63,690 bases of DNA. It comes from Methylocystis sp. Lineage in GTDB: Bacteria > Pseudomonadota > Alphaproteobacteria > Rhizobiales > Beijerinckiaceae. The first letter of the stretch is position 1. Each line of letters begins with the position of its first letter. Of this stretch, positions 1 through 63,690 are shown one piece after another. The DNA lies in NCBI GenBank assembly GCA_022843405.1, contig JALHNQ010000016.1, positions 1-63,690 of the forward strand. The letters are read 5' to 3'. Below the pieces are notes generated by a model. That model did not search any database and had not been told where the DNA came from. It saw nothing but the letters and a program-made list of their open reading frames with translations. Position numbers and translations under genes: made by a program.

Positions 1-1
1 G

Positions 2-739
2 ATCGATCTGAACGGCGCCCTGGCGCGCGCCGAAGTCGCCGCCCGTTTCGAGCCGCCCGGCCTATGGGATACGTTAGAGCCTCTGGCGCAGGCGAGTTTT
101 ACCGCGCTCGCCGTCGACGCGACCGGGCCGGCCCGCGCCCGACTGCAACAGTTTGGCGGCTATGGCGCTTTTTGCGCCGACCCGGCGCTGACGGCGGCGA
201 TCGCGCATGGCGGCGACTTCGCGCAGTCCGTGCGCCCTTGCGCCGAAGCCGCCGGCGCGGCTGGCGCGCCCTCTCTCCTGGCGCGTTATCTTGACGCATG
301 CGGCGCGCGCAGCATGGCCCCCACGGGGATTGACGCCCGGCAAGAGGCGCGGCTCATGCGCGCGCTGTCGAAAGAGCCGGACGCCGCCGCGCTGCGCGAA
401 GCGCGCGTCGCTCTGGCGATCGACGACGGCGTGAGGCGCGAAGCGGCGCATGCGGCGCGCCTCATCGTCGACGCCGCCACGGTCGAACGGGCGCGGACGC
501 ATTTTGCGGAAGCGGGCGCGACCGACGCCGCCGACATGCTTGACGCCTATCTCGACTTGCGGCGCGCCGGCGGCTGGGCGCCTGCGCATGAAGCACCGAC
601 GCTCGCCGCGCTCGTCGCGCGCGCCGGCGTCGAACTCGACGCCGAGCGACTCGAAGCCGAAAGCGCCGCGCAGGCCCCCCCGGCCGTGGCAAGCCGCAAG
701 GGACTCTTCGCCGCGATGCGTGGATTCTTTGGCGGCTGA
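2..739 (+). CDS. Hypothetical protein, 5'-truncated by the window edge
   Basis: The frame is open from the first bases of the window, so the N-terminus lies outside it; about 245 residues are visible. The protein is rich in Ala and Arg, is probably all-helical, and shows no membrane segment or recognisable catalytic motif. The C-terminus (KGLFAAMRGFFGG) is amphipathic. Codon use (strong G/C at third positions) matches neighbouring real genes. A downstream in-frame ATG at 230 exists, but the coding signal runs through upstream of it, so the gene is read as continuing from outside. I do not recognise the family and assign no function. Confidence 0.6.
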   Translation: MDLNGALARAEVAARFEPPGLWDTLEPLAQASFTALAVDATGPARARLQQFGGYGAFCADPALTAAIAHGGDFAQSVRPCAEAAGAAGAPSLLARYLDACGARSMAPTGIDARQEARLMRALSKEPDAAALREARVALAIDDGVRREAAHAARLIVDAATVERARTHFAEAGATDAADMLDAYLDLRRAGGWAPAHEAPTLAALVARAGVELDAERLEAESAAQAPPAVASRKGLFAAMRGFFGG

Positions 740-895
740 AATTGAGCGGCGGCGTCCGCATACGTCCCGCGGCGCGTGAGCGAAAAGCGCAGATGCGCGC
801 AATGAAGCGCCCGAAGGCCGCCACTTGAATCGCGACGCAGTGGGGCTGCGCAACTCCACGCAAGCGCGGTACGACCTACAGCGCAAATTTGCCTG

Positions 896-1408
896 TCAGG
901 CGGCGGGCTTGGCCTGTTCGGCGACCTTGACCGGAAGCTGCGTTCGAATGGCGTCAACGATCCTTTGAACGGCGGCGTCCGCTTCGCCTGCCCGCTTTTC
1001 CGCGACGAGCGCACGGTGCTCCATGGCCGCAAGCTCGGCCTGCGTCGCCGCGAGCAGCGACTGCAGCGTCTCGACATCATTGCGCGTCTGAACCAACGCC
1101 GCGGAGAGTTCGGCGGCTTCGGCCTCCGATTTGCGCAGCGCCGCGTCCGCGCGGTCGCCGCGCTCTTCGGCGCGCTCCAGCTTCTCTCTTACCGCATTGG
1201 CTGCGGTATGCGCGCGCGCCACCGCCTGAGCCGACTGCTTCTCGAGCTCCTTTATCGCCGCGGCGGCTTGGGACACCAGGTCCAGCGCCGCCATGGCGTC
1301 GTCGGGCGCGCGCGGCCGCTGACGGGCCGGATGATTAGGGGCCGGCGGCCTGTTCTCGCCTCTCGGGATGATTTCGTCCATTACCTGATCCAGATCCAGC
1401 GAATCCAT
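896..1408 (-). CDS. Coiled-coil hypothetical protein
   Basis: 170 residues starting MDSLDLDQVMDEI. The start at 1408 is preceded by GGAG about 8 bases upstream; a longer in-frame start at 1468 has no such site. Residues of about 50-160 form a continuous Ala/Glu/Arg-rich heptad pattern (IKELEKQSAQAVARAHTAAN and on), so a long coiled coil is expected. There is no signal peptide or membrane segment, so it is probably cytoplasmic. The family is not recognised; a structural or scaffold role is only an inference. It faces the unknown gene ending at 739 and is divergent from ppsA. Confidence 0.65.
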   Translation of the reverse strand: MDSLDLDQVMDEIIPRGENRPPAPNHPARQRPRAPDDAMAALDLVSQAAAAIKELEKQSAQAVARAHTAANAVREKLERAEERGDRADAALRKSEAEAAELSAALVQTRNDVETLQSLLAATQAELAAMEHRALVAEKRAGEADAAVQRIVDAIRTQLPVKVAEQAKPAA

Positions 1409-1594
1409 TTGCTTTACTCCGGCCGTCGCATGGGTCGGTTTGTTGCAGCCGCAATCTCTTCCGCCCATTGTCGCCCAAAATCCGGCGAAAAGTCGACCTG
1501 CGCGCCAACTTTTTGTCCCGCGAGGGACTCACGCGAACTCTTTTTTAACCGAATCACATGCTGGAGCACAGGCTTAGCCGACAGACGGAAAGAC

Positions 1595-1627
1595 GCCAAA
1601 ATTTATCGTCCGCTCCGAAAATTTGGC
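1595..1627. promoter_or_regulatory. Inverted repeat in the ppsA upstream region
   Basis: GCCAAAATTT (1595-1604) and AAAATTTGGC (1618-1627) form an inverted repeat with one mismatch and a 13-base spacer. It sits in the divergent region between the coiled-coil gene and ppsA, about 90 bases before the ppsA start. This is AT-rich relative to the surroundings and could be an operator or part of a promoter. No regulator is identified. Confidence 0.35.
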
Positions 1628-1641
1628 GCGACTATTCCAAG

Positions 1642-1670
1642 GCGTCATGAAATTGCATCAATTATGACGC
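1642..1670. promoter_or_regulatory. ppsA: Palindrome/hairpin just upstream of ppsA
   Basis: GCGTCAT (1642-1648) pairs perfectly with ATGACGC (1664-1670), and the inner AATTG pairs with CAATT, leaving a small loop and a two-base bulge. The element ends about 46 bases before the ppsA ATG. It could be an operator for a dimeric regulator or a hairpin in the mRNA leader. The pairing is seen directly; the role is inferred. Confidence 0.4.
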
Positions 1671-1716
1671 GAAGGAGCGCAGGACTGCATGCTCACCCTC
1701 TCCAGAGAAGTCACTC

Positions 1717-4200
1717 ATGGTCGAAATTCCCACAGACGCCGACAATTTAGCGATTAGACGCGACACAAAATTGCAGCAGCCGGCGAAAGGCCGGTTTATC
1801 CGTTTCTTCGGCGAGGTCGGCATCGCCGATGTGCCGCTCGTCGGCGGCAAGAACGCTTCGCTCGGCGAAATGTATCGGGAGCTGACGGCGACAGGCATAA
1901 TGGTGCCCAATGGCTTCGCCGTCACCGCCGAAGCCTATCGATATACGCTCGACCATGCAGGCGTCTGGGCCGACCTCAAGGCGGCGCTCGACGGACTAAA
2001 TCCGTCTGACGTCGACGATCTCGCGAAGCGGGCCGCGCATGCCCGCGATATCGTCTATGGCGCGCAGACGCCGCCCGATCTCGAGGCCGACATTCGCAAC
2101 GCCCTGGCCCGGCTTACGCAGGAATATGGCGACGATCTGACAGTCGCGGTGCGCTCTTCGGCGACGGCCGAAGATTTGCCGAGCGCGAGTTTCGCCGGCC
2201 AGCATGACACCTATCTCAACGTGCGCGGCGCCGCGGCCGTTCTCGACGCCGTTCGTCATTGCTTCGCGAGCCTGTTCACCGACCGCGCCATCCGCTATCG
2301 CATCGACAATGGCTTCGATCACTTCAAAGTGTTCAACTCGGTCGGCGTGATGAAAATGGTGCGGTCGGACTTGGCCGCGTCCGGGGTTGTCTTCACGATC
2401 GACACCGAAAGCGGATTCGAAAACGTCGTCTTCATCACCGGCGCCTACGGTCTTGGCGAGAACGTGGTGCAGGGGGCGGTCGATCCGGACGAATTCTACG
2501 TCTTCAAGCCGACCTATCGGCAGGGCAAGCGCGCCGTCTTGAAGCGCGCGCTAGGGGCAAAAAAAATCAGGATGGTCTTTGCCGATCGCGGCAGAGCGAC
2601 GACGCGGAACCTACCGACCGACGTGAAGGACAGAGAAAAATTCTGCATCTCCGACGAAGAGGCGCTGACGCTCGCCGGACAGGCGATGGAGATCGAGGAG
2701 CATTACAGCGCCAAAGCCGGCGCGCGCCGTCCGATGGACATCGAATGGGCCAAGGACGGCGTCGACGGCCGGCTTTATATCGTGCAAGCGCGCCCCGAAA
2801 CGGTCGCGTCTCGCCGCGACCGCAACATCGCCGAAATTTACAAGGTGACGAAGCACGGCGCGGTTAAGGTCGAAGGGCGCGCGGTCGGCGCCAAGATCGC
2901 CAGCGGCAGGGCGCGGGTAATTGAACACGTCAATGCGCTCTCGACATTCGTCCCGGGCGAGATCCTCGTCGCCGACACGACGTCGCCCGATTGGGGGACC
3001 GTGATGAAATCGGCCGCGGCGATCGTGACCAATCGCGGCGGCCGCACCTGCCATGCGGCGATCGTAGCGCGCGAGCTTGGCATTCCCGCGATCGTCGGCA
3101 CGGACGCGGCGACGCGCCTCATCCGCACCGGCGACCTAATTTCGGTGAGCTGCGCCGAGGGCGACGTCGGAAAGGCCTATGAAGGAGCCATCGAGTTCGA
3201 GGTGGAACGCGTCGATCTTTCGACTCTGACGAGACCCGCCACCCATGTCATGATGAACGTCGGCAATCCCGACATCGCTTTCGGCCTTGCGGCGTTGCCC
3301 AACGACGGCGTCGGCCTTGCGCGCATGGAATTCATCATTGCTGACTCGATCAAGGCGCATCCGATGGCGCTCGCGCACCCCGAGCGGCTCGAACCGCGCG
3401 AACGGACCGAAATTGCGCGACTGACCGCCAATTATCCGAGCCCCGCCGAATACTTCGTCAAGTGTCTGTCGGAAGGAGTCGGCGCGATCGCGGCGGCGTT
3501 TTATCCCAAGCCCGTCGTCGTGCGCATGTCCGACTTCAAGAGCAATGAATATGCGTCACTGCTCGGCGGCGCGGTTTTCGAAGCTGATGAAGCCAATCCG
3601 ATGATCGGCTTTCGTGGCGCATCACGCTATGCGCACCCCGCCTATCGGGACGGCTTCGCTCTCGAATGCGCAGCGATGAAGCGCGTGCGCGACGAAATGG
3701 GCCTCGTCAACGTCAAGCTGATGATTCCCTTCTGCCGCCGCATCGAAGAAGCGGAGAAAGTCCTTGCCCTACTGCGCGAGCTTGGTCTCGAACGCGGCAA
3801 GAACGGACTCGAAATCTATGTGATGTGCGAGATTCCGAACAATGTCTTGTTGGTCGATCAATTCTCCCAGCGCTTCGACGGATTTTCGATCGGCTCGAAC
3901 GATCTGACGCAGCTGACGCTTGGCGTCGACCGCGACTCGGAAATCGTCGCCTTCGACTTCGATGAACGCGACGAAGGCGTCAAGGAGATGATTCGTTTGG
4001 CGGTCGAAGGCGCCAGACGCAACGGTCGTCATTGTGGAATTTGCGGCCAGGCGCCTTCGGATTATCCCGACATCGCGGAGTTCCTGGTGGGCCTCGGGAT
4101 CGACTCGATCAGCCTTAACCCCGATACGGTCCTGCAAACGACAAGACGCATCGTCGAATTCGAGAAGCAGCTCGGCAGAGCGCCAAGAAAGTCGGATTGA
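1717..4200 (+). CDS. ppsA: Phosphoenolpyruvate synthase (pyruvate, water dikinase)
   Basis: 827 residues. Converts pyruvate + ATP + water to PEP + AMP + Pi in the cytoplasm, a gluconeogenic step. Domains in order: an ATP-grasp-like nucleotide-binding domain opening with VGGKNASLGEMY and containing AVRSSATAEDLPSASFAGQ, the swivelling phosphohistidine domain with GGRTCHAAIVARELGIPAIV (His446), and the PEP-binding TIM barrel with GSNDLTQLTLGVDRDS and GICGQAPSDYPD (Cys775, matching the catalytic Cys of the family). Length is slightly above the usual 790-800 because of about 25 extra N-terminal residues; the next in-frame Met lies inside the conserved domain, so the 1717 start stands. The palindrome at 1642-1670 suggests local control. 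With pckA (29106-30710) it provides two routes to PEP around the amino-acid catabolic block. Confidence 0.95.
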   Translation: MVEIPTDADNLAIRRDTKLQQPAKGRFIRFFGEVGIADVPLVGGKNASLGEMYRELTATGIMVPNGFAVTAEAYRYTLDHAGVWADLKAALDGLNPSDVDDLAKRAAHARDIVYGAQTPPDLEADIRNALARLTQEYGDDLTVAVRSSATAEDLPSASFAGQHDTYLNVRGAAAVLDAVRHCFASLFTDRAIRYRIDNGFDHFKVFNSVGVMKMVRSDLAASGVVFTIDTESGFENVVFITGAYGLGENVVQGAVDPDEFYVFKPTYRQGKRAVLKRALGAKKIRMVFADRGRATTRNLPTDVKDREKFCISDEEALTLAGQAMEIEEHYSAKAGARRPMDIEWAKDGVDGRLYIVQARPETVASRRDRNIAEIYKVTKHGAVKVEGRAVGAKIASGRARVIEHVNALSTFVPGEILVADTTSPDWGTVMKSAAAIVTNRGGRTCHAAIVARELGIPAIVGTDAATRLIRTGDLISVSCAEGDVGKAYEGAIEFEVERVDLSTLTRPATHVMMNVGNPDIAFGLAALPNDGVGLARMEFIIADSIKAHPMALAHPERLEPRERTEIARLTANYPSPAEYFVKCLSEGVGAIAAAFYPKPVVVRMSDFKSNEYASLLGGAVFEADEANPMIGFRGASRYAHPAYRDGFALECAAMKRVRDEMGLVNVKLMIPFCRRIEEAEKVLALLRELGLERGKNGLEIYVMCEIPNNVLLVDQFSQRFDGFSIGSNDLTQLTLGVDRDSEIVAFDFDERDEGVKEMIRLAVEGARRNGRHCGICGQAPSDYPDIAEFLVGLGIDSISLNPDTVLQTTRRIVEFEKQLGRAPRKSD

Positions 4201-4303
4201 TCGGCAGGCGTGTCTTTAGATTGATTGAAATCATCATTCACGCTCGGCGCCTTCGTCAGGCGTCGATCGACGCGACGCGCGTCGCCGAGCAAGGGAACAA
4301 CAA

Positions 4304-5374
4304 ATGAACGCAGCGGCCAACGGGAAAGTCCTCGCGACGATGGCGCCCGCGGCAGGACTGATCGGAGTCGCCGCGGCGCTGCATTTTGCGCAAGCCGGAT
4401 CGATCATTAACTTCATCGCCTCCGCTCTGGCGCTCGCGAGCGTCGCGCATGTGATTGGCGAAGCCACCGATCAACTTGGCAATCACCTCTCGCCGGCGGC
4501 GACCGGCATTGTTCAATCGGCGGTGGGCAATCTTCCCGAACTGTTCGTCTGCATCTTCGCGCTCAGGGCCGGGCTGCTGACCGTGGTGCAGGCGTCGCTG
4601 ATCGGCTCCATTCTGTCGAACGCGCTCTTGGTTCTCGGGCTCGCCTTTGTCGCCGGCGGCTGGAAGCTCGGCGTTCTTCACTTCGAAAGTCAGTCGCCGC
4701 GGATGATCGCGACGCTGCTGCTGCTGGCGGTGTCGGCGCTGGTGCTGCCGACGCTTGCTCAGGAATTGCATCTGCCGAGCGGCGCGCATGAGCAGGAACT
4801 CGCCATCGTCTGCGCAATTGTGCTGTTGCTCGTTTTTGTTGTTCTCACTCACGCCATGCTTCGTCAGGGCCAACGCGCGCTGCCGGCCGAGACCCATGCG
4901 CGCCTCCACGCCTGGTCGCTTGGCGCTTCGGTCGGCGTTCTCGCCGTCTGCGGCGTCGCCGCGGGCTTTGTGTCCGACTGGTTTGTCGAGGCGCTCGGCC
5001 CCGCGATCGAGGCGCTCGGCATCAGCGAGGCCTTCTCTGGACTTGTCATCGTCGCCATCGCCGGCAACGCCGTCGAGAATGTCGTTGGCGTTCGGCTCGC
5101 GGCTCAGGGCAAGGCCGATCTCGCGGTCAGCGTCATTTTGAACTCGGCGCTTCAGGTCGCCGTGGCGCTTGTTCCGATCCTCGTGCTCGTCAGCTTTGCA
5201 CTCGGCGGCGCGGCGACGTTCACGCTCGCCATTCCACCAATTCTTGCGGCGGCCCTGTTTCTTTCAGTGCTGGTGGTCACGGTGGTCACCGTCGACGGCC
5301 GAGCCGACATGGTCGACGGGGCCGCGCTTATTGGTCTTTACGTCATCGTCGCGACGATTTTCTGGTGGGGGTAG
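4304..5374 (+). CDS. Ca2+/H+ antiporter, CAX/ChaA family
   Basis: 356 residues, almost wholly hydrophobic, with about 10-11 membrane segments and internal two-fold symmetry as in the CaCA superfamily. The first repeat has GIVQSAVGNLPELF (68-81, acidic Glu79) followed by GSILSNALLVLG. The second has IAGNAVENVVG (Glu258) followed by SVILNSALQVAVAL. These paired acidic motifs are the ion-binding alpha repeats that exchange Ca2+ for protons across the inner membrane. Length fits the bacterial CAX size of 350-370. It lies 103 bases downstream of ppsA on the same strand and may or may not share its transcript. Exact ion preference cannot be read from sequence. Confidence 0.88.
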   Translation: MNAAANGKVLATMAPAAGLIGVAAALHFAQAGSIINFIASALALASVAHVIGEATDQLGNHLSPAATGIVQSAVGNLPELFVCIFALRAGLLTVVQASLIGSILSNALLVLGLAFVAGGWKLGVLHFESQSPRMIATLLLLAVSALVLPTLAQELHLPSGAHEQELAIVCAIVLLLVFVVLTHAMLRQGQRALPAETHARLHAWSLGASVGVLAVCGVAAGFVSDWFVEALGPAIEALGISEAFSGLVIVAIAGNAVENVVGVRLAAQGKADLAVSVILNSALQVAVALVPILVLVSFALGGAATFTLAIPPILAAALFLSVLVVTVVTVDGRADMVDGAALIGLYVIVATIFWWG

Positions 5375-5481
5375 CCCGTCCCTGGTGAAAATCTATCGAC
5401 TACTATGATCCAAAAGACGGACCCGCGTCTCAACATCGCCCCAGCAGGAGCGCCCAAGCCGTAAGAATTAGGGCGTTAAAT

Positions 5482-5523
5482 GAAACGGCTCGCGCCTTTA
5501 CATCCGAGGTCGCGAGCCGTTTC
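5482..5523. terminator. Hairpin, possible terminator after the antiporter gene
   Basis: GAAACGGCTCGCG (5482-5494) and CGCGAGCCGTTTC (5511-5523) are perfect 13-base inverted arms with a 16-base loop. No T-run follows on the plus strand, so it is either a factor-assisted terminator or a palindromic repeat. It sits about 110 bases after the antiporter stop codon. The rest of 5375-5704 shows no supported gene. Confidence 0.5.
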
Positions 5524-5704
5524 GCGTACGGCTTCCGCTTGGCGGCGGTCGCCTATCTTTCTCAAGGTAGGCGCGCCAAATTCGAAGGCAAGCAGAACCG
5601 TTCGCGCCATGTCAGCGCCGAAGAGATCCGAGGAACATTTTTCCACTATGCGAGTTGCGGACGAAGGGTCGCCATAAAATGTGCGGCGGCCAAGGAGTTC
5701 CTCC

Positions 5705-5860
5705 ATGCTCTCGACCATCCTTGTCGTCGTCCTGCTGTTGTTGCTGATCGGCGCTCTTCCGACATGGCCTTATAGTTCCGGATGGGGATATGGCCCCGGC
5801 GGCGTCATCGGCGCCGTGCTGGCGATCGTCGTCGTCATGGCGCTGATCGGCAGGCTGTAA
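5705..5860 (+). CDS. DUF3309 family small membrane protein
   Basis: A 51-residue protein, MLSTILVVVLLLLLIGALP followed by TWPYSSGWGYGPGG and a second hydrophobic stretch ending MALIGRL. It starts 7 bases after a clear ribosome-binding site (AAGGAG). Two hydrophobic segments are separated by the aromatic/Gly-rich turn typical of DUF3309 proteins, which are about 50 residues long and common in alpha- and betaproteobacteria. The function of the family is unknown; it is expected in the inner membrane. It stands alone between the antiporter and the DUF992 gene, both on the same strand. Confidence 0.85.
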   Translation: MLSTILVVVLLLLLIGALPTWPYSSGWGYGPGGVIGAVLAIVVVMALIGRL

Positions 5861-6071
5861 CGCTCGCCTGGGCCGGCGCGACACTGGCGCATCGACGCAT
5901 CGCGATTAAATTGCGCCCTCGCTCATCCCGGCGCGTCACGCTTGCGGCGATTCGCCCCTGCGCAAATATTCCAGCAATCGTTCAACGGCTTCGCTGCAGG
6001 CTTACTTTTTGTACTTTTCACCTTTAGAGTTCCGCCGCGCGGTAGATTTCCGCAGCCATCAATGGAGATAA

Positions 6072-6614
6072 ATGATGTTTCGCTTTTCGCTCGGACGCGC
6101 GTTTTGCGCGATGTCCTTCGTCATCGCGCTTGCGCCCGGCGCTGCCATGGCGCAATCCGTGCAAGTCGGCACCCTTCTCTGCCATGTTTCCGGCGGCGTC
6201 GGCATGATCATTATGGAGAATCAGGCGCTCGACTGCGTATACACGGACGCTAAAGGCAGCCCGCCCCAGCATTACATCGGCAGACTGACCAACGTCGGCG
6301 CGAATATCGGCATCAGCGGTCCGGGTCAGATGATTTGGACGGTTCTCGCGGCCACGAACAGCGTGGCGCCTGGCGCGCTGGCAGGAGACTATGTCGGCGC
6401 GGAAGGGTCGGTCGCCGTCGGCGCCGGCGCCGGCGCCGCTGTCCTTGTCGGCGGCTCCAACAAGACGATCTCTCTGCAGCCGGTTTCCGTCTCTTTAGGC
6501 ACCGGGCTCAACGTCTCCGCCGGCATCGGCAACGTCTCTTTGCAATATATGCCGGTGACGCCGCCGCCGCCGCCACCCGGTCCTGCGCCCAAGAAGTCCC
6601 GCCACCATCGGTAA
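6072..6614 (+). CDS. DUF992 domain secreted protein
   Basis: 180 residues with a Sec signal peptide (cleavage expected after GAAMA, near residue 27). The mature part has the DUF992 signature: VGTLLCHVSGGVGMII, LDCVYT, QHYIGRLTNVGANIGISG, a Gly/Ala-rich central strand (AVGAGAGAAVLVGGSN) and ISLQPVSV. Two conserved Cys (in TLLC and LDC) could form a disulfide. The tail is Pro-rich (PPPPPPGPAPKKSRHHR) and strongly basic. DUF992 proteins are exported alphaproteobacterial proteins of unknown role. A terminator follows at 6641-6673. Confidence 0.88.
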   Translation: MMFRFSLGRAFCAMSFVIALAPGAAMAQSVQVGTLLCHVSGGVGMIIMENQALDCVYTDAKGSPPQHYIGRLTNVGANIGISGPGQMIWTVLAATNSVAPGALAGDYVGAEGSVAVGAGAGAAVLVGGSNKTISLQPVSVSLGTGLNVSAGIGNVSLQYMPVTPPPPPPGPAPKKSRHHR

Positions 6615-6640
6615 TCTTCGACTGCGTGATCAACCGACAG

Positions 6641-6673
6641 AACGGGCGCGTTGTCTGCGCGCCCGTTCGTTTT
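6641..6673 (+). terminator. Rho-independent terminator after the DUF992 gene
   Basis: AACGGGCGCG (6641-6650), a 7-base loop and CGCGCCCGTT (6658-6667) form a perfect 10-base stem followed by CGTTTT. It lies between the DUF992 stop and the converging DUF4331 gene. Confidence 0.8.
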
Positions 6674-6685
6674 GGCGCCGAAACG

Positions 6686-7693
6686 TCACTTTGGATGCGG
6701 CGTCCCGATGTAAGGGAATTCTTTCAAAGTGTCGGTATGCGGCTCCAGCCCATCCGGGGGAATGTCTCCCTTTGAAAGAAACGACAGCCGAAAATTGATC
6801 ACATCGTCGGCGAAGGTGCGGCCGTTCGGATAGCCTGCCGGCCTTGTGGGATCGAAGCTCAGCATGTCCGGCAGAATGCCATGCGCGTCGATCGCGGCGA
6901 TCGCCTCGTCCCGCGCATAGTCGCCGGTATGGCCCATGAGGTGGATGAACAGCTCGAGCCAGCGCTCGCGGTCGTTCACGGGTTCGCTGGCGTTGTATTC
7001 TTCCTTCGTTTCGTCGGTATTGAAGAAGCTGCTGACCGACGGGTGACCGGCGCGATCAGCATGAATAAGCTTGCCGTCGCTGCGCACGCTGCAGCGTCCC
7101 CAGATTCTAACGCCTGGATTCCCGCCAAGAGCGCTTGTCGGCATCTCGACCACGGTCGAAAGCACATTGGCCTCTGTATTCGAATCCTTGCCAGTCCAGG
7201 GAGACTTGCCGCCAAGATGCGGCGCGGTGAAATTTCTGCCGCCGGACGTGTCGTACAAGGCCAGAATGCCGTCGTAATCAAAAAAGAACGCGTCGCTGCG
7301 CACGCCTGTGAAGAAGGTGAGATCGCCCGCGCGCACGATATTCGGCTTGGCGCCGAAGGAAACCTCCGCGCCGGACACGATCTTCTCGCCTACGGGTTCA
7401 GGGGAATGCGAATCCACGCCACGCGCCAGGTAAACGTCGAAGGTCTGCCGGCCGTTTTGCTTGGGCGAGAACACATAGCTGATCGCAATATCCGTCAGGC
7501 AATCGCCGTCATTGTCGATATTGAGCCGGTAAATGGCGTCAGGATGAAACTCATCGCAGTTGGGATTGGCGTTGAGGATGATCGCCGTCCGGGACGGATC
7601 GCTTGGCGATTGGAAGGCATAGAGATCGCACAGGTCCAATCTTTGGTCGCCGAGCGGCGGACCGAGACTGAGGCCGGTAAAATGATTCGACAT
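6686..7693 (-). CDS. DUF4331 family protein
   Basis: 335 residues, starting MSNHFTGLSLGPPLGDQRLD after a strong GGAGG site. The pattern GDQRLDLCDLYAFQSP, TAIILNANPN, YRLNIDNDGDCLTDIAISYVF and a C-terminal RTFADDVINFRLSFLSKGD matches DUF4331, a family of beta-rich proteins in which an Asp-rich loop (DNDGDCLTD) resembles a metal-binding site. No signal peptide is visible, unlike some members. The biochemical role of the family is not established. The gene is a single unit facing the DUF992 gene, with its promoter in the 110 bases shared with mmsB's 3' end. Confidence 0.85.
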   Translation of the reverse strand: MSNHFTGLSLGPPLGDQRLDLCDLYAFQSPSDPSRTAIILNANPNCDEFHPDAIYRLNIDNDGDCLTDIAISYVFSPKQNGRQTFDVYLARGVDSHSPEPVGEKIVSGAEVSFGAKPNIVRAGDLTFFTGVRSDAFFFDYDGILALYDTSGGRNFTAPHLGGKSPWTGKDSNTEANVLSTVVEMPTSALGGNPGVRIWGRCSVRSDGKLIHADRAGHPSVSSFFNTDETKEEYNASEPVNDRERWLELFIHLMGHTGDYARDEAIAAIDAHGILPDMLSFDPTRPAGYPNGRTFADDVINFRLSFLSKGDIPPDGLEPHTDTLKEFPYIGTPHPK

Positions 7694-7803
7694 GAGTTGC
7701 CTCCTGAAAGACGTGAAGAGAATTTACGGCTGATCTGCTTCAACGTCTGCGGGCGCACGCTATGTCGTGTTTGTTTCAACATCAAGATTGTTCGTAAATT
7801 CAC

Positions 7804-8679
7804 TCATTCGCCGCGAATGAGCCTGATGATGCTCGAAAAGTCAGCGCCGCCCTGGCCCGCAGACTCGTGCAGGGCATAGAGCTGCGTCGCGGCGGCGCCG
7901 AGCGGCGAGGCCGCGCCGGCGCGAGCCGCGGCTTCCTGCGCCAGTCTCAAATCTTTCAACATGAGCGCCGTCATAAAGCCCGGCTTATAGTCATGGTTTG
8001 CAGGCGACGCGGGCGTCATTTCCGGCACGGGACAATAGCTCGTCAGCGACCAGGACTGGCCTGAGGAAATCGACGCCGCTTCGAACAGCGCCCGATGTGA
8101 GAGTCCGAGCTTTTCGGCGAGAACGAAAGCCTCCGCCGTCGCGATCATCGTGACGCCAAGCATGAGATTGTTGCAGATCTTCGCCGCCTGCCCCATGCCG
8201 GCGCCGCCACAATGGAGCACATGCGCGCCCATATGTTCGAGGATGGGTTTCGCCGCCGCTAACGCCTCTTCAGCGCCTCCGCACATAAAAGTCAGAGTCG
8301 CGGCTCTTGCGCCGGCGACGCCGCCGGATACGGGCGCGTCGACCGAGAGCGCGCCGCTTTCTTGCGCGAGATGGTGAGCAGCGCTCGCGCTTTCCACGTC
8401 GATCGTGGAACAGTCGATGAGCAGCTCGCCGCGCGCCTGCGGCGCGATTTCACGCCAGACGGCGAGCGTCTGATCGCCGCTCTGCAACATGGTGATGGCG
8501 ACGTCGGCGCCCTCAATTGCATCGCGCAATGATTTCGCAGCGAGGACGCCGTCGCTCGCGGCGGCTTCGATCAGCGACGCGCTAAGGTCGAATCCGCGCG
8601 TCTCGACGCCGGCGCGCGCCAGCGCCGCCGCCATTGGACGGCCCATATTGCCAAGACCGATGAAAGCCGCTCGCATCAT
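7804..8679 (-). CDS. mmsB: 3-hydroxyisobutyrate dehydrogenase
   Basis: 291 residues. Oxidises 3-hydroxyisobutyrate to methylmalonate semialdehyde with NAD+, a late valine degradation step. The N-terminal Rossmann fold shows AAFIGLGNMGRPMAAAL (GxGxxG), the substrate loop is DAPVSGGVAGARAATL, and the catalytic Lys is Lys167 in GMGQAAKICNN. Length equals the family norm. The start at 8679 (MMRAAF) lies 3 bases past the mmsA stop, so the two genes are co-transcribed and translationally close; the second Met (8676) is an equally possible start. Partner MmsA uses its product. Confidence 0.93.
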   Translation of the reverse strand: MMRAAFIGLGNMGRPMAAALARAGVETRGFDLSASLIEAAASDGVLAAKSLRDAIEGADVAITMLQSGDQTLAVWREIAPQARGELLIDCSTIDVESASAAHHLAQESGALSVDAPVSGGVAGARAATLTFMCGGAEEALAAAKPILEHMGAHVLHCGGAGMGQAAKICNNLMLGVTMIATAEAFVLAEKLGLSHRALFEAASISSGQSWSLTSYCPVPEMTPASPANHDYKPGFMTALMLKDLRLAQEAAARAGAASPLGAAATQLYALHESAGQGGADFSSIIRLIRGE

Positions 8680-8682
8680 AGG

Positions 8683-10179
8683 TTAAGACAAGGTCGGCAT
8701 GACGAAACTCGCGCCCGCCCCGGCGCCGCGAGGCCAGCGCGACGCCACCGTCTTGGTCTTCGTATAGAAGCGAATGGCGTCCGGTCCATGCTGATTGAGA
8801 TCGCCAAACATCGACCGCTTCCAGCCGCCAAAGGTGTAATAGGCCAAAGGCGTCGGAATCGGCACATTGACGCCGACCATTCCCACTTCGACGCGGGAGG
8901 CGAATTCGCGCGCCGCGTCGCCGTCGCGGGTAAAGATGGCGACGCCATTGCCATATTCGTGATTATTGGCGAGCGCCAGCGCCTCATCGAAGCCGCGCGC
9001 GCGCACGACGGAGAGCACCGGCCCGAAGATTTCCTCCTTGTAGATGCGCATCTCCGGCCGCACCTCGTCGAACAGGCAGCCGCCCATGTAAAAGCCGTTC
9101 TCATAGCCCTGCATCTTGAAGCCTCGGCCATCGACACGGAGCTTGGCGCCCTCCTCGACCCCGAGCGCGACATAGTCTTTGACCCGCTCAAGATGCGCCC
9201 GCGTGATCAACGGGCCGAAGTCGGCCGAAGGATCGGTCGATGGCCCGATGCGGAGATTTTCCACCCGCGGTTCGAGCCGAGCCACGAGCGCGTCGGCGGT
9301 CGCTTCGCCCACCGGCACGGCGACCGAAATCGCCATGCAGCGCTCGCCCCCCGAGCCGTAAGCGGCGCCAATAAGTGCGTCGACGGCCTGATCCATATCG
9401 GCGTCGGGCATGATCACCATGTGGTTTTTTGCGCCGCCAAAACACTGCACGCGTTTTCCGTGAGCGGCGCCATGCGCATAGACATATTCGGCGACAGGCG
9501 TCGAGCCGACGAAGCCAATGGCCTTGACCTCAGGCGCTTCAAGCAGCGCATCGACGGCTTCCTTATCGCCGTTGAGGACATTGAGAACGCCCGGCGGCAG
9601 CCCGGCTTCGAGCATCAATTCGGCCAGAAACAGGGGCGCGCCGGGGTTGCGTTCGGAGGGTTTCAGGATGAAGGCGTTGCCGCAGGCGATGGCCGGCGCG
9701 AATTTCCACATTGGAATCATCACCGGGAAATTGAACGGCGTGATTCCTGCGACGACGCCGAGCGGCTGGCGCATCGAATAGACGTCGAGGCCCACCGTCG
9801 CCGAATCGGTAAATTCGCCCTTCATCAGATGCGGAACGCCGATGCAAAATTCGACGACCTCGACGCCGCGCTGAATCTCGCCCTGCGCGTCGGCGAGCGT
9901 CTTGCCGTGCTCGCGCGCCAAAATCGCCGCAAGCCTCTCCTTCTCGCGCCCGACGATATCGACAAACTTCATCAGCACGCGGGCTCTGCGCTGCGGATTG
10001 ACCGCCGCCCATTCGCGCTGCGCCGCTACGGCGTTGTCGATCGCCGCGCGGGCCTCGTCGCGGCTGGCGAGCGGCACGCGCGAGATCGCCGCTCCCGTCA
10101 TCGGCTCATAGCCGTCGCTGAAGCGCCCGGACGTTCCCTTGACCCGGCGTCCGCCGATAAAGTGCGATAATTCTTCCAT
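8683..10179 (-). CDS. mmsA: Methylmalonate-semialdehyde dehydrogenase (acylating)
   Basis: 498 residues. Converts methylmalonate semialdehyde, CoA and NAD+ to propionyl-CoA, CO2 and NADH, closing valine (and thymine) breakdown. An aldehyde dehydrogenase fold with ITPFNFPVMIPMW, FVGSTPVAEYV and the catalytic Cys281 in GSGGERCMAISV, a context typical of MmsA rather than of general aldehyde dehydrogenases. The CoA-dependent subfamily is also supported by the adjoining mmsB. It is divergent from phhA; the 97 bases between them must carry both promoters. The enzyme is cytoplasmic and usually a tetramer. Confidence 0.95.
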   Translation of the reverse strand: MEELSHFIGGRRVKGTSGRFSDGYEPMTGAAISRVPLASRDEARAAIDNAVAAQREWAAVNPQRRARVLMKFVDIVGREKERLAAILAREHGKTLADAQGEIQRGVEVVEFCIGVPHLMKGEFTDSATVGLDVYSMRQPLGVVAGITPFNFPVMIPMWKFAPAIACGNAFILKPSERNPGAPLFLAELMLEAGLPPGVLNVLNGDKEAVDALLEAPEVKAIGFVGSTPVAEYVYAHGAAHGKRVQCFGGAKNHMVIMPDADMDQAVDALIGAAYGSGGERCMAISVAVPVGEATADALVARLEPRVENLRIGPSTDPSADFGPLITRAHLERVKDYVALGVEEGAKLRVDGRGFKMQGYENGFYMGGCLFDEVRPEMRIYKEEIFGPVLSVVRARGFDEALALANNHEYGNGVAIFTRDGDAAREFASRVEVGMVGVNVPIPTPLAYYTFGGWKRSMFGDLNQHGPDAIRFYTKTKTVASRWPRGAGAGASFVMPTLS

Positions 10180-10276
10180 ATTCGCTCATCTAAGGCGCGT
10201 CCGCGCAATGTCACCTCGCAAGAGCGGATGGCGCGCCTATATGTCGAAGAGAGGGTTTCCGCGACGGCCATCGGCG

Positions 10277-11155
10277 ATGGGACTGCAACTCACGAGCGAA
10301 GGCAAGAATCGATACGCGCAGGCGCCGCGACGGGCGGACTGGACGATCGATCAGAACTGGGCGTTCTATAGCGACGCGGAGCATGATCGCTGGAACAGGC
10401 TGTTCGCCCGGCAGGCGAAGCTTTTGCCAGGCCGAGCCTGCGATGCGTTCCTTGAGGCGAAGCAAAAGCTCGACCTGTCGCGCTCCGGCATTCCGGATTT
10501 CGCCGATCTCAGCCGCCGGTTGAGCGCGATGACTGGCTGGAGCGTGGTTCCGGTCGCGGGGCTCATTCCCGACGACGCCTTTTTCGATCATCTCGCCAAT
10601 CGGCGCTTTCCGGCGGGGGCCTTCATCCGCCCGGAGCCGGAGCTCGAATATCTGCAGGAGCCCGACGTCTTCCACGATGTTTTCGGGCATGTGCCGCTCC
10701 TCGCCGATCCCACCTATGCGCGCTTTCTTCAGGCTTATGGCGAAGGCGGGCGGCGGGCGCTCGCGCGCGGGCAGCTCCACCATCTCGCGCGGCTTTACTG
10801 GTATACGATCGAATTCGGCCTGATCGAGACGCCGGCGGGCCTGCGAATCTTCGGGGCAGGAATCATGTCCTCGCCTTCGGAGACGATTTTTTCGCTCGAA
10901 GATACCTCCCCGAACCGCGTCGCCTTCGATCTCGAACGCGTCATGCGAACGAATTACATCATCAGCGATTTCCAGCAGACCTATTTCGTCATCGAAAGCT
11001 TTGAGAAGCTTCTCGCCGCCGGCTATCAGGACTTTGGCCCGATCTATGATCGGTTGCACGACGCTTCGGACTTCGCCGCGCATGAGCTAGCGCCGGGAGA
11101 TCGCGTCATTTCGCGCGGCGATTTCCATTATTTTCGCGCCAAGCGAAGCGCTTAA
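10277..11155 (+). CDS. phhA: Phenylalanine 4-monooxygenase
   Basis: About 292 residues. Hydroxylates phenylalanine to tyrosine using O2 and tetrahydropterin. Iron ligands are visible as His133 and His138 (PDVFHDVFGHVPLL) and Glu179 (WYTIEFGLIE); the 5- and 41-residue spacings match bacterial phenylalanine hydroxylases. PheOH core motifs QEPDVFHD, FGHVPLLADP and GAGIMSSPSET are intact. The start is uncertain: 10241 (MSKRGF) and 10208 are in frame, but codons before 10277 are atypical and no start has a good ribosome-binding site. No pterin carbinolamine dehydratase is present in the window. Product tyrosine enters the hppD-hmgA route encoded next door, although tyrosine aminotransferase is absent here. 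Confidence 0.92.
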   Translation: MGLQLTSEGKNRYAQAPRRADWTIDQNWAFYSDAEHDRWNRLFARQAKLLPGRACDAFLEAKQKLDLSRSGIPDFADLSRRLSAMTGWSVVPVAGLIPDDAFFDHLANRRFPAGAFIRPEPELEYLQEPDVFHDVFGHVPLLADPTYARFLQAYGEGGRRALARGQLHHLARLYWYTIEFGLIETPAGLRIFGAGIMSSPSETIFSLEDTSPNRVAFDLERVMRTNYIISDFQQTYFVIESFEKLLAAGYQDFGPIYDRLHDASDFAAHELAPGDRVISRGDFHYFRAKRSA

Positions 11156-11188
11156 TCCTACGCCGGAATTGCGTGAAGGGTTGTTTCC

Positions 11189-11374
11189 TTCACCCTCATC
11201 CTGAGGAGCCGCCCGCAAATCGGGTTTACCCGACTTGCGCATTTAATGTCGATCTCGGGCAGGCCCGAGATCGAAGGCGGCGTCTCGAAGGACGAGGGTG
11301 AAGAAAAAATGCGCGGAAATGGGCTTCCTCGTCCTTCGAGACGCGTGCTTCGCACGCTCCTCAGGATGAGGAAG
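11189..11374. repeat. Compound palindromic intergenic repeat
   Basis: CCTCATCCTGAGGAGC (11194-11209) is the exact inverse of GCTCCTCAGGATGAGG (11356-11371). Inside, CGTCTCGAAGGACGAGG (11281-11297) is the inverse of CCTCGTCCTTCGAGACG (11328-11344). Two further palindromes lie at 11221-11232 (CGGGTTTACCCG) and 11251-11272 (GATCTCGGGC-AG-GCCCGAGATC). The nested arms could fold into one long hairpin. It lies between two converging genes and looks like the non-coding palindromic repeat families found in many Rhizobiales genomes. Only one copy is visible in this window, so repetition elsewhere is inferred. Confidence 0.75.
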
Positions 11375-11400
11375 CCCTTCACCCAATCGCCCTGCTAACC

Positions 11401-12414
11401 CTAAGACTCGGAGTTGACGACGCGTTGCTCGATTGCGCCGAAAATCGTGCGCCCGTCCGCGTCACGCATCTCGATGCGCACCACATCGCCAGGTTTCAGG
11501 AATGGCGTTCTCGGCGCGCCCTCGATGAGTTTCTCAACGACACGCTGCTCGGCGATGCAGGAGTAGCCATCTCCGCCTTGCGCGATCGGCCTGCCGGGAC
11601 CGCCGTCGCGGTCACGATTGGAAACCGTGCCTGAGCCAATGATCGTGCCGGCGCTTAACGTCCGCGTTCGCGCCGCATGAGCGATGAGACGCGGAAAGTC
11701 GAAGGTCATGTCCTTGCCGGCGTCAGGCCGGCCGAGCGGCGCGCCATTGACGAAGGAGAGGAGCGGCAGCGACAGCCGACCGCCGTCCCAGGCGTCGCCA
11801 AGTTCGTCAGGCGTCACCGCGACGGGCGAAAAGGCGGAAGCCGGCTTTGACTGAAAAAAGCCAAAGCCTTTCGCAAGCTCCGGCGCGACCAAGCCGCGCA
11901 GGGTCACGTCATTGACCAGCATGACAAGCTTGATGTGGCCCTGCGCCTCCTGCGGCGTGACGCCCATCGGCACATCATCGGTCGTCACGGCGACCTCGGC
12001 TTCGAGATCGAGCTCCTGCGTCTCATCGAGCAAGGGAATGTCGTCGCGCGGCCCGAGGAAGCCGTCGGAACCTCCCTGATACATCAGCGGGTCGCTCCAG
12101 AAGCTCTCAGGCATTTCGGCGCCGCGTGACTTACGAACCAGCGCGACGTGATTGACATAGGCCGAACCATCCGCCCACTGATAGGCGCGCGGCAGCGGCG
12201 ACGCGCAGTCTTCTTCGCGAAAAGGAAAGCTTTCGCGAGGGCCGCTTTCGAGGCGCGCCGCCAGCGCCCGCAGTTCCGGCACCACGGCGTCCCAGTCTTC
12301 GATCGCCGACTGCAAAGTGGGGGCGACGAAGCCCGCCGCCACGGCGCGCGACAGATCGCGCGAGACAAGGATCAGCGCGCCATCGCGCCGGCTCTTCAGG
12401 GATGCGAGCTTCAC
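11401..12414 (-). CDS. Fumarylacetoacetate hydrolase family protein (probable fumarylacetoacetase)
   Basis: 337 residues. Likely cleaves fumarylacetoacetate to fumarate and acetoacetate, the last step of tyrosine degradation. FAH-fold metal-site features: [25 protein letters not shown] (acidic Mg/Ca ligands), [10 protein letters not shown] and [13 protein letters not shown]. It is shorter than the animal-type enzyme (about 420) and belongs to the compact bacterial FAH type, so substrate is inferred from position: it directly follows hmgA, overlapping its stop by 4 bases through a GTGA junction (GTG start at 12414). Such coupling implies one hppD-hmgA-fah transcript. Confidence 0.87.
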
Positions 12415-13712
12415 GGGCCGTCGCCAGTGAAATGACGGCGCAATCCCGACCAGCAGTCCGCATAATCCTTCTGCAGGGTTGCAAGCGACAGGGCGAAAAC
12501 GGTCGGATAAAACGGCAACCGAGATTCGAACATGAAGGCGAGGCCGTCATCGATCTTCACCGGGCCAAGATCCGCCTGGGAAGCCTGTTCGAAAGCTTCG
12601 GCGTCGGGGCCATGCGGCAACATCGCATTATGCAGCGACATACCGCCCGGCTCGAAGCCGGACGGCTTCGCGTCGTAGCGTCCGTAAATCAAACCCATGA
12701 ACTCGCTCATAATGTTCAGATGATACCAGGGAGGCCGGAACGTATGTTCCGCAACTTGCCAACGCGGCGGAAAGATCGCGAAGTCGGCGTTGCCGACGCC
12801 GGTTTCGTTTGAAGGCGAGGTCAAGACCGTAAAGATTGATGGATCGGGGTGATCGAACAACACGGCGCCGACCGGACAGAATTTTCGCAGATCATATTTA
12901 TAGGGCGCGTAATCGCCATGCCAGGCGACGACGTCGAGCGGCGAATGGCCGATCTCGCAGCGGTGGAAGCGGCCGCCCCATTTTACGGTGAGGCGGCAGG
13001 GTTTTTCCTTGTCCTCATACGCGGCGGTCGGCGTATGGAAATCGCGCGGATTGGCGAGTCCGTTCGCGCCGATCGGCCCGCGATAGGGCAATGTGAAGGG
13101 CGCGCCATAATTTTCGCAGACATAGCCGCGAGACGGGCCAGTCGCGAGCTCAACCCGAAATTTCACGCCTTGCGGAACGACGCCGATCTCACTGGGAGAA
13201 CATTCGAGGAGGCCGAACTCAGTGAAGATGCGTAGATCGCCGAACTGCGGAACGATCAGCAACTCGCCGTCGGCGTCGTAGAAATAATCGTCGCGCATCG
13301 ACTGAGCGGCGAGATAGAGATGCGCGGCCATGCCGACTCTTTGGCCGCAATCGCCTGCCGTCACGATGGTGCGCATGCCTTCGATAAAGGAGCCCGCGTC
13401 GGCGGGGACGTCGCTCGCGCTCCAGCGCAACTGCCCAAACGGCACGTCAACATCAAGACAGGGCGCGGTCTTCCAATGGCGTTGCTCGGTCGCTTCGGGA
13501 CCATGGACGTGAAGGACGGAAGGTCTGATCCGATAGAGCCACGACCGCCGGTTGACGCAGTTTGGCGCGGTGAACGCCGAACCGGACAATTGCTCGGCGT
13601 AAAGGCCGTAAGGGCATCGTTGCGGAGAGTTTTGACCGATCGGCAAGGCGCCCGGAAGGGCTTCGCTCTCGAATTCATTGCCGAAGCCATGCAAATAGCG
13701 CGTCGGCGTCAT
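12411..13712 (-). CDS. hmgA: Homogentisate 1,2-dioxygenase
   Basis: 433 residues. Opens the homogentisate ring with O2 to give maleylacetoacetate; non-haem Fe(II), cupin fold. Clear HmgA signatures: [37 protein letters not shown] at the N-terminus and the iron-site segment [19 protein letters not shown] (His, Glu, His). Length matches the family. It begins 3 bases after the hppD stop and its own stop overlaps the following fumarylacetoacetase-like gene, so the three minus-strand genes form a tyrosine-catabolic operon. Converts homogentisate made by HppD; product goes to MaiA encoded divergently at 14882. Confidence 0.96.
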
Positions 13713-13715
13713 GTC

Positions 13716-14813
13716 TCAGCCCGCCGCCCGGTTCAAGACGCCGCGGCGGATTTGATCCTCTTCGATCGACTCGAACAGCGCGCGGAAATTTCCTTCGCCG
13801 AAGCCTTCATCGCCCTTGCGCTGAATGAATTCGAAGAAGATCGGGCCGATGACCGTTTTGGAGAAAATCTGCAACAGCAGACGGCGCGCGCCGGTCGTGA
13901 CGCCGTCGATCAGAATGCCGAGCTCCTTGAGCCGCTGCGTCGACTCGCCGTGGTCCGGCAGCCTGTGCTCCAACGCGTCATAATAGGCGTCGGGCGGCGC
14001 GGGCATGAAGTCGAGCCCGTTCTTGCGCATCACGACAACAGTCTCGTAGATGTCGCGACAGGCGCAGGCGATGTGCTGAATCCCTTCGCCCTTATAGGCG
14101 TCCAGAAATTCCTCGATCTGGCTCTTCTCATCCGAGCTTTCATTGATCGGAATACGAATCTTGCCGCAGGGACTGGTCATGGCGCGCGACCGCAGGCCCG
14201 TCAATTTGCCCTCGATGTCAAAATAGCGAATCTCTCGGAAATTGAAGATCCGCTCATACCAGTTTGCCAGCGCGTCCATGCGGCCGCGCCGCACATTATG
14301 GGTCAGATGGTCGATCTCGGTCAGGCCCACGCCGAAAGGTTTGGGATCGCGCTCGCCCGTCCATCTAAAGTCGACATCCCAGATCGAGCCCTGGTCGCCA
14401 TAGCGGTCGACAAAATAGATGAGCGAACCCCCGACCCCTTCGATCGCCGGGATGTTCAGCTCCATCGGACCGACGCCGAAGGCGACGGGTTTCGCGCCAA
14501 GCGAAACGGCGCGACGCATTGCTTTGGCGGCGTCCATGACGCGGAAGCCGATGCAGCAAACAGAGGGGCCGTGCGCTTTCTGGAACTCGGCGGCGAAGCT
14601 GCGAGGCTCCGCATTCAGCACATAATTCACCTCTCCCTGGCGATACAGCGTCACATCCTTGGAGCGGTGGCGCGCGACAGCGGCGAACCCCATCCTTTCG
14701 AACAGCGACGCCAGTTGCGCAGGCTCGGGATGGGCGAATTCGACGAACTCGAATCCGTCCGTTCCCATCGGGTTTTCGGCGGGCGTTGCCGCGCCGCCAA
14801 GCGTCGAATTCAT
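13716..14813 (-). CDS. hppD: 4-hydroxyphenylpyruvate dioxygenase
   Basis: 365 residues. Converts 4-hydroxyphenylpyruvate to homogentisate with Fe(II) and O2. Two glyoxalase-like halves; the C-terminal half carries the iron site: DHLTHNV, GEGIQHIACACRDIYETV and the terminal Glu segment GFGEGNFRALFESIEEDQ. Length (about 360) is normal. First gene of the hppD-hmgA-fah unit, divergent from maiA with only 68 bases between starts, which must contain both promoters. No aromatic-degradation regulator is encoded nearby. Confidence 0.96.
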   Translation of the reverse strand: MNSTLGGAATPAENPMGTDGFEFVEFAHPEPAQLASLFERMGFAAVARHRSKDVTLYRQGEVNYVLNAEPRSFAAEFQKAHGPSVCCIGFRVMDAAKAMRRAVSLGAKPVAFGVGPMELNIPAIEGVGGSLIYFVDRYGDQGSIWDVDFRWTGERDPKPFGVGLTEIDHLTHNVRRGRMDALANWYERIFNFREIRYFDIEGKLTGLRSRAMTSPCGKIRIPINESSDEKSQIEEFLDAYKGEGIQHIACACRDIYETVVVMRKNGLDFMPAPPDAYYDALEHRLPDHGESTQRLKELGILIDGVTTGARRLLLQIFSKTVIGPIFFEFIQRKGDEGFGEGNFRALFESIEEDQIRRGVLNRAAG

Positions 14814-14881
14814 GGCCAGGCCTTTGCAGGTTTCGCTGAGCTGCTATTTAGATATTGCGTCGCCGATCCGGTTAAAGGCCT

Positions 14882-15508
14882 ATGATCCTTTACGACTATT
14901 TCCGCTCCTCGGCCGCCTATCGCGTGCGCATCGCTATCGCGCTCAAGGGCCTCGACGTCGAACGCCGACATGTCCATTTGTTGCGCAGCGAACAGCGTGA
15001 CCCCGGCTATCGCGCGAAAAGCCCGCTGGCGATCGTCCCGACGCTGGAGCTTGACGACGGCAGGCTGATCACCCAATCGCTGGCGATCATCGACTACCTT
15101 GACGCGCTACAGCCTGATCCGCCGCTCTTGCCGAGCGACGCCGTGTTGGCCGCTCAGGCGCGCGCGACGGCGTTGACGATCGCCTGCGAGATTCATCCGC
15201 TCGCCAATTTGCGAGTCATCGAGGCGTTGCAGCGACAATTCGGCGCCAAGGACGTTGAGATCGCCTCGTGGCGCCGGCTCTGGATTTCAGAGGGGCTGAA
15301 GGCGGTCGAAGCGCTCATCGCGCCTGCACCTTTCGCCTTTGGCGCAGAGCCGTCGCTTGCCGACATCTGCCTTGTTCCACAGGTCTATAACGCGCGCCGC
15401 TTCGACGTTCCGCTCGACGCTTGCCCGCGCATCCTTGCGGTGGACGCCGCTTGCGCCATGCACCCCGCCTTTCTGCAAGCGCATCCTCAGGCGCAGCCGG
15501 ACGCCTGA
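14882..15508 (+). CDS. maiA: Maleylacetoacetate isomerase
   Basis: 208 residues, zeta-class glutathione transferase fold. Isomerises maleylacetoacetate to fumarylacetoacetate using glutathione. The N-terminal thioredoxin-like domain shows the MAAI signature YDYFRSSAAYRVRIAIALKG (Ser-Ser-rich active site) and QSLAIIDYLDAL; the helical C-terminal domain ends with FGAEPSLADICLVPQVYNA. It links HmgA to the fumarylacetoacetase-like enzyme. Encoded on the opposite strand from the other tyrosine genes, divergent from hppD, and converging on bkdB 6 bases away. Confidence 0.94.
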   Translation: MILYDYFRSSAAYRVRIAIALKGLDVERRHVHLLRSEQRDPGYRAKSPLAIVPTLELDDGRLITQSLAIIDYLDALQPDPPLLPSDAVLAAQARATALTIACEIHPLANLRVIEALQRQFGAKDVEIASWRRLWISEGLKAVEALIAPAPFAFGAEPSLADICLVPQVYNARRFDVPLDACPRILAVDAACAMHPAFLQAHPQAQPDA

Positions 15509-15514
15509 CCAGTT

Positions 15515-16615
15515 CTAAGACGCGAGCGTCAGATCGGCGATCGCGGCGGCCAAGAAGCGGCCGGCTTCGCCGCCGGTCACCACGCGATGATCGAAGGTGA
15601 GGCTGAGCGGCAAAATCCGATGCGCCGCCGGCGCGCCATTGACCGCGACAATTTCGTCGCGTATCCGCCCGGCGCCGAGAATCGCCACCGTCGGCGGCAG
15701 GACGATCGGCGCAGCGTAGCGCCCGGCGATCATGCCGAAGTTTGAAAGCGTGATGGTCGCGCCGCGCAACTCCTCCGGCGGGATGCGCCGAGCCGCAGCG
15801 TCCTGGCGCATGCGGTCCAGCCCCTTGCGCAAATCCTGCGCGTCGCGATTGCCGACATCCCGCAGGACAGGCACGAACAGGCCCTCTTCCGCAAGGTCCA
15901 CGGCGACGCCAAGGTCGATTTTCTTCATCACGCGCCGCGCGAAGGCGTGAGGCTCGAACCAGGCGTTGAGCGCAGGCTCCGCCTTGCAGGCTGTCACCAG
16001 GGCCCGGATCAGCCGGACGGTCGTGTCGGTTCCTGTGGCCCAGGCGTTGATGTCCGCGTCGTCGACGATGGTGGCCGCGGCGACTTCAGCCTGCGCCTGC
16101 GCCATATTGTGCGCCATCGCGCGACGCACGCCCCGCAGCGGCTCGGCGGCTTCCGTTTCGCTAAGAATGCGCGCGACACGCTCGATGTCTTGGCTTGTGA
16201 TCAGCCCGTCGGCGCCAGAAGGCGTCACCATGCCGAGATCGACATTGAGCTTGCGCGCGAGCGCTCGCACCGCGGGCGTCGCCCGCACCGCCCCGCCGAC
16301 GTGACCAACCGAGATCGGCTGATCCCGGACAACCGCAGCGCCGTGCTGAACGGCGCCGACGACAGAGCCCGTATCTGTCCCCGCGCCTTCGAAGCCGACC
16401 AGCGGCGCGCCGATGCGGATGACATCTCCCGCGGAAGCGAACAGCCGCTCGATCCGGCCCGCCCGAGGCGACGGGATTTCGACGACGGCTTTAGCGGTTT
16501 CGACCGCGACCAGCGGCTGATCGACCTTGACGTTCTCGCCGGCGGCCACGCGCCATTCGACGAGCTCGGCTTCCTGCAACCCTTCTCCAAGGTCGGGGAG
16601 ACGAAAGATATTCAT
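15515..16615 (-). CDS. bkdB: Branched-chain 2-oxoacid dehydrogenase E2 (dihydrolipoamide acyltransferase)
   Basis: 366 residues. E2 core of a 2-oxoacid dehydrogenase complex. Domains: a single lipoyl domain with lipoylated Lys42 (VETAKAVVEIPSP), a peripheral-subunit-binding domain (ATPAVRALARKLNVDL, about 110-145) and the catalytic domain ending in FDHRVVTGGEAGRF. In that active-site motif His343 is kept, but the usual Asp of HxxxDG is Thr347; this substitution is seen by eye and may affect only fine tuning. Compact for an E2. It overlaps bkdA2 by 4 bases (ATGA). Branched-chain specificity is inferred from the surrounding leucine/valine genes; pyruvate cannot be excluded. No E3 gene is in the window. 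Confidence 0.87.
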   Translation of the reverse strand: MNIFRLPDLGEGLQEAELVEWRVAAGENVKVDQPLVAVETAKAVVEIPSPRAGRIERLFASAGDVIRIGAPLVGFEGAGTDTGSVVGAVQHGAAVVRDQPISVGHVGGAVRATPAVRALARKLNVDLGMVTPSGADGLITSQDIERVARILSETEAAEPLRGVRRAMAHNMAQAQAEVAAATIVDDADINAWATGTDTTVRLIRALVTACKAEPALNAWFEPHAFARRVMKKIDLGVAVDLAEEGLFVPVLRDVGNRDAQDLRKGLDRMRQDAAARRIPPEELRGATITLSNFGMIAGRYAAPIVLPPTVAILGAGRIRDEIVAVNGAPAAHRILPLSLTFDHRVVTGGEAGRFLAAAIADLTLAS

Positions 16616-17598
16616 GACGCCTCCATCACTTGCCGAACGCCGTCGACGATGCGATCGACGCTCGGCATATATTGCTTCTCCAATTTGGCGAGCGGCACGA
16701 CGACGTCATAGCCGGTGACCCGTTTGATCGGGGCGAGCAGCGAATAGAGCGCGCGCTCGGCGATTTCGGCGGCGATCTCGGCGCCAAATCCGGCGGTGCG
16801 CGGCGCTTCATGGACAATGACGCAGCGTCCGGTCTTTTCGACCGAGCGCAGGATCGATTCGACGTCGAGAGGCTTTAAGGTCGCGACGTCGATCACGTCG
16901 ATCGTTACGCCTTCTTCATCGAGCTTGTCGGCGGCGGCGAGCGTCTCCGGAACCATCGCGCCCCACGTCACCACCGTCGCGTCGTCGCCTTCCCGCAACA
17001 GGAAGCAGGCGTCAAGCGGCAGCTCCACGCCGTCGTCCGCGACCTCCTCACGGAACAGGCGATAGAGCCGCGTCGGCTCGAGAAAGATCACCGGGTCGGG
17101 ATCGCGCACCGCTGCGAGAAGCAATCCATAGGCCCGAGCGGGCGAAGACGGCGCGACGACGCGCAGCCCCGGCATATGGGCGAACATCGCCTCTGGACTT
17201 TCCGAGTGATGCTCGGGCGCGTGAATGCCGGCGCCGCACGGCGAGCGCAGCACCATCGGGCAGGTCATTCGCCCGCGAGTGCGATTGCGCAAGCGCGAAG
17301 CGTGATTGATGATCTGATCGATGGCCGGATAGATAAATCCGGAAAACTGAATTTCTGCGACGGGCTTCAGCCCCATCGCGGCCATGCCCACCGCGACCCC
17401 AGCGATGCCGCCTTCGGCCAGGGGCGTGTCGATGACGCGCGCGCGGCCAAAGCGCGCGTGCAAGCCGTTGGTGGCTCGAAACACGCCGCCATTGACGCCG
17501 ATGTCCTCGCCGAGCAGCAGCACATCGTCGTCTTCGCTCATTGCGCGCGCGAGCGCGAGATTGACGGCTTCGACCAAAGTGATTTCAGACATCGCCAT
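16612..17598 (-). CDS. bkdA2: Branched-chain 2-oxoacid dehydrogenase E1 beta subunit
   Basis: 328 residues. Transketolase-type beta subunit that pairs with E1 alpha for thiamine-diphosphate-dependent decarboxylation. Motifs: LVEAVNLALARAMSEDDDV, GEDIGVNGGVFRAT (ThDP-activating Glu) and PLAEGGIAGVAVGMA, plus GAGIHAPEHHSESPEAMF and the C-terminal KTGRCVIVHEAPRTAGFGAE. Length is typical. Overlaps the end of bkdA1 by 14 bases and the start of bkdB by 4, indicating translational coupling and 1:1 assembly. Confidence 0.92.
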   Translation of the reverse strand: MAMSEITLVEAVNLALARAMSEDDDVLLLGEDIGVNGGVFRATNGLHARFGRARVIDTPLAEGGIAGVAVGMAAMGLKPVAEIQFSGFIYPAIDQIINHASRLRNRTRGRMTCPMVLRSPCGAGIHAPEHHSESPEAMFAHMPGLRVVAPSSPARAYGLLLAAVRDPDPVIFLEPTRLYRLFREEVADDGVELPLDACFLLREGDDATVVTWGAMVPETLAAADKLDEEGVTIDVIDVATLKPLDVESILRSVEKTGRCVIVHEAPRTAGFGAEIAAEIAERALYSLLAPIKRVTGYDVVVPLAKLEKQYMPSVDRIVDGVRQVMEAS

Positions 17599-18682
17599 GC
17601 TCTTTGCGTTCGGCGAATCGCCGCGCGTCCTCGAGCTGCCATTGCATGGAGTCGGGGAGCTTCGCGTATAGACAATCGAACATCGCGTCGGCGCTCAGCG
17701 GCGAAGCGTTCAGATAGGCGGCGACTTCGCGATCGACCTCCTCGGCGCACGCGTTGAGAAGCTCCGCCTCCTGCTCTTTCGACCAGGCGCCTTCGCTGAC
17801 GAGATATGAGCGCAGCCGAGCGATCGGTTCGCGCGTCCACTGCGCGCGGACGATCTCTGGATCGCGATAGCGCGACGCATCGTCGGCAGTGGTATGATCG
17901 CCGAGACGATAGGTGAGCGCTTCGATCAGCGTCGGTCCACCGCCCGATCGCGCTTTTTCGATCGCCCGGCGCACGACTTCGTGGACCGCAATGACGTCAT
18001 TGCCGTCGACCTGGCGTCCTTCGATGCCAGCGGCGACCGCCTTTTGCGCGAGGGTCTCGGCCGCGCTTTCGAGTTCCCGCGGCGTCGATATCGCCCAGCC
18101 ATTATTGTTGATGATGAAGACGACCGGCGTTTTCCAGACGCCCGCCATGTTCAGCGCTTCGTAAAAAGCGCCATTTGAGGTGCCGCCGTCGCCGATGAAA
18201 GTGACGACGACGCGATCCTCCTTGCGCATCATCAGCGCGTAAGCCGCGCCGACCGCATGCGGCGCCTGGGTGGCGACCGGCACGCAATTGGGAAAATCGC
18301 CGCGCGCATGTTTGAAATCGCTGCCGCGCTCGTCGCCGCCCCAATAGAGCAGACATTCCGACATTGACATGCCGCGAGAGAATTGCGCCGCATGATCGCG
18401 ATAGGACGGCACGAGCACGTCGCGCTCTTCCATCGCCGCCGCCGTTCCGACGCCGATCGCCTCCTGGCCGAGCGCCGACGCAAATGTGCCGAGCTGACCC
18501 GTACGCTGAAGACTGATCGCCTTGTTGTCGAAGACTCTGGTTCGCGTCATCGCGCGATAGAATCGGACCAGCCGGTCAATGTCCTTGGCCGATGCGCTGG
18601 CGGCCTTGCTGATCTCGCCGCTCGGCGACAACAGCTGGACGAAATCGACATTGAGATCGAAACCCATCTCCATGATTCCCAT
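17585..18682 (-). CDS. bkdA1: Branched-chain 2-oxoacid dehydrogenase E1 alpha subunit
   Basis: 365 residues. ThDP-binding subunit: GDGGTSNGAFYEALNMAGVW followed by FIINNNGWAIST is the classical thiamine-diphosphate motif (GDG...NN), and YRLGDHTTADDASRYR is the phosphorylation-loop-like segment found in this family. The start at 18682 (MGIMEMGFDLNV) has AGGAG about 8-9 bases upstream; the frame stays open to 18832, but that extension is basic, unlike the family, and lacks such a site. First gene of bkdA1A2B. The 312 bases upstream separate it from the thiolase gene and should carry its own promoter. Confidence 0.92.
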   Translation of the reverse strand: MGIMEMGFDLNVDFVQLLSPSGEISKAASASAKDIDRLVRFYRAMTRTRVFDNKAISLQRTGQLGTFASALGQEAIGVGTAAAMEERDVLVPSYRDHAAQFSRGMSMSECLLYWGGDERGSDFKHARGDFPNCVPVATQAPHAVGAAYALMMRKEDRVVVTFIGDGGTSNGAFYEALNMAGVWKTPVVFIINNNGWAISTPRELESAAETLAQKAVAAGIEGRQVDGNDVIAVHEVVRRAIEKARSGGGPTLIEALTYRLGDHTTADDASRYRDPEIVRAQWTREPIARLRSYLVSEGAWSKEQEAELLNACAEEVDREVAAYLNASPLSADAMFDCLYAKLPDSMQWQLEDARRFAERKEHGDV

Positions 18683-18994
18683 CGCCCCGCTCCTGATGAG
18701 CGAAGTAGCGCGCCCATGCGCGAGGTCACGGCGCCGCGACAATTTTTTTGTCATCTGCGTGGCGCCGCAGCGCAGGAATGCGGCCGTTCGAGTCGTTTCA
18801 TTTTGCAACGATCTGGCGCGCTCATTCTCCAATGCGTTCGCGCCATCCGCATTGCCCTATCCACCGCCGTCGATCGAACGCCACGCCGTCATCCGCTTTG
18901 TTGGCCTCGCCGTTCAAAGCTGCATCGCGCCGCCTCTTAGCAGCGCGCACGACAAGCCGACGCGCCGAATGTGGCTGCGCACGCGCAGTTGGCG
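18683..18994. other. Intergenic region upstream of bkdA1
   Basis: 312 bases between the thiolase stop and the bkdA1 start. No supported gene or strong hairpin was seen. It contains a T-run (TTTTTTT near 18747) and AAT-rich patches that would suit a minus-strand promoter, but no convincing -35/-10 pair could be assigned. Confidence 0.3.
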
Positions 18995-20185
18995 CTAACT
19001 TGGCCGTTCGATGGCCATCGCGGTCGCTTCTCCGCCGCCGATGCACAGCGCCGCGACGCCCTTTTTCAGGCCCATCGCCTCCAGAGCGGAGAGCAGCGTG
19101 ACAATGATCCGCGCGCCGGACGCGCCGATCGGATGGCCGAGGGCGCAGGCGCCGCCGCGAACATTGACCTTGTCGTGCGGCAGGTCGAGATCGCGCATCG
19201 CCGCCATCGCAACGACGGCGAAAGCTTCATTGATCTCGAAGAGGTCGACGTCGCCGGTCGTCCAACCGACCCGATCCATCAGCTTGCGGATCGCTTCAAT
19301 TGGCATGATGGAAAAGCGGCTCGGCGCGCCCGCGACAGTGACATAGCCCCGGATGAGCGCCAGCGGCTTCGCGCCTGCGCGCTCGGCGTCATCGGCGCGC
19401 ATCAGAGCCAACGCCGCCGCCCCATCCGATATTGCGCTGGCGTTGGCGGCGGTGATCGTTCCATCCTCCCTGAACGCCGGTTTGAGGCGCGGGATGTCCT
19501 GCGCCTTGGCCTTGCCGGGAAGCTCGTCATTGGCGATAATTCGCGCATTGGCGCCTTTGCCGAATGTGATCGGCGCGATCTCCTGAGCGAAAGATGCGTC
19601 CGCCGTGGCGCGCTGGGCGCGCGCCAGCGAGGTCGCCGCATATTCGTCCTGCATCTCGCGGGTAAATTGATATTGCGTCGCGCAGTCCTCGGCGAAAGCG
19701 CCCATCAGCCGGCCTTTTTCATAGGCGTCCTCGAGACCGTCCAGAAACATGTGATCGAGGACCTTGCGATGGCCCATCCGGTAGCCGGCGCGCGCGCGAT
19801 CGAGCAGATAGGGCGCGTTGCTCATGCTCTCCATGCCGCCTGCGACCGCGATGCGCGCGCCGCCCGCTGCAAGCTGGTCGCTGGCGAGCATCACCGCTTT
19901 CATTCCGGAGCCGCACATTTTGTTGACGGTGACCGCGCCGGTCGTCTCCGCCAGCCCGGCGCCGAGTGCCGCCTGACGCGCGGGCGCCTGGCCGAGGCCG
20001 GCGGAAAGCACGCAGCCCATCACGACTTCGTCGATGTCGCTTGGCGCGAGCCCGGCGCGCGTTACGGCCGCTTCGATGGCGCGGGCGCCGAGTTGCGGCG
20101 AAGCGACGTCCTTCAACTCTCCCAGAAACGCGCCGATCGGCGTGCGCGCGGCGCCGACGATGGCGACGGGTGCGGCAGCGCTCAT
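18995..20185 (-). CDS. Acetyl-CoA acetyltransferase (thiolase)
   Basis: 396 residues. Thiolase: condenses or cleaves acetoacetyl-CoA/acetyl-CoA. Active-site Cys in NKMCGSGMKAVMLA, His in NEAFAVVAM (NEAF motif) and the second Cys near CIGGGEATAMA; GGACALGHPIGASGARI is intact. Start at 20185 (MSAAAPVAIVGAARTPIG) has GAGG 8 bases upstream; the open frame upstream to 20296 overlaps the next gene and is not family-like. Last gene of the leucine/valine run. It would process acetoacetyl-CoA made from the acetoacetate released by HMG-CoA lyase and fumarylacetoacetase; a CoA transferase is not encoded here. A biosynthetic role cannot be ruled out. Confidence 0.92.
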   Translation of the reverse strand: MSAAAPVAIVGAARTPIGAFLGELKDVASPQLGARAIEAAVTRAGLAPSDIDEVVMGCVLSAGLGQAPARQAALGAGLAETTGAVTVNKMCGSGMKAVMLASDQLAAGGARIAVAGGMESMSNAPYLLDRARAGYRMGHRKVLDHMFLDGLEDAYEKGRLMGAFAEDCATQYQFTREMQDEYAATSLARAQRATADASFAQEIAPITFGKGANARIIANDELPGKAKAQDIPRLKPAFREDGTITAANASAISDGAAALALMRADDAERAGAKPLALIRGYVTVAGAPSRFSIMPIEAIRKLMDRVGWTTGDVDLFEINEAFAVVAMAAMRDLDLPHDKVNVRGGACALGHPIGASGARIIVTLLSALEAMGLKKGVAALCIGGGEATAMAIERPS

Positions 20186-20210
20186 GACATGATCCTCACC
20201 GGCTGGGCCG

Positions 20211-21284
20211 TTAGTTCTCCCACCGAGAATATGGCGACGAATTCCAGTTTTTAAACATTGGTGGCGGCGTCCCGTCGCCCGCAAGAATGTCTTCAACCGC
20301 TTCGTCGCTTACCGCGTCGAGCCTCTCCGGCGACCATTTCGGACGCCGGTCCTTGTCGATGATCGCGGCGCGGATGCCTTCATAAAGATCGTGGGTCTCG
20401 AGCATGCGGCAGGCCGCCTTGAATTCGTTGGTGAGACAGGTTTCGAGATCCGGGGCCCGCATGGCGCGCTGGAGCAATACGCGCGTGACTTTCAAGCCCG
20501 TCGGCGATTTGGATCTAATTTCCGCAGCCGCGCGCAGCGAGAATTCCGACCCCTCGCGCTCGAAGGCTGCGATCACGTCCGCGACCTTCTCATGCGCCGC
20601 CGCTTCAGCGAGCAATTGCCGGCAGGACGAAAGCGCGGAGGCGCCAGGCTGGCGTGCAAAGCGTCGCAACGTCTCGTCGACGTTTTCGGCGCGCTCGATC
20701 GTCGAGAGTTCATCGATCATCCGCTCGATATCTCGCGAATGGATCATGAGATCGGCAAGACCAGCGTCGATGGCGTCGGCCGCCGTCACCGAAGCCGCCG
20801 ACAGCGCCATATAGAGACCGACCGCGCCGGCGCGTGAAAGAAGCCAGCTCGCGCCGACGTCAGGAAAGAATCCGATGCCGACCTCCGGCATGGCGATGCG
20901 GCTCCGCTCCGTCGCGATCCGCCGGTTGCCATGCGCGGAAATGCCGACCCCGCCGCCCATGACGATCCCATCCATGATCACGACATAGGGTTTGGGAAAG
21001 GAGGCGATGCGGGCGTTGAGTTCATATTCCTCGCGCCAGAAGTCGGCGAACAGCCGCTTTTGCGAGGCGTCCAGCTCATAGAGAAACCTCACGTCGCCGC
21101 CGGCGCAAAGACCGCGATCGCTGGCGCCTGTGACGAGCACGGCGCCAACGCCATCGTCGTCGCCAAATTCGTCGAGCGCGTGCCGAAATTCCCGTACCAT
21201 TGGCAGAGTCAGCGTGTTGAGCGCATGCGGCCGGTTGAGAAGAATGCGTCCCAGGCGACCCGTGCGCGATGCGATGAGATCCAT
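20211..21284 (-). CDS. 3-hydroxyisobutyryl-CoA hydrolase
   Basis: 357 residues, crotonase fold. Hydrolyses 3-hydroxyisobutyryl-CoA to 3-hydroxyisobutyrate in valine degradation; MmsB uses the product. Diagnostic features: GLCAGGDVRFLYE, VIMDGIVMGGGVGISAHGN, AMPEVGIGFFPDVGASWLLS and the extended C-terminal domain (CRMLETHDLYEGIRAAIIDK) that sets HIBCH-type enzymes (350-380 residues) apart from enoyl-CoA hydratases (260). Begins 2 bases after the acyl-CoA dehydrogenase stop. The C-terminal MFKNWNSSPYSRWEN is long but normal for the group. Confidence 0.92.
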   Translation of the reverse strand: MDLIASRTGRLGRILLNRPHALNTLTLPMVREFRHALDEFGDDDGVGAVLVTGASDRGLCAGGDVRFLYELDASQKRLFADFWREEYELNARIASFPKPYVVIMDGIVMGGGVGISAHGNRRIATERSRIAMPEVGIGFFPDVGASWLLSRAGAVGLYMALSAASVTAADAIDAGLADLMIHSRDIERMIDELSTIERAENVDETLRRFARQPGASALSSCRQLLAEAAAHEKVADVIAAFEREGSEFSLRAAAEIRSKSPTGLKVTRVLLQRAMRAPDLETCLTNEFKAACRMLETHDLYEGIRAAIIDKDRRPKWSPERLDAVSDEAVEDILAGDGTPPPMFKNWNSSPYSRWEN

Positions 21285-21286
21285 AG

Positions 21287-22438
21287 CTACTTCAACAGCG
21301 AACGCGCGATGATGACGCGCATGATTTCATTAGTTCCTTCGAGAATCTGGTGGACGCGCAGGTCGCGGACGATCTTTTCGATTCCATATTCGCTTAAATA
21401 TCCATAGCCGCCGTGCAGCTGCAGCGCTTCATTGGCGACCTTAAAGCCGGCGTCGGTGACGACGCGCTTCGCCATCGCGCAGAGCGTCGTGGCGCCTGGA
21501 GCCTTAGCGTCAAGCGCCGCCGCCGCCCGCCACAAAAATGTGCGCGAAACTTCAAGTTGTGTGGCCATGTCGGCGAGCCGGAACTGCAAAGCCTGAAATT
21601 CGTCGAGCGTTCGTCCGAAGGCCTTGCGCCCGCTCATGTAACGCAGAGCGTGGTCGAAGGCCGACAGCGCGCCGCCGAGCGAACAGGCGGCGATGTTCAG
21701 CCGGCCGCCGTCGAGCGCCGCCATCGCGATCTTGAATCCGTCGCCCTCTTGTCCAATAAGATTTTTGGCGGGCACGCGGCAGTCATCGAAAATGACGGCG
21801 CGCGTCGGCTGGGCGTTCCATCCCATTTTTCGCTCAAGGGCGCCGAAACTTAAGCCCGGCATTCCGCCTTCGACGATAAAGGCCGATATGCCTTTTGGGC
21901 CCTGTTCGCCGGTTCGCGCCATGACGACATAGAGATGATCGTCGCCGCCCGCGCCGGCGCCCGATATGAACTGTTTTGCGCCATTCAAGACATAGTGATC
22001 GCCCCTGCACGTCGCATGCGCGCGCAGGGCCGCCGCGTCCGATCCGCTGCCGGACTCCGTCAGACAATAGCTCGATAGAACTTCCATCGTCACGAGCCTT
22101 GGCATAAATTTATCGATCTGCCGCTCGCTTCCGTAAGCGTCGATCAGGCTCGCGCACATATTGTGAATGGAAAGATAGGCGGCGATCGTCGGGCAGCCCA
22201 TCGCAAGCGCCTCGAAAATTAGCACGGCGTCGAAACGCGTCAGTCCGGCGCCGCCCGAAGCCTCCCGCACATTGATCCCCGCCATGCCCAGCGCTGCGGC
22301 GTCGCGCAACGTGTCGACCGGGAAGACATGCTCGCGGTCCCAATCGAGCGCAAAGGGCGCGAGGCGATCGCGTCCGAAATCGCGCGCCATCTCGAAGATG
22401 GCCTCCTGCTCGGCGCTCAATTCAAAATAGGATGACAT
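21287..22438 (-). CDS. Isobutyryl-CoA dehydrogenase (acyl-CoA dehydrogenase)
   Basis: 383 residues. FAD flavoprotein oxidising isobutyryl-CoA to methacrylyl-CoA. ACAD signatures: CLTESGSGSDAAALRAHA, FISGAGAGGDDHLYVVM, GGYGYLSEYGIEKIVRDLRV and the catalytic Glu in QILEGTNEIMRVI. Start at 22438 (MSSYFELSAEQEAIFEMARD) gives normal ACAD length; the frame stays open upstream into the HMG-CoA lyase gene but is a shadow there. The methacrylyl-CoA hydratase step is probably covered by an enoyl-CoA hydratase. Substrate choice rests on proximity to the 3-hydroxyisobutyryl-CoA hydrolase gene. Confidence 0.9.
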   Translation of the reverse strand: MSSYFELSAEQEAIFEMARDFGRDRLAPFALDWDREHVFPVDTLRDAAALGMAGINVREASGGAGLTRFDAVLIFEALAMGCPTIAAYLSIHNMCASLIDAYGSERQIDKFMPRLVTMEVLSSYCLTESGSGSDAAALRAHATCRGDHYVLNGAKQFISGAGAGGDDHLYVVMARTGEQGPKGISAFIVEGGMPGLSFGALERKMGWNAQPTRAVIFDDCRVPAKNLIGQEGDGFKIAMAALDGGRLNIAACSLGGALSAFDHALRYMSGRKAFGRTLDEFQALQFRLADMATQLEVSRTFLWRAAAALDAKAPGATTLCAMAKRVVTDAGFKVANEALQLHGGYGYLSEYGIEKIVRDLRVHQILEGTNEIMRVIIARSLLK

Positions 22439-22508
22439 GTCGCCATTCACCGCAATGGATGAGGTAAATCTGTCGCGGCGCGGCTTTTTGACAAGCTGTC
22501 GGCGTTCA

Positions 22509-23422
22509 TCACGCGTCGGCCGGACCGCGGCGTTTTGCGGCATAGGCCTGCGCCACGCGGCTTGCCGGCGCCCGATTGAGCTGCGCGCAGGCGAAGGCGC
22601 CCGCCGCCAAGAGTCGATCGAGCGACACGCCGGTTTCGATGTCCATTCGCTGAAGCATATAAACGACATCCTCGGTGGCGACATTGCCGGCGGCGCCGGG
22701 CGCGAAGGGACAGCCGCCGAGGCCGGCGACCGAACTGTCGACGACACGGACGCCGGCTTCGAGGCAAGCGAATATATTGGCGAGCGCCTGCCCATAGGTG
22801 TCGTGAAAATGCACGGCGATTTTGTCGAGGGGCGCGACCGCCGCCACGCGCTCAACCAATCGGCGCGCTTGCAGCGGCGCGCCGACGCCGATCGTATCGC
22901 CGAGCGAAACCTCGAAACAGCCCATCTCCAGGAGCGCGCCGGCGACGTTGGCGACTGCGGCGCCGTCAACCGCTCCTTCGTAAGGACAGCCCAACACGCA
23001 GGAGACATAGCCGCGCGCCATGACGCCGCGGCGGCGCGCCCCTGCGACGACTGCGGCGTATCGCTCCAGACTTTGCTCGATCGAGCAGTTGATATTGCGC
23101 TTGGAGAAGGTCTCGGAGGCGGCAGCGAATACGGCGATCTCCTCCGCTCCGGCCGCTATGGCGTCGGCGAGTCCGCGAAGGTTTGGAACGAGCACGGCGA
23201 GCCGCAGATTCTGCTTCGAGACAAGCGCGAGCGTTTGGTCGGTATGCGCCATTTGCGGCACGGCCGTGGGCGAGACGAAGCTGCCGGCTTCGATGCGCGT
23301 AAGTCCCGCCGCCGCGAGACGATTAATGAGCTCGGCGCGGATCTGCGGCGACAGCGTCAGCTTCTCGTTCTGCAGACCATCGCGCGGGCCAACTTCAACG
23401 ATGGTGACGCTGGAGGAGACGC

Positions 23423-23426
<4 letters not shown>
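22509..23426 (-). CDS. mvaB: Hydroxymethylglutaryl-CoA lyase
   Basis: 305 residues. Splits HMG-CoA into acetoacetate and acetyl-CoA, the final leucine step. TIM-barrel DRE-metallolyase: VEVGPRDGLQNEK (metal and catalytic Arg-Asp), GARRRGVMARGYVSCVLGCP, ALYDTYGQ-like HFHDTYGQALANI with metal His residues, and the signature VVDSSVAGLGGCPFAPGAAG containing the catalytic Cys. Overlaps the MCC alpha-subunit stop by 4 bases (ATGA). Fifth enzyme of the liu pathway, gene order identical to the pathway. Confidence 0.94.
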
Positions 23427-25429
<2,003 letters not shown>

Positions 25430-25430
25430 C

Positions 25431-26219
25431 TCAATCGGCCGCGATCCAGCCCGGCGGGCGTTTTTCGAGAAAGGCGGAAAGGCCTTCCTGCGCCTCGGCG
25501 CTCGATCTTCGCGCGGCAAGACGATGCGCGGCCTCGCGCAACAGCTCCGCCTCGACGCCGTGACCGTCGCATTCGGCGAAGAAGCTCTTTGCGTCCGCTT
25601 GTGCGTCCGGCGCGCCGCGCAGCAGATCGGCGACAGTCACCGCATGCGCCAGGCCGAGTTCCAACCTCGGCGTCACGCGATGAACGAGACCCAGCCTTTG
25701 CGCCTCGCCCGCCGAGAACCGCTCGGCCGTCAAGCCATATCGACGCAACTGCCTCAGGCCTATCGCGCGGATAAGAAAGGGCGCGACGATCGCCGGAAGC
25801 AGCCCAAGCCGCACCTCGCTGAGCGAGAACGACGCGTCATCGGCGGCGATCACGATATCGCAGCACGCAAGCAGCCCGACGCCGCCGCCGACGACGACGC
25901 TCTTGGCCAGGGCGATCGTTGGTTTCGGCACAGTGTCTACAACCTGCAGCATGCGCGCGAGCGCCAGGGCGTCCTGCTCATTCGCATACGACGAACTCTG
26001 GGCGACCCGGATCATCGAGCCGATATCGCCGCCGGCGCAAAAATAGTCTCCGGCGCCATCAATCGTAATGATTCGAACATCGGCGCGCGCGCCCAACTGT
26101 TCGACGGCGTCCTTGAGCAAGCCGATGAGCTCGGAGTCGAGCGCGTTGCGTTTTTCCGGACGGTTCAGCGTCAGGGTCGCAACGCCTTTCGCGTCAATCG
26201 ATTGCAGGAGAGCCGTCAT
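25431..26219 (-). CDS. liuC: Methylglutaconyl-CoA hydratase (enoyl-CoA hydratase family)
   Basis: 262 residues. Crotonase fold; hydrates 3-methylglutaconyl-CoA to HMG-CoA. Oxyanion-hole segments NRPEKRNALDSELIG and DYFCAGGDIGSMIRV are present, with VVVGGGVGLLACCDIVIAAD and SEVRLGLLPAIVAPFLIRAI following. The normal size of simple hydratases. Sits between the two MCC subunit genes, the standard liuBCD order, which is the main reason for the substrate call. Gap to liuB 10 bases, to liuD 1 base. Confidence 0.9.
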   Translation of the reverse strand: MTALLQSIDAKGVATLTLNRPEKRNALDSELIGLLKDAVEQLGARADVRIITIDGAGDYFCAGGDIGSMIRVAQSSSYANEQDALALARMLQVVDTVPKPTIALAKSVVVGGGVGLLACCDIVIAADDASFSLSEVRLGLLPAIVAPFLIRAIGLRQLRRYGLTAERFSAGEAQRLGLVHRVTPRLELGLAHAVTVADLLRGAPDAQADAKSFFAECDGHGVEAELLREAAHRLAARRSSAEAQEGLSAFLEKRPPGWIAAD

Positions 26220-26229
26220 AAAAGGTCGC

Positions 26230-27837
26230 TCACATACGAAATAGGCCGAAACGCGTTTCTTCGATCGGCGCCTTCAGTGCGAAAGATAGCGCGAGAGCGA
26301 TCGTTCGTCTCGTATCGAGCGGGTCGATGACGCCGTCGTCCCAAAGCCGCGCGCTGGAATAGAGCGGAATGCTTTGGCGCTCATATTGCTCGCGGATCGG
26401 GCACGCGAATTCTTCCTCCTCGGCGGCCGAAAAATCCTTCCGCCGTTTCGCCATGGCTTCCCGCTTGACACGGGTCAGCACGCTTGCCGCTTGCTCGCCG
26501 CCCATTACGCCGATGCGTGCGCCGGGCCACATCCATAGGAATCGCGGTGAATAGGCGCGTCCGCACATCGCGTAATTGCCGGCGCCAAAACTGCCGCCGA
26601 CGATGATCGAGAGCTTCGGAACCGCGGCCGTCGCAACCGCCGTCACCATTTTCGCCCCTTCTTTGGCGACTCCCGCGCTTTCATATTTGGCGCCGACGAT
26701 GAAACCAGTGGTGTTGTGCAAGAACAGCAGCGGTGTTTTGCGTCGCGCGCAAAGCTCGATGAAATGCGCGCCCTTCTGGGCGCTCTCGGGAAACAACACG
26801 CCATTGTTGGCGACGATGCCGACCGGATAGCCATGGATGTGGGCGAAGCCCGTCACCAGCGATGGGCCGTAGAGTTTGCGGAATTCGTCAAATTCGCTGG
26901 CGTCGACAAGGCGCGCGATCACTTCGCGTATATCAAACTGCTTGCGCGGGTCTTGCGGCAGCAGGCCATAGATTTCGGCGGGGTCGTAGTAAGGCTCGGC
27001 AGGCTGTCTCACCGCAGCCTTTGTGGTCCCGGCAGGTCCGAGATTGCCGACGATATTCCGCGCGATCTGCAGCGCATGTGCGTCACTTTCGGCGCAATGA
27101 TCGGCGACGCCGGAACGACGGCAATGCACGTCGGCCCCGCCGAGCTCCTCGGCGCTGACGACCTCGCCGGTCGCCGCTTTGACAAGCGGCGGCCCGGCCA
27201 GAAATATCGCGCCTTCGTTGCGGACGATGATGGTTTCGTCGGACATCGCCGGCACATAGGCGCCGCCGGCCGTGCACGACCCCATCACCACCGCGATCTG
27301 CGCAATGCCTCGCGAAGACATCATCGCCTGATTGTAGAAAATGCGGCCGAAATGGTCGCGGTCGGGAAAAACGTCTTCCTGGCTCGTCAGATTGGCGCCG
27401 CCGGAGTCGACAAGATAAAGGCAGGGCAAATCGTTCTGAGCCGCGATCTCCTGCGCGCGAAGATGTTTCTTCACGGTCAAGGGAAAGTAGACGCCGCCTT
27501 TGACCGTGGCGTCATTGGCCACGATCATGCATTCGCGCCCGCGCACCCGCCCGACGCCGGCGACGACTCCGGCCGCCGCGACGCGCCCGTCATACATGCC
27601 GTAAGCGGCGAAAGGCGCGATTTCTAGAAAGGGCGACATCGGATCAATGAGCGCGTCGATGCGCTGCCGCGCCGGCATTTTCCCGCGCGCGAGATGACGC
27701 TCCCGCGCCGCCTCGTCGCCGCCGAGGCGAATCTCCCCCGCAATCCGCTTCAGCTCCGCGACCCGCTCGGCCATGAACTGGAAATTCTTCGCGTAATCCG
27801 CGTCTTTCGAGTTCACGAGGCTGTCGAGGCGGGGCAT
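26230..27837 (-). CDS. liuB: Methylcrotonyl-CoA carboxylase, carboxyltransferase beta subunit
   Basis: 535 residues, exactly the family size. Transfers CO2 from biotin to 3-methylcrotonyl-CoA. Motifs: [54 protein letters not shown] and [16 protein letters not shown] with [18 protein letters not shown] (second oxyanion Gly-Gly). Start is the ATG at 27837 ([19 protein letters not shown]); a TTG at 27870 would overlap liuA and is rejected. Begins 16 bases after the liuA stop. Confidence 0.94.
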
Positions 27838-27853
27838 GTGTTCGATCCAAAAA

Positions 27854-29023
27854 TCAGGCTGTTTCCTCAAAGAGTTCGCGCCCGATCAACATGCGCCGGA
27901 TTTCGCTCGTTCCGGCGCCAATCTCGTAAAGCTTGGCGTCGCGCAGCAATCTGCCCGTCGGATAGTCGTTCATATAGCCGTTGCCGCCGAGGCACTGAAT
28001 GGCTTCAAGCGCCATCCAGGTCGCGCGCTCGGCAGCGAATAATATTGCGCTCGCCGCGTCTTTTCGCGCCACCCGGCCGCGATCGCAGGCTTTGGCCACG
28101 GCATAGACATAGGCGCGCGTCGCCATAACCGCCGTGTACATGTCGGCGAGCTTGCCCTGCATCAGCTCGAACTCGCCGATCGGCTGACCGAACTGCTTGC
28201 GCTCATGCACATAGGGCAGCACGACATCCATGCAGGCCTGCATGATTCCGAGAGGACCGCCGGCGAGCACCGCGCGCTCGTAATCCAGGCCGCTCATCAG
28301 CACGTTGACGCCGCGTTCGGGCAGGCCAAGCACATTTTCTTGCGGAACTTCGCAGTCCTCGAACAGGAGCTCGCTTGTGTTTGAGCCGCGCATGCCGAGT
28401 TTGTCGAGCTTGTCGCTCGAGGACACGCCGGGAAAGGCGCGCTCGACAATAAAGGCGGTGATGCCATGCGGTCCCGCGGCAGGGTCAGTCTTGGCGTAGA
28501 CGATCACGACATCGGCGTCGGGACCGTTCGTCACCCACATCTTGTTGCCGTTGAGAATATAGCGATCGCCGCGCTTGATCGCGCTCAGCCTCATGTCGGT
28601 GACGTCGGAGCCGGCGCCAGGCTCCGACATCGCCAGCGCGCCGACGTGACGGCCGGAGACGAGGTTCGGCAGATAGCGCCGTTTCTGCTCCTCGGAGCCG
28701 TTACGATGAATTTGATTGACGCAAAGATTCGAGTGGGCGCCGTAGGATAAGCCGACCGAAGCGGAAGCGCGGCTGATTTCCTCCATGGCGAGGACATGTT
28801 CGAGATAGCCCATGCCCGAGCCGCCGTAGCGCTCGTCCACGGTCAGTCCCAGGGCGCCGAGAGTTCCGAGCTTTTGCCAGAGATCCGAGGGAAAAGCGTT
28901 TTGCGCATCGATCTGCTGCGCCCGCGGCGCAATTTCGGCAGTCGCGAAGGCTTCGGTCGCGCCGCGCACGCGGTCGGCGACATCGCCGAGATCGAAGTCG
29001 AAGCTAGGCGTCCAGTGGCGCAT
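27854..29023 (-). CDS. liuA: Isovaleryl-CoA dehydrogenase
   Basis: 389 residues. FAD enzyme oxidising isovaleryl-CoA to 3-methylcrotonyl-CoA. The catalytic Glu is in the family-specific position [13 protein letters not shown], while the usual C-terminal Glu site reads [18 protein letters not shown], with Ala replacing it, exactly as expected for isovaleryl-CoA dehydrogenases. Also [27 protein letters not shown] and [20 protein letters not shown]. Start at 29023 ([10 protein letters not shown]) has GGAG six bases upstream; ATG 29029 is directly on the Shine-Dalgarno. First gene of the liu run; the palindrome at 29060-29094 lies just upstream. Confidence 0.95.
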
Positions 29024-29059
29024 ACGCATCTCCGATGGCGCGCGAGGATAGAGCCTATT

Positions 29060-29094
29060 TTTGTCGCGTCGGCGAAGTTTCAAGCTGCGACAAA
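29060..29094. promoter_or_regulatory. Inverted repeat upstream of liuA
   Basis: TTTGTCGC (29060-29067) and GCGACAAA (29087-29094) are perfect 8-base inverted arms with a 19-base spacer, in the 82-base gap between pckA and liuA. No T-run follows on the minus strand, so an operator for the leucine operon is favoured over a pckA terminator. No regulator gene of MerR, TetR or Lrp type is in the window. Confidence 0.4.
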
Positions 29095-29105
29095 CGCTGA
29101 GACGA

Positions 29106-30710
29106 CTACCGGATGCGGCTGGGCTGGGCGTCAAGCACCTCCTGATCGACGACAAGCGCGAGCGTGCGAAAATTCGTCTCGAACATGCCAACGAGCCTGT
29201 TCGCCATCCGGTCAAAATCCTCGCGCGACGACCAGGTCTGGATCGGATCAAGCATTTTGGAGTCGACGCCCGGCGCCGACGCCGGCACGCTGAAACCGAA
29301 CGACTGATCGATTCGGAACTCTCCTTGTGCGAGGGAACCGTCAAGCGCGCCCTGCAGCAGCGCACGGGTCGCCGCGATCGGCATCCGGCGCCCGACGCCG
29401 TAAGGACCGCCGGACCAGCCGGTATTCACCAGCCAGCAGTCCGCCTGGCTGGACAAGATGAAGTCGCGCAGCAGATTGGCGTATTCGGTCGGCCGCCGCG
29501 GCATGAAAGGCGCCCCGAAGCAGGCTGAGAACGTCGCCTGCGGTTCATTGACGCCGCGCTCCGTCCCGGCGACTTTAGCAGTGTAGCCCGAGAGAAAGTG
29601 ATACATGGCCTGCGCGGGCGTGAGCCGCGCGATCGGCGGCAGGACGCCAAAGGCGTCGCAGGTCAGCATCACAATATTGCGCGGATGGCCGGCGCAGCGA
29701 GTCGACGAAGCATTGGGGATAAAGCCGAGCGGATAGGCGATCCGGGTGTTTTCGGTTTTCGAATCATCGTCGAAATCGAACCTGCCGGCCTGCGGATCGT
29801 ACGACACATTCTCGAGAATCGCGCCGCGCTGATGCGACGCGGCATAAATGTCTGGCTCCGACTGTTGCGACAGGCGGATCGCCTTGGCGTAACAGCCTCC
29901 TTCAAAGTTGAAGAGGCCGCTTTCGTCCCACCCATGCTCGTCATCGCCGATCAGGCTGCGAGTCGGATCGGCGGACAGAGTCGTCTTGCCTGTTCCTGAG
30001 AGCCCAAAAAACACTGCGGAACCGCGCTCGCCGTCATTGACGGCGCAATGCATCGGCAACACGCCTTTCGCGGGCAGAACATAGTTGAGATAGGAAAAGA
30101 TCGATTTCTTGATCTCCCCCGCATATCGCGTTCCGCCGATCAAGACGACGCCTCTTGCAAAATCGATCGCGATCACGGTGCCGGAGCGACAGCCGTGACG
30201 CGAGGGGTCCGCCTGAAATGACGGCAGATCCAGCACCGTCAGTTGCGGCTCAAAGCTCTCTGAGGCGGCCCCGGCCGGGACAAACAGATGCCGCGCAAAG
30301 AGCGCGTGCCAAGCATATTCGGCAAAAACGCAAATGTTGAGCCGATGCGCCGGGGACGCGCAGGCGCGAACGTCTTGAGCAAAGAGCGTCATCCGACGCG
30401 CATGCGCCGTCATGTCGTCGTAAAGCCGATCGAATTGCTCGGGCGTCATCGACTGATTGTTGTCCCACCAGATCGTCTGGTCGGTCAGCGCGTCGCAAAC
30501 GATGAATTTGTCTTTCGGCGAACGGCCCGTGTGAACGCCAGTTTCGACGACAAGTCCGCCGCTTGACGCCGCGAGCCCTTCACCGCGCCGAATCGCTTCG
30601 TCGTAAAGCTCGCGCGCCGCGCAATTGCGACGCGCTCGTGTGGAGAGGTCTAGGTCGTCAACCGCTGAAACCCCGACGTCATCCGCCCGCCACATCGCTG
30701 CGTTCGCCAT
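29106..30710 (-). CDS. pckA: Phosphoenolpyruvate carboxykinase (ATP)
   Basis: 534 residues. Converts oxaloacetate and ATP to PEP, CO2 and ADP; the first committed gluconeogenic step from TCA intermediates. Kinase-1a P-loop GLSGTGKTT at about 236-244, metal site [20 protein letters not shown], substrate loop [14 protein letters not shown] and [15 protein letters not shown]-type by length and motifs. Start at 30710 ([13 protein letters not shown]) has GAGG 10 bases upstream; the open extension to 30776 is not family-like. Stands upstream of the liu genes on the same strand. It uses oxaloacetate from fumarate (tyrosine) and succinyl-CoA (valine). Confidence 0.95.
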
Positions 30711-31154
30711 GCTGAATTTTCCTCGCCGGCTGCTGAATGCGAGATGAATTCGCATATGAGCGCCGGACAAACGCAAGCGCTTTCAAGAAATAAAGCGTGG
30801 ACGACGCAAATCAAGGCGCAGCGAAACGCCAGGACGAACGGAACAAGACGCCGCTCGGCAAGCGAGCAGGAACGATAATCGCTGCGACGCCCAAGCTGGC
30901 CATCAAATAGGCTGCCGAAAGGCGCCCATGTTGGGGCCGTCAACGGCGTTTCCGCTTGGCCGGCCTGCGCAAGCCGCGCCCATCACGCCAATGCGTAATG
31001 GCTTGATTGAGGAAGCAGGCCCCGGTTGCAGCGCTGAATCTGGCGCTTGTCGGCTGTCGCTAAAATGAGCTGCACGCAAAACGCGTGCGTATGAAGCAGA
31101 GCTAAAAAGCAGGAAAATAGAAGCGCACAGCCTTCAGCCGCGCGCTTCGTTCGA
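30711..31154. other. Intergenic region between pckA and the HdeA-like genes
   Basis: 444 bases. It should hold the minus-strand pckA promoter. No supported gene: a 40-codon plus-strand frame near 30756 has atypical codons and no ribosome-binding site. No convincing terminator or repeat was found. Confidence 0.3.
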
Positions 31155-31448
31155 TCAGTGGACGCTTTTTTGAATCGCTTCCATCAAGAATGACTTCGGC
31201 TTTTTCTTGCAATAGCGCACGACTTTGTCGGTGTTGCGCTTCACATCACGCGAGTCGATCACGGTCATATTGTTCTTGGCGCTGAAATAGCCTCGCATCC
31301 AATTGGCGATGAAGTCCTGAGTGTCGGCGTCGTATTCGGCGAACTGCTTGCAGGTGATTTCCGACATTTCAATCATGACCTGCGCATTGGCTGGAACGGC
31401 GACCGCGGCGGCGGCGAGCACGCCGGCGAAGATAAGTTTGCGATTCAT
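31155..31448 (-). CDS. HdeA/HdeB-like periplasmic protein (second copy)
   Basis: 97 residues with a signal peptide (MNRKLIFAGVLAAAAVAVPANA) cleaved before QVMIEM. The mature 75-residue part has the HdeA-type layout: two Cys (ITCKQF and RYCKKKP) that would form one disulfide and a helix with NWMRGYFSAKNN. HdeA-family proteins act as acid-activated periplasmic chaperones in enterobacteria; in alphaproteobacteria the role is unproven. Start 31448 has GGGGAAAC just upstream. Lies 17 bases after a paralogue at 31466-31762 and shares its layout, so a tandem duplication is likely. Confidence 0.8.
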   Translation of the reverse strand: MNRKLIFAGVLAAAAVAVPANAQVMIEMSEITCKQFAEYDADTQDFIANWMRGYFSAKNNMTVIDSRDVKRNTDKVVRYCKKKPKSFLMEAIQKSVH

Positions 31449-31465
31449 GTGTTTCCCCATCCTCA

Positions 31466-31762
31466 TTACTTCTGTTCGAAAGCGCGCTGAAGGCCCGCCA
31501 TGACCGATTCATTCGGGTTGGACGCGCACCAATCCTTGACGCTGGCGGAATTCTTGAGAAATTTGTTCAGATCGATGAAGGTGCGGCCGCTTTTCTGCGC
31601 GAACCATCCACTCATGAAGGCGGCAAAATCGGCCCGGTCGCTGGCCGGCATCGCCAGCATTTCGCCGCAGGTGATCCGCGTCATGTCGATTTTGACCTGG
31701 GCGTTGGACAGCGTCGGCGCGAACGCTCCCGCCGCAATGAGCGCGAACATCAGCTTTCTCAT
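31466..31762 (-). CDS. HdeA/HdeB-like periplasmic protein (first copy)
   Basis: 98 residues, signal peptide MRKLMFALIAAGAFAPTLSNA before QVKIDMTRITC. Strong ribosome-binding site GGGAGG at 31771-31776, 8 bases before the 31762 start. Mature chain: Cys pair in ITCGEM and DWCASNP, central FAAFMSGWFAQKSGRTFID. Aligned by eye with the downstream copy: V-I-M-ITC, then W-x-x-x-FxxK, then ID, then Cys, giving two diverged tandem paralogues. Expected to fold as a small helical, disulfide-linked periplasmic protein. The frame open upstream to 31981 is a shadow. Confidence 0.82.
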   Translation of the reverse strand: MRKLMFALIAAGAFAPTLSNAQVKIDMTRITCGEMLAMPASDRADFAAFMSGWFAQKSGRTFIDLNKFLKNSASVKDWCASNPNESVMAGLQRAFEQK

Positions 31763-31993
31763 CAGATTTCCTCCCAAAAACCAATTCTCAGGGGTCGTGT
31801 CGCCATTCCGCACGGCTGTCGCGCGCGGGAGTCCGCGCGCAATCGCTAGCTGGAAATCTGCGTCAATGGAAACCCACCCCACTCTTGAACTAGACACTAG
31901 AGAGGGGAAAGTCCATTCGGCGCGATGTTGAACGTTCGCCCTTTTTGCTCGCCGGAGGCGTTGAGGACAGCGGGAAGACACCGAATCATTCCG

Positions 31994-33133
31994 CTAGCCC
32001 AGTTCCGAGACGCGCACGAAGAACCAGTAGGCGCCAAAGCAGGCGATGATCGCCGAGCAAACCCAGACGACAAGCGGGCTGCGCTGTCCATGGGTGAACG
32101 TCTTGTCGGCGAGGAGCAGTAAGGGAAGAACGATCATCACGACGCCGATCTGACCGGCCTCGACGCCGATATTAAAGCTCGCGAGCGCCGGCACGATGGC
32201 GCGTTGCGGCACGCCGAGTTCGATCAAGCCGCTCGCGAAACCGAATCCATGAATAAAGCCGAACGCGAAAGTGTCGCGCCAGCGCCCGTCGACCTTGCGC
32301 GTAAAGAAATTCTCGACGGCGACATAGATGATCGACAAAGCGATCGCGATCTCGACCCAACGGCTCGGCAGATTGACGAGTTCGAGCGCCGCAAGCGACA
32401 GCGTCACCGAATGCGAGACCGTGAACGCCGTCACGATTTTGACGACCGGCCAGACGCGCGTCGCCCACAGCATCACGGCGATCAGGAAGCACAAATGATC
32501 ATAGCCGGTCATGATGTGCTCGACGCCGGCCGAGAAGAATTTCGGCGCGAGCTCCCAAGGCGTGAGCAGCGGCTTGGAGAGATCGATCATCGGGTCGCCG
32601 GGATAGATCATGACCTGTCCGGGCGCCGGCTCGCGGCCTAAGCGTTGCGCCTCGGTCAGATTGGATTCGTCGCGCTTCTCGCCGATGCTGACGAAATGTT
32701 TCGCCCTCGGTCCTTGCGCTTCGAGAAGTCTCGATGGGTTGTAATGGATTTGACCCTGAACTGCGCTGCAATCCATCCGCAGCACCACTTTTGAATCGGA
32801 AGGATTGGTCGGATCGTCGCCGACCGAAACGACCGTGCTGGCGCAGGTCTGACCTTCCGCATTCTGCAGATCGACGCGGCTTTGGATAAATTTGCCGATC
32901 ATCCCCTCGATGACGCCCGGTTCGGTCAGATCGACGTCGTCGGTCTTCGGCTTGTTCTCGGCGAACATGCGCTCGATGTCGGTTCCCAGAAAGCCGACCT
33001 CGACGCGATAAAAACCGCGCCCTTCCGGCACGATACGGCTGCTGGAAATATCCGCCGTATGGGCGTGGGCCGCCGACGCAGTTGCGAAAAACGCCATAAA
33101 GACGACGAGCGCATTGTTTCGGGACCACATCAT
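31994..33133 (-). CDS. HupE/UreJ-type membrane protein with periplasmic N-domain
   Basis: 379 residues. Signal peptide (MMWSRNNALVVFMAFFATAS to HAHTADI) followed by a periplasmic region of about 190 residues, then a membrane half of about 6 segments. The membrane half begins with the hallmark GVEHIMTGYDHLCFLIAVML and has FTVSHSVTLSLAAL and FGFIHGFGFASGLIELG; His and Asp residues inside helices suggest metal passage. The group is related to HupE/UreJ nickel permeases, but the long periplasmic part marks the HupE/UreJ_2 type, whose cargo is not proven. GGGAGG lies 9 bases before 33133. Divergent from the CopC-like gene. Confidence 0.85.
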   Translation of the reverse strand: MMWSRNNALVVFMAFFATASAAHAHTADISSSRIVPEGRGFYRVEVGFLGTDIERMFAENKPKTDDVDLTEPGVIEGMIGKFIQSRVDLQNAEGQTCASTVVSVGDDPTNPSDSKVVLRMDCSAVQGQIHYNPSRLLEAQGPRAKHFVSIGEKRDESNLTEAQRLGREPAPGQVMIYPGDPMIDLSKPLLTPWELAPKFFSAGVEHIMTGYDHLCFLIAVMLWATRVWPVVKIVTAFTVSHSVTLSLAALELVNLPSRWVEIAIALSIIYVAVENFFTRKVDGRWRDTFAFGFIHGFGFASGLIELGVPQRAIVPALASFNIGVEAGQIGVVMIVLPLLLLADKTFTHGQRSPLVVWVCSAIIACFGAYWFFVRVSELG

Positions 33134-33413
33134 CCTGGCGGCCTCCCTTGACGAAGCGCACGCGCCAAGCGTATGCGCTTTTAATACAAAACGCATACAG
33201 CCGGCGGAAAGACAAGCTGCCGTCGGGCCGTGCTGGCCCGCGCCCAGTGCGCTGCCCCGGCGAAGAAAGGGCGCGGTTTCTGCGGGCGAGAGAGACGAGT
33301 TCGGCCGGGTTCGGATTGGCGACTTTGGCCAGGTCTGCGACATTGTTCATCGGCGCCACGCCCGTCCGTTGCGGGGAATGGTTCGCGTTAATCCAATCGG
33401 GCCTTTATGCGAG

Positions 33414-33956
33414 ATGACGAAGAGCGAACGAAAAGAGCTTCCACGAAAAAATGATTTATGGACCTCGGCCAGCCGGCGAGCGCGTCTACCATTCCTTGTA
33501 GCGATCGTCTTGGGGGTCTTAACGTCGCCCGCAGGCGCAACGGCATACGCAACGGACGTAGTTGTCTCGCCAAGCGGACGGGATCAACAGCTTCCCTCGG
33601 TGTTCAGCCTCACCGGCCCATTACGTCCGCCGCAAAAAGCCTCGCCGATCATCTTGGCGCACGCCATCGTCGTCCGCACCTCTCCGGCGCAAGGCGGCGT
33701 CGGCCCCGAAGATATCGGCAAGGTAGAAGTTTGGTACGACGCAGGCATCCGCGACGCCTTCGCCGCCTTGGCGGTGGTGAGCGCTTCGGGCGAAAGAGTC
33801 GACAAGCGCGACGCAGCGATCGACAGCGCCGATCCGAGCCATGTGTCGGTGAGCGTCAATCGCTTGACTCCCGGCAAATATACCGTTCGCTATCGGGCGC
33901 TGTCGGCTGACGGCCATCTCGTCAGCGGCGCCTGGGAGTTCGAGGTGCGCCCTTGA
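33414..33956 (+). CDS. CopC-domain periplasmic protein with internal His
   Basis: 180 residues. Hydrophobic signal segment (about 23-44), then a linker of about 35 residues, then a CopC fold from AHAIVVRTSPAQGG (His83) to SADGHLVSGAWEFEVRP (Asp166, His168). CopC proteins bind Cu(II) through an N-terminal His plus a later Asp-His pair; the Asp-His pair is present, but here the candidate N-terminal His is internal unless the linker is also cut off. Start 33414 is the best of two (33378 also in frame), as neither has a good Shine-Dalgarno. No CopD is fused or adjacent; the divergent neighbour is the HupE-like protein. Confidence 0.8.
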   Translation: MTKSERKELPRKNDLWTSASRRARLPFLVAIVLGVLTSPAGATAYATDVVVSPSGRDQQLPSVFSLTGPLRPPQKASPIILAHAIVVRTSPAQGGVGPEDIGKVEVWYDAGIRDAFAALAVVSASGERVDKRDAAIDSADPSHVSVSVNRLTPGKYTVRYRALSADGHLVSGAWEFEVRP

Positions 33957-34064
33957 GGCGGGTTCGCAGGAGCGGAACACATTTCGAAGACGCGATCGCG
34001 AATGGCAGCCAGCGAGACCAAACGAAAAAAGCGAATGCTGCATAGAGGTAAGGAAGCGCAAGCG

Positions 34065-34631
34065 ATGAGTCCGGGCCGTCTCAACTTACTGGTTTTCGCG
34101 GGCATCGTGCTGCTGATTGGCGTCAATGGCGCGGCGTTTACCTATCGCCTGTGGGTTCCAGCCCTCAATCAATTTGTCGACGAATTTTGGAAGGCGCATA
34201 CCCTGAAACCCGCCGAGAAGGCCGGCGACCGCACGATATCGGAATGTCTTGGAGTCAGCGATTTTTACTCCGTGCATCTCACCACATATTTCCTGCCGGA
34301 CTCCGACGAGAGCGCCGGCGGCGCGACGGACGATTTGAGCAAATATGACGAATATTGCGATCGCGTGCCGGGAACGGGAAAGGTGATTTTCTCCGTCACG
34401 CTCATGGAAAAAGAAGCGAGAAACGAATCCGTCGCTCTGTCTTTCTATCAGGTCGAATCCGACGGCAGTCTCAAGCAGATCAATGCGCTGCCGTCCCGCG
34501 CCCGCACAAGCGGCTTCGTGACGTTAGACGCGACCGTCCTTCACAAGGGGAAATACCTCCTCAAGCTCGCCTTTGGCGAGGCGAAGAACGCCGAGGACAC
34601 AATCGAGATGCCGATCTTCGTGGGACAATGA
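34065..34631 (+). CDS. Membrane-anchored periplasmic protein, unknown
   Basis: 188 residues. One N-terminal membrane anchor (LNLLVFAGIVLLIGVNGAAF), then a periplasmic domain with two Cys (Cys61 in SECLGV and Cys98 in DEYCDRV) and a C-terminal beta-rich part (GKVIFSVTLMEKEARNES, KGKYLLKLAFGEA). The last strands recall immunoglobulin-like or YtkA-type domains, but the match is weak. AGGA lies 10 bases before the ATG at 34065; the upstream in-frame ATG at 34002 lacks one. Lies 108 bases after the CopC-like gene, same strand, so an operon is likely. Function unknown; a helper of the CopC-like protein is inferred from position only. Confidence 0.7.
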   Translation: MSPGRLNLLVFAGIVLLIGVNGAAFTYRLWVPALNQFVDEFWKAHTLKPAEKAGDRTISECLGVSDFYSVHLTTYFLPDSDESAGGATDDLSKYDEYCDRVPGTGKVIFSVTLMEKEARNESVALSFYQVESDGSLKQINALPSRARTSGFVTLDATVLHKGKYLLKLAFGEAKNAEDTIEMPIFVGQ

Positions 34632-34660
34632 TCAGAGAAGACGCGAACAGTCGCGATTGC

Positions 34661-35875
34661 TCAATATTTCGCGCGCCTTTGCGCGCGACGTTTGTGTCGC
34701 CACCTCAAAAAGCCCGTGACGTAAAGCACAAGCGGCGTCAGCCCGACAAATAGAACGATCGAGCGTCCGATCGAGCCGAAGGCTTCGCCTGAATGTAGCG
34801 GGAACAGCCATTCCAGAAGTTTCTCGCCGGCGGTGAAGCCATTGCGATCCTGCACCTGGAGAACCTCGCCGCTGTACTGGTCGACGCCGACATTTCTGCT
34901 TGTCTTGGTTCGATTGGGCTCATCGTCCGATTGCTTGCCGACGACATAGACGCCGCTTGGCGCGCTCGGCAGAAGAATCCAGTGGAGTCGTCCATCGGGA
35001 AAGACGTTGTCGGCGGCCGCAACCGCCGCGCCAACGCCGATCGACGATTGGCCTGGCAGCGGCTTCGATTTTCCATAATCAAGATCAGGACGCACCGGAG
35101 AAAAAAAGCTCGTCGCTGACTGCGTCGCCGGCTTGAAGATCATGGCGACGCCAGTGAACAACATGACCAGCAAAATGGCGGCGCAGTAAATGCCGACGCT
35201 TCGGTGCACGTCATAGGCAAGTCTTTCGGCGCTGGCGCCCCATTTGATTTTCAAGCCCAGACGCCAATCGCCATTGAGCGGAAACCACAGATAGAGTCCG
35301 ACGAAGATCGAGATGAAAACAACTATGGCGAGCGAACCGAGGATATAGGCGTTGTTGAATCCAAGCAGCAACGTCCAATGGAAAGTCATGAGGAAAGGGA
35401 TGAGCGGCTGCGAGAACGGCTTGCCGCGATGCTGATAAAGGCGCTGCCCTGTAACTTTCGCCGTGTAGGGGTCGACGAACATTTGATAAACGTCGGTCTC
35501 GAGATCGTCCGTCTCAACCATATAGGTTATCGCCGCGGCCGATCCCGGTTGGCGCGGCATCGTCAGTCTTTCCGCCTTGCCGTCTGCCGGCATCGCCACG
35601 AGAGCGGCGCCGAGAATTTCATCCGGCGAGCGGTAAGACGCCTGCGCGGGCGCATCGACCCGCATGATTGAAGCGTTCAGCAGCTCGTCGATATTTTCGC
35701 GAAACGCCAGAACCGCGCCGCTGAGCCCAACCAAAACGAACACCGCCCCGGCGAAGAGGCCGATGGTTCGATGAACCTGGAGAAAGACCTTGCGTGCGAC
35801 TTCGCGCCGACGCCCGATACGCGACGGCGACGCCGCCCCTCTCTTGGGGCCGGCTTCGATCGTTCTCTCAACCAT
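34661..35875 (-). CDS. PepSY-associated transmembrane protein
   Basis: 404 residues. Four membrane segments around two periplasmic PepSY-like regions: HRTIGLFAGAVFVLVGLSGA then AFRENIDELLNAS, later LLLGFNNAYILGSLAIVVF, VHRSVGIYCAAILLVMLFTG and a final IGRSIVLFVGLTPLVLYVTG. This layout is typical of PepSY_TM proteins found beside TonB receptors and in iron or copper handling, some of them ferric-siderophore reductases with haem-binding His. The His of HRTIG and of HRSVG lie at matching membrane edges and could be ligands. Start 35875 (MVERTIEAGPKRG) has no strong ribosome-binding site. Cargo unknown. Confidence 0.83.
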   Translation of the reverse strand: MVERTIEAGPKRGAASPSRIGRRREVARKVFLQVHRTIGLFAGAVFVLVGLSGAVLAFRENIDELLNASIMRVDAPAQASYRSPDEILGAALVAMPADGKAERLTMPRQPGSAAAITYMVETDDLETDVYQMFVDPYTAKVTGQRLYQHRGKPFSQPLIPFLMTFHWTLLLGFNNAYILGSLAIVVFISIFVGLYLWFPLNGDWRLGLKIKWGASAERLAYDVHRSVGIYCAAILLVMLFTGVAMIFKPATQSATSFFSPVRPDLDYGKSKPLPGQSSIGVGAAVAAADNVFPDGRLHWILLPSAPSGVYVVGKQSDDEPNRTKTSRNVGVDQYSGEVLQVQDRNGFTAGEKLLEWLFPLHSGEAFGSIGRSIVLFVGLTPLVLYVTGFLRWRHKRRAQRRAKY

Positions 35876-36096
35876 TGTGCAAGCTTCAGTCCAGTGGCGC
35901 GCTCGCGCCTCATCGCATCTGATCCCACCCGCTTCGGGCAACCTTGTCAATTGACGCTGCGGCTCTGACGCCGGACATCACATTGCGCGAAATGCATTGA
36001 GCCAATGATGCGATCGGTTTCGTGGCGAAGAGAACTCCGGCCTCCTGTCGACGACAGCGATCAGCGATCAGCGAGGGCGCATCCCTTGCGACGATG

Positions 36097-36201
36097 TCAT
36101 TTCCTCTCTCTCCGTCGATCAACGACCAGGTAAACGATGCCGCAAATCGCGATGATTACCCAGGTCGCAACGGCTAGGAGCCATGTTTGTCCGCTCCACA
36201 T
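36097..36201 (-). CDS. Putative 34-residue membrane peptide
   Basis: A complete small frame encoding MWSGQTWLLAVATWVIIAIC followed by GIVYLVVDRRRERK: one continuous hydrophobic helix of about 22 residues and a strongly basic C-terminus, as in single-pass regulatory membrane peptides. GGGAAGG stands a few bases before the ATG on the minus strand. It lies 221 bases upstream of the PepSY gene in the same direction. Such peptides often accompany larger membrane complexes (for example CydX or KdpF), but this sequence is not recognised as one. Evidence is composition, start signal and context; no homology was tested. Confidence 0.5.
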   Translation of the reverse strand: MWSGQTWLLAVATWVIIAICGIVYLVVDRRRERK

Positions 36202-36319
36202 TTCGCCTTCCCGTGAGTTGCAGCTTCAATTCTCGCGCGCGTTCGACTGTGGTTCTTCACGCTTTGCGGCGCAACAGCCTGCGAGCGAATTCGAAGCGAC
36301 TTGTTGGTCACGCCAGCAT

Positions 36320-36349
36320 AGTATGACTAAACTACTATCGCATCATACT
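36320..36349. promoter_or_regulatory. AT-rich inverted repeat upstream of the small peptide gene
   Basis: AGTATGA (36320-36326) and TCATACT (36343-36349) are perfect 7-base inverted arms around an AT-rich 16-base spacer containing ACTACTAT. It lies between the two divergent genes (minus-strand peptide at 36201, plus-strand bufferin-like gene at 36569). It is a plausible operator or promoter. The remainder of 36202-36568 shows no supported gene. Confidence 0.35.
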
Positions 36350-36568
36350 CGGAATGTCAAGCAATTCCGCGGCAAACAAGGGATTTGCCGAAGGGTCGAT
36401 GCAAAATTTGAGGACGAAATCAGTCGCGCAGGAAGGCGAATCGACTGCCGCGCCCGCGATGTTTTCCTTTAGTTGCCACTATCTTCGACTATTACTTGCT
36501 TCATCCTCGAGAGGGCGAATCATTCGGAGACCCTCTGGGGTAAAGTCAGAAAACGAAGAGTGAGAAAA

Positions 36569-36826
36569 ATGAAAAAGGATATGTGCAAGGGAGCGACGCT
36601 GGCCATCGCCGCTGTTTCAATCGTTCTGGCCGGCGCCGCGCCGCCCGCCAAGGCCGCCTCAACAGGCAAAGTGCGTTGCTTGGGCGCCAACAGCTGCAAG
36701 GGCAAGGCCGATTGTCATTCGCCCAAGAATGCCTGCAAAGGCATGAATTCCTGCAAGGGCCAGGGCTGGATCTTTATGGAATCCGACGCCGCCTGCCAAG
36801 CGGCGGGCGGGAAGGTTCTTGACTGA
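36569..36826 (+). CDS. Bufferin-like Cys-rich exported protein
   Basis: 85 residues with a signal peptide ending in PAKAAS. The mature part is short and Cys/Lys/Gly-rich: RCLGANSCKGKADC, NACKGMNSCKGQGW and DAACQAAGG, giving six Cys (37, 43, 49, 56, 62, 76). This spacing resembles bufferin precursors (BufA2/DUF2282-like), copper-buffering peptides whose Cys are modified by an MNIO enzyme (DUF692) with a partner protein. No MNIO gene, partner or DoxX-like protein is found beside it: the next gene is the kinase fusion on the other strand. An unmodified metal-binding peptide is the alternative. Start 36569 follows GTGAG. Confidence 0.75.
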   Translation: MKKDMCKGATLAIAAVSIVLAGAAPPAKAASTGKVRCLGANSCKGKADCHSPKNACKGMNSCKGQGWIFMESDAACQAAGGKVLD

Positions 36827-36864
36827 CCTCGTCGCGGCCAGTCGGTCTCTCGCCAAACCGTCGG

Positions 36865-38571
36865 TTAGCGATTGAAAACGGAAATCGCCAATAAGAGCGC
36901 GAGCAACAGGCAGAGCGTCTGCCAGAAAATGACGGGGTTGCGTTCATAGAGCGACTTCTTGCGCGGCGTCAGCGGCTGCGCGCGCGCCGAGCCGTTCTCG
37001 AGTTCGAAGGCGAATTCCAACACGTCGCCAAAGCGATCGCCGCGCTCGACGCCGATCGCCTTAAGGATCGCCGCGTCGAGCCAGGCGGGAAGATCGGGCC
37101 GCTTGAGCGCGAGCGGCGCGGGTTTCGTGAACCGCGGTCTGCTGAAGGGCTCGATTTCGCCGTAAGGATAGCAACGGCTGAACATGCGATAAACCGTCAC
37201 CCCGAAGGCGAATAGATCCGATGCTTCGTCGCCGGCGGCGCCGTCGAAAAGTTCCGGCGCCATATAGCTCGGCGTGCCGGGCGCATGCGCTTCCGGCAAG
37301 CACTCAAGATTGGCGGCGCGACAGACGCCGAGATCGACGAGCCGCAGCCCGCCGTCCTTCAACAGGATGACATTTTCCGGTTTGATGTCGCGATGGATGA
37401 CGCCGCAGCGATGCAAAGTTGCAATGGCGCGCGACAGGCGCGCCGCGATCGAGACGCCTTCGCCAAGATCGATTCGCGGCTCGCGACGCAGCCGCCCCTC
37501 CAGCGTCTCGCCTTCATAATAGGGCATTGCGGAATAGAGCCGGCTTTGTCGGCCCGGGAGCAGTTCGACGACTTCGCCGACGAACGGACTTCTCACCCGC
37601 GCCGCGACCCAGGCTTCGTTGACGAAGGCCATACGGTACGAAGCGTCGTCAGCGACGCGCGGATGCGGAAACTTCAGCACGACCGCCTTTCCGTTCTGCA
37701 GATCCGTCGCCCGCATCAATCGGCTGTAACGACCTTCGGAGAGAAGCGCGTCAATTCGAAAATCGTCGACCACATCTGCGATCGACGGCAGTTCGCGAAT
37801 CGGCAGGCCCGCGAAGGCCAACGACAAGGCGCGTTCGTCGGCGGGCGGCACATCGACGACATCGACGACAAGCGCCGTGACATTGTCATTGCTGCCCATC
37901 TCCAGCGCCGCCTCAACGATCCGCTCAGAGGTTTCCTGCGGCGCGCGCCGTTCGGCGAGGAGAGCGCTCAGCTTGCTGTCGGCCAATGCGCCGTGGACGC
38001 CATCCGAACACAGCAGAAATCGATCATGGAGATTAAGACTGTGCCGCCCATGATCGAACAGCAGCGAATCCTCGAAACCCACGGCGCGACGCAGCACATG
38101 CGCGAAATCGCCCTGGCCAAAGGTGTGATCCTTGGTCAATCTTTCGATTCCGTCGCCAGCTAAACGATAGATGCGCGTGTCGCCGACATGAAGGATGAAG
38201 GCGCTGCGGCGCGACAGGATCAGCGCGCTGAATGTCGTCGCCATTCCTTCCAGAGCAGGATCGACTCGCGACTGGGCCGCGATCCAGCTGTTGGCCGCTT
38301 CGAGCGAGCGGGCGGCGGCGCGCGCGACGCCCAAAGTCTCCGGCTGCGCATAATAGCCGTCGATGAACGCGCGCACTGTGGTTTCAGCGGCCGCGCGTCC
38401 GCCTTTGTGACCGCCGACGCCGTCAGCGACGGCGGCGACGACGCCTTGCAAGGCGCCGCCGCCGCTCGGACCCAAGCACAGGGCGACATAGTCCTGATTG
38501 TCGGGGCGACGGCCGGTTTGCGTCGCAAAGCCCGCTTCGACTCGTAGATCATGAACGACGCGGACCGACAC
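36865..38571 (-). CDS. Fused PP2C phosphatase / Ser-Thr kinase with C-terminal membrane anchor
   Basis: 568 residues in three parts. Residues 1-245 are a PP2C phosphatase with metal-binding RRPDNQD, AVADGVGGHKGG, ILHVGDTRIYRL, LCSDGVHGAL and GSNDNVTALVV all intact. Residues 270-530 are a protein kinase: Lys300 (VVLKF), HRDIKPEN (catalytic Asp395), Asp413 in VDLG replacing DFG, GTPSYMAPEL; the glycine loop SEGRYSRLM is degenerate. A final helix (VIFWQTLCLLLALLLAISVF) anchors it in the inner membrane, both enzymes facing the cytoplasm. Similar fusions accompany nitrate assimilation genes in pseudomonads. It is the last gene of the nas unit, 14 bases after the transporter, suggesting control of nitrate uptake by phosphorylation, which is inferred. 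Confidence 0.92.
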   Translation of the reverse strand: MSVRVVHDLRVEAGFATQTGRRPDNQDYVALCLGPSGGGALQGVVAAVADGVGGHKGGRAAAETTVRAFIDGYYAQPETLGVARAAARSLEAANSWIAAQSRVDPALEGMATTFSALILSRRSAFILHVGDTRIYRLAGDGIERLTKDHTFGQGDFAHVLRRAVGFEDSLLFDHGRHSLNLHDRFLLCSDGVHGALADSKLSALLAERRAPQETSERIVEAALEMGSNDNVTALVVDVVDVPPADERALSLAFAGLPIRELPSIADVVDDFRIDALLSEGRYSRLMRATDLQNGKAVVLKFPHPRVADDASYRMAFVNEAWVAARVRSPFVGEVVELLPGRQSRLYSAMPYYEGETLEGRLRREPRIDLGEGVSIAARLSRAIATLHRCGVIHRDIKPENVILLKDGGLRLVDLGVCRAANLECLPEAHAPGTPSYMAPELFDGAAGDEASDLFAFGVTVYRMFSRCYPYGEIEPFSRPRFTKPAPLALKRPDLPAWLDAAILKAIGVERGDRFGDVLEFAFELENGSARAQPLTPRKKSLYERNPVIFWQTLCLLLALLLAISVFNR

Positions 38572-38585
38572 GAAGGTTTCTCAGT

Positions 38586-39848
38586 TCAGATTCGCGCGCC
38601 GGAAACAGCGCCCCAGGTCGTGCGCCAGCGCGTTTTCACGAAGATCAAGCCTACGAGACCCAGCAGCGCAAGGAAACCGAAGAAGCCGAATCCAACCATG
38701 AACCCGCCGGTCATGCCCTTGGAAAGAGCGAGGGTCTTGGCGAGGAAATAGCCGCCAAATCCGCCCGCGGCGCCGACAAGCCCGGTCATCGCGCCGATCT
38801 CGCGGCGGAAGCGCTGCGGCAGCAGCTGAAACACCGCGCCATTGCCCATGCCGAGAGACAGCACGCCGATCGAGAACAGCGCCACCGCCACAAAGGCCAT
38901 CGGCGGCAGCTCCATCAAGCCCCATCCCGCGACGCCCTTCGCCGGCGCCGGTCCCGCCGGAAGAAAGGCGACGGCGAAATAGCAGGCGGACACAACGAGG
39001 AAGAGGAACGACAATGTCTTCACGCCGCCGATGCGGTCCGCGATATAGCCTCCCACCGGCCTGAACCCGGAGCCGAAAGCGACGATCAACGCAACCATAA
39101 GTCCCGCGGCGACCCCCGTCGCGTGATATTGCGTCGTGAAATAGAGCGGAAGCGCCGAGGCGAGACCGACAAAACCGCCGAAGGTGATGAAGTAGAAAAA
39201 CATGAACCAGCGGCTGTCAGAATCCGCAAGCATTTTGCCATAGCCGGAGAGATCAATCGTGGCTTTGGAGCCCGGCGCGTCCTTGGCGGCCAGCGAATAG
39301 ATCAGGAGCACGAGGACCATCAACGCCAGCAGAACGCCATAGACGGTTCGCCAGCCGAAAGCTTCGGCGATCGACGGCGCAAACAGCGTATCGAGCACGA
39401 CGCCCATATTGCCGGCGCCGGCAATGCCCATCACCAGACCCTGATATTGCGGCGGATACCAACGGCCGGCCTGCGGCAGGGCGACAGCGAAGGAGGCGCC
39501 GGCGATTCCAAGCGAAAGACCAAAAAGCGCGATCGCGATCGGACTCGTCAGTCCGAAGACGCATACGAGAGATACGGCGAACATGACGACCGCCTGTGCG
39601 AGGATGCCCGTCATCTTCGGGCCGATCGCGTCCGCCAGCAGCCCCAGCGGCACGCGGAAAAACGCCCCGCCCAGAACAGGAATGGCGACCAGCGAGATTT
39701 TTTCCTCGACCGAGATCGGCATGTCCTTGGCGATGTAAATCATCAGAGGCCCAAGCGAGACCCAGGCCATGAAGCTGATGTCAAAGTAAAGAAAGGCCGC
39801 AAGCAGCGTCGGCCAATGACCGGCCTTCTTGAAGTCCGCGAGTTTCAT
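38586..39848 (-). CDS. Nitrate/nitrite transporter, MFS NarK/NasA family
   Basis: 420 residues, 12 expected membrane segments. Imports nitrate (and possibly nitrite) for assimilation. NarK-type signatures: GGAFFRVPLGLLADAIGPK (the nitrate signature region with Arg in helix 2), GIAGAGNMGVVLDTLFAPS and the second half GFRPVGGYIADRIGG. The single 12-segment form, not the 14-segment or fused type. Lies 18 bases after the nitrate reductase stop and 14 bases before the kinase, hence in the same transcript. Confidence 0.93.
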   Translation of the reverse strand: MKLADFKKAGHWPTLLAAFLYFDISFMAWVSLGPLMIYIAKDMPISVEEKISLVAIPVLGGAFFRVPLGLLADAIGPKMTGILAQAVVMFAVSLVCVFGLTSPIAIALFGLSLGIAGASFAVALPQAGRWYPPQYQGLVMGIAGAGNMGVVLDTLFAPSIAEAFGWRTVYGVLLALMVLVLLIYSLAAKDAPGSKATIDLSGYGKMLADSDSRWFMFFYFITFGGFVGLASALPLYFTTQYHATGVAAGLMVALIVAFGSGFRPVGGYIADRIGGVKTLSFLFLVVSACYFAVAFLPAGPAPAKGVAGWGLMELPPMAFVAVALFSIGVLSLGMGNGAVFQLLPQRFRREIGAMTGLVGAAGGFGGYFLAKTLALSKGMTGGFMVGFGFFGFLALLGLVGLIFVKTRWRTTWGAVSGARI

Positions 39849-39866
39849 ACAGTGCTCCTTCTTTGT

Positions 39867-42611
39867 TTATGCGAGTTGCCCAGTCGTCGTCCGATTCGTC
39901 GACGATCTGGCGGCGGGAGAGACCTTGATGAGACGTTCGATTTCCGGCCGGCATGAGCCGCAGTTGGAGCCGGCGCGGATGGCCTGGCCGATGTCGGTAA
40001 CCGAGCGGCAGCCCTGGGCGATCGCCGCTTCGATTTTCTTCTGCCCGACGCTGAAACAGGAACAGACGAGCGGACCGTCATTCGCCGATGGCCGGCCCGA
40101 CCGACCGGACATCAGCGACAGCCGCTCCGAACTGTCGAGACGTTCAAGAGCGAAGAGTTCGAGCGCCAAATCCCAGGGCGGCGAAAGCGGCGCGAGACCC
40201 CAGATCAACGTCGCGCGGTCATCGACGAAAACGGCCCCAGAGAGAAGGTCCTTGGTTTCGTCGATCAACTGGATAACGTCATCGCTCGCCGCAGCGGCGC
40301 GGATAGTCTCCGCCCAATCGTCGTCTTGCAGATCGCCGGCGACGCGATAGCCAAAGCCATTGGCGACGGCGATCCGCGCCCACCACACGCCCTGGGGCAA
40401 AGCCATCGGCCTACGGGAAAGGAAGAAGCCCTGACGCGCGAAGCGCAGAGGCGTGACAATCGCCGGCGTCGCCTTTGATTCCGGCTGCCCCGAGAATGGA
40501 TCGACGAAAGGCGCAACGAGCGCGCCAATGCGCGCATGCGCGGCGGTTTCATCGGTCCAATGGATCGGCGCGAAAATATGCCCCACCGGCTGACGGTCGG
40601 TGACGACCGCACGCAGGACGCAGTCGCCATAGGGCGTGGCGACGCGGGCGAAGCCGCCGTCCTCTATGCCAAAGCGATCGGCGTCCGCCGCGCCGATCTC
40701 GACGAAGGGCTCGGCAAGATGTCGCGCAAGGCGCGGACTGACGCCTGTTCGCGTCATGGTGTGCCATTGATCGCGGATGCGGCCGGTGTTGAGCCGAAGC
40801 GGAAAGTCCTCCGTTACCTGCGTGGCCAAGCTCGGCGTCGCCGGCGCGACGAATTTCGCTCGTCCGCTTTGCGAGAAAAAGCCGCCATCGGCGAAGAGGC
40901 GCGCGCGACCTGTGCGCTCGCCTGCCTGGATCGGCCATTGCGTCGGCTCGAGCGCGTCATATTCGGCGTCGCTCAGCCGCGCGAAACCGCCAATGTTGAA
41001 CGCGCGCGCGCCGTTATTTTCGAAGACCGACAGTGCGGCGTGTTCGCGAAAGACGTCGGCGGCGGATCGGTAATCGAACCCTGCAAATCCCATCCGACGC
41101 GCGACATCGGAGAAAATCGACCAGTCGGCGCGGGTTTCGCCAGGCGCGGGCAAGAAAGCCCGCTGACGAGAAATGCGGCGTTCTGAATTCGTGACCGTGC
41201 CGCTTTTTTCGCCCCAGGCGTGCGCTGGCAGAAGCAGATGCGCGCCGCCGTTGATCGTGTCGTTCGACATAACATTGTCGGAGACGATGAAGAGTTCGAG
41301 TTTCGCCAGAGCGGCGCGCGCCGCATTGGCGTTTGGGAGAGACGCCGCCGGATTGGTTCCCACGACCCACAGCGCCTTGATGTCGCCGCGCGCAATGGCG
41401 TCGAACATCTGCACCGCTTTCAAGCCTTCGCGCTTCGACATGCGCGACGCATTCCAGAAACGTCCGACGCGGTCGATGCTTTCGGCGTCGAAACCCATAT
41501 GCGCGGCGAGACTGTTCGCGAGACCGCCGACTTCTCGCCCGCCCATCGCATTGGGTTGGCCGGTCAGCGAGAATGGCGAGGCGCCGGGCTTACCGACGCG
41601 GCCCGTCGCGAGATGGCAATTGATGATCGCGTTGACCTTGTCCGTTCCCTGCGCAGATTGATTGACGCCCTGTGAGAAGGCGGTCACCGTGCGCGGCGTC
41701 TCCGCGAACATTTCAAAGAACGACGCAATGTCGACCTCGCGCAGCCCTGTGGACCTTGCGGTCGCTTCAATCGACGGTGCGATGGTCCGCGCCGCCTTCA
41801 AGACGTCGTTCAACCCTTCGGTGTGGCGGCGAATGTAATCGTCGTCGAAGGCGGCGGTCTTTGCGAGATGGACAAGCAAGCCGCAAAACAGCGCCTGGTC
41901 CGCGCCCGGCGCGAGCTGCAAGAACAGATCCGCGCTTTCCGCGGTCACCGTACGGCGCGTGTCGATGACGACGAGCCTGGCGCCGCGCTCCTCCTTGTTG
42001 CGCATGATGCGCTGAAACAAAACCGGATGGCACCAGGCGGCGTTTGAGCCGACGAGCACGATGAGATCGGCTTCGTCCAGGTCTTCGTAGCAGCCCGGCA
42101 CCACGTCGGCGCCGAAAGCGCGCTTGTGGCCGGCGACCGTCGACGCCATGCACAGGCGCGAATTCGTGTCGACATTGGCGGAGCCGATGAAGCCTTTCAT
42201 CAGCTTGTTGGCGACATAATAGTCTTCGGTCAGCAACTGGCCCGAGAGATAGACCGCGACCGAATCGGAACCGTACTGATCAATGATGCGGCGCAGGCCG
42301 CTTGCGGCTTCGTCCAGCGCCGCATCCCAGTCCACCCGCGCCCATGCGCCGTCAGCCTGACGGCGCATCGGATAGAGAAGGCGCCCTTCGAGCCCGAGCG
42401 TTTCGTCAAGCGCCGAGCCCTTGGAGCAGAGCCGGCTGAAATTGGCCGGATGAGCGGGATCGCCGATTACGCCCTTGGCGCCGGGCGAAGCGAGGACGCC
42501 GCAACCGACGCCGCAATAGGGACAGGTCGAGCGCGTCGCCGTCGCCTGAACGGGCGAGGCGTCGGCCTGCAAATATTCGTTCGGCGCTGGCGCTTCGACT
42601 CCATCGAACAT
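39867..42611 (-). CDS. nasA: Assimilatory nitrate reductase, catalytic subunit
   Basis: 914 residues. Reduces nitrate to nitrite at a bis-MGD molybdenum centre in the cytoplasm. N-terminal [4Fe-4S] site CPYCGVGCG with Cys30, Cys33, Cys37 and Cys62 (LCSKG); molybdopterin regions YLSGQLLTEDYYVANKLMKG, GSNAAWCHPV and AFSQGVNQSAQGTDKVNAI; then a C-terminal BFD-like [2Fe-2S] domain, LVCSCFSVGQ to SNCGSCRPEIERL. The added 2Fe-2S domain is found in many NasA/NasC enzymes and receives electrons from a reductase. Start is the ATG at 42611 (MFDGVEAPAPNEY) with TTGAGG six bases upstream; a TTG at 42623 is rejected. Confidence 0.95.
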   Translation of the reverse strand: MFDGVEAPAPNEYLQADASPVQATATRSTCPYCGVGCGVLASPGAKGVIGDPAHPANFSRLCSKGSALDETLGLEGRLLYPMRRQADGAWARVDWDAALDEAASGLRRIIDQYGSDSVAVYLSGQLLTEDYYVANKLMKGFIGSANVDTNSRLCMASTVAGHKRAFGADVVPGCYEDLDEADLIVLVGSNAAWCHPVLFQRIMRNKEERGARLVVIDTRRTVTAESADLFLQLAPGADQALFCGLLVHLAKTAAFDDDYIRRHTEGLNDVLKAARTIAPSIEATARSTGLREVDIASFFEMFAETPRTVTAFSQGVNQSAQGTDKVNAIINCHLATGRVGKPGASPFSLTGQPNAMGGREVGGLANSLAAHMGFDAESIDRVGRFWNASRMSKREGLKAVQMFDAIARGDIKALWVVGTNPAASLPNANAARAALAKLELFIVSDNVMSNDTINGGAHLLLPAHAWGEKSGTVTNSERRISRQRAFLPAPGETRADWSIFSDVARRMGFAGFDYRSAADVFREHAALSVFENNGARAFNIGGFARLSDAEYDALEPTQWPIQAGERTGRARLFADGGFFSQSGRAKFVAPATPSLATQVTEDFPLRLNTGRIRDQWHTMTRTGVSPRLARHLAEPFVEIGAADADRFGIEDGGFARVATPYGDCVLRAVVTDRQPVGHIFAPIHWTDETAAHARIGALVAPFVDPFSGQPESKATPAIVTPLRFARQGFFLSRRPMALPQGVWWARIAVANGFGYRVAGDLQDDDWAETIRAAAASDDVIQLIDETKDLLSGAVFVDDRATLIWGLAPLSPPWDLALELFALERLDSSERLSLMSGRSGRPSANDGPLVCSCFSVGQKKIEAAIAQGCRSVTDIGQAIRAGSNCGSCRPEIERLIKVSPAARSSTNRTTTGQLA

Positions 42612-42619
42612 GGGGGGCC

Positions 42620-44230
42620 TCAATAGACATCCTGTTGATAGCGTCCGCTCTTTTTTTGCTGCGCAACGAAGGTGACCGCTTCATCGGCGCCGCGCGCGCC
42701 GAATTCGGCGACGACGTCGACAAGCGCGCGCTCGACATCCTTGGCCATGCGCTGCGCATCGCCGCAGACATAGAAATGCGCACCTTCGGCAAGCCATGCC
42801 CAAAGCTCGCGGCCGGCTTGGCTCATGCGGTCCTGAACATAGAATTTTTCACCGCCATCGCGCGACCAGGCGAGCGACAGGCGCGTCAACAAGCCCGTCG
42901 CCTTCATCGTTTCGAATTCTTCGGCGTAGAAGAAATCACAGGCGGAGCGTTGATGCCCAAAGAACAACCAGTTCTTGCCGCTCGCCTGCGTCGCCGCGCG
43001 CTCCTGCAGAAAGGCGCGAAACGGCGCGACGCCGGTACCGGGCCCGATCATGATGATCGGCGTCGCGGGATCGTCGGGCAGCGAGAAGCCATGGGCGGGC
43101 TGCACATAGACGGGAATTCTGTCGCCAGGCGCAATGCGCTCGGCGAGAAAGGTCGATGCGACTCCAAGACGCTTACGCTTTCCGATCACATAGCGGACGG
43201 CGTCGACGGTCAGCGACAGGCGTCCCGGCGACGCCTTTGGCGACGACGAAATGGAGTAAAGGCGCGGCTGCAGCGGCTCCAGCGCTTCAATAAAAGCCTC
43301 CGGGTGCGGGCGCGCGTTCGGAAATTTCTGCAGCACGGCGAGCACGTCGAGCGTTGCGGCGTCGCCATCAGGATCCCCGCCCTGCGCGAGCAACCGCGCC
43401 TTCTCGCGCTGCGCGCCGCCGGTAATGAAGGAGATCAGCTCGAACAGCGCATCGGGCACCGGACATAGCGATACGTCGTTCAGCAACGCATCGCGCAGCG
43501 TTTTGTTATTCACTGGCGTCACATGCGAGGCGCCGAGCATGGCGATGATCTGGTCGACGAGGCCGAGATCATTTTTTGGAAACACGCCGAAACTGTCGCC
43601 GACGGCGTAAGTCACTTCGCTGGCGCCGATGTCGAATTCAATGTGCCAGGTGTCTTTTTCCGAGCCTTCCTTGTTGAGCCGACGGCGCGACAGAAAAGTC
43701 GCGCCCGCCGGATTGTCGCGCGTCCGGCCGGGCGCCGATGCGATCGCAGTCTCTGCTGCGATGGCGGGCTCAGCCGGCGCGGCGGCCAAGGCCGGCGGGG
43801 TCTCATCCAGCTCCGCCGCCAGCGCTTTCAGCATCCGCGCCGTGTTCTTGCCGCCGGGCGCGCAAAGATTGAGGCGCGTTTCCTTCTTGGCGACGAGCAC
43901 GTCGGCGTAGGTCTCACAATTGTAGCCGCACTGGCCGCAGTCCTGCTGCGCCATCGCCGCCATCATGCGACGACGCAATGGTCGTCCTTGCGCCAGCTGC
44001 ATGCGCGCTTCGAGCGTCAGCGTCTGGTCATGCCAGGGCGCTTCGCCATCGTCGCCACCGCCAGACGCGCCGCCCAGCACCGCCGCGTTGGCCTCCGGCG
44101 ACAGCGGGGTGACGGAGCCGTCGTCAGGCGCGGCAAAGCCGGCAAAAAAGCCGCTCAGCCAGGCGCGCTGCTCAGGCGTGAAAGGCGCGCTCGGCGGAAT
44201 GAGAAAGGGCGGGGAAGACATGTGGGTCAC
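42620..44230 (-). CDS. CysJ-like Fe-S flavoprotein reductase (no flavodoxin domain)
   Basis: 536 residues, GTG start at 44230 with GGAG 8 bases upstream and a GTGA overlap with nirA. N-terminal FTPEQRAWLSGFFAGF peptide, then a [4Fe-4S] domain with Cys98, 101, 105 and 123 (DCGQCGYNCET, LNLCAPGG), then a CysJ-type FAD/NADPH reductase: FAD site RLYSISSSPK, IPVYVQPAHGFSLPDD, NADPH site IMIGPGTGVAPFRAFLQ and YVCGDAQRMAKDVERAL, ending in RYQQDVY. The FMN-binding flavodoxin domain of sulfite reductase flavoproteins is absent and the Fe-S domain takes its place. Likely delivers NADPH electrons to NirA or to the nitrate reductase; which one is not decided by sequence. Confidence 0.9.
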   Translation of the reverse strand: MTHMSSPPFLIPPSAPFTPEQRAWLSGFFAGFAAPDDGSVTPLSPEANAAVLGGASGGGDDGEAPWHDQTLTLEARMQLAQGRPLRRRMMAAMAQQDCGQCGYNCETYADVLVAKKETRLNLCAPGGKNTARMLKALAAELDETPPALAAAPAEPAIAAETAIASAPGRTRDNPAGATFLSRRRLNKEGSEKDTWHIEFDIGASEVTYAVGDSFGVFPKNDLGLVDQIIAMLGASHVTPVNNKTLRDALLNDVSLCPVPDALFELISFITGGAQREKARLLAQGGDPDGDAATLDVLAVLQKFPNARPHPEAFIEALEPLQPRLYSISSSPKASPGRLSLTVDAVRYVIGKRKRLGVASTFLAERIAPGDRIPVYVQPAHGFSLPDDPATPIIMIGPGTGVAPFRAFLQERAATQASGKNWLFFGHQRSACDFFYAEEFETMKATGLLTRLSLAWSRDGGEKFYVQDRMSQAGRELWAWLAEGAHFYVCGDAQRMAKDVERALVDVVAEFGARGADEAVTFVAQQKKSGRYQQDVY

Positions 44231-45981
44231 GCTGCGCTCTCCTCATTCACGACGCGACGCAGCGTCTCGATGTCGTGGCGCCGCGCGAAGGCGACAAAGG
44301 TTTCGTCCGCGCTCGCGCGGTTCTTTCGATAGGCGCGCAGAATTTTCGCGACCGTTTTTGGCGCGTCTTCCGCTTTCACATTCTGATGGAGTTCGGAGGC
44401 GATGCGAGCGTCTTCCGCATAACCACCGCCGACGAGAATGTGATAGCCCTCCACCGTGTCGCCCTCGTCATTGATCGGCACGCGCGCGCCGATCAGTCCG
44501 ATGTCGCCGATGTAATGCTGCGCGCAGGAATGATGGCAGCCGGTGAGATGAATGTTGATCGGCGTGTCGATCGGCGCCGCAGTCTCGCAATGCGCCGCGA
44601 TTTCTTCGGCATGGAGCTTGGTGTCGGCGGCAGCGAAGCGACAGCCAAAATTCCCCGTGCAGGCGACAAGTCCGGCGCGGATCGGCGAGGCCTTCATCGA
44701 AAGGCCTAGCGCCTCGATCGCCGCGACGGTCTCGGCGATAAGTTTGTCGGCGACGCCAGTGATCAGCACATTCTGCCAAACCGTCAGGCGCAGCCCGCCG
44801 TCGCCGAATTGGCGCGCGATCTCAGCGAGACCGCGCGCCTGCTCGGGGGTTAACCGACCGACCGGCAGAACGACGCCGATCCAATTGAAGCCTGCCTGCA
44901 TTTGTTGATGCACGCCGATATGCGCGGCGCGATCCTGGCGCGGGCGCGCCTCGATCGCCTCGGCGTCGACGCGCAGCAGCTTGCGCCCGAGCTTTTCTTC
45001 GACCGCGGCGAGGAATTTATCGAAGCCGAAGGCGTCGAGCACATATTTGAGGCGCGCCTTCGCGCGGTTGGTGCGGTCGCCATGGTCGATGAAGACCCGC
45101 AGAATCTTGTCGGCGACTTCGACCGCTTCGTCCGGCGGCACGATGACGCCCGTATCGCGGGCGAAGTCCTTGTGGCCGGTGATCCCGCCGAGCGCCAGCC
45201 GGAAGTAGACGCCCGGCGCGACCTCGCGCCCGTCGTTTACGACGACGGCCTGGAATCCGATGTCGTTGGTGTCCTCCAGCGCGCCGATCAATCCCGCGCC
45301 GTCGAAGGCGATATTGAATTTGCGCGGCAGGCCGTAGAGCGAGCGGTCGTTGAGGATGTGATGATGCATCGCCCGCGCATAGGGGCGCGTATCGATCAGT
45401 TCCTGCGGATCGACCCCGGCGGTCGGCGTCCCGGTGACATTGCGGATATTGTCGGCTCCCGACCCCTTGCTCCACAGGCCGATATCCTGAATAGCCTCGA
45501 CAATGTTGGCGGCGTTCTTCGGTTCGACCTCGCGAATCTGAATATTGGCGCGCGTCGTCACATGCAGATAGCCGCCGCCATAATTTTCAGCGAGATCGGC
45601 AAGCCCGGCGAACTGCCAGTGATTGAGCGCGCCATTGGGGATGCGCAGCCGGCACATATAGGCGTCCTGGGCCGGCGCGACATAAAAGAGGCCGTAGAAG
45701 CGCCAGCGAAAATTGTCGGCGGGGTTGGGCGGGTCGTTCGCTTTTGCTTGCGCGACGAGGCGCGACCAGGCGTCGAACGGGTGCTCCTCGCGCTTCCATT
45801 TTTCCTGATCGGTGAGCTTGCCGCCGGCGGCCGTGACGCGGTCCTGCGCTGAAAAATGCGCGGCGTCGGGTCCCATCGGCTGCGCTTGCGCGGGCGGCGC
45901 CTTTTGTCCGCCGCGGGCCGAGAAGCCGGCGGCAAATCCTTCGAGATAGCGCTTTTGGTCGAGCGTGAAATCGACGGACAT
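44227..45981 (-). CDS. nirA: Assimilatory nitrite reductase, sirohaem type (NirA family)
   Basis: 584 residues. Six-electron reduction of nitrite to ammonium using sirohaem and a [4Fe-4S] cluster. Two ferredoxin-like/sirohaem halves: FRWRFYGLFYVAP and RANIQIREVEP, and the cluster ligands CTGNFGCRF with TGCHHSCAQHYIGDIGL (four Cys). NADPH-dependent sulfite reductase haemoproteins share the fold, but the nas context and its neighbours fix nitrite as substrate. The N-terminus FTLDQKRYLEGFAAGF repeats a peptide of the CysJ-like partner encoded next. Starts 1 base after the FAD reductase stop. Sulfite use cannot be fully excluded. Confidence 0.92.
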   Translation of the reverse strand: MSVDFTLDQKRYLEGFAAGFSARGGQKAPPAQAQPMGPDAAHFSAQDRVTAAGGKLTDQEKWKREEHPFDAWSRLVAQAKANDPPNPADNFRWRFYGLFYVAPAQDAYMCRLRIPNGALNHWQFAGLADLAENYGGGYLHVTTRANIQIREVEPKNAANIVEAIQDIGLWSKGSGADNIRNVTGTPTAGVDPQELIDTRPYARAMHHHILNDRSLYGLPRKFNIAFDGAGLIGALEDTNDIGFQAVVVNDGREVAPGVYFRLALGGITGHKDFARDTGVIVPPDEAVEVADKILRVFIDHGDRTNRAKARLKYVLDAFGFDKFLAAVEEKLGRKLLRVDAEAIEARPRQDRAAHIGVHQQMQAGFNWIGVVLPVGRLTPEQARGLAEIARQFGDGGLRLTVWQNVLITGVADKLIAETVAAIEALGLSMKASPIRAGLVACTGNFGCRFAAADTKLHAEEIAAHCETAAPIDTPINIHLTGCHHSCAQHYIGDIGLIGARVPINDEGDTVEGYHILVGGGYAEDARIASELHQNVKAEDAPKTVAKILRAYRKNRASADETFVAFARRHDIETLRRVVNEESAA

Positions 45982-45982
45982 T

Positions 45983-47215
45983 TCAGGCGGCCTTCTGAAC
46001 GGGCGCGCCGAACATCAATTCGTCGCGCATCGACGAAATATCCGCGCCGGAACGGATGAGATCGAGAAAATCGGCCGCGCCGTTCGTATCTCCGACCAGG
46101 ATCGCGCCGACGAGCCTGTCGCCGCGCATGACAAGCTTGCGATAAATTCCCATGCGCGGGTCCTGGCAGACGATGCGGCGCGAATCGTCATCGCCGAGAT
46201 AGTCGCCGGCCGAGAAAACGCGCACGCCGGACACTTTGAGGTTGGTGGAGACGACACTGCCGCCATAGGACGCGTTCTGTCCCGCAAGCCGCATGGCGAG
46301 AACCCGCCCCTGCTCATAGGCAGGCTCGACGAGGCCATAACAGACTCCGCGATGTTCGGCGCATTCGCCAATGGCGAAAACGCCGGCTTCGCTGGTCTCG
46401 AGACCATCGTCAACGATCGCGCCGCGTCCGACGTCAAGACCCGCCTGTCGCGCGAGGTCGGCGTTGGGCCGAATGCCGACGGCGAAAATCACGACGTCGG
46501 CTGGAATCGTTCGACCGTCGGCGAACTCTACGCCTTCGACGCGGCCAGCGCCGTTGATGCGCGCCGTATTGGCGTTGAGCAGCACGCGCACGCCTTTTTC
46601 TTCAACGAGGCGGCGCAGGATGTCGGCGGCCGCTGCGTCGAGCTGGCGCTCCATCAGCCGATCCATGACATGGGCGAGCGTTACGTCGACGCCGCGCCGC
46701 GCCAGCCCATAGGCCGCCTCGAGTCCAAGAAGACCGCCGCCGATGACGACCGCACGGGCGCCTTTGCCTTCGAGCCGGGAAAGCGCTTCGACATCCTGCA
46801 CGTCGCGAAAGGTATGAACGCCGGGCAGATCGGCGCCTTCGATCGGCAGCCTTACCGCATGCGAACCCGTCGCAAGCACGACTTTCGAATAATCGACGCT
46901 CGCTCCATTATCGAGAACGACGCGCCGGGCGGCGGCGTCTATCTCAACGGCCTTGCAGCCGCTGAGCGCGGAAACGCCCGGGGCGCGCCACCAATGCCGC
47001 GGTTTGAGTTCGATATCGTCGACCGACAAATCTCCGGCGAGCACCGAGGACAGCAGCACGCGATTATAGGCAAGTTGCGGCTCTTCCCCGACTACCAGAA
47101 TGTCGTAGGCGTTCGGCGCGCGGCTTGTCAGCTCCTCGACGAAACGCGTCGCGGCCATGCCGGCGCCGACGACGACGAGCTTTTCGCGACTGTTAGAAAC
47201 TTGCAAACCTGTCAT
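45983..47215 (-). CDS. NirB-like FAD-dependent pyridine-nucleotide reductase
   Basis: 410 residues. The first structural gene behind the leader RNA. Two Rossmann motifs: KLVVVGAGMAATRFVEEL (FAD) and RAVVIGGGLLGLEAAYGLAR (NAD(P)H), with AVGIRPNADLARQAGLD and the acidic FAIGECAEHRG typical of NirB N-terminal halves and rubredoxin reductases. It lacks the [2Fe-2S] and sirohaem domains of a full NirB (about 850 residues), so it is a free-standing reductase that may drive NasA or NirA. A role in reducing the nitrate reductase 2Fe-2S domain is inferred. Confidence 0.9.
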   Translation of the reverse strand: MTGLQVSNSREKLVVVGAGMAATRFVEELTSRAPNAYDILVVGEEPQLAYNRVLLSSVLAGDLSVDDIELKPRHWWRAPGVSALSGCKAVEIDAAARRVVLDNGASVDYSKVVLATGSHAVRLPIEGADLPGVHTFRDVQDVEALSRLEGKGARAVVIGGGLLGLEAAYGLARRGVDVTLAHVMDRLMERQLDAAAADILRRLVEEKGVRVLLNANTARINGAGRVEGVEFADGRTIPADVVIFAVGIRPNADLARQAGLDVGRGAIVDDGLETSEAGVFAIGECAEHRGVCYGLVEPAYEQGRVLAMRLAGQNASYGGSVVSTNLKVSGVRVFSAGDYLGDDDSRRIVCQDPRMGIYRKLVMRGDRLVGAILVGDTNGAADFLDLIRSGADISSMRDELMFGAPVQKAA

Positions 47216-47293
47216 GCGTCGACTCTGCTGAACGGCCGAACGGTCCGGTCACAGGTCGCTTCGCCTAGTCTGCGAGAAACGGGCAAGACGACC

Positions 47294-47323
47294 GAAGCGC
47301 GTCGCAAATTGCGAAATCGCTTC
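47294..47323 (-). terminator. Terminator-like hairpin of the nas leader
   Basis: On the minus strand GAAGCG (47323-47318) pairs with CGCTTC (47299-47294) and the interior TCGCA pairs with TGCGA across ATT. It follows the second hexaloop hairpin and precedes the FAD reductase gene by about 80 bases. No long U-run follows, so termination efficiency is uncertain; the position is the one expected for the NasT-controlled terminator. Confidence 0.55.
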
Positions 47324-47330
47324 TGTGACG

Positions 47331-47378
47331 GAGCCCAGCCTTGGGCTCGTTCCGGCGGACCGGCGGTCGTCGTTGACC
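47331..47378 (-). promoter_or_regulatory. NasT/ANTAR-target leader RNA, two hexaloop hairpins
   Basis: On the minus-strand transcript the first hairpin is GGTC-AACGAC-GACC (47378-47365) and the second is GAGCCC-AAGGCT-GGGCTC (47348-47331). Both have six-base loops with A at loop position 1 and G at position 4, the conserved feature recognised by ANTAR-domain antiterminators. They lie between nasS and the first structural gene, upstream of a terminator-like hairpin. Expected action: with nitrate or nitrite, NasS releases NasT, which binds the paired hexaloops and prevents termination. Confidence 0.88.
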
Positions 47379-47486
47379 AACTGGGTAAGTGCACGATTCG
47401 GGCCAGACGCGCCCAATCGGGTCTCTTGTTGAAAATGCAGGCGTTCAGCGGTCTTCGAGGGCAGCGGGCGGCGCTGTTCGGCGCCA

Positions 47487-47524
47487 AATGCTTAGGCGCG
47501 AGGCGCCTAACGCATGGCGCTTTT
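47487..47524 (-). terminator. Hairpin just after nasS
   Basis: On the minus strand TTAGGCGC and GCGCCTAA pair perfectly across CTC (around 47492-47510), and outer arms CGCCA/TGGCG and TGC/GCA extend the stem. No T-run follows. It may end or stabilise the nasTS part of the transcript. Read-through into the hexaloop leader is still needed unless a separate promoter lies between. Confidence 0.45.
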
Positions 47525-47541
47525 GAACAGGGGTTCGGCGC

Positions 47542-48690
47542 TCACAAACGCTGTCCGATTGCGAAGCCAGCGAGATATTCCCCGTAGCTCCCGCTGTCGA
47601 AAGACGGTCCGGCGAAGGCGGCAATCTCGCGCTGATTATGCGCGCCGCCGACGGCGGCGTCGAACAGATCCGGGCGCAGGACGCCCTTCGCCTTGTCGGC
47701 CATGGCCGGAGAATAGCGCGTCTGCCGCCAGCGGAGCATTTGCGCGTAAATCCATTCGGCCTGGCGCGGATCGGGCCGCATCGCGCCTGCTTCGCCAATG
47801 ATGAGATAGTCGTTTCTCTCGCGCGTCTCTTGACCATTGACGCGCAAACGGCCGGTCAGCACGCGCCGGATGATCTCAGCGTCGACGCCGACATATTCCG
47901 GGCCCGAGAGAATTCGCGAGACCTCCTCCAGGTTTTGCGGCTCATCGACATAGGCGGCGCCTTTGTAGACGGCGCGGATCAGCGCGGCGACGAGATCGGG
48001 GTCGTCGTCGGCGACGCTCTCGCGCAGCGCGAGAACCTTCTCGGGCGCGCGCTTAAAAATCTCGCAGCCGAAATGCAGAATGACGCCGACGCCCGCGTCG
48101 ACCGCGACCGAACTCCATGGCGCGCCGACGCAAAATCCGTCGAGCTGGCCGCGCGCGAGATTTTCCACCATGTAGGGCGGCGGCAGAGCGATTAAGCGCA
48201 GGTCATCGTCAGGATCGACGCCGCCTTCCGCCATCCAGTAACGCAGCTGATAATTATGCATCGAAAACGGGAAGGTCATGCCAAACGTCAGGGGCTCTCG
48301 ACGCTCGACCTGGCGGCGGGCGACGACTTTCGCCAGCGCGCGCGCGCTTTGCGCCGGCTCTCCAACCTCGCCAACCGCAGTCAGTTCCGCATAAAGCGCG
48401 GTGGACACGGCAATCGCATTGCCGTTCATCGCGAGATTGATCGGCGCCGCGAGCGGGACGCGCACATGGCCCAGTCCGAGCGTGGAGGCGACCGCCATCG
48501 GCGCCAGAAGATGCGCCGCATCGAAGCGGCCGATGGCGAGCTTGTCTCTGATATTCGCCCAGGACACTTCGCGGATCAGTTCGACATCGAGTCCTTGCGC
48601 CGCGGCGAAGCCCTTATGCGTCGCAATGAACAGCGCCGCCGCGTCGACAAGCGGAATGAAGCCAATTTTCACCTGCGCTTCGCCGGTCAT
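47542..48690 (-). CDS. nasS: Nitrate sensor NasS (NrtA/CmpA-like, cytoplasmic)
   Basis: 382 residues. Resembles periplasmic nitrate-binding proteins (KIGFIPLVDAAALFIATHKG, QGLDVELIREVSWANIRDKL, AAHLLAPMAVASTLGLG) but has no signal peptide, the mark of cytoplasmic NasS. Without nitrate/nitrite it holds NasT inactive; ligand binding frees NasT. ATGA overlap with nasT (4 bases) indicates stoichiometric production. The leader with two hexaloops follows directly downstream. Confidence 0.93.
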   Translation of the reverse strand: MTGEAQVKIGFIPLVDAAALFIATHKGFAAAQGLDVELIREVSWANIRDKLAIGRFDAAHLLAPMAVASTLGLGHVRVPLAAPINLAMNGNAIAVSTALYAELTAVGEVGEPAQSARALAKVVARRQVERREPLTFGMTFPFSMHNYQLRYWMAEGGVDPDDDLRLIALPPPYMVENLARGQLDGFCVGAPWSSVAVDAGVGVILHFGCEIFKRAPEKVLALRESVADDDPDLVAALIRAVYKGAAYVDEPQNLEEVSRILSGPEYVGVDAEIIRRVLTGRLRVNGQETRERNDYLIIGEAGAMRPDPRQAEWIYAQMLRWRQTRYSPAMADKAKGVLRPDLFDAAVGGAHNQREIAAFAGPSFDSGSYGEYLAGFAIGQRL

Positions 48691-49259
48691 TTGAACATCT
48701 CCGCCGCAGTGATGACCGAGCGCGCGATTTCAATGATCTTCTTGTTTTCGCGCATCGCCGCGCCGCGCATCAGCTTATAGGCCTCTTCTTCGGAGAGACT
48801 CTTCGCCTTCATCAATATGCCTTTGGCGCGTTCGATTGTCTTGCGTTCAGCAAGGTCGGATTTGGCGCGCTCAAGATCGTCCCGAAGCTTGGAGAAGGCC
48901 TCGAAACGGGAGATGCACAGATCGAGGATCGACTTGATGCGCTCCTTTTTCAGTCCGTCGACGATATAGGCTGAGACGCCGGCGTCGACCGAGGCTTGAA
49001 TAGAGGCCGTATCGCTTTGGTCGACAAACATCGCGATCGGCCGGCGCACGGCGCGGCTGACCTGAAACATCTGCTCGAGCGTGTCGCGCGAGGGATTTTC
49101 AAGATCGATCAGGATGACGTCTGGGTCGATGGCGTAGATCTGCTTCAGCAGATTATGCATTTCGTCGATACGCTCGACCTGCGTGAAGCCGGCGTCACGC
49201 AATCCTTCCTGCAGGATCAACGATCGAATGGGACTTTCGTCGACGATGACGATTTTCAA
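48687..49259 (-). CDS. nasT: Antiterminator NasT (receiver-like + ANTAR RNA-binding domain)
   Basis: 190 residues. N-terminal pseudo-receiver (KIVIVDESPIRSLILQ, Asp52 in ILIDLENPSRD) and C-terminal ANTAR domain (ERKTIERAKGILMKAKSLSE to MRENKKIIEIARSV) that binds paired hexaloop RNA hairpins. The linker is a coiled coil (DDLERAKSDLAERKT). First gene of the nas cluster; no histidine kinase is needed in this system. Target hairpins are found at 47331-47378 in the same transcript. Confidence 0.94.
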   Translation of the reverse strand: MKIVIVDESPIRSLILQEGLRDAGFTQVERIDEMHNLLKQIYAIDPDVILIDLENPSRDTLEQMFQVSRAVRRPIAMFVDQSDTASIQASVDAGVSAYIVDGLKKERIKSILDLCISRFEAFSKLRDDLERAKSDLAERKTIERAKGILMKAKSLSEEEAYKLMRGAAMRENKKIIEIARSVITAAEMFK

Positions 49260-49357
49260 TTGCCGGCGTCCGCTGCGCGCATAAGTGGGTCGTGCTTGCC
49301 GGTCGCTGCGTCGCCAGCTGTCAAACTCACGATGCTCGCCCGGTGCAATCCACGCGG

Positions 49358-50581
49358 TTATATCTTGAACCGCAGCGACATGCCCGCCTGCCAGTTTTTC
49401 ATGATCTGGGGACCGTTGAGGTTCTGATAGACAGGCAGACCCGCCTCGATCGCGAGCAGCGTGTTTTCATATCCGACAAATTTGCCGCTGATCGTCGCGC
49501 CGCCGAAGAGCTCGACCCGCTGGCCGCCGTAAAACGCCGGATTTGCCGGCACGGCCGGGCCGCGGATTTCCGGATCGAAGCCGCGTATCTGGCCCTGCGT
49601 CGAAGCGCTCGCGCGAAAGGTGGTCGTCAGTCCCGCCGTCCAGGTGTAGCCGAGCCAGCCGTTGAATTCATGCAGGTCGCCCCAGCGGTAGCCTCCCGAA
49701 GGAGTCGGGCCGAGGGGGAAGCGCAGGCGGTATTCCAGCAGATAGTCCCAGGAATAGTCCAGCGTATTTGGGGCCAGCGGAAAGCGCCCACGGTAGCCGA
49801 GGCCCCAGGACCACGGCCCCAGATAGCCCGCATAGATGACGCCGGGGAGGAAATCGAACGTGCCCGTGCCCGGCTGCATGCCATAGAATCCGCGTACATT
49901 GCGGCGGGTCCCGTCGGGCAGGAGAAAGTCGCTGAACGTCGCCGTGTAGCTGCCGGCGGGGAAGGAGAAGCCAAGAGAGAGCTGGATGCGGTGGACATCG
50001 TCCTGGTAGAGCCGATAGACGCTCGACAAAGTGACGTCGGCAAGGCTCGTCGTGCCCGGCAAACTCCTGCCCAGCGGCATAATGCCGGACGCGCCCCTGA
50101 AAGTTAGGGCGTTGAGATTTTTCTCGACCATGCCGGCCGTGAGAATCACTGAGAGATCTTTCGTGACGCCGTAATTCAGGCCGACAATTTGCGTCGCAAC
50201 CGCGATATTTTGCGGGATGATGCGCACCGTCTGCCGGGGATTGAGAAAGAACGGCACTGTCGTGACGATATATTCGTTCGAGACCGTGCGCGTTCCCATC
50301 TTGATGCCCGACAGATTGGCGAAGACCGGCGTAATGGAGAGAACGAGTTTGCCGGCGGCCGGCATGTCGGCGCCGAATATGCCCATGGGCGCGGGCGGCG
50401 GAGGCGGCGGCGGCGCGGGTTGCGCTGTCGCGGGCTGAGTTTTTATCGAAGGCGCTTCCGCAGCCGCGGGCTTGCGGGGCGCCGCATTCGCGTCGGCCAC
50501 GACAATCGCCGTCGCCATAGCCATCGCCAGCGCGCCTTGCGACCGTCGAACCATCGATCGATGCGATTGTGCCTTCTTCAT
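49358..50581 (-). CDS. Outer-membrane beta-barrel protein, phenol MetA-degradation-like
   Basis: About 407 residues. Signal peptide (to ADANA), then a Pro-rich spacer with a run of seven Pro, then a barrel of alternating aromatic strands: LVLSITPVFANLSG, IQLSLGFSFPAGSYTATF, FLPGVIYAGYLGPWSWGLGY, WDYLLEYRLRFPLGP and the terminal WQAGMSLRFKI (aromatic-Ile C-terminus suited to BAM insertion). This pattern matches the Pfam phenol MetA-degradation (transporter) superfamily, whose members are usually of unknown substrate. Start at 50581 (MKKAQS) with GAGG 7 bases upstream is preferred to 50593. Not part of the nas unit by function. Confidence 0.7.
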   Translation of the reverse strand: MKKAQSHRSMVRRSQGALAMAMATAIVVADANAAPRKPAAAEAPSIKTQPATAQPAPPPPPPPAPMGIFGADMPAAGKLVLSITPVFANLSGIKMGTRTVSNEYIVTTVPFFLNPRQTVRIIPQNIAVATQIVGLNYGVTKDLSVILTAGMVEKNLNALTFRGASGIMPLGRSLPGTTSLADVTLSSVYRLYQDDVHRIQLSLGFSFPAGSYTATFSDFLLPDGTRRNVRGFYGMQPGTGTFDFLPGVIYAGYLGPWSWGLGYRGRFPLAPNTLDYSWDYLLEYRLRFPLGPTPSGGYRWGDLHEFNGWLGYTWTAGLTTTFRASASTQGQIRGFDPEIRGPAVPANPAFYGGQRVELFGGATISGKFVGYENTLLAIEAGLPVYQNLNGPQIMKNWQAGMSLRFKI

Positions 50582-50617
50582 CGCGAACCTCATCTGCGAC
50601 TCGTCCGAGCGCGCCAG

Positions 50618-50672
50618 AAAAACAAAAAGCCGCTGCCTGAACGTCTGCGCGGCAGACGATCAGGACAGCGGC
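50618..50672 (-). terminator. Strong Rho-independent terminator on the minus strand
   Basis: GCCGCTG and CAGCGGC (50629-50635 and 50666-50672), CTGA/TCAG and CGTCTGC/GCAGACG (50642-50648 and 50652-50658) nest into one long hairpin. On the minus strand it is followed by TTTTTGTTTTT (50628-50618). It ends transcripts coming from the right, i.e. from the putative RNA at 50730-50911 and tRNA-Leu. Confidence 0.85.
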
Positions 50673-50729
50673 GATGCTGGGGGGCCCCTCTGTGGACCGT
50701 GACGTCGCGAGCGACGCCTTCGCGACAAG

Positions 50730-50911
50730 AGATGCAATCCGGGCGCCACCTACAGCGAAGCTGTGCGGGGCGATCTCTCGGCTGCGCGCAACTGCCGATT
50801 TGGCAGGGCTTCGCCTTGGCGAACCTGCACATGCGCGCCGTTCACGAGGAACAATTCGCGTAGTGCGCCATGCTTAAGAGGCGGCAGCGAACGCCGAAAA
50901 ATATCGCATCT
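50730..50911 (-). ncRNA. Putative structured RNA (6S-like hairpin)
   Basis: A 182-base stretch whose ends pair: AGATGCGAT (50911-50903) with ATTGCATCT (50738-50730). Inside on the minus strand GGCGC-A-CTAC pairs with GTAG-GTG-GCGCC, GCGCGCA pairs with TGCGCGC, and GCAGG-TTCGC-CAAG-GCGAA-GC-CCTGC forms the apex; ACAGC-TTC-GCTGT makes a side hairpin on the 3' arm. One long hairpin with an internal bubble and side stem is the layout of 6S RNA. A terminator follows at 50618-50672. No protein frame is supported here. 6S identity is a guess; a different regulatory RNA is possible. Confidence 0.45.
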
Positions 50912-51066
50912 TGCCGCCGTCGACGACAATGCGCTTGGATTTGTCGAACGCAGTGGATGTCTGTGTCGGCGCCTCAATATTGACGACAGCAACCGCAATG
51001 GCGCGCAAGGGAGTCGACGGAGGAATGCTGCTCGACGTCGAAGCGATCATTCTACCTTACGAAGGA

Positions 51067-51151
51067 TGGTGCCCAGGAGAGGACTCGAACCTCCACGGCT
51101 TTCACCACTGGTACCTGAAACCAGCGCGTCTACCAATTCCGCCACCTGGGC
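51067..51151 (-). tRNA. tRNA-Leu (anticodon CAG)
   Basis: 85 bases including encoded CCA. Acceptor GCCCAGG pairs with CCTGGGC; D-loop GGCGGAATTGGTAGACGC; anticodon stem CTGGT/ACCAG with loop TTCAGGT, giving anticodon CAG (reads CUG); long variable arm as expected for a class II leucine tRNA; T-arm GGAGGTTCGAGTCCTC is intact. Confidence 0.97.
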
Positions 51152-51339
51152 ATCAAGCGCGTCTCATAGGGGCAGCGGCCGCCGCCTGTCAATGCGCGCC
51201 ATTGTCAGAAGGGCGGGAGACGGCCCGATCTCTCGTGACGGTTTTCTGCCGCATTCCCTTCCTCTCCGAATTTCGATAGAGCGTTTGCGACCCATGCCCG
51301 CCGGCTGCGGCCGGCGCGGCGCAAGCGGAGCGAAACGCG

Positions 51340-52368
51340 ATGATCGGCGACAATAACCAGAGCATTGGCGCGGGACGGGTGGTGACAGTCTTCGGCGGCT
51401 CAGGATTCGTCGGGCGTCATGTCGTGCGCGCGCTGGCGCGCGACGGCTGGCGCGTGCGCGTCGCCTGCCGGCGCCCCGACCTCGCCTTCTATCTCCAACC
51501 GCTCGGCCGCGTCGGCCAGGTGATGGCGGTGCAGGCCAATGTGCGCCATCCAGAATCCGTCGCGGCGGCCCTGCGCGGCGCTTCGGCGGCGGTCAATCTG
51601 ATCGGCATCCTTGCTGAAACCGGCGCGCAGAAATTTTCGACCGTGCAGGCCGGCGGGGCGCGCGCGATCGCCAAAGCCGCGAAGGCGGCCGGCGTCGACA
51701 ATGTCGTGCATATTTCGGCGATCGGCGCCGATCCGCAGTCGCCCTCAGCCTATGGCCGCAGCAAGGCGGAGGGCGAAGCCGCCATGCTTGCGGAAATCCC
51801 TTCAACCGTGATTATGCGGCCATCGGTGATCTTCGGGCCGGAAGACGATTTCTTCAATCGCTTCGCCACCATGGCGCGTTATTTTCCGGTCGTGCCCATC
51901 GTCGGCGCCAATACGAAATTCCAGCCGGTCTATGTCGGCGACGTCGCCGAAGCGGTCGCGGCCGCGCTCGCCGGCCGCGCTACGCCGGGCGCCGTGTATG
52001 AGCTCGGCGGTCCGGAGGCCAAAAGCTTCGCGGACATCATCGACTATGCGCTCAAGGTCGTGCAGCGCGAGCGCGCCGTCCTGAAACTCTCCTTCGGAGT
52101 CGGCAAGCTCATGGCCGTGCTGACGCAAACGCTGACGAAGCTGTCCTTCGGCCTGTTTCCGAAACTCCTGCGCATGACGCGAGATCAGGTCGAGTTGCTC
52201 AAGCGCGACAATGTCGTCAGCGACGCCGCAAAGGCGGAAGGTCGCACGCTCGAAGGACTCGGAATCGCTTTTCCGCAATCGATCGAAGCGATCGTGCCGA
52301 TCTATCTCTATCGCTTTCGCAAGGTCGGGCAGTATCAAACGCAGCGTATGGACGAAGGCCTGTCCTGA
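51340..52368 (+). CDS. Complex I NDUFA9 subunit family protein (NAD(P)-binding)
   Basis: 342 residues. Extended short-chain dehydrogenase fold with VTVFGGSGFVGRHVVRALAR at the N-terminus, then AAVNLIGILAETG, VHISAIGADPQSPSAYGRSK (Tyr-x-x-x-Lys) and IMRPSVIFGPEDDFFNRF; this last block is characteristic of NDUFA9-like proteins. In alphaproteobacteria it is an accessory, nucleotide-binding subunit of NADH:quinone oxidoreductase on the cytoplasmic face. ATG at 51340; paired terminators follow. It is not next to the nuo genes here. Confidence 0.88.
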   Translation: MIGDNNQSIGAGRVVTVFGGSGFVGRHVVRALARDGWRVRVACRRPDLAFYLQPLGRVGQVMAVQANVRHPESVAAALRGASAAVNLIGILAETGAQKFSTVQAGGARAIAKAAKAAGVDNVVHISAIGADPQSPSAYGRSKAEGEAAMLAEIPSTVIMRPSVIFGPEDDFFNRFATMARYFPVVPIVGANTKFQPVYVGDVAEAVAAALAGRATPGAVYELGGPEAKSFADIIDYALKVVQRERAVLKLSFGVGKLMAVLTQTLTKLSFGLFPKLLRMTRDQVELLKRDNVVSDAAKAEGRTLEGLGIAFPQSIEAIVPIYLYRFRKVGQYQTQRMDEGLS

Positions 52369-52404
52369 GCGCTGGCGCGTTGAGCAAAAAAAACTGATCG
52401 AATC

Positions 52405-52435
52405 AAAAAACCCCCGGCTCGCGCCAGGGGTTTTT
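52405..52435. terminator. Bidirectional terminator between converging genes
   Basis: A-run, CCCC(CGG-CTCGCG-CCA)GGGG stem and TTTTT, giving the reverse layout GGGGGTTTTTT on the other strand. It serves the NDUFA9-like gene on plus and the outer-membrane protein gene on minus. Confidence 0.85.
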
Positions 52436-52444
52436 CACTAGACT

Positions 52445-52475
52445 GAAACCGGCCCACTAAGGGCCGGTTTCTTTT
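52445..52475 (+). terminator. Second terminator in tandem
   Basis: GAAACCGGCCC (52445-52455), loop ACTAA and GGGCCGGTTTC (52461-52471), then TTTT. A perfect 11-base stem lying only 9 bases after the first terminator. Confidence 0.85.
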
Positions 52476-52489
52476 GACCGAGTCTTTCG

Positions 52490-54196
52490 TCAGAACAGCG
52501 GCGAAAGGAGGCTGCCGCCGAAGCGATAGGTCAGACCCGCCGAGATGACCACCGGATTGATCGGCAGCGACACCTTGACCGGGATGAAGATCGCTCCCAC
52601 CACAGGCGCCTGGGGGGCGAAAGAGATGACGGTAGAGTGCACCATCGGGTGCAGCCCGATATATTTGAAGTCGACGTTCACGCCCCAATGATCGTTGAGC
52701 ATGTAATCGACGCCAGCCTGTCCGACCACGCCCCAGGACGGGGCGACCGTGGCGTATTGGAAGGTGCTGAGCACTGCGGGAATGCCTAGACCGGCAAGCG
52801 GCGAGCCAGCAGCCATCGGGATGCCCCACACGTCGTTGTTGACGCGGGTGTTCCAGAAGGTCGTGAAGTTCACGCCAACGCCGAGGTAGGGTTGGAAAGC
52901 GCCGAAATTGGTGACGTGATATTGCAGCATGACGGACGGCGGGAACAGCCAGGCGCGCGCGAAGTCGCTAGAGATCGTGCCGGTGCCCTGGATGTGATGC
53001 GGCGCGACGCAGCAAATCGCTTCAATCGCCCAGTTCTTGGTGAGGAAATACGCCGCGTCAAGCATCGGGACGATTGCCGTCGACGTGTTCGTGCTCGCGC
53101 CGGCGATCACGCCATTCGCGCCGGTCAGGCCCGAGAGCGCGCCAATGGAGCCCAACAGTGGATGTCCCGCGCCCGCGTCGAATACCGTGCCATGTCCGTC
53201 CAACGGAATAATGCCGGCAACCTTCAAGCGGACTTGAAACGGCTGATAGCTATCCACGAAAGCCGGGGGCGGTCCCTTGACGGAGGGCAGCGCGCCGCCG
53301 GCGCTCGAAGGCGCTATCGCCGCGAAGGGATCGAAGTGCCAGTTCACGCCCGCACGAACCGTATGAAAGCGGGTCGGCGAGTTCTGCGTCGCTACGAACA
53401 CCGGCGGCGCGCCGAAGAGGAACGCCGGGGCGCCGCCATTGAGCGGAACCGAATTCGCGCGCGTATTGCCGAGATCGACATAGAGGTATTCGGTCTTGAG
53501 CGACCACGCCGGGAACATGGAAGGCGACCATTCGAGGCCGCCGCCCGCCGCCCAGCCGACTCTTGTGTCGTCGTAATAGCCATGGCCGAGCGCGCCTCCG
53601 CCAATGAGCGCTGCGCCCGGAAAGGTGTAATTGTCGGCGAAGCCGGCATTGTGGACGACCTGGCCATAGGCGAAGCCGCCCGTGCCGTAAACCATCAGAT
53701 TGGGCATGGAAGGCAGAGTCAGGCCGACCCGGCCGCGCACCGTGCCGAACCAATCAACCTTCTTCGTCGAATTTACCGACAGCAGATGAGGGCCGATGGC
53801 GTCGGCAATTCCGACCGCGGCGTTGCCGTGGGACCCAATATCGGCGGCCTGGATGTCCGCCTCGGCGCCCAGGACGAGCCACGGGTTGAACTGATAGTTG
53901 TAGCCTAGCTGGCCGCCGCCCACGACGCCTTGCAGATTCTGTCCAGTGGTCCAGGCAGAACCCAACGGCGCCACAGCGAGGGCGCCCGAGCTGACGTAGG
54001 AGAGACCGCCAGTCTCCTGAGAGCTGGCGCCGAAAGCGTAACCAATGTTGACGCCGCCATAGAGACCGGTCCAGGTGAACGCTGGCGGCGGCGGCGCAGG
54101 AGGAGCCTTGTAGTGCGGCAGATCAGCGGCGCTGGCTGCGGCGCCGGCGCCGCCGACCATTAGCGCGGCGATCACGCCGCGAACAAAATATTTCAT
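52490..54196 (-). CDS. Tandem outer-membrane barrel: Omp25-like + OmpW-like fusion
   Basis: 568 residues. Signal peptide to ASA-ADLP. Residues 41-291 are an Omp25/Omp31-like porin domain (TWTGLYGGVNIGYAFG, GYNYQFNPWLVLGAEADI, WFGTVRGRVGLTLPS, WSLKTEYLYVDLG, RAGVNWHF at the end). After a Pro/Ala linker (292-318) a second barrel, OmpW-like, runs to 568: FQVRLKVAGIIPLDGHG, AAYFLTKNWAIEAICCVAP, QYHVTNFGAFQPYLGVGVNF, DYMLNDHWGVNVDFKYI and the C-terminal VISAGLTYRFGGSLLSPLF. Both families normally exist singly with about 200-280 residues. Start 54196 (MKYFVRGVIAALMV) follows GGGGG; extension to 54322 is rejected. A sequencing join is unlikely since the frame is clean across the linker. Confidence 0.85.
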   Translation of the reverse strand: MKYFVRGVIAALMVGGAGAAASAADLPHYKAPPAPPPPAFTWTGLYGGVNIGYAFGASSQETGGLSYVSSGALAVAPLGSAWTTGQNLQGVVGGGQLGYNYQFNPWLVLGAEADIQAADIGSHGNAAVGIADAIGPHLLSVNSTKKVDWFGTVRGRVGLTLPSMPNLMVYGTGGFAYGQVVHNAGFADNYTFPGAALIGGGALGHGYYDDTRVGWAAGGGLEWSPSMFPAWSLKTEYLYVDLGNTRANSVPLNGGAPAFLFGAPPVFVATQNSPTRFHTVRAGVNWHFDPFAAIAPSSAGGALPSVKGPPPAFVDSYQPFQVRLKVAGIIPLDGHGTVFDAGAGHPLLGSIGALSGLTGANGVIAGASTNTSTAIVPMLDAAYFLTKNWAIEAICCVAPHHIQGTGTISSDFARAWLFPPSVMLQYHVTNFGAFQPYLGVGVNFTTFWNTRVNNDVWGIPMAAGSPLAGLGIPAVLSTFQYATVAPSWGVVGQAGVDYMLNDHWGVNVDFKYIGLHPMVHSTVISFAPQAPVVGAIFIPVKVSLPINPVVISAGLTYRFGGSLLSPLF

Positions 54197-54540
54197 CGGA
54201 ACCCCCGGATTAAATTCTGCGGTTCGACGGTCGACGACGAGCGCCGAAGTCCCTGTCACGTTGCTATAAAATTTCGGTAATGCAACTGCGACTGATGCAA
54301 AATTAGGCTGTGGCATGCTCATTCTTGGCGGTTGTGGCTCTGGGGCAACAATCCCTGTAATTCATGTGAGATAGCCATCGCCGCTATGCTGCACGCGCTG
54401 CCAAGGCGCTTGCCGCAGCTATGGCTTTGGGCAATCTCCCGGCTTGCCGCCTCGGGCGGCGCGCAGTAATTGTTCCGCCGCCGCAGCGCGGTAAAAGCGC
54501 CCTAAGCGCGCAGCGGTTTTTCACCCAGATGCGAGGATAA
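54197..54540. other. Intergenic region between the fused porin gene and purL
   Basis: 344 bases. It must hold both divergent promoters. An AT-rich patch with TATAAAATTT (54263-54272) is the only promoter-like element seen; no hairpin or gene is supported. Confidence 0.3.
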
Positions 54541-56778
54541 GTGAGCGCGACTGAACCCGCCGTCACGCCGGAGCTGGCCGCCGCCCACGGCCTCAAGCCT
54601 GATGAATATGAGCGCCTGCTGAAACTCATCGGCCGCCGCCCGAGCTTCACTGAGCTCGGCATTTTCTCGGCCATGTGGAACGAGCACTGCTCCTACAAAT
54701 CGTCGCGCATCCATTTGCGCAAGCTGCCGACCAAGGCGCCATGGGTGATTCGCGGTCCGGGCGAGAACGCCGGCGTGATCGACATTGGCGACGGCGACGC
54801 CTGCGTCTTTAAGATGGAGAGCCACAACCACCCGTCCTTCATTGAACCCTATCAGGGCGCGGCGACGGGGGTTGGCGGCATCCTGCGCGACGTGTTCACA
54901 ATGGGCGCGCGGCCGATCGCCTGCCTGAACCTTTTGAGATTTGGCCGTCCGGCGCATCCCAGAACGCGCCGGCTCGTCGCCGGAGTCGTCGCCGGCGTCG
55001 GCGGCTATGGCAATAGTTTCGGCGTGCCGACGGTCGGCGGTTCGACCGAGTTCGACCCCTCCTATGACGGCAACATCCTCGTCAACGCCATGGCGGTCGG
55101 TCTGGCGCGCGCCGATTCGATCTTCTACTCGGCCGCCGCCGGGGTCGGCAATCCGATTGTTTATCTCGGCTCGAAGACCGGGCGCGACGGCATTCACGGC
55201 GCCACCATGGCGTCGGCGTCCTTCGAGGAGGACGCCGAGGAAAAACGTCCAACCGTGCAGGTCGGCGATCCTTTCTCGGAAAAGCTGCTGCTCGAGGCCT
55301 GTCTGGAGCTGATGGCGTCGGGCGCGGTCATCGCCATCCAGGACATGGGCGCCGCCGGCCTTACCTCCTCGGCGGTGGAGATGGGCGCCAAAGGCAATCT
55401 CGGCATCGAACTCGACCTCGACGCCGTGCCCTGCCGCGAAGCGGGGATGACCGCCTATGAAATGATGCTCTCCGAAAGCCAGGAGCGCATGCTCATGGTT
55501 CTAAAGCCCGAACTTGAAGCGCAGGCCGAGGCGATTTTTAAGAAATGGGGGCTCGATTTCGCGATTATCGGCAAGACCACCGACACGCTGCGCTTCGTGG
55601 TCAAGCACAAGGGCGAGGTGAAGGCCGACCTGCCGATCAAGCAATTGGGCGACGAAGCGCCGATCTATGACCGGCCGTGGACGCCCACGCCCAAACCGCC
55701 CGCGATCGATCCGGAGTCGATCAAAGCGCCGCTGTCCGATCGCGAGGCGCTGCTCAGACTCCTCGCGACGCCAAATCTCTGTTCCAAGCGCTGGGTCTGG
55801 GAGCAATACGACCACCTCATTCTCGGCAACAGCGTGCGCCCGCCGGACGGCGACGCCGCAGTGGTCAGGGTCAAGGAGGGACCGAAAGGACTGGCGCTGA
55901 CGACCGACGTGACCGCGCGCTATTGCGCCGCTGACCCTTATGAAGGCGGCAAGCAAGCGGTCGCCGAGGCCTGGCGCAACATCACCGTGCGCGGCGCGAC
56001 GCCGCTGGCGCTCACCGACAATCTCAATTTCGGCAATCCCGAAAGGCCAGAATATATGGGCCAGTTCGTCGGCTGCCTGCAGGGGATTGGCGAAGCGGCG
56101 CAGGCCCTCGATTTTCCGATCGTCTCCGGCAATGTCTCGCTCTACAACGAGACCCAGGGCGCCGGCATTCTGCCGACCCCGGCGATCGGCGGCGTCGGGA
56201 TCATCGCCGACGTCGCCAAGGCGGCGCAGACCGGCTTCGCGCGCGAGGGTGACGCGATTCTGCTGATCGGCGAAACCTCGGGCTGGCTCGGCCAGTCGGC
56301 CTATGCGCATGATCTTTGCGGACGCGCTGACGGCGCGCCGCCGCCGGTCGATCTCGCCGCCGAACGCAGGAACGGCGACTTCATTCGCCAACTCATTCTT
56401 ACCGGTCTGGCCAGCGCGGCGCATGATCTCTCGGACGGCGGCCTCGCCGTCGCGCTCGCCGAAATGGCGCTCGCCAGCGGAAGGGGAGCCGAAATCACGG
56501 ACCTCCCCGAATGCCCGCGCCACGCAGCGCTATTCGGCGAAGATCAGGCTCGGTACCTGATCACGACGAATGATCCGTCGCCGGTCATCGCTTTGGCCAT
56601 GGAAGCGCGCGCGCCCATTCGGGTTCTCGGGCGCGTGTGCGGCGACGCCTTGATCCTTCCCGGGGAAACGCCGATATTGCTGACTGAACTGCAAGAGGCG
56701 CACGAAACCCCGCTGCCGGCCTTCATGGCCGGCGACGACAATGCGCTTACGGCCGCTTTCTCAACACAGGCGACATAA
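54541..56778 (+). CDS. purL: Phosphoribosylformylglycinamidine synthase subunit II
   Basis: 745 residues, GTG start with GAGG close upstream. ATP-dependent conversion of FGAR and ammonia to FGAM in purine synthesis; works with PurS and PurQ (not here). Motifs: [87 protein letters not shown] and [18 protein letters not shown]. Length is normal for the small PurL type. bolA follows 1 base after its stop. Confidence 0.97.
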
Positions 56779-56779
56779 A

Positions 56780-57010
56780 ATGCCCATGCCCGCCGCCGAG
56801 ATCGAGCGTCTTATCAAATCCGCTATCCCCGACGCGCAGATAGAACTGACCGCGCTCGTCAATGACGACGATCATTGGGCTGCGACGGTCGTTTCCGAGA
56901 GCTTTCGCGGTCTCTCCCGCGTCAAGCAGCATCAGATGGTCAACGCGGCATTCGGCGGCCGCCTCGGGGGCGAACTGCATGCGTTGCAGTTGACGACGCG
57001 GACGCCATAA
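56780..57010 (+). CDS. bolA: BolA family protein
   Basis: 76 residues. BolA-type class II KH-like fold: [54 protein letters not shown]; the His-containing loop binds a [2Fe-2S] cluster together with monothiol glutaredoxin. Starts 1 base after purL and 44 bases before the glutaredoxin gene, an arrangement that matches its partnership in iron-sulfur trafficking. The second Met (56786) is a less likely start. Confidence 0.92.
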
Positions 57011-57054
57011 ATTCCTCCACCGGCGCCTTGAACGCCGCAACAAAGGCAATCGAA

Positions 57055-57399
57055 ATGTCAGACGACGCCAACGCTCGCATCAAAAGCGAAATCGAATCAA
57101 ATGACGTCGTGCTCTTCATGAAGGGCACGCCGCAGGCGCCGCAGTGCGGATTCTCCATGCAGGTAGTTCAGATCCTCAATCACCTCGGCGTGCCCTACAA
57201 GGCGATCAACGTGCTCGCAGACGGCGCCATACGCGAGGGGATCAAGTCCTATTCGAACTGGCCGACGATCCCGCAGCTCTATGTGAAGAATGAATTCGTC
57301 GGCGGCTGCGACATCGCCAAGGAAATGTTTCAGAGCGGCGAGCTTGTCGCCTTGTTCGACAAGGAAGGCGTGCCTCACGCCGCGCCGGGCAAGGCATAG
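57055..57399 (+). CDS. grxD: Monothiol glutaredoxin, Grx4 family
   Basis: 114 residues. CGFS-type glutaredoxin that carries [2Fe-2S] clusters: [20 protein letters not shown] with active-site CGFS, then [20 protein letters not shown] (TIP and glutathione site) and the C-terminal [13 protein letters not shown] precedes the ATG at 57055. Pairs with BolA. Confidence 0.95.
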
Positions 57400-57726
57400 A
57401 GCGCGGCTCGCGAAAATATGGACGCCGGTTTTTTTCGCGTAAAGCGCGCTCTAAACTTTTAGAAGCGATCACGTCATCTCGCCCAAGAGCAGCGTGATCT
57501 AAACTTAACGCCAGTCGTCAATGCTTTGGCGCGCGTCGCTCCTGGAGCGGCGCGCATTTGTTTTTTCGATAGACCTTCATTGTTTCATGATTGCTGCGTC
57601 GCACGCAGCACGCGGAAGGGCCAAGTATCGTACACTTTTTTATGACACAGAAATGACGGACTCTATTTTCCACAGGGGCGCCACGAGCATCCCGCCCGTG
57701 AGCGCATGTTTGGGAAGGAGAAAACG
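57400..57726. other. Intergenic region with a palindromic element
   Basis: 327 bases with no supported gene. GATCACG (57467-57473) and CGTGATC (57493-57499) form an inverted repeat with a 19-base spacer that lies in a typical palindromic intergenic sequence; a T-run (57430-57435) after GCCGG may help end the glutaredoxin transcript. Confidence 0.4.
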
Positions 57727-57969
57727 ATGTCCTTTAAACTCGTCTTTGCCGCTGCGGCGGTCGGGATCGCGCTTTCGGCCGGATCGGCCTTCGCATATGA
57801 GCGGCACTATAATTTTCACGAGGATTGGGACCGCTCGGTGCGCGAACACGGGCGCGACGAAGCGCTGAGCGCGACGCCGCGCGACGTCATGCGTCACTAC
57901 CCGCGTCAGTTCACCAACGAGGCCCCGCACGATCCAAGCGGCAGGATTATTCTCGAAGGCGCGCAATAA
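57727..57969 (+). CDS. Small secreted protein, unknown
   Basis: 80 residues. Signal peptide MSFKLVFAAAAVGIALSAGS to AFA; mature part of about 55 residues is charged and His/Asp/Arg-rich (YERHYNFHEDWDRSVREHGR, then DVMRHYPRQF). GGAAGGAG precedes the ATG at 57727, better than the start at 57706. Not recognised. The His-rich beginning could bind metal, which is only a suggestion. A terminator follows. Confidence 0.7.
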   Translation: MSFKLVFAAAAVGIALSAGSAFAYERHYNFHEDWDRSVREHGRDEALSATPRDVMRHYPRQFTNEAPHDPSGRIILEGAQ

Positions 57970-57986
57970 CCGTCACTGTCATGAAA

Positions 57987-58032
57987 AAGCTCCGGCGGGC
58001 CGGCGACGGACCACCGGAGCTTCTCTTTTTTA
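57987..58032 (+). terminator. Rho-independent terminator after the small secreted protein
   Basis: AAGCTCCGG (57987-57995) and CCGGAGCTT (58014-58022) pair perfectly and are followed by CTCTTTTTT. From here to the pdxA start (58033-58288) no gene is supported; an AT-rich stretch around 58167-58182 may hold the pdxA promoter. Confidence 0.85.
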
Positions 58033-58288
58033 GCGCGGTTGGCGCCAGGAACGGCGTAGCGCGCGCGTTACAAAAAATAAATGTTCTCCGCAACACACCA
58101 TGGCACCCCGGACTCAGGAATCTCCCGACGGCGCCGAGCGTTAGCGCAGCCGGCGAAACCCATAGATAAAAACTATACATTGCGGTTTGATTTCATCGCG
58201 CGCCTGCGGCACTGTCGCTCATGGCCAATCTGCGCCTGCAACATTGCTTGTCCGGAGCCCGCGCCTTCCACGAGGCCGGCCAAGAGTC

Positions 58289-59284
58289 GTGAGCTTCCTT
58301 CCCATCGCCGTCACGCAGGGCGACCCGTCAGGCATAGGACCGGAGCTTGCGCTCATGGCCTATGTCGCGCGTCGCTCGCATGATCTGCCGCCCTTCTTCC
58401 TGCTCAGCGATTCGCGCTTTATCGCCCGCGTCGCGGCCAATCTCGCGTTTGAAATAGAGATCGAGAACACGACAGCGGAACATGCCTGTGACGTATTCTC
58501 GCGCGCGCTGCCTGTCGTCGATATCGGCTGCGATGTGGCCGGCGTCCCCGGCCATCCCGATCCCGGCGACGCCAAATCAACGCTGAATTCCATCGAGCGG
58601 GCGGTCGAATGCGTCGCCAAGGGCGAAGCGCGCGCCGTCGTCACCAATCCGATCGCGAAATCGGTTCTGTACAAGGCGGGATTCAAACATCCCGGCCACA
58701 CCGAATTCCTGGCCGAACTCGCGCATCGCCATTATGGCGGCGACGATCGCGCGGTGATGATGCTGTGGTCGCAGGAACTCGCAGTGGTTCCGATAACGAT
58801 TCATATCCCGCTCAGTGACGCGCCCAAACTGCTGACGCGCGAACTGATCGTTGCGACGGGCGAGATTGTCGCGCGTGACCTTGAGAAGCGCTTTCGCATT
58901 GCAAATCCCCGCCTCGCCTTCGCGGGACTCAACCCGCACGCCGGCGAAGACGGCGCTCTCGGCGCCGAGGAGATCGAGATCATCGCGCCGGCGATCGCAG
59001 AACTGCGCGCGCGCGGAATCGACGCCGCCGGACCCTTTCCGGCCGATACGATGTTTCACGCCGCCGCCCGCGCGAAATATGACGTGGCGTTATGTCCGAC
59101 CCATGATCAGGCGCTGATCCCGATCAAGACGCTCGCCTTCGAGCGCGGCGTCAATGTCACGCTCGGGCTTCCCTTCGTGCGCACGTCGCCCGATCATGGA
59201 ACGGCCTTCGACATCGCCGGCACGGGCGTCGCCGATCCGACGAGCCTGATCGAAGCGATCAAACTTGCAGGACGCATCAGTTAA
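58289..59284 (+). CDS. pdxA: 4-hydroxythreonine-4-phosphate dehydrogenase
   Basis: 331 residues from a GTG start. Oxidises 4-phosphohydroxy-threonine on the route to pyridoxal phosphate. Signatures: PIAVTQGDPSGIGPELAL, the metal-binding FKHPGHTEFLAELAHRHYGG, GLNPHAGEDGALGAEE and CPTHDQALIPIKTLAFERG (His ligands). The 58289 GTG gives normal PdxA length; the ATG at 58187 would add an unrelated basic extension. The following rsmA begins with GTG immediately after its stop (zero gap), the usual pdxA-rsmA pairing. Confidence 0.94.
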   Translation: MSFLPIAVTQGDPSGIGPELALMAYVARRSHDLPPFFLLSDSRFIARVAANLAFEIEIENTTAEHACDVFSRALPVVDIGCDVAGVPGHPDPGDAKSTLNSIERAVECVAKGEARAVVTNPIAKSVLYKAGFKHPGHTEFLAELAHRHYGGDDRAVMMLWSQELAVVPITIHIPLSDAPKLLTRELIVATGEIVARDLEKRFRIANPRLAFAGLNPHAGEDGALGAEEIEIIAPAIAELRARGIDAAGPFPADTMFHAAARAKYDVALCPTHDQALIPIKTLAFERGVNVTLGLPFVRTSPDHGTAFDIAGTGVADPTSLIEAIKLAGRIS

Positions 59285-60130
59285 GTGGTCGACGCTTTGC
59301 CGCCTCTGCGCGACGTCGTCGCGCGCTATGGACTCGACGCGAAAAAGTCGCTCGGCCAGAATTTTCTGTTCGACCTCAATCTCACCGCGCGCATCGCCCG
59401 CGCTGCGGGACCCTTCGACAATGTAACCGTCGTCGAAATCGGCCCCGGGCCCGGCGGGCTGACGCGCGCGCTGTTATCGCAAGGCGCGCATGTCATCGCG
59501 ATCGAACGCGATTGGCGTTGCTTGCCGGCGCTTGAAGAGATTTCGGCGCATTATCCGGAGAGGTTGACGATCGTCGAAGGCGACGCGCTGGAGATGGATG
59601 TCGCCGCGCTTGTCCAAAAATATGCTCGTGGTGCCGCCCGCATTTGCGCCAATCTTCCCTACAATGTCGCGACCGCCTTGCTGACGAGATGGATCGAGGC
59701 GGAGCCCTGGCCGTCGGTCTTCGATCGCTATGTGCTGATGTTTCAAAAGGAGGTCGCGCTGCGCATCGTCGCGACGCCGAAGGAGCGTGCGGATTACGGA
59801 CGGCTCGCGGTGCTGTGCGGCTGGCGCACGAAGACGCGCATTCTCTTCGACGTATCGCCCTCAGCTTTCACGCCGCCGCCGAAAGTGACGTCGTCCGTCG
59901 TCGAGCTTCTTCCAAATCCGGCGCCGCTCGACTGCGATCCGCGCGCGCTCTCGCGCGTGACGCAGGCCGCGTTTGGACAGCGTCGCAAAATGTTGCGGCA
60001 GAGTTTGAAGTCGCTCGGCGTCGACGCCTCGGCGCTGCTCGCGGCGGCCGGAATAGAAGAAACGAAACGCGCGGAAGAAATCGACGTTGCGGGCTTTGTG
60101 GCGCTCGCCAATGCGCTGAGAAGCGCGTGA
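59285..60130 (+). CDS. rsmA: 16S rRNA dimethyladenosine transferase
   Basis: 281 residues, GTG start directly after pdxA. SAM-dependent N6,N6-dimethylation of two adjacent adenosines near the 3' end of 16S rRNA. Motifs: [36 protein letters not shown] (SAM-binding GxGxG), [16 protein letters not shown] (NLPY catalytic motif) and [14 protein letters not shown] in the C-terminal domain. Length is normal. Confidence 0.96.
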
Positions 60131-60136
60131 CTCTCG

Positions 60137-60778
60137 CTATTCGCTCAACAATTGCGCGACGAATTGCTCAATCTCCTTGTCGCGCCTTGGCCGCTTCTGC
60201 CGTTCGGCGCGCAGGATGGCGATGAGATCGTCGAAGGCGCGCTGCAGATCGTCGTTGATGATCACATAGTCGTAGTCTTTCCAGCGCGCGATTTCCTTGC
60301 GCGCATTCTCAAGACGCCGCTCGATCACGTCGCGCGAATCCTCCGCGCGCCGCTCCAGCCGCGCGCGCAATTCGTTCATCGACGGCGGCAGGATGAAGAC
60401 GGTGACGGCGTCGGCGCCCATCTTCTCGCGCACCTGGCGCGTGCCCTGATAATCGATGTCGAAGAGGCAGTCACGGCCTTGCGCAAGGATGTCTTCGACG
60501 GGCGCGCGCGGCGTGCCGTAGAAATTGCCGTGAACTTCGGCCCACTCCAGGAGTTCGCCGGCGTCGCGCATGGCGGCGAAGCGGCGCTCGGAGATGAAGC
60601 TGTAATGGATGCCGTCGACTTCGCTCGAGCGCCGCACCCGCGTCGTCACCGAAATCGACAGCGTCAGATCGAGGTCGCGATCCTGCAGGAGCATCCGCGT
60701 CAGAGTCGTCTTGCCTGCGCCGGAGGGCGAGGAAAGAATCAGGACGATGCCGCGGCGGCTGGATTGGATCGGAGGCAT
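60137..60778 (-). CDS. gmk: Guanylate kinase
   Basis: 213 residues. ATP-dependent phosphorylation of GMP to GDP. P-loop LSSPSGAGKTTLTRML, GMP site TTRVRRSSEVDGIHYSFIS and DIDYQGTRQVREKM, lid RAEDSRDVIERRLENARKE. Start 60778 (MPPIQSSRRGIVLI) yields standard length; the frame open to 60844 passes through the repeat at 60796-60868 and is rejected. Ends 7 bases from the end of rsmA (converging). Confidence 0.95.
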   Translation of the reverse strand: MPPIQSSRRGIVLILSSPSGAGKTTLTRMLLQDRDLDLTLSISVTTRVRRSSEVDGIHYSFISERRFAAMRDAGELLEWAEVHGNFYGTPRAPVEDILAQGRDCLFDIDYQGTRQVREKMGADAVTVFILPPSMNELRARLERRAEDSRDVIERRLENARKEIARWKDYDYVIINDDLQRAFDDLIAILRAERQKRPRRDKEIEQFVAQLLSE

Positions 60779-60795
60779 GATTTTGAGAGCGCGTA

Positions 60796-60868
60796 ATGAG
60801 TGGTGAGTAGTGAGTAGTGAGTGGCGGTCGCCCTGTCTACTCACTATTCGCTACTCACAACTCACTCG
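60796..60868. repeat. GTGAGTA-type short repeat with inverted arms
   Basis: TGAGTGGTGAGTAGTGAGTA (about 60797-60816) is made of tandem GTGAGTA-like units, and ACTCACTATTCGCTACTCAC (60839-60858) is an imperfect inverse, so the 70-base gap between gmk and yicC is a small imperfect palindrome. Tandem and inverted parts together suggest a slipped repeat or an intercistronic mRNA hairpin. Confidence 0.6.
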
Positions 60869-61749
60869 ATATTTTGAACCTGCTCGCGCAGCTGCTCGAC
60901 CTCGATTTTAAGCTCAAGGCCGATCGCGGTCAGTCCGGCGTCGTTCGATTTGGCGCAGAGCGTATTCGTCTCTCGACCGAGCTCCTGCGCCAGAAAGTCG
61001 AGACGACGGCCGACCGGCCCGCCTGAGACCAGAAGTTTGGAGGCGCTCTCGACATGCGCTTTGAGCCGGTCAAGCTCTTCGCGAATATCGGCGCGCACCG
61101 CAAGCAGCGCCGCTTCCTGATGTAGCCGCGCCGGATCGAAGGCGTCCGCATTCTCAAGGAGTCGCGCGATCTGCTGTTTCAGCCGCGCGCGAATCGCCTC
61201 TGGCTGGCGCGCCGGCGCGGCGTCGGCCTGCGCCGCAAGCGCCGATATGCGCTCGAGCCGCAGCCGAAGAACCGCCGCCAGAGCTTCGCCTTCCGCCTTG
61301 CGCGAAGCGATCAGCGCGTCGAGGGCTTGGTCGAGTGAACCAAGGATTTGCAGCTCCAGCTCGGCGCGCTCGGCTTCCGAGAGCTCCGGCTCGACGATGT
61401 CGACGACGCCGCGCACCGCCAGCAGACCGTCGAGCGTCGCGGGCCCGACATTGGCGGGGGGCGGCCGTTCGGCGAGCGCGGCGAGAAGCGCGTCGAGGGC
61501 GGGGCGGTTGAGACGGGCGATCTGGCTTTCGTCTTCGCGCCTTGCGGCGAGATTGGCGATGACCGCCCCGCGCGCGAGCCGCGCGGCGATTTTTTCTCGC
61601 GCCTTGATTTCCACCGAGTCGAAATCGGGCGGCGCGCGCAGGCGCAGATCGAGCCCCTTGGCGTTGACGCTCTTGAGTTCCCAAGCATAGCGGTATGAGG
61701 TGACGGCGCCCTGGACGCGGGCGAATCCCGTCATGCTGTGAAGGCTCAT
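60862..61749 (-). CDS. yicC: YicC family endoribonuclease
   Basis: 295 residues. Signatures: SLHSMTGFARVQGAV, WELKSVNAKGLDLRLRAPP, REKIAARLARGAV and, at the end, RRLDFLAQELGRETNTLCAK followed by GLELKIEVEQLREQVQNIE. YicC proteins are RNases acting on small RNAs in E. coli and are usually next to gmk. The middle is an Ala/Arg-rich coiled coil. Overlaps the repeat region by a few bases at its 3' end. Confidence 0.93.
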   Translation of the reverse strand: MSLHSMTGFARVQGAVTSYRYAWELKSVNAKGLDLRLRAPPDFDSVEIKAREKIAARLARGAVIANLAARREDESQIARLNRPALDALLAALAERPPPANVGPATLDGLLAVRGVVDIVEPELSEAERAELELQILGSLDQALDALIASRKAEGEALAAVLRLRLERISALAAQADAAPARQPEAIRARLKQQIARLLENADAFDPARLHQEAALLAVRADIREELDRLKAHVESASKLLVSGGPVGRRLDFLAQELGRETNTLCAKSNDAGLTAIGLELKIEVEQLREQVQNIE

Positions 61750-61824
61750 CTGCGGCGGCGACTCCGGGAGGGCGGGCGTGCGTGCGGCTTCGCCGGCTTG
61801 CGGCTCACGACCGCCGCCGCCGCC

Positions 61825-63690
61825 TTACCGCAATTCGGCGGTCGAAGGGACCGTCTTTGATGAGGTGAGATCCCAGCTCTTGTCGCGCAGCGGGTCGAGC
61901 GAAGTGCCTTCTGAGGCGTCGAAAGCCCTCGGACGAAAGGGCCGACCGCCAGTCGGGGCTAATGCTGTGGCTTCCGGCGGCGGCGCAGCGTCCTGGGCGG
62001 CGTTTCGCGACAGCGCCTCGGGCAGTTGGTCGGAGCCCGCCGCAAGGCCCAGCCGCGCGGCGCGTGCGCGCTGCTCGGCGCGCTGCGCGGGCGACACTGG
62101 ATAGCTGGCGTTGTCGGAGCCATCGTCAGGTTGGGCGTCGGGACTTTGGCGCGCAACGGTCGTCATGTCCGGATTGAGCCGCTCCTCCCCATCCTCGGCG
62201 TCGGACGGCGGCGTGCGCCGCGCGAGCAGCGACGCATCGAACAGCGCCTTGGTCGGCGGCTGCGCGGATTCCTCGGTAAAGAAGGGTCGCGCCGGCCTCA
62301 GCCGGACGTATGCCGCCGCATAGGCTTGGGTGCGGTCGCCATGGCCGCCGAGGAAAAAATCGGCTTCGGCATAGGCGAACTTGCCGAGCCGATGGGTGGC
62401 GCCGTCGTCCGCGGCCATGGCCTCGCCCGGCGGATAGTCTTCGTGACGCTCGACGAGCGTGACCAGACGGCCGATGGGGGCCTCGGTGCGCTTGTCGGGT
62501 TTGGGCGCAGCCGGCGCCGGGACTCCGGGCGCGGCGCGGTCGAGCGTATCCTCGTTCTTTTCCTTCTCCAGGCGGCGCAAGTTCTGGACGTTGCGCGAAT
62601 GCTGGTCGAGGGATTCGGAAAAGACGTGACCGCCCCCGCCATCGGCGACGAAATAAAGATCGCGCGTCGGCGCCGGATGCGCCGCCGCTTCGAGGGCGGC
62701 CCGGCCGGGGTTGGCGATCGGCCCCGGCGGCAGACCGTCGATGGCGTAAGTGTTGTAAGGCGTCCATTTCTCGATTTCGGCGCGCATGATCGGCCGGCCG
62801 AGCGTCGCCTTGCCGCCGACCAACCCGTAGATAATCGTCGGATCCGACTGAAGTCGCATGCCCTTGCGCAGGCGATTGACGAATACGGCGGCGACCCGGG
62901 GGCGCTCCTCGACCTTGCCGGTCTCTTTTTCGACGATCGACGCCAGCGTCACCAATTCATACGGCGTGCGCAGCGGCAGGTCGGGCGCGCGCTTCACCCA
63001 GATCGCTTCGAGCGTCTTGCGCTGATCTTCCTGCATCTTTGCGATCAGGCGCGCCCGAGGAAAGCCGCGTGGGAATTTATAAGTTTCAGGAAGCAAAGCG
63101 CCTTCCTTCGGAAGGTCGGCGACATCGCCCGCCAGCAGGTCGGCCTCTTTCAGTTTCTGCACGATCTGTTCCGAGGTGAGGCCTTCGGGGATCGTTACGC
63201 TGTGCATGATTTGGCGGCCGGAGGCGAGCTGATCGATCACGTCGAGCAGGCTGACGTTTTTCTTGAATCCATATTCGCCGGGCTTCAGCTTGCCGAGCTT
63301 GCCTTCGAGAAGGAGGCCAAGCTGCATGAGCGCCGGATTGGCGATGACGCCTTCCCGTTCGAGCTGCGAGACGATCTCGACCAGGTCGCTGCGCGGCGGA
63401 ATGTAGACGACCTTGTCGGCGGCGAGAGGGCCCGGCGCTTTCAGTTTGTGCGTGGCGGCGACGAGACCGAAGGCGCCCGCAACTAATGCGACGAGCAGGA
63501 AGCTCAAGAAGCCGCTCACCATCGACAGCGTGCCCTCGCGACGCTTCTTACGCTTTTTTGGCGGCGGCGCTGGCGCCGCCTGCGGCTGCAGCACCTGCCT
63601 GGCGCCTTGCAGCGTGGCGCGCTGCCGGTACATGCCCGAGGTCGACTGAGCGGCGTCCGGCTGCGCGCCGGAACGCGGGCCGGGCGCGCC
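61825..63690 (-). CDS. mltG: Endolytic murein transglycosylase MltG, N-terminus cut by window end
   Basis: At least 621 residues; the frame has no stop up to the window edge, although ATG 63633 could be a start. Cleaves nascent peptidoglycan at the inner membrane. Pro/Lys-rich cytoplasmic tail, one membrane helix (GFLSFLLVALVAGAFGLVAA), a LysM-like region (IPPRSDLVEIVSQLEREGVI), then the YceG domain with YELVTLASIVEKETGKV (catalytic Glu) and NTYAIDGLPPGPIANPGRAA. After the usual end near HSRNVQNLRRLEKEK there is an extra tail of about 225 residues, charged and Pro/Ala-rich, without a known domain. The tail is unusual in length compared with typical MltG (about 340-400). Confidence 0.92.
   Translation of the reverse strand, partial: GAPGPRSGAQPDAAQSTSGMYRQRATLQGARQVLQPQAAPAPPPKKRKKRREGTLSMVSGFLSFLLVALVAGAFGLVAATHKLKAPGPLAADKVVYIPPRSDLVEIVSQLEREGVIANPALMQLGLLLEGKLGKLKPGEYGFKKNVSLLDVIDQLASGRQIMHSVTIPEGLTSEQIVQKLKEADLLAGDVADLPKEGALLPETYKFPRGFPRARLIAKMQEDQRKTLEAIWVKRAPDLPLRTPYELVTLASIVEKETGKVEERPRVAAVFVNRLRKGMRLQSDPTIIYGLVGGKATLGRPIMRAEIEKWTPYNTYAIDGLPPGPIANPGRAALEAAAHPAPTRDLYFVADGGGGHVFSESLDQHSRNVQNLRRLEKEKNEDTLDRAAPGVPAPAAPKPDKRTEAPIGRLVTLVERHEDYPPGEAMAADDGATHRLGKFAYAEADFFLGGHGDRTQAYAAAYVRLRPARPFFTEESAQPPTKALFDASLLARRTPPSDAEDGEERLNPDMTTVARQSPDAQPDDGSDNASYPVSPAQRAEQRARAARLGLAAGSDQLPEALSRNAAQDAAPPPEATALAPTGGRPFRPRAFDASEGTSLDPLRDKSWDLTSSKTVPSTAELR

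Follow-up and report, generated by a model that had tools for sequence, protein, structure and literature searches.

In the nitrate operon of Klebsiella oxytoca, the ANTAR protein NasR, which itself senses nitrate, acts on the nasF leader, where two hairpins with A at position 1 and G at position 4 of their six-base loops (A1/G4) occur together with an intrinsic terminator; NasR selects a C:G closing pair in these hairpins (PMC7496416). A dual hexaloop target is also found in the eut system of Enterococcus faecalis, in which it is bound by dimeric EutV and has a linker of 5-12 nt between its two hairpins (P1 and P2), the second of which overlaps the terminator (PMC3369931, PMC8934654). A linker of 14 nt is already harmful in the eut system, linker length is treated as variable in the published ANTAR-target search model, and overlap of P2 with a terminator, seen in about 30% of the published hits, is not a defining feature (PMC3369931). 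In Paracoccus denitrificans, nasT and nasS are cotranscribed and lie upstream of nasABGHC, a separate transcription unit with a hairpin leader before its structural genes; according to the accessible text of the respective papers, NasT shifts the leader RNA, and hairpin HI was suggested to bind NasT and hairpin HII to mediate attenuation (PMC5424462, PMC3795266).

Here we analyze a leader of this kind in a window (the whole stretch of DNA analyzed, 63,690 nt) from Methylocystis sp., in which the minus strand encodes, in this order, nasT, nasS, a 326-nt gap that accommodates the leader, and five structural genes. The nasT gene (48687..49259) codes for a 190-aa protein with a response-regulator receiver domain (PF00072) and an ANTAR RNA-binding domain (PF03861, 1.6e-18), which is the sole ANTAR match found in this genome. 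It overlaps by 4 nt the adjacent nasS gene (47542..48690), which adjoins the leader and encodes an NMT1_2-type nitrate sensor (PF13379, 4.8e-74, together with the adjacency to nasT) that, from knowledge of the family, we take to be NasS. The structural genes encode a 410-aa NirB N-terminal-like FAD/NAD oxidoreductase (45983..47215; TIGR02374, below the cut-off), a NirA family nitrite reductase (44227..45981; NF007126, above the cut-off), a CysJ-like flavoprotein reductase (42620..44230; NF004859, above the cut-off), an assimilatory nitrate reductase-like (NasC-like) molybdoprotein with a BFD [2Fe-2S] domain (39867..42623; the top NCBIfam matches, Fdh-alpha and NasC, are both below the cut-off) and a NarK-type MFS nitrate/nitrite transporter (38586..39848; TIGR00886, below the cut-off). 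The position of nasT-nasS upstream of a hairpin leader and structural genes is the same as in P. denitrificans, whereas the structural genes themselves differ. Two further genes flank the locus: a PP2C phosphatase-Ser/Thr kinase fusion is encoded directly 3' of the NarK gene on the same strand (36865-38571), and a 411-aa ORF upstream of nasT (49358-50593) matches none of the Pfam or NCBIfam families at E 0.001.

The minus-strand transcript of the leader contains, exactly as the first-pass annotation had claimed, two hairpins with perfect stems of 4 and 6 bp, namely P1 (47378-47365, GGTC-AACGAC-GACC, with a possible fifth U-G pair) and P2 (47348-47331, GAGCCC-AAGGCT-GGGCTC), the loops of which read AACGAC and AAGGCT. 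Both hairpins thus display the features of ANTAR targets, that is, at least 3 bp, a six-base loop with A1/G4 and a C:G closing pair, which they share with the nasF leader. The two stems are separated by 16 nt, 12 of which can form a linker hairpin of their own, CCGG-UCCG-CCGG (47352..47363, minus strand). Among the 34 leaders that we compared (L156, L019, a near-copy of L018, and L151 were excluded from these counts), the linker measures 16 nt in 24 and ranges from 13 to 19 nt, in contrast to the shorter linker of the eut leaders, which speaks against a strict reading of the motif. When a dual motif was defined as two A1/G4 hexaloops on stems of at least 4 bp, G-U pairs included, with a linker of at most 20 nt, dinucleotide shuffling of the 326-nt leader produced one in 6 of 2000 sequences, and in 1 of 2000 when the stems had to be Watson-Crick paired and no shorter than 4 and 6 bp. 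Across both strands of the whole window, seven loose dual motifs were detected, including P1/P2, which alone attains the stronger form. A scan of the window with Rfam models returned a tRNA elsewhere and no over-threshold match in the leader; three weak matches at 46900-47900 (sX12, aceE-II and AS-pc02) were far below their cut-offs and were discarded. We consider it highly likely that the element is an ANTAR-target leader, and its predicted binding partner is very probably the adjacent NasT; no second ANTAR protein was detected in this genome.

The hairpin arrangement is conserved well beyond this genome. At the closest nasS loci, all from the same genus, P1, linker and P2 hairpin were present in 17 of 17 cases. 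A strict DNA pattern applied to 119 genomes of the family matched only the window, and covariance models were used instead. Of 397 genomes of the family, 29 were matched by a model of the P1-linker-P2 block (R1) with E values of at most 1.6e-5; 24 of these matches fall at nasS loci that were already known or at Methylosinus-type nasS loci, and each of the remaining five (L153, L154, L155, L157 and L158) is followed by a gene for a pyridine-nucleotide oxidoreductase. A second model (R2), rebuilt from 23 matches, was run on genomes of the order and the class. At E 1e-4 it matched 11 of 397 genomes of the order, which are the window, G012, six genomes of a second family (f28) and three matches judged false, and in 385 genomes of the class it recovered the window and two matches judged false by eye. 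In all six f28 genomes the element lies upstream of an NMT1_2 (NrtA-like) gene, and a repeated search of these genomes and 95 relatives produced the same six matches only. The Methylocystis genome itself contains one strong site for the model, the runner-up having an E value of 0.01. A weak minus-strand R1 match at 55000-55049 (18.8 bits) probably occurs by chance. Model matches at L159, L166-L168, L174 and L175 were judged false by eye, with no nitrate-type gene behind them, and a doubled element in L004/L041 (L041:3814-3981, 100-nt spacing across an N) was set aside as a likely assembly artefact. A second copy of the element in genome G029, in front of a NirB-like ORF (L156:1725-1770), has P1 and P2 without the linker hairpin.

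Covariation was assessed on alignment A5, made with a stricter cut-off after alignment A4, which included weak matches, had been dropped; L156, L019 and L151 were excluded from it as well. In A5 (21 distinct sequences), 8 of the 14 base pairs show changes on both sides, compared to a mean of 2.7 in shuffled alignments, none of 500 of which reached 8; these pairs belong to P1 (1 of 4), the linker hairpin (3 of 4) and P2 (4 of 6). Pairing is possible in 98.3% of the cells, against 18-56% after the partners are slid by 1-3 columns, although A5 was fitted to the covariance model and is therefore biased toward pairing. In the MAFFT alignment A2 (14 sequences), both-sided changes are confined to three pairs of P2, with none in P1 or the linker. 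The first-pass annotation had named a loss of the loop bases in relatives, together with that of the stems, as counterevidence. In all 34 leaders, the P1 loop follows AA(C/A)G(A/G)C, so that A1 and G4 are invariant, and the C:G closing pair of both hairpins is equally universal (34/34). The P2 loop counts against the annotation, as it starts with A in 30 of the 34 leaders and with G in the other four (GAAGTA twice, GACGAT twice), in a survey that admitted as P2 only loops with G4 and a purine at position 1; G4 is also present in all 23 rows of A5.

A distal segment of the leader, GGUCGUC (47287..47293, minus strand), is complementary to loop positions 4-6 and the 3' arm of P1 (GACGACC, 47371-47365); we denote this alternative pairing helix d. 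The segment is found in exactly this form in 27 of 34 leaders from two families, 70-83 nt before the ATG, and in L158, in which P1 is divergent, a matching complement lies closer to the start codon (p 0.12). Duplex, fold-energy and accessibility computations covered 22 of the 34 leaders. When either P1 and P2 or helix d was forced, the two folds came out nearly equal in energy in 17 of the 22 leaders (gap of at most 4.1 kcal/mol), the remaining five showing gaps of 6-13 kcal/mol in both directions. The duplex between P1 and the downstream region was better than in shuffled sequences (p <=0.05) in only 10 of the 22 leaders, and L154, L157, L162, L164 and L165 gave no support in this comparison; a permutation test across 14 lineages yielded p 0.22 for helix d, but both sides of the helix hardly vary and the test has no power. 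The linker has a distal complement too: its segment CGGUCCG (47362-47356) can pair with CGGACCG (47241..47247, minus strand), 25 nt before the ATG, to form what we denote helix h. Pairing within a lineage exceeds permuted pairing across 14 lineages (p 0.0002, relatedness being uncontrolled), although L163, L164 and L049 pair no better with their own partner than with those of other lineages and L020 barely does. Both the linker hairpin and helix h are compatible with P1 and P2, and either of them could accompany NasT. Downstream of P2, alignment A6 (18 distinct rows) delineates a downstream domain (47248..47329, minus strand) with an outer stem (47329-47323/47254-47248) and inner stems (47322-47319/47298-47295 and 47293-47282/47265-47254). 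In A6, both-sided changes affect one pair in helix h, one in the short inner stem and one in the outer stem, where they come from a single sequence (L016); no such change was seen in the GGUCGUCUUGCC stem or in helix d.

The mechanism that we moderately favor places NasT at P1 and P2, on top of a control of initiation by sigma54. The leader of the assimilatory nitrate operon would be transcribed from its own sigma54 promoter (probably driven by NtrC), with its 5' end at P1. Nitrate or nitrite would release NasT from NasS, and a NasT dimer would grip P1 and P2, so that P1 could not pair, through its loop and 3' arm, with the distal GGUCGUC and the approximately 115 nt from P2 to the start codon would stay in the permissive fold, that of the P1 type. 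When NasT is absent, competition from the P1:GGUCGUC helix would make the region refold, and expression would fall. We infer that the output route differs from a classical U-tract terminator and might consist of Rho-dependent or weak termination or of poorer initiation of translation; the direction of the switch is likewise a prediction.

Among the alternatives, direct antitermination by NasT of the canonical kind was the reading of the first-pass annotation, and part of it is retained: an ANTAR target with conserved loops and covarying stems lies just 3' of nasT-nasS in a genome in which a single ANTAR protein was found. The ordinary terminator that this reading needs is not supported. Under such a scheme, the P2 3' arm plus GUCACAG would pair with CUGUGAC-CGGACC into a long stem, and this stem, or else an inner one, would act as a U-tract-free intrinsic terminator that NasT blocks at P2, in line with the terminators of the NasR and EutV systems (PMC3369931, PMC7496416) and with the Methylosinus leader L049, in which the P2 3' arm continues into a long stem (A6, by eye). 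Against this, there is no TTTT between P2 and the ATG in the window, nor in 31 of the 34 leaders altogether (the exceptions being L009, L164 and L165), the long stem contains two mismatches in the window (by eye), and the best conserved competitor, GGUCGUC, can pair with P1 rather than P2. The annotation had rightly seen no clear U-run, but its term "terminator-like" for the hairpin after P2 appears generous, even though conserved helices do follow P2. In favor of the scheme, the design expected for canonical antitermination exists in the same genus: six leaders located before NMT1_2 (NrtA-like) genes (L024, L026-L030) share with the studied leader a sigma54-type box and two hexaloop hairpins (A1 of the P1 loop is present in 4 of 6 and replaced by G in L024 and L030, by eye), but in these P2, GCAGC-A..G..-GCTG, overlaps an intrinsic terminator with U6-U8 in 6 of 6 cases, as in the published ANTAR design. 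Judged by its sequence, the nas leader departs from the canonical P2/terminator arrangement: a U-run is not a common feature, a third hairpin occupies the linker, and it is P1 that has the distal competitor. We regard a terminator blocked at P2 as unlikely here.

Equally improbable in our estimate, as compared with the P1-based switch, is purely translational control, in which the leader fold sets the access of ribosomes and NasT does not affect elongation. ANTAR control of translation has been reported in actinobacteria (PMC8164766), and in our data the 3' end of the top linker partner is 23-28 nt away from the ATG in 14 of 16 same-family representatives (15 nt in L021, 35 nt in L157). Against such control, this distance is 26-33 nt in the second family, and the computed changes in start-site access between the P1+P2 fold and the d fold are small (higher in the P1+P2 fold in 15, equal in 2 and lower in 5 of 22 leaders). 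An in-frame upstream start considered for L020 and L021 was dropped since L022 breaks the frame. Another set, of 69 loci mostly from Bradyrhizobium (L050, L052-L119), speaks for translational control. In 28 of the 69, a hairpin CAGC-A..G..-GCTG located 3' of nasS, in the position of P2, has in its loop and 3' arm 8-9 nt of complementarity to a segment that contains GGAGC immediately 5' of an ATG (30 of 69 if the ATG context is not required); 16 of the 69 lack such a hairpin and 9 lack a complement. This complementarity suggests that the Bradyrhizobium-type ANTAR hairpin may compete for the ribosome-binding site.

The start of the message bears on a further proposal of the first-pass annotation, that nasTS and the element are made as one transcript; transcription would then run from upstream of nasT through nasTS into the element, with NasT controlling read-through on its own mRNA. 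The overlap of nasT and nasS and the common direction of the operon are compatible with read-through from nasS into the leader. However, the leader has a sigma54-type -24/-12 box of its own, TGGCCCGAATCGTGCA (47390..47405, minus strand), which follows the GG-N10-GC pattern and resembles the consensus TGGCAC-N5-7-TTGCT (PMC12316311). All 34 leaders, six of them located before NrtA-like genes, carry TGGC at 26-28 nt upstream of P1, and GG-N10-GC is present in 31 of them, the exceptions (L160, L164 and L165) ending in TTGTA; rpoN and ntrC are both present in this genome. Because the box is conserved at such a rigid spacing, the message probably begins at P1, at a start predicted from the -12 element to lie at 47379..47380 (minus strand), directly 5' of P1, and need not contain nasTS. 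A strong GGCGCC-rich dyad immediately 3' of nasS (47481..47510, minus strand; TTAGGCGC-CTC-GCGCCTAA followed by GCGCC-N9-GGCGC), about 75 nt upstream of the promoter and almost invariant in 16 aligned close leaders, may be an NtrC/enhancer site, may mark where the nasTS transcript ends, or may combine the two roles. Together with the separate nasTS and nasABGHC units of P. denitrificans (PMC5424462), the box and the dyad argue against a single transcript, which we consider quite doubtful. That the hairpins are unconnected with NasT, arising by chance or as part of a DNA-binding site, is very improbable given the covariation, the fixed loop bases and the nitrate-type genes behind the strong matches, even though GC-rich DNA abounds in hairpins, as the loose dual motifs of the window illustrate, and R1 at a loose E of 0.1 matches 223 of the 397 family genomes, mostly as noise.

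The P1-based switch tentatively raises the possibility, for which our confidence is limited, of a distinct class of ANTAR leaders in two alphaproteobacterial families, with a P1-linker hairpin-P2 block at the 5' end, P1 rather than P2 as the switch arm with the distal GGUCGUC as its alternative partner, and a bistable RNA that NasT would tip without an intrinsic terminator. Such leaders would differ from those of E. faecalis eut by the 16-nt linker with an inner hairpin and the distal competitor on P1, from the K. oxytoca nasF leader by the intrinsic terminator visible there and not here, and from the P. denitrificans leader by the linker hairpin, the sigma54 box at fixed spacing and the P1:GGUCGUC alternative, which we did not see described in the accessible text of the Paracoccus papers. 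In a literature search of mostly open-access papers (among them also PMC6759348 and PMC3794950), we found neither a NasT leader of Methylocystis nor a hairpin inside an ANTAR linker. The present leader, with its covariation-backed structure, competing fold and U-tract counterpart in the same genus, makes the output step of NasT control over nitrate genes with GC-rich, U-tract-free leaders directly testable, which is of relevance to the use of nitrate by Methylocystis methanotrophs.
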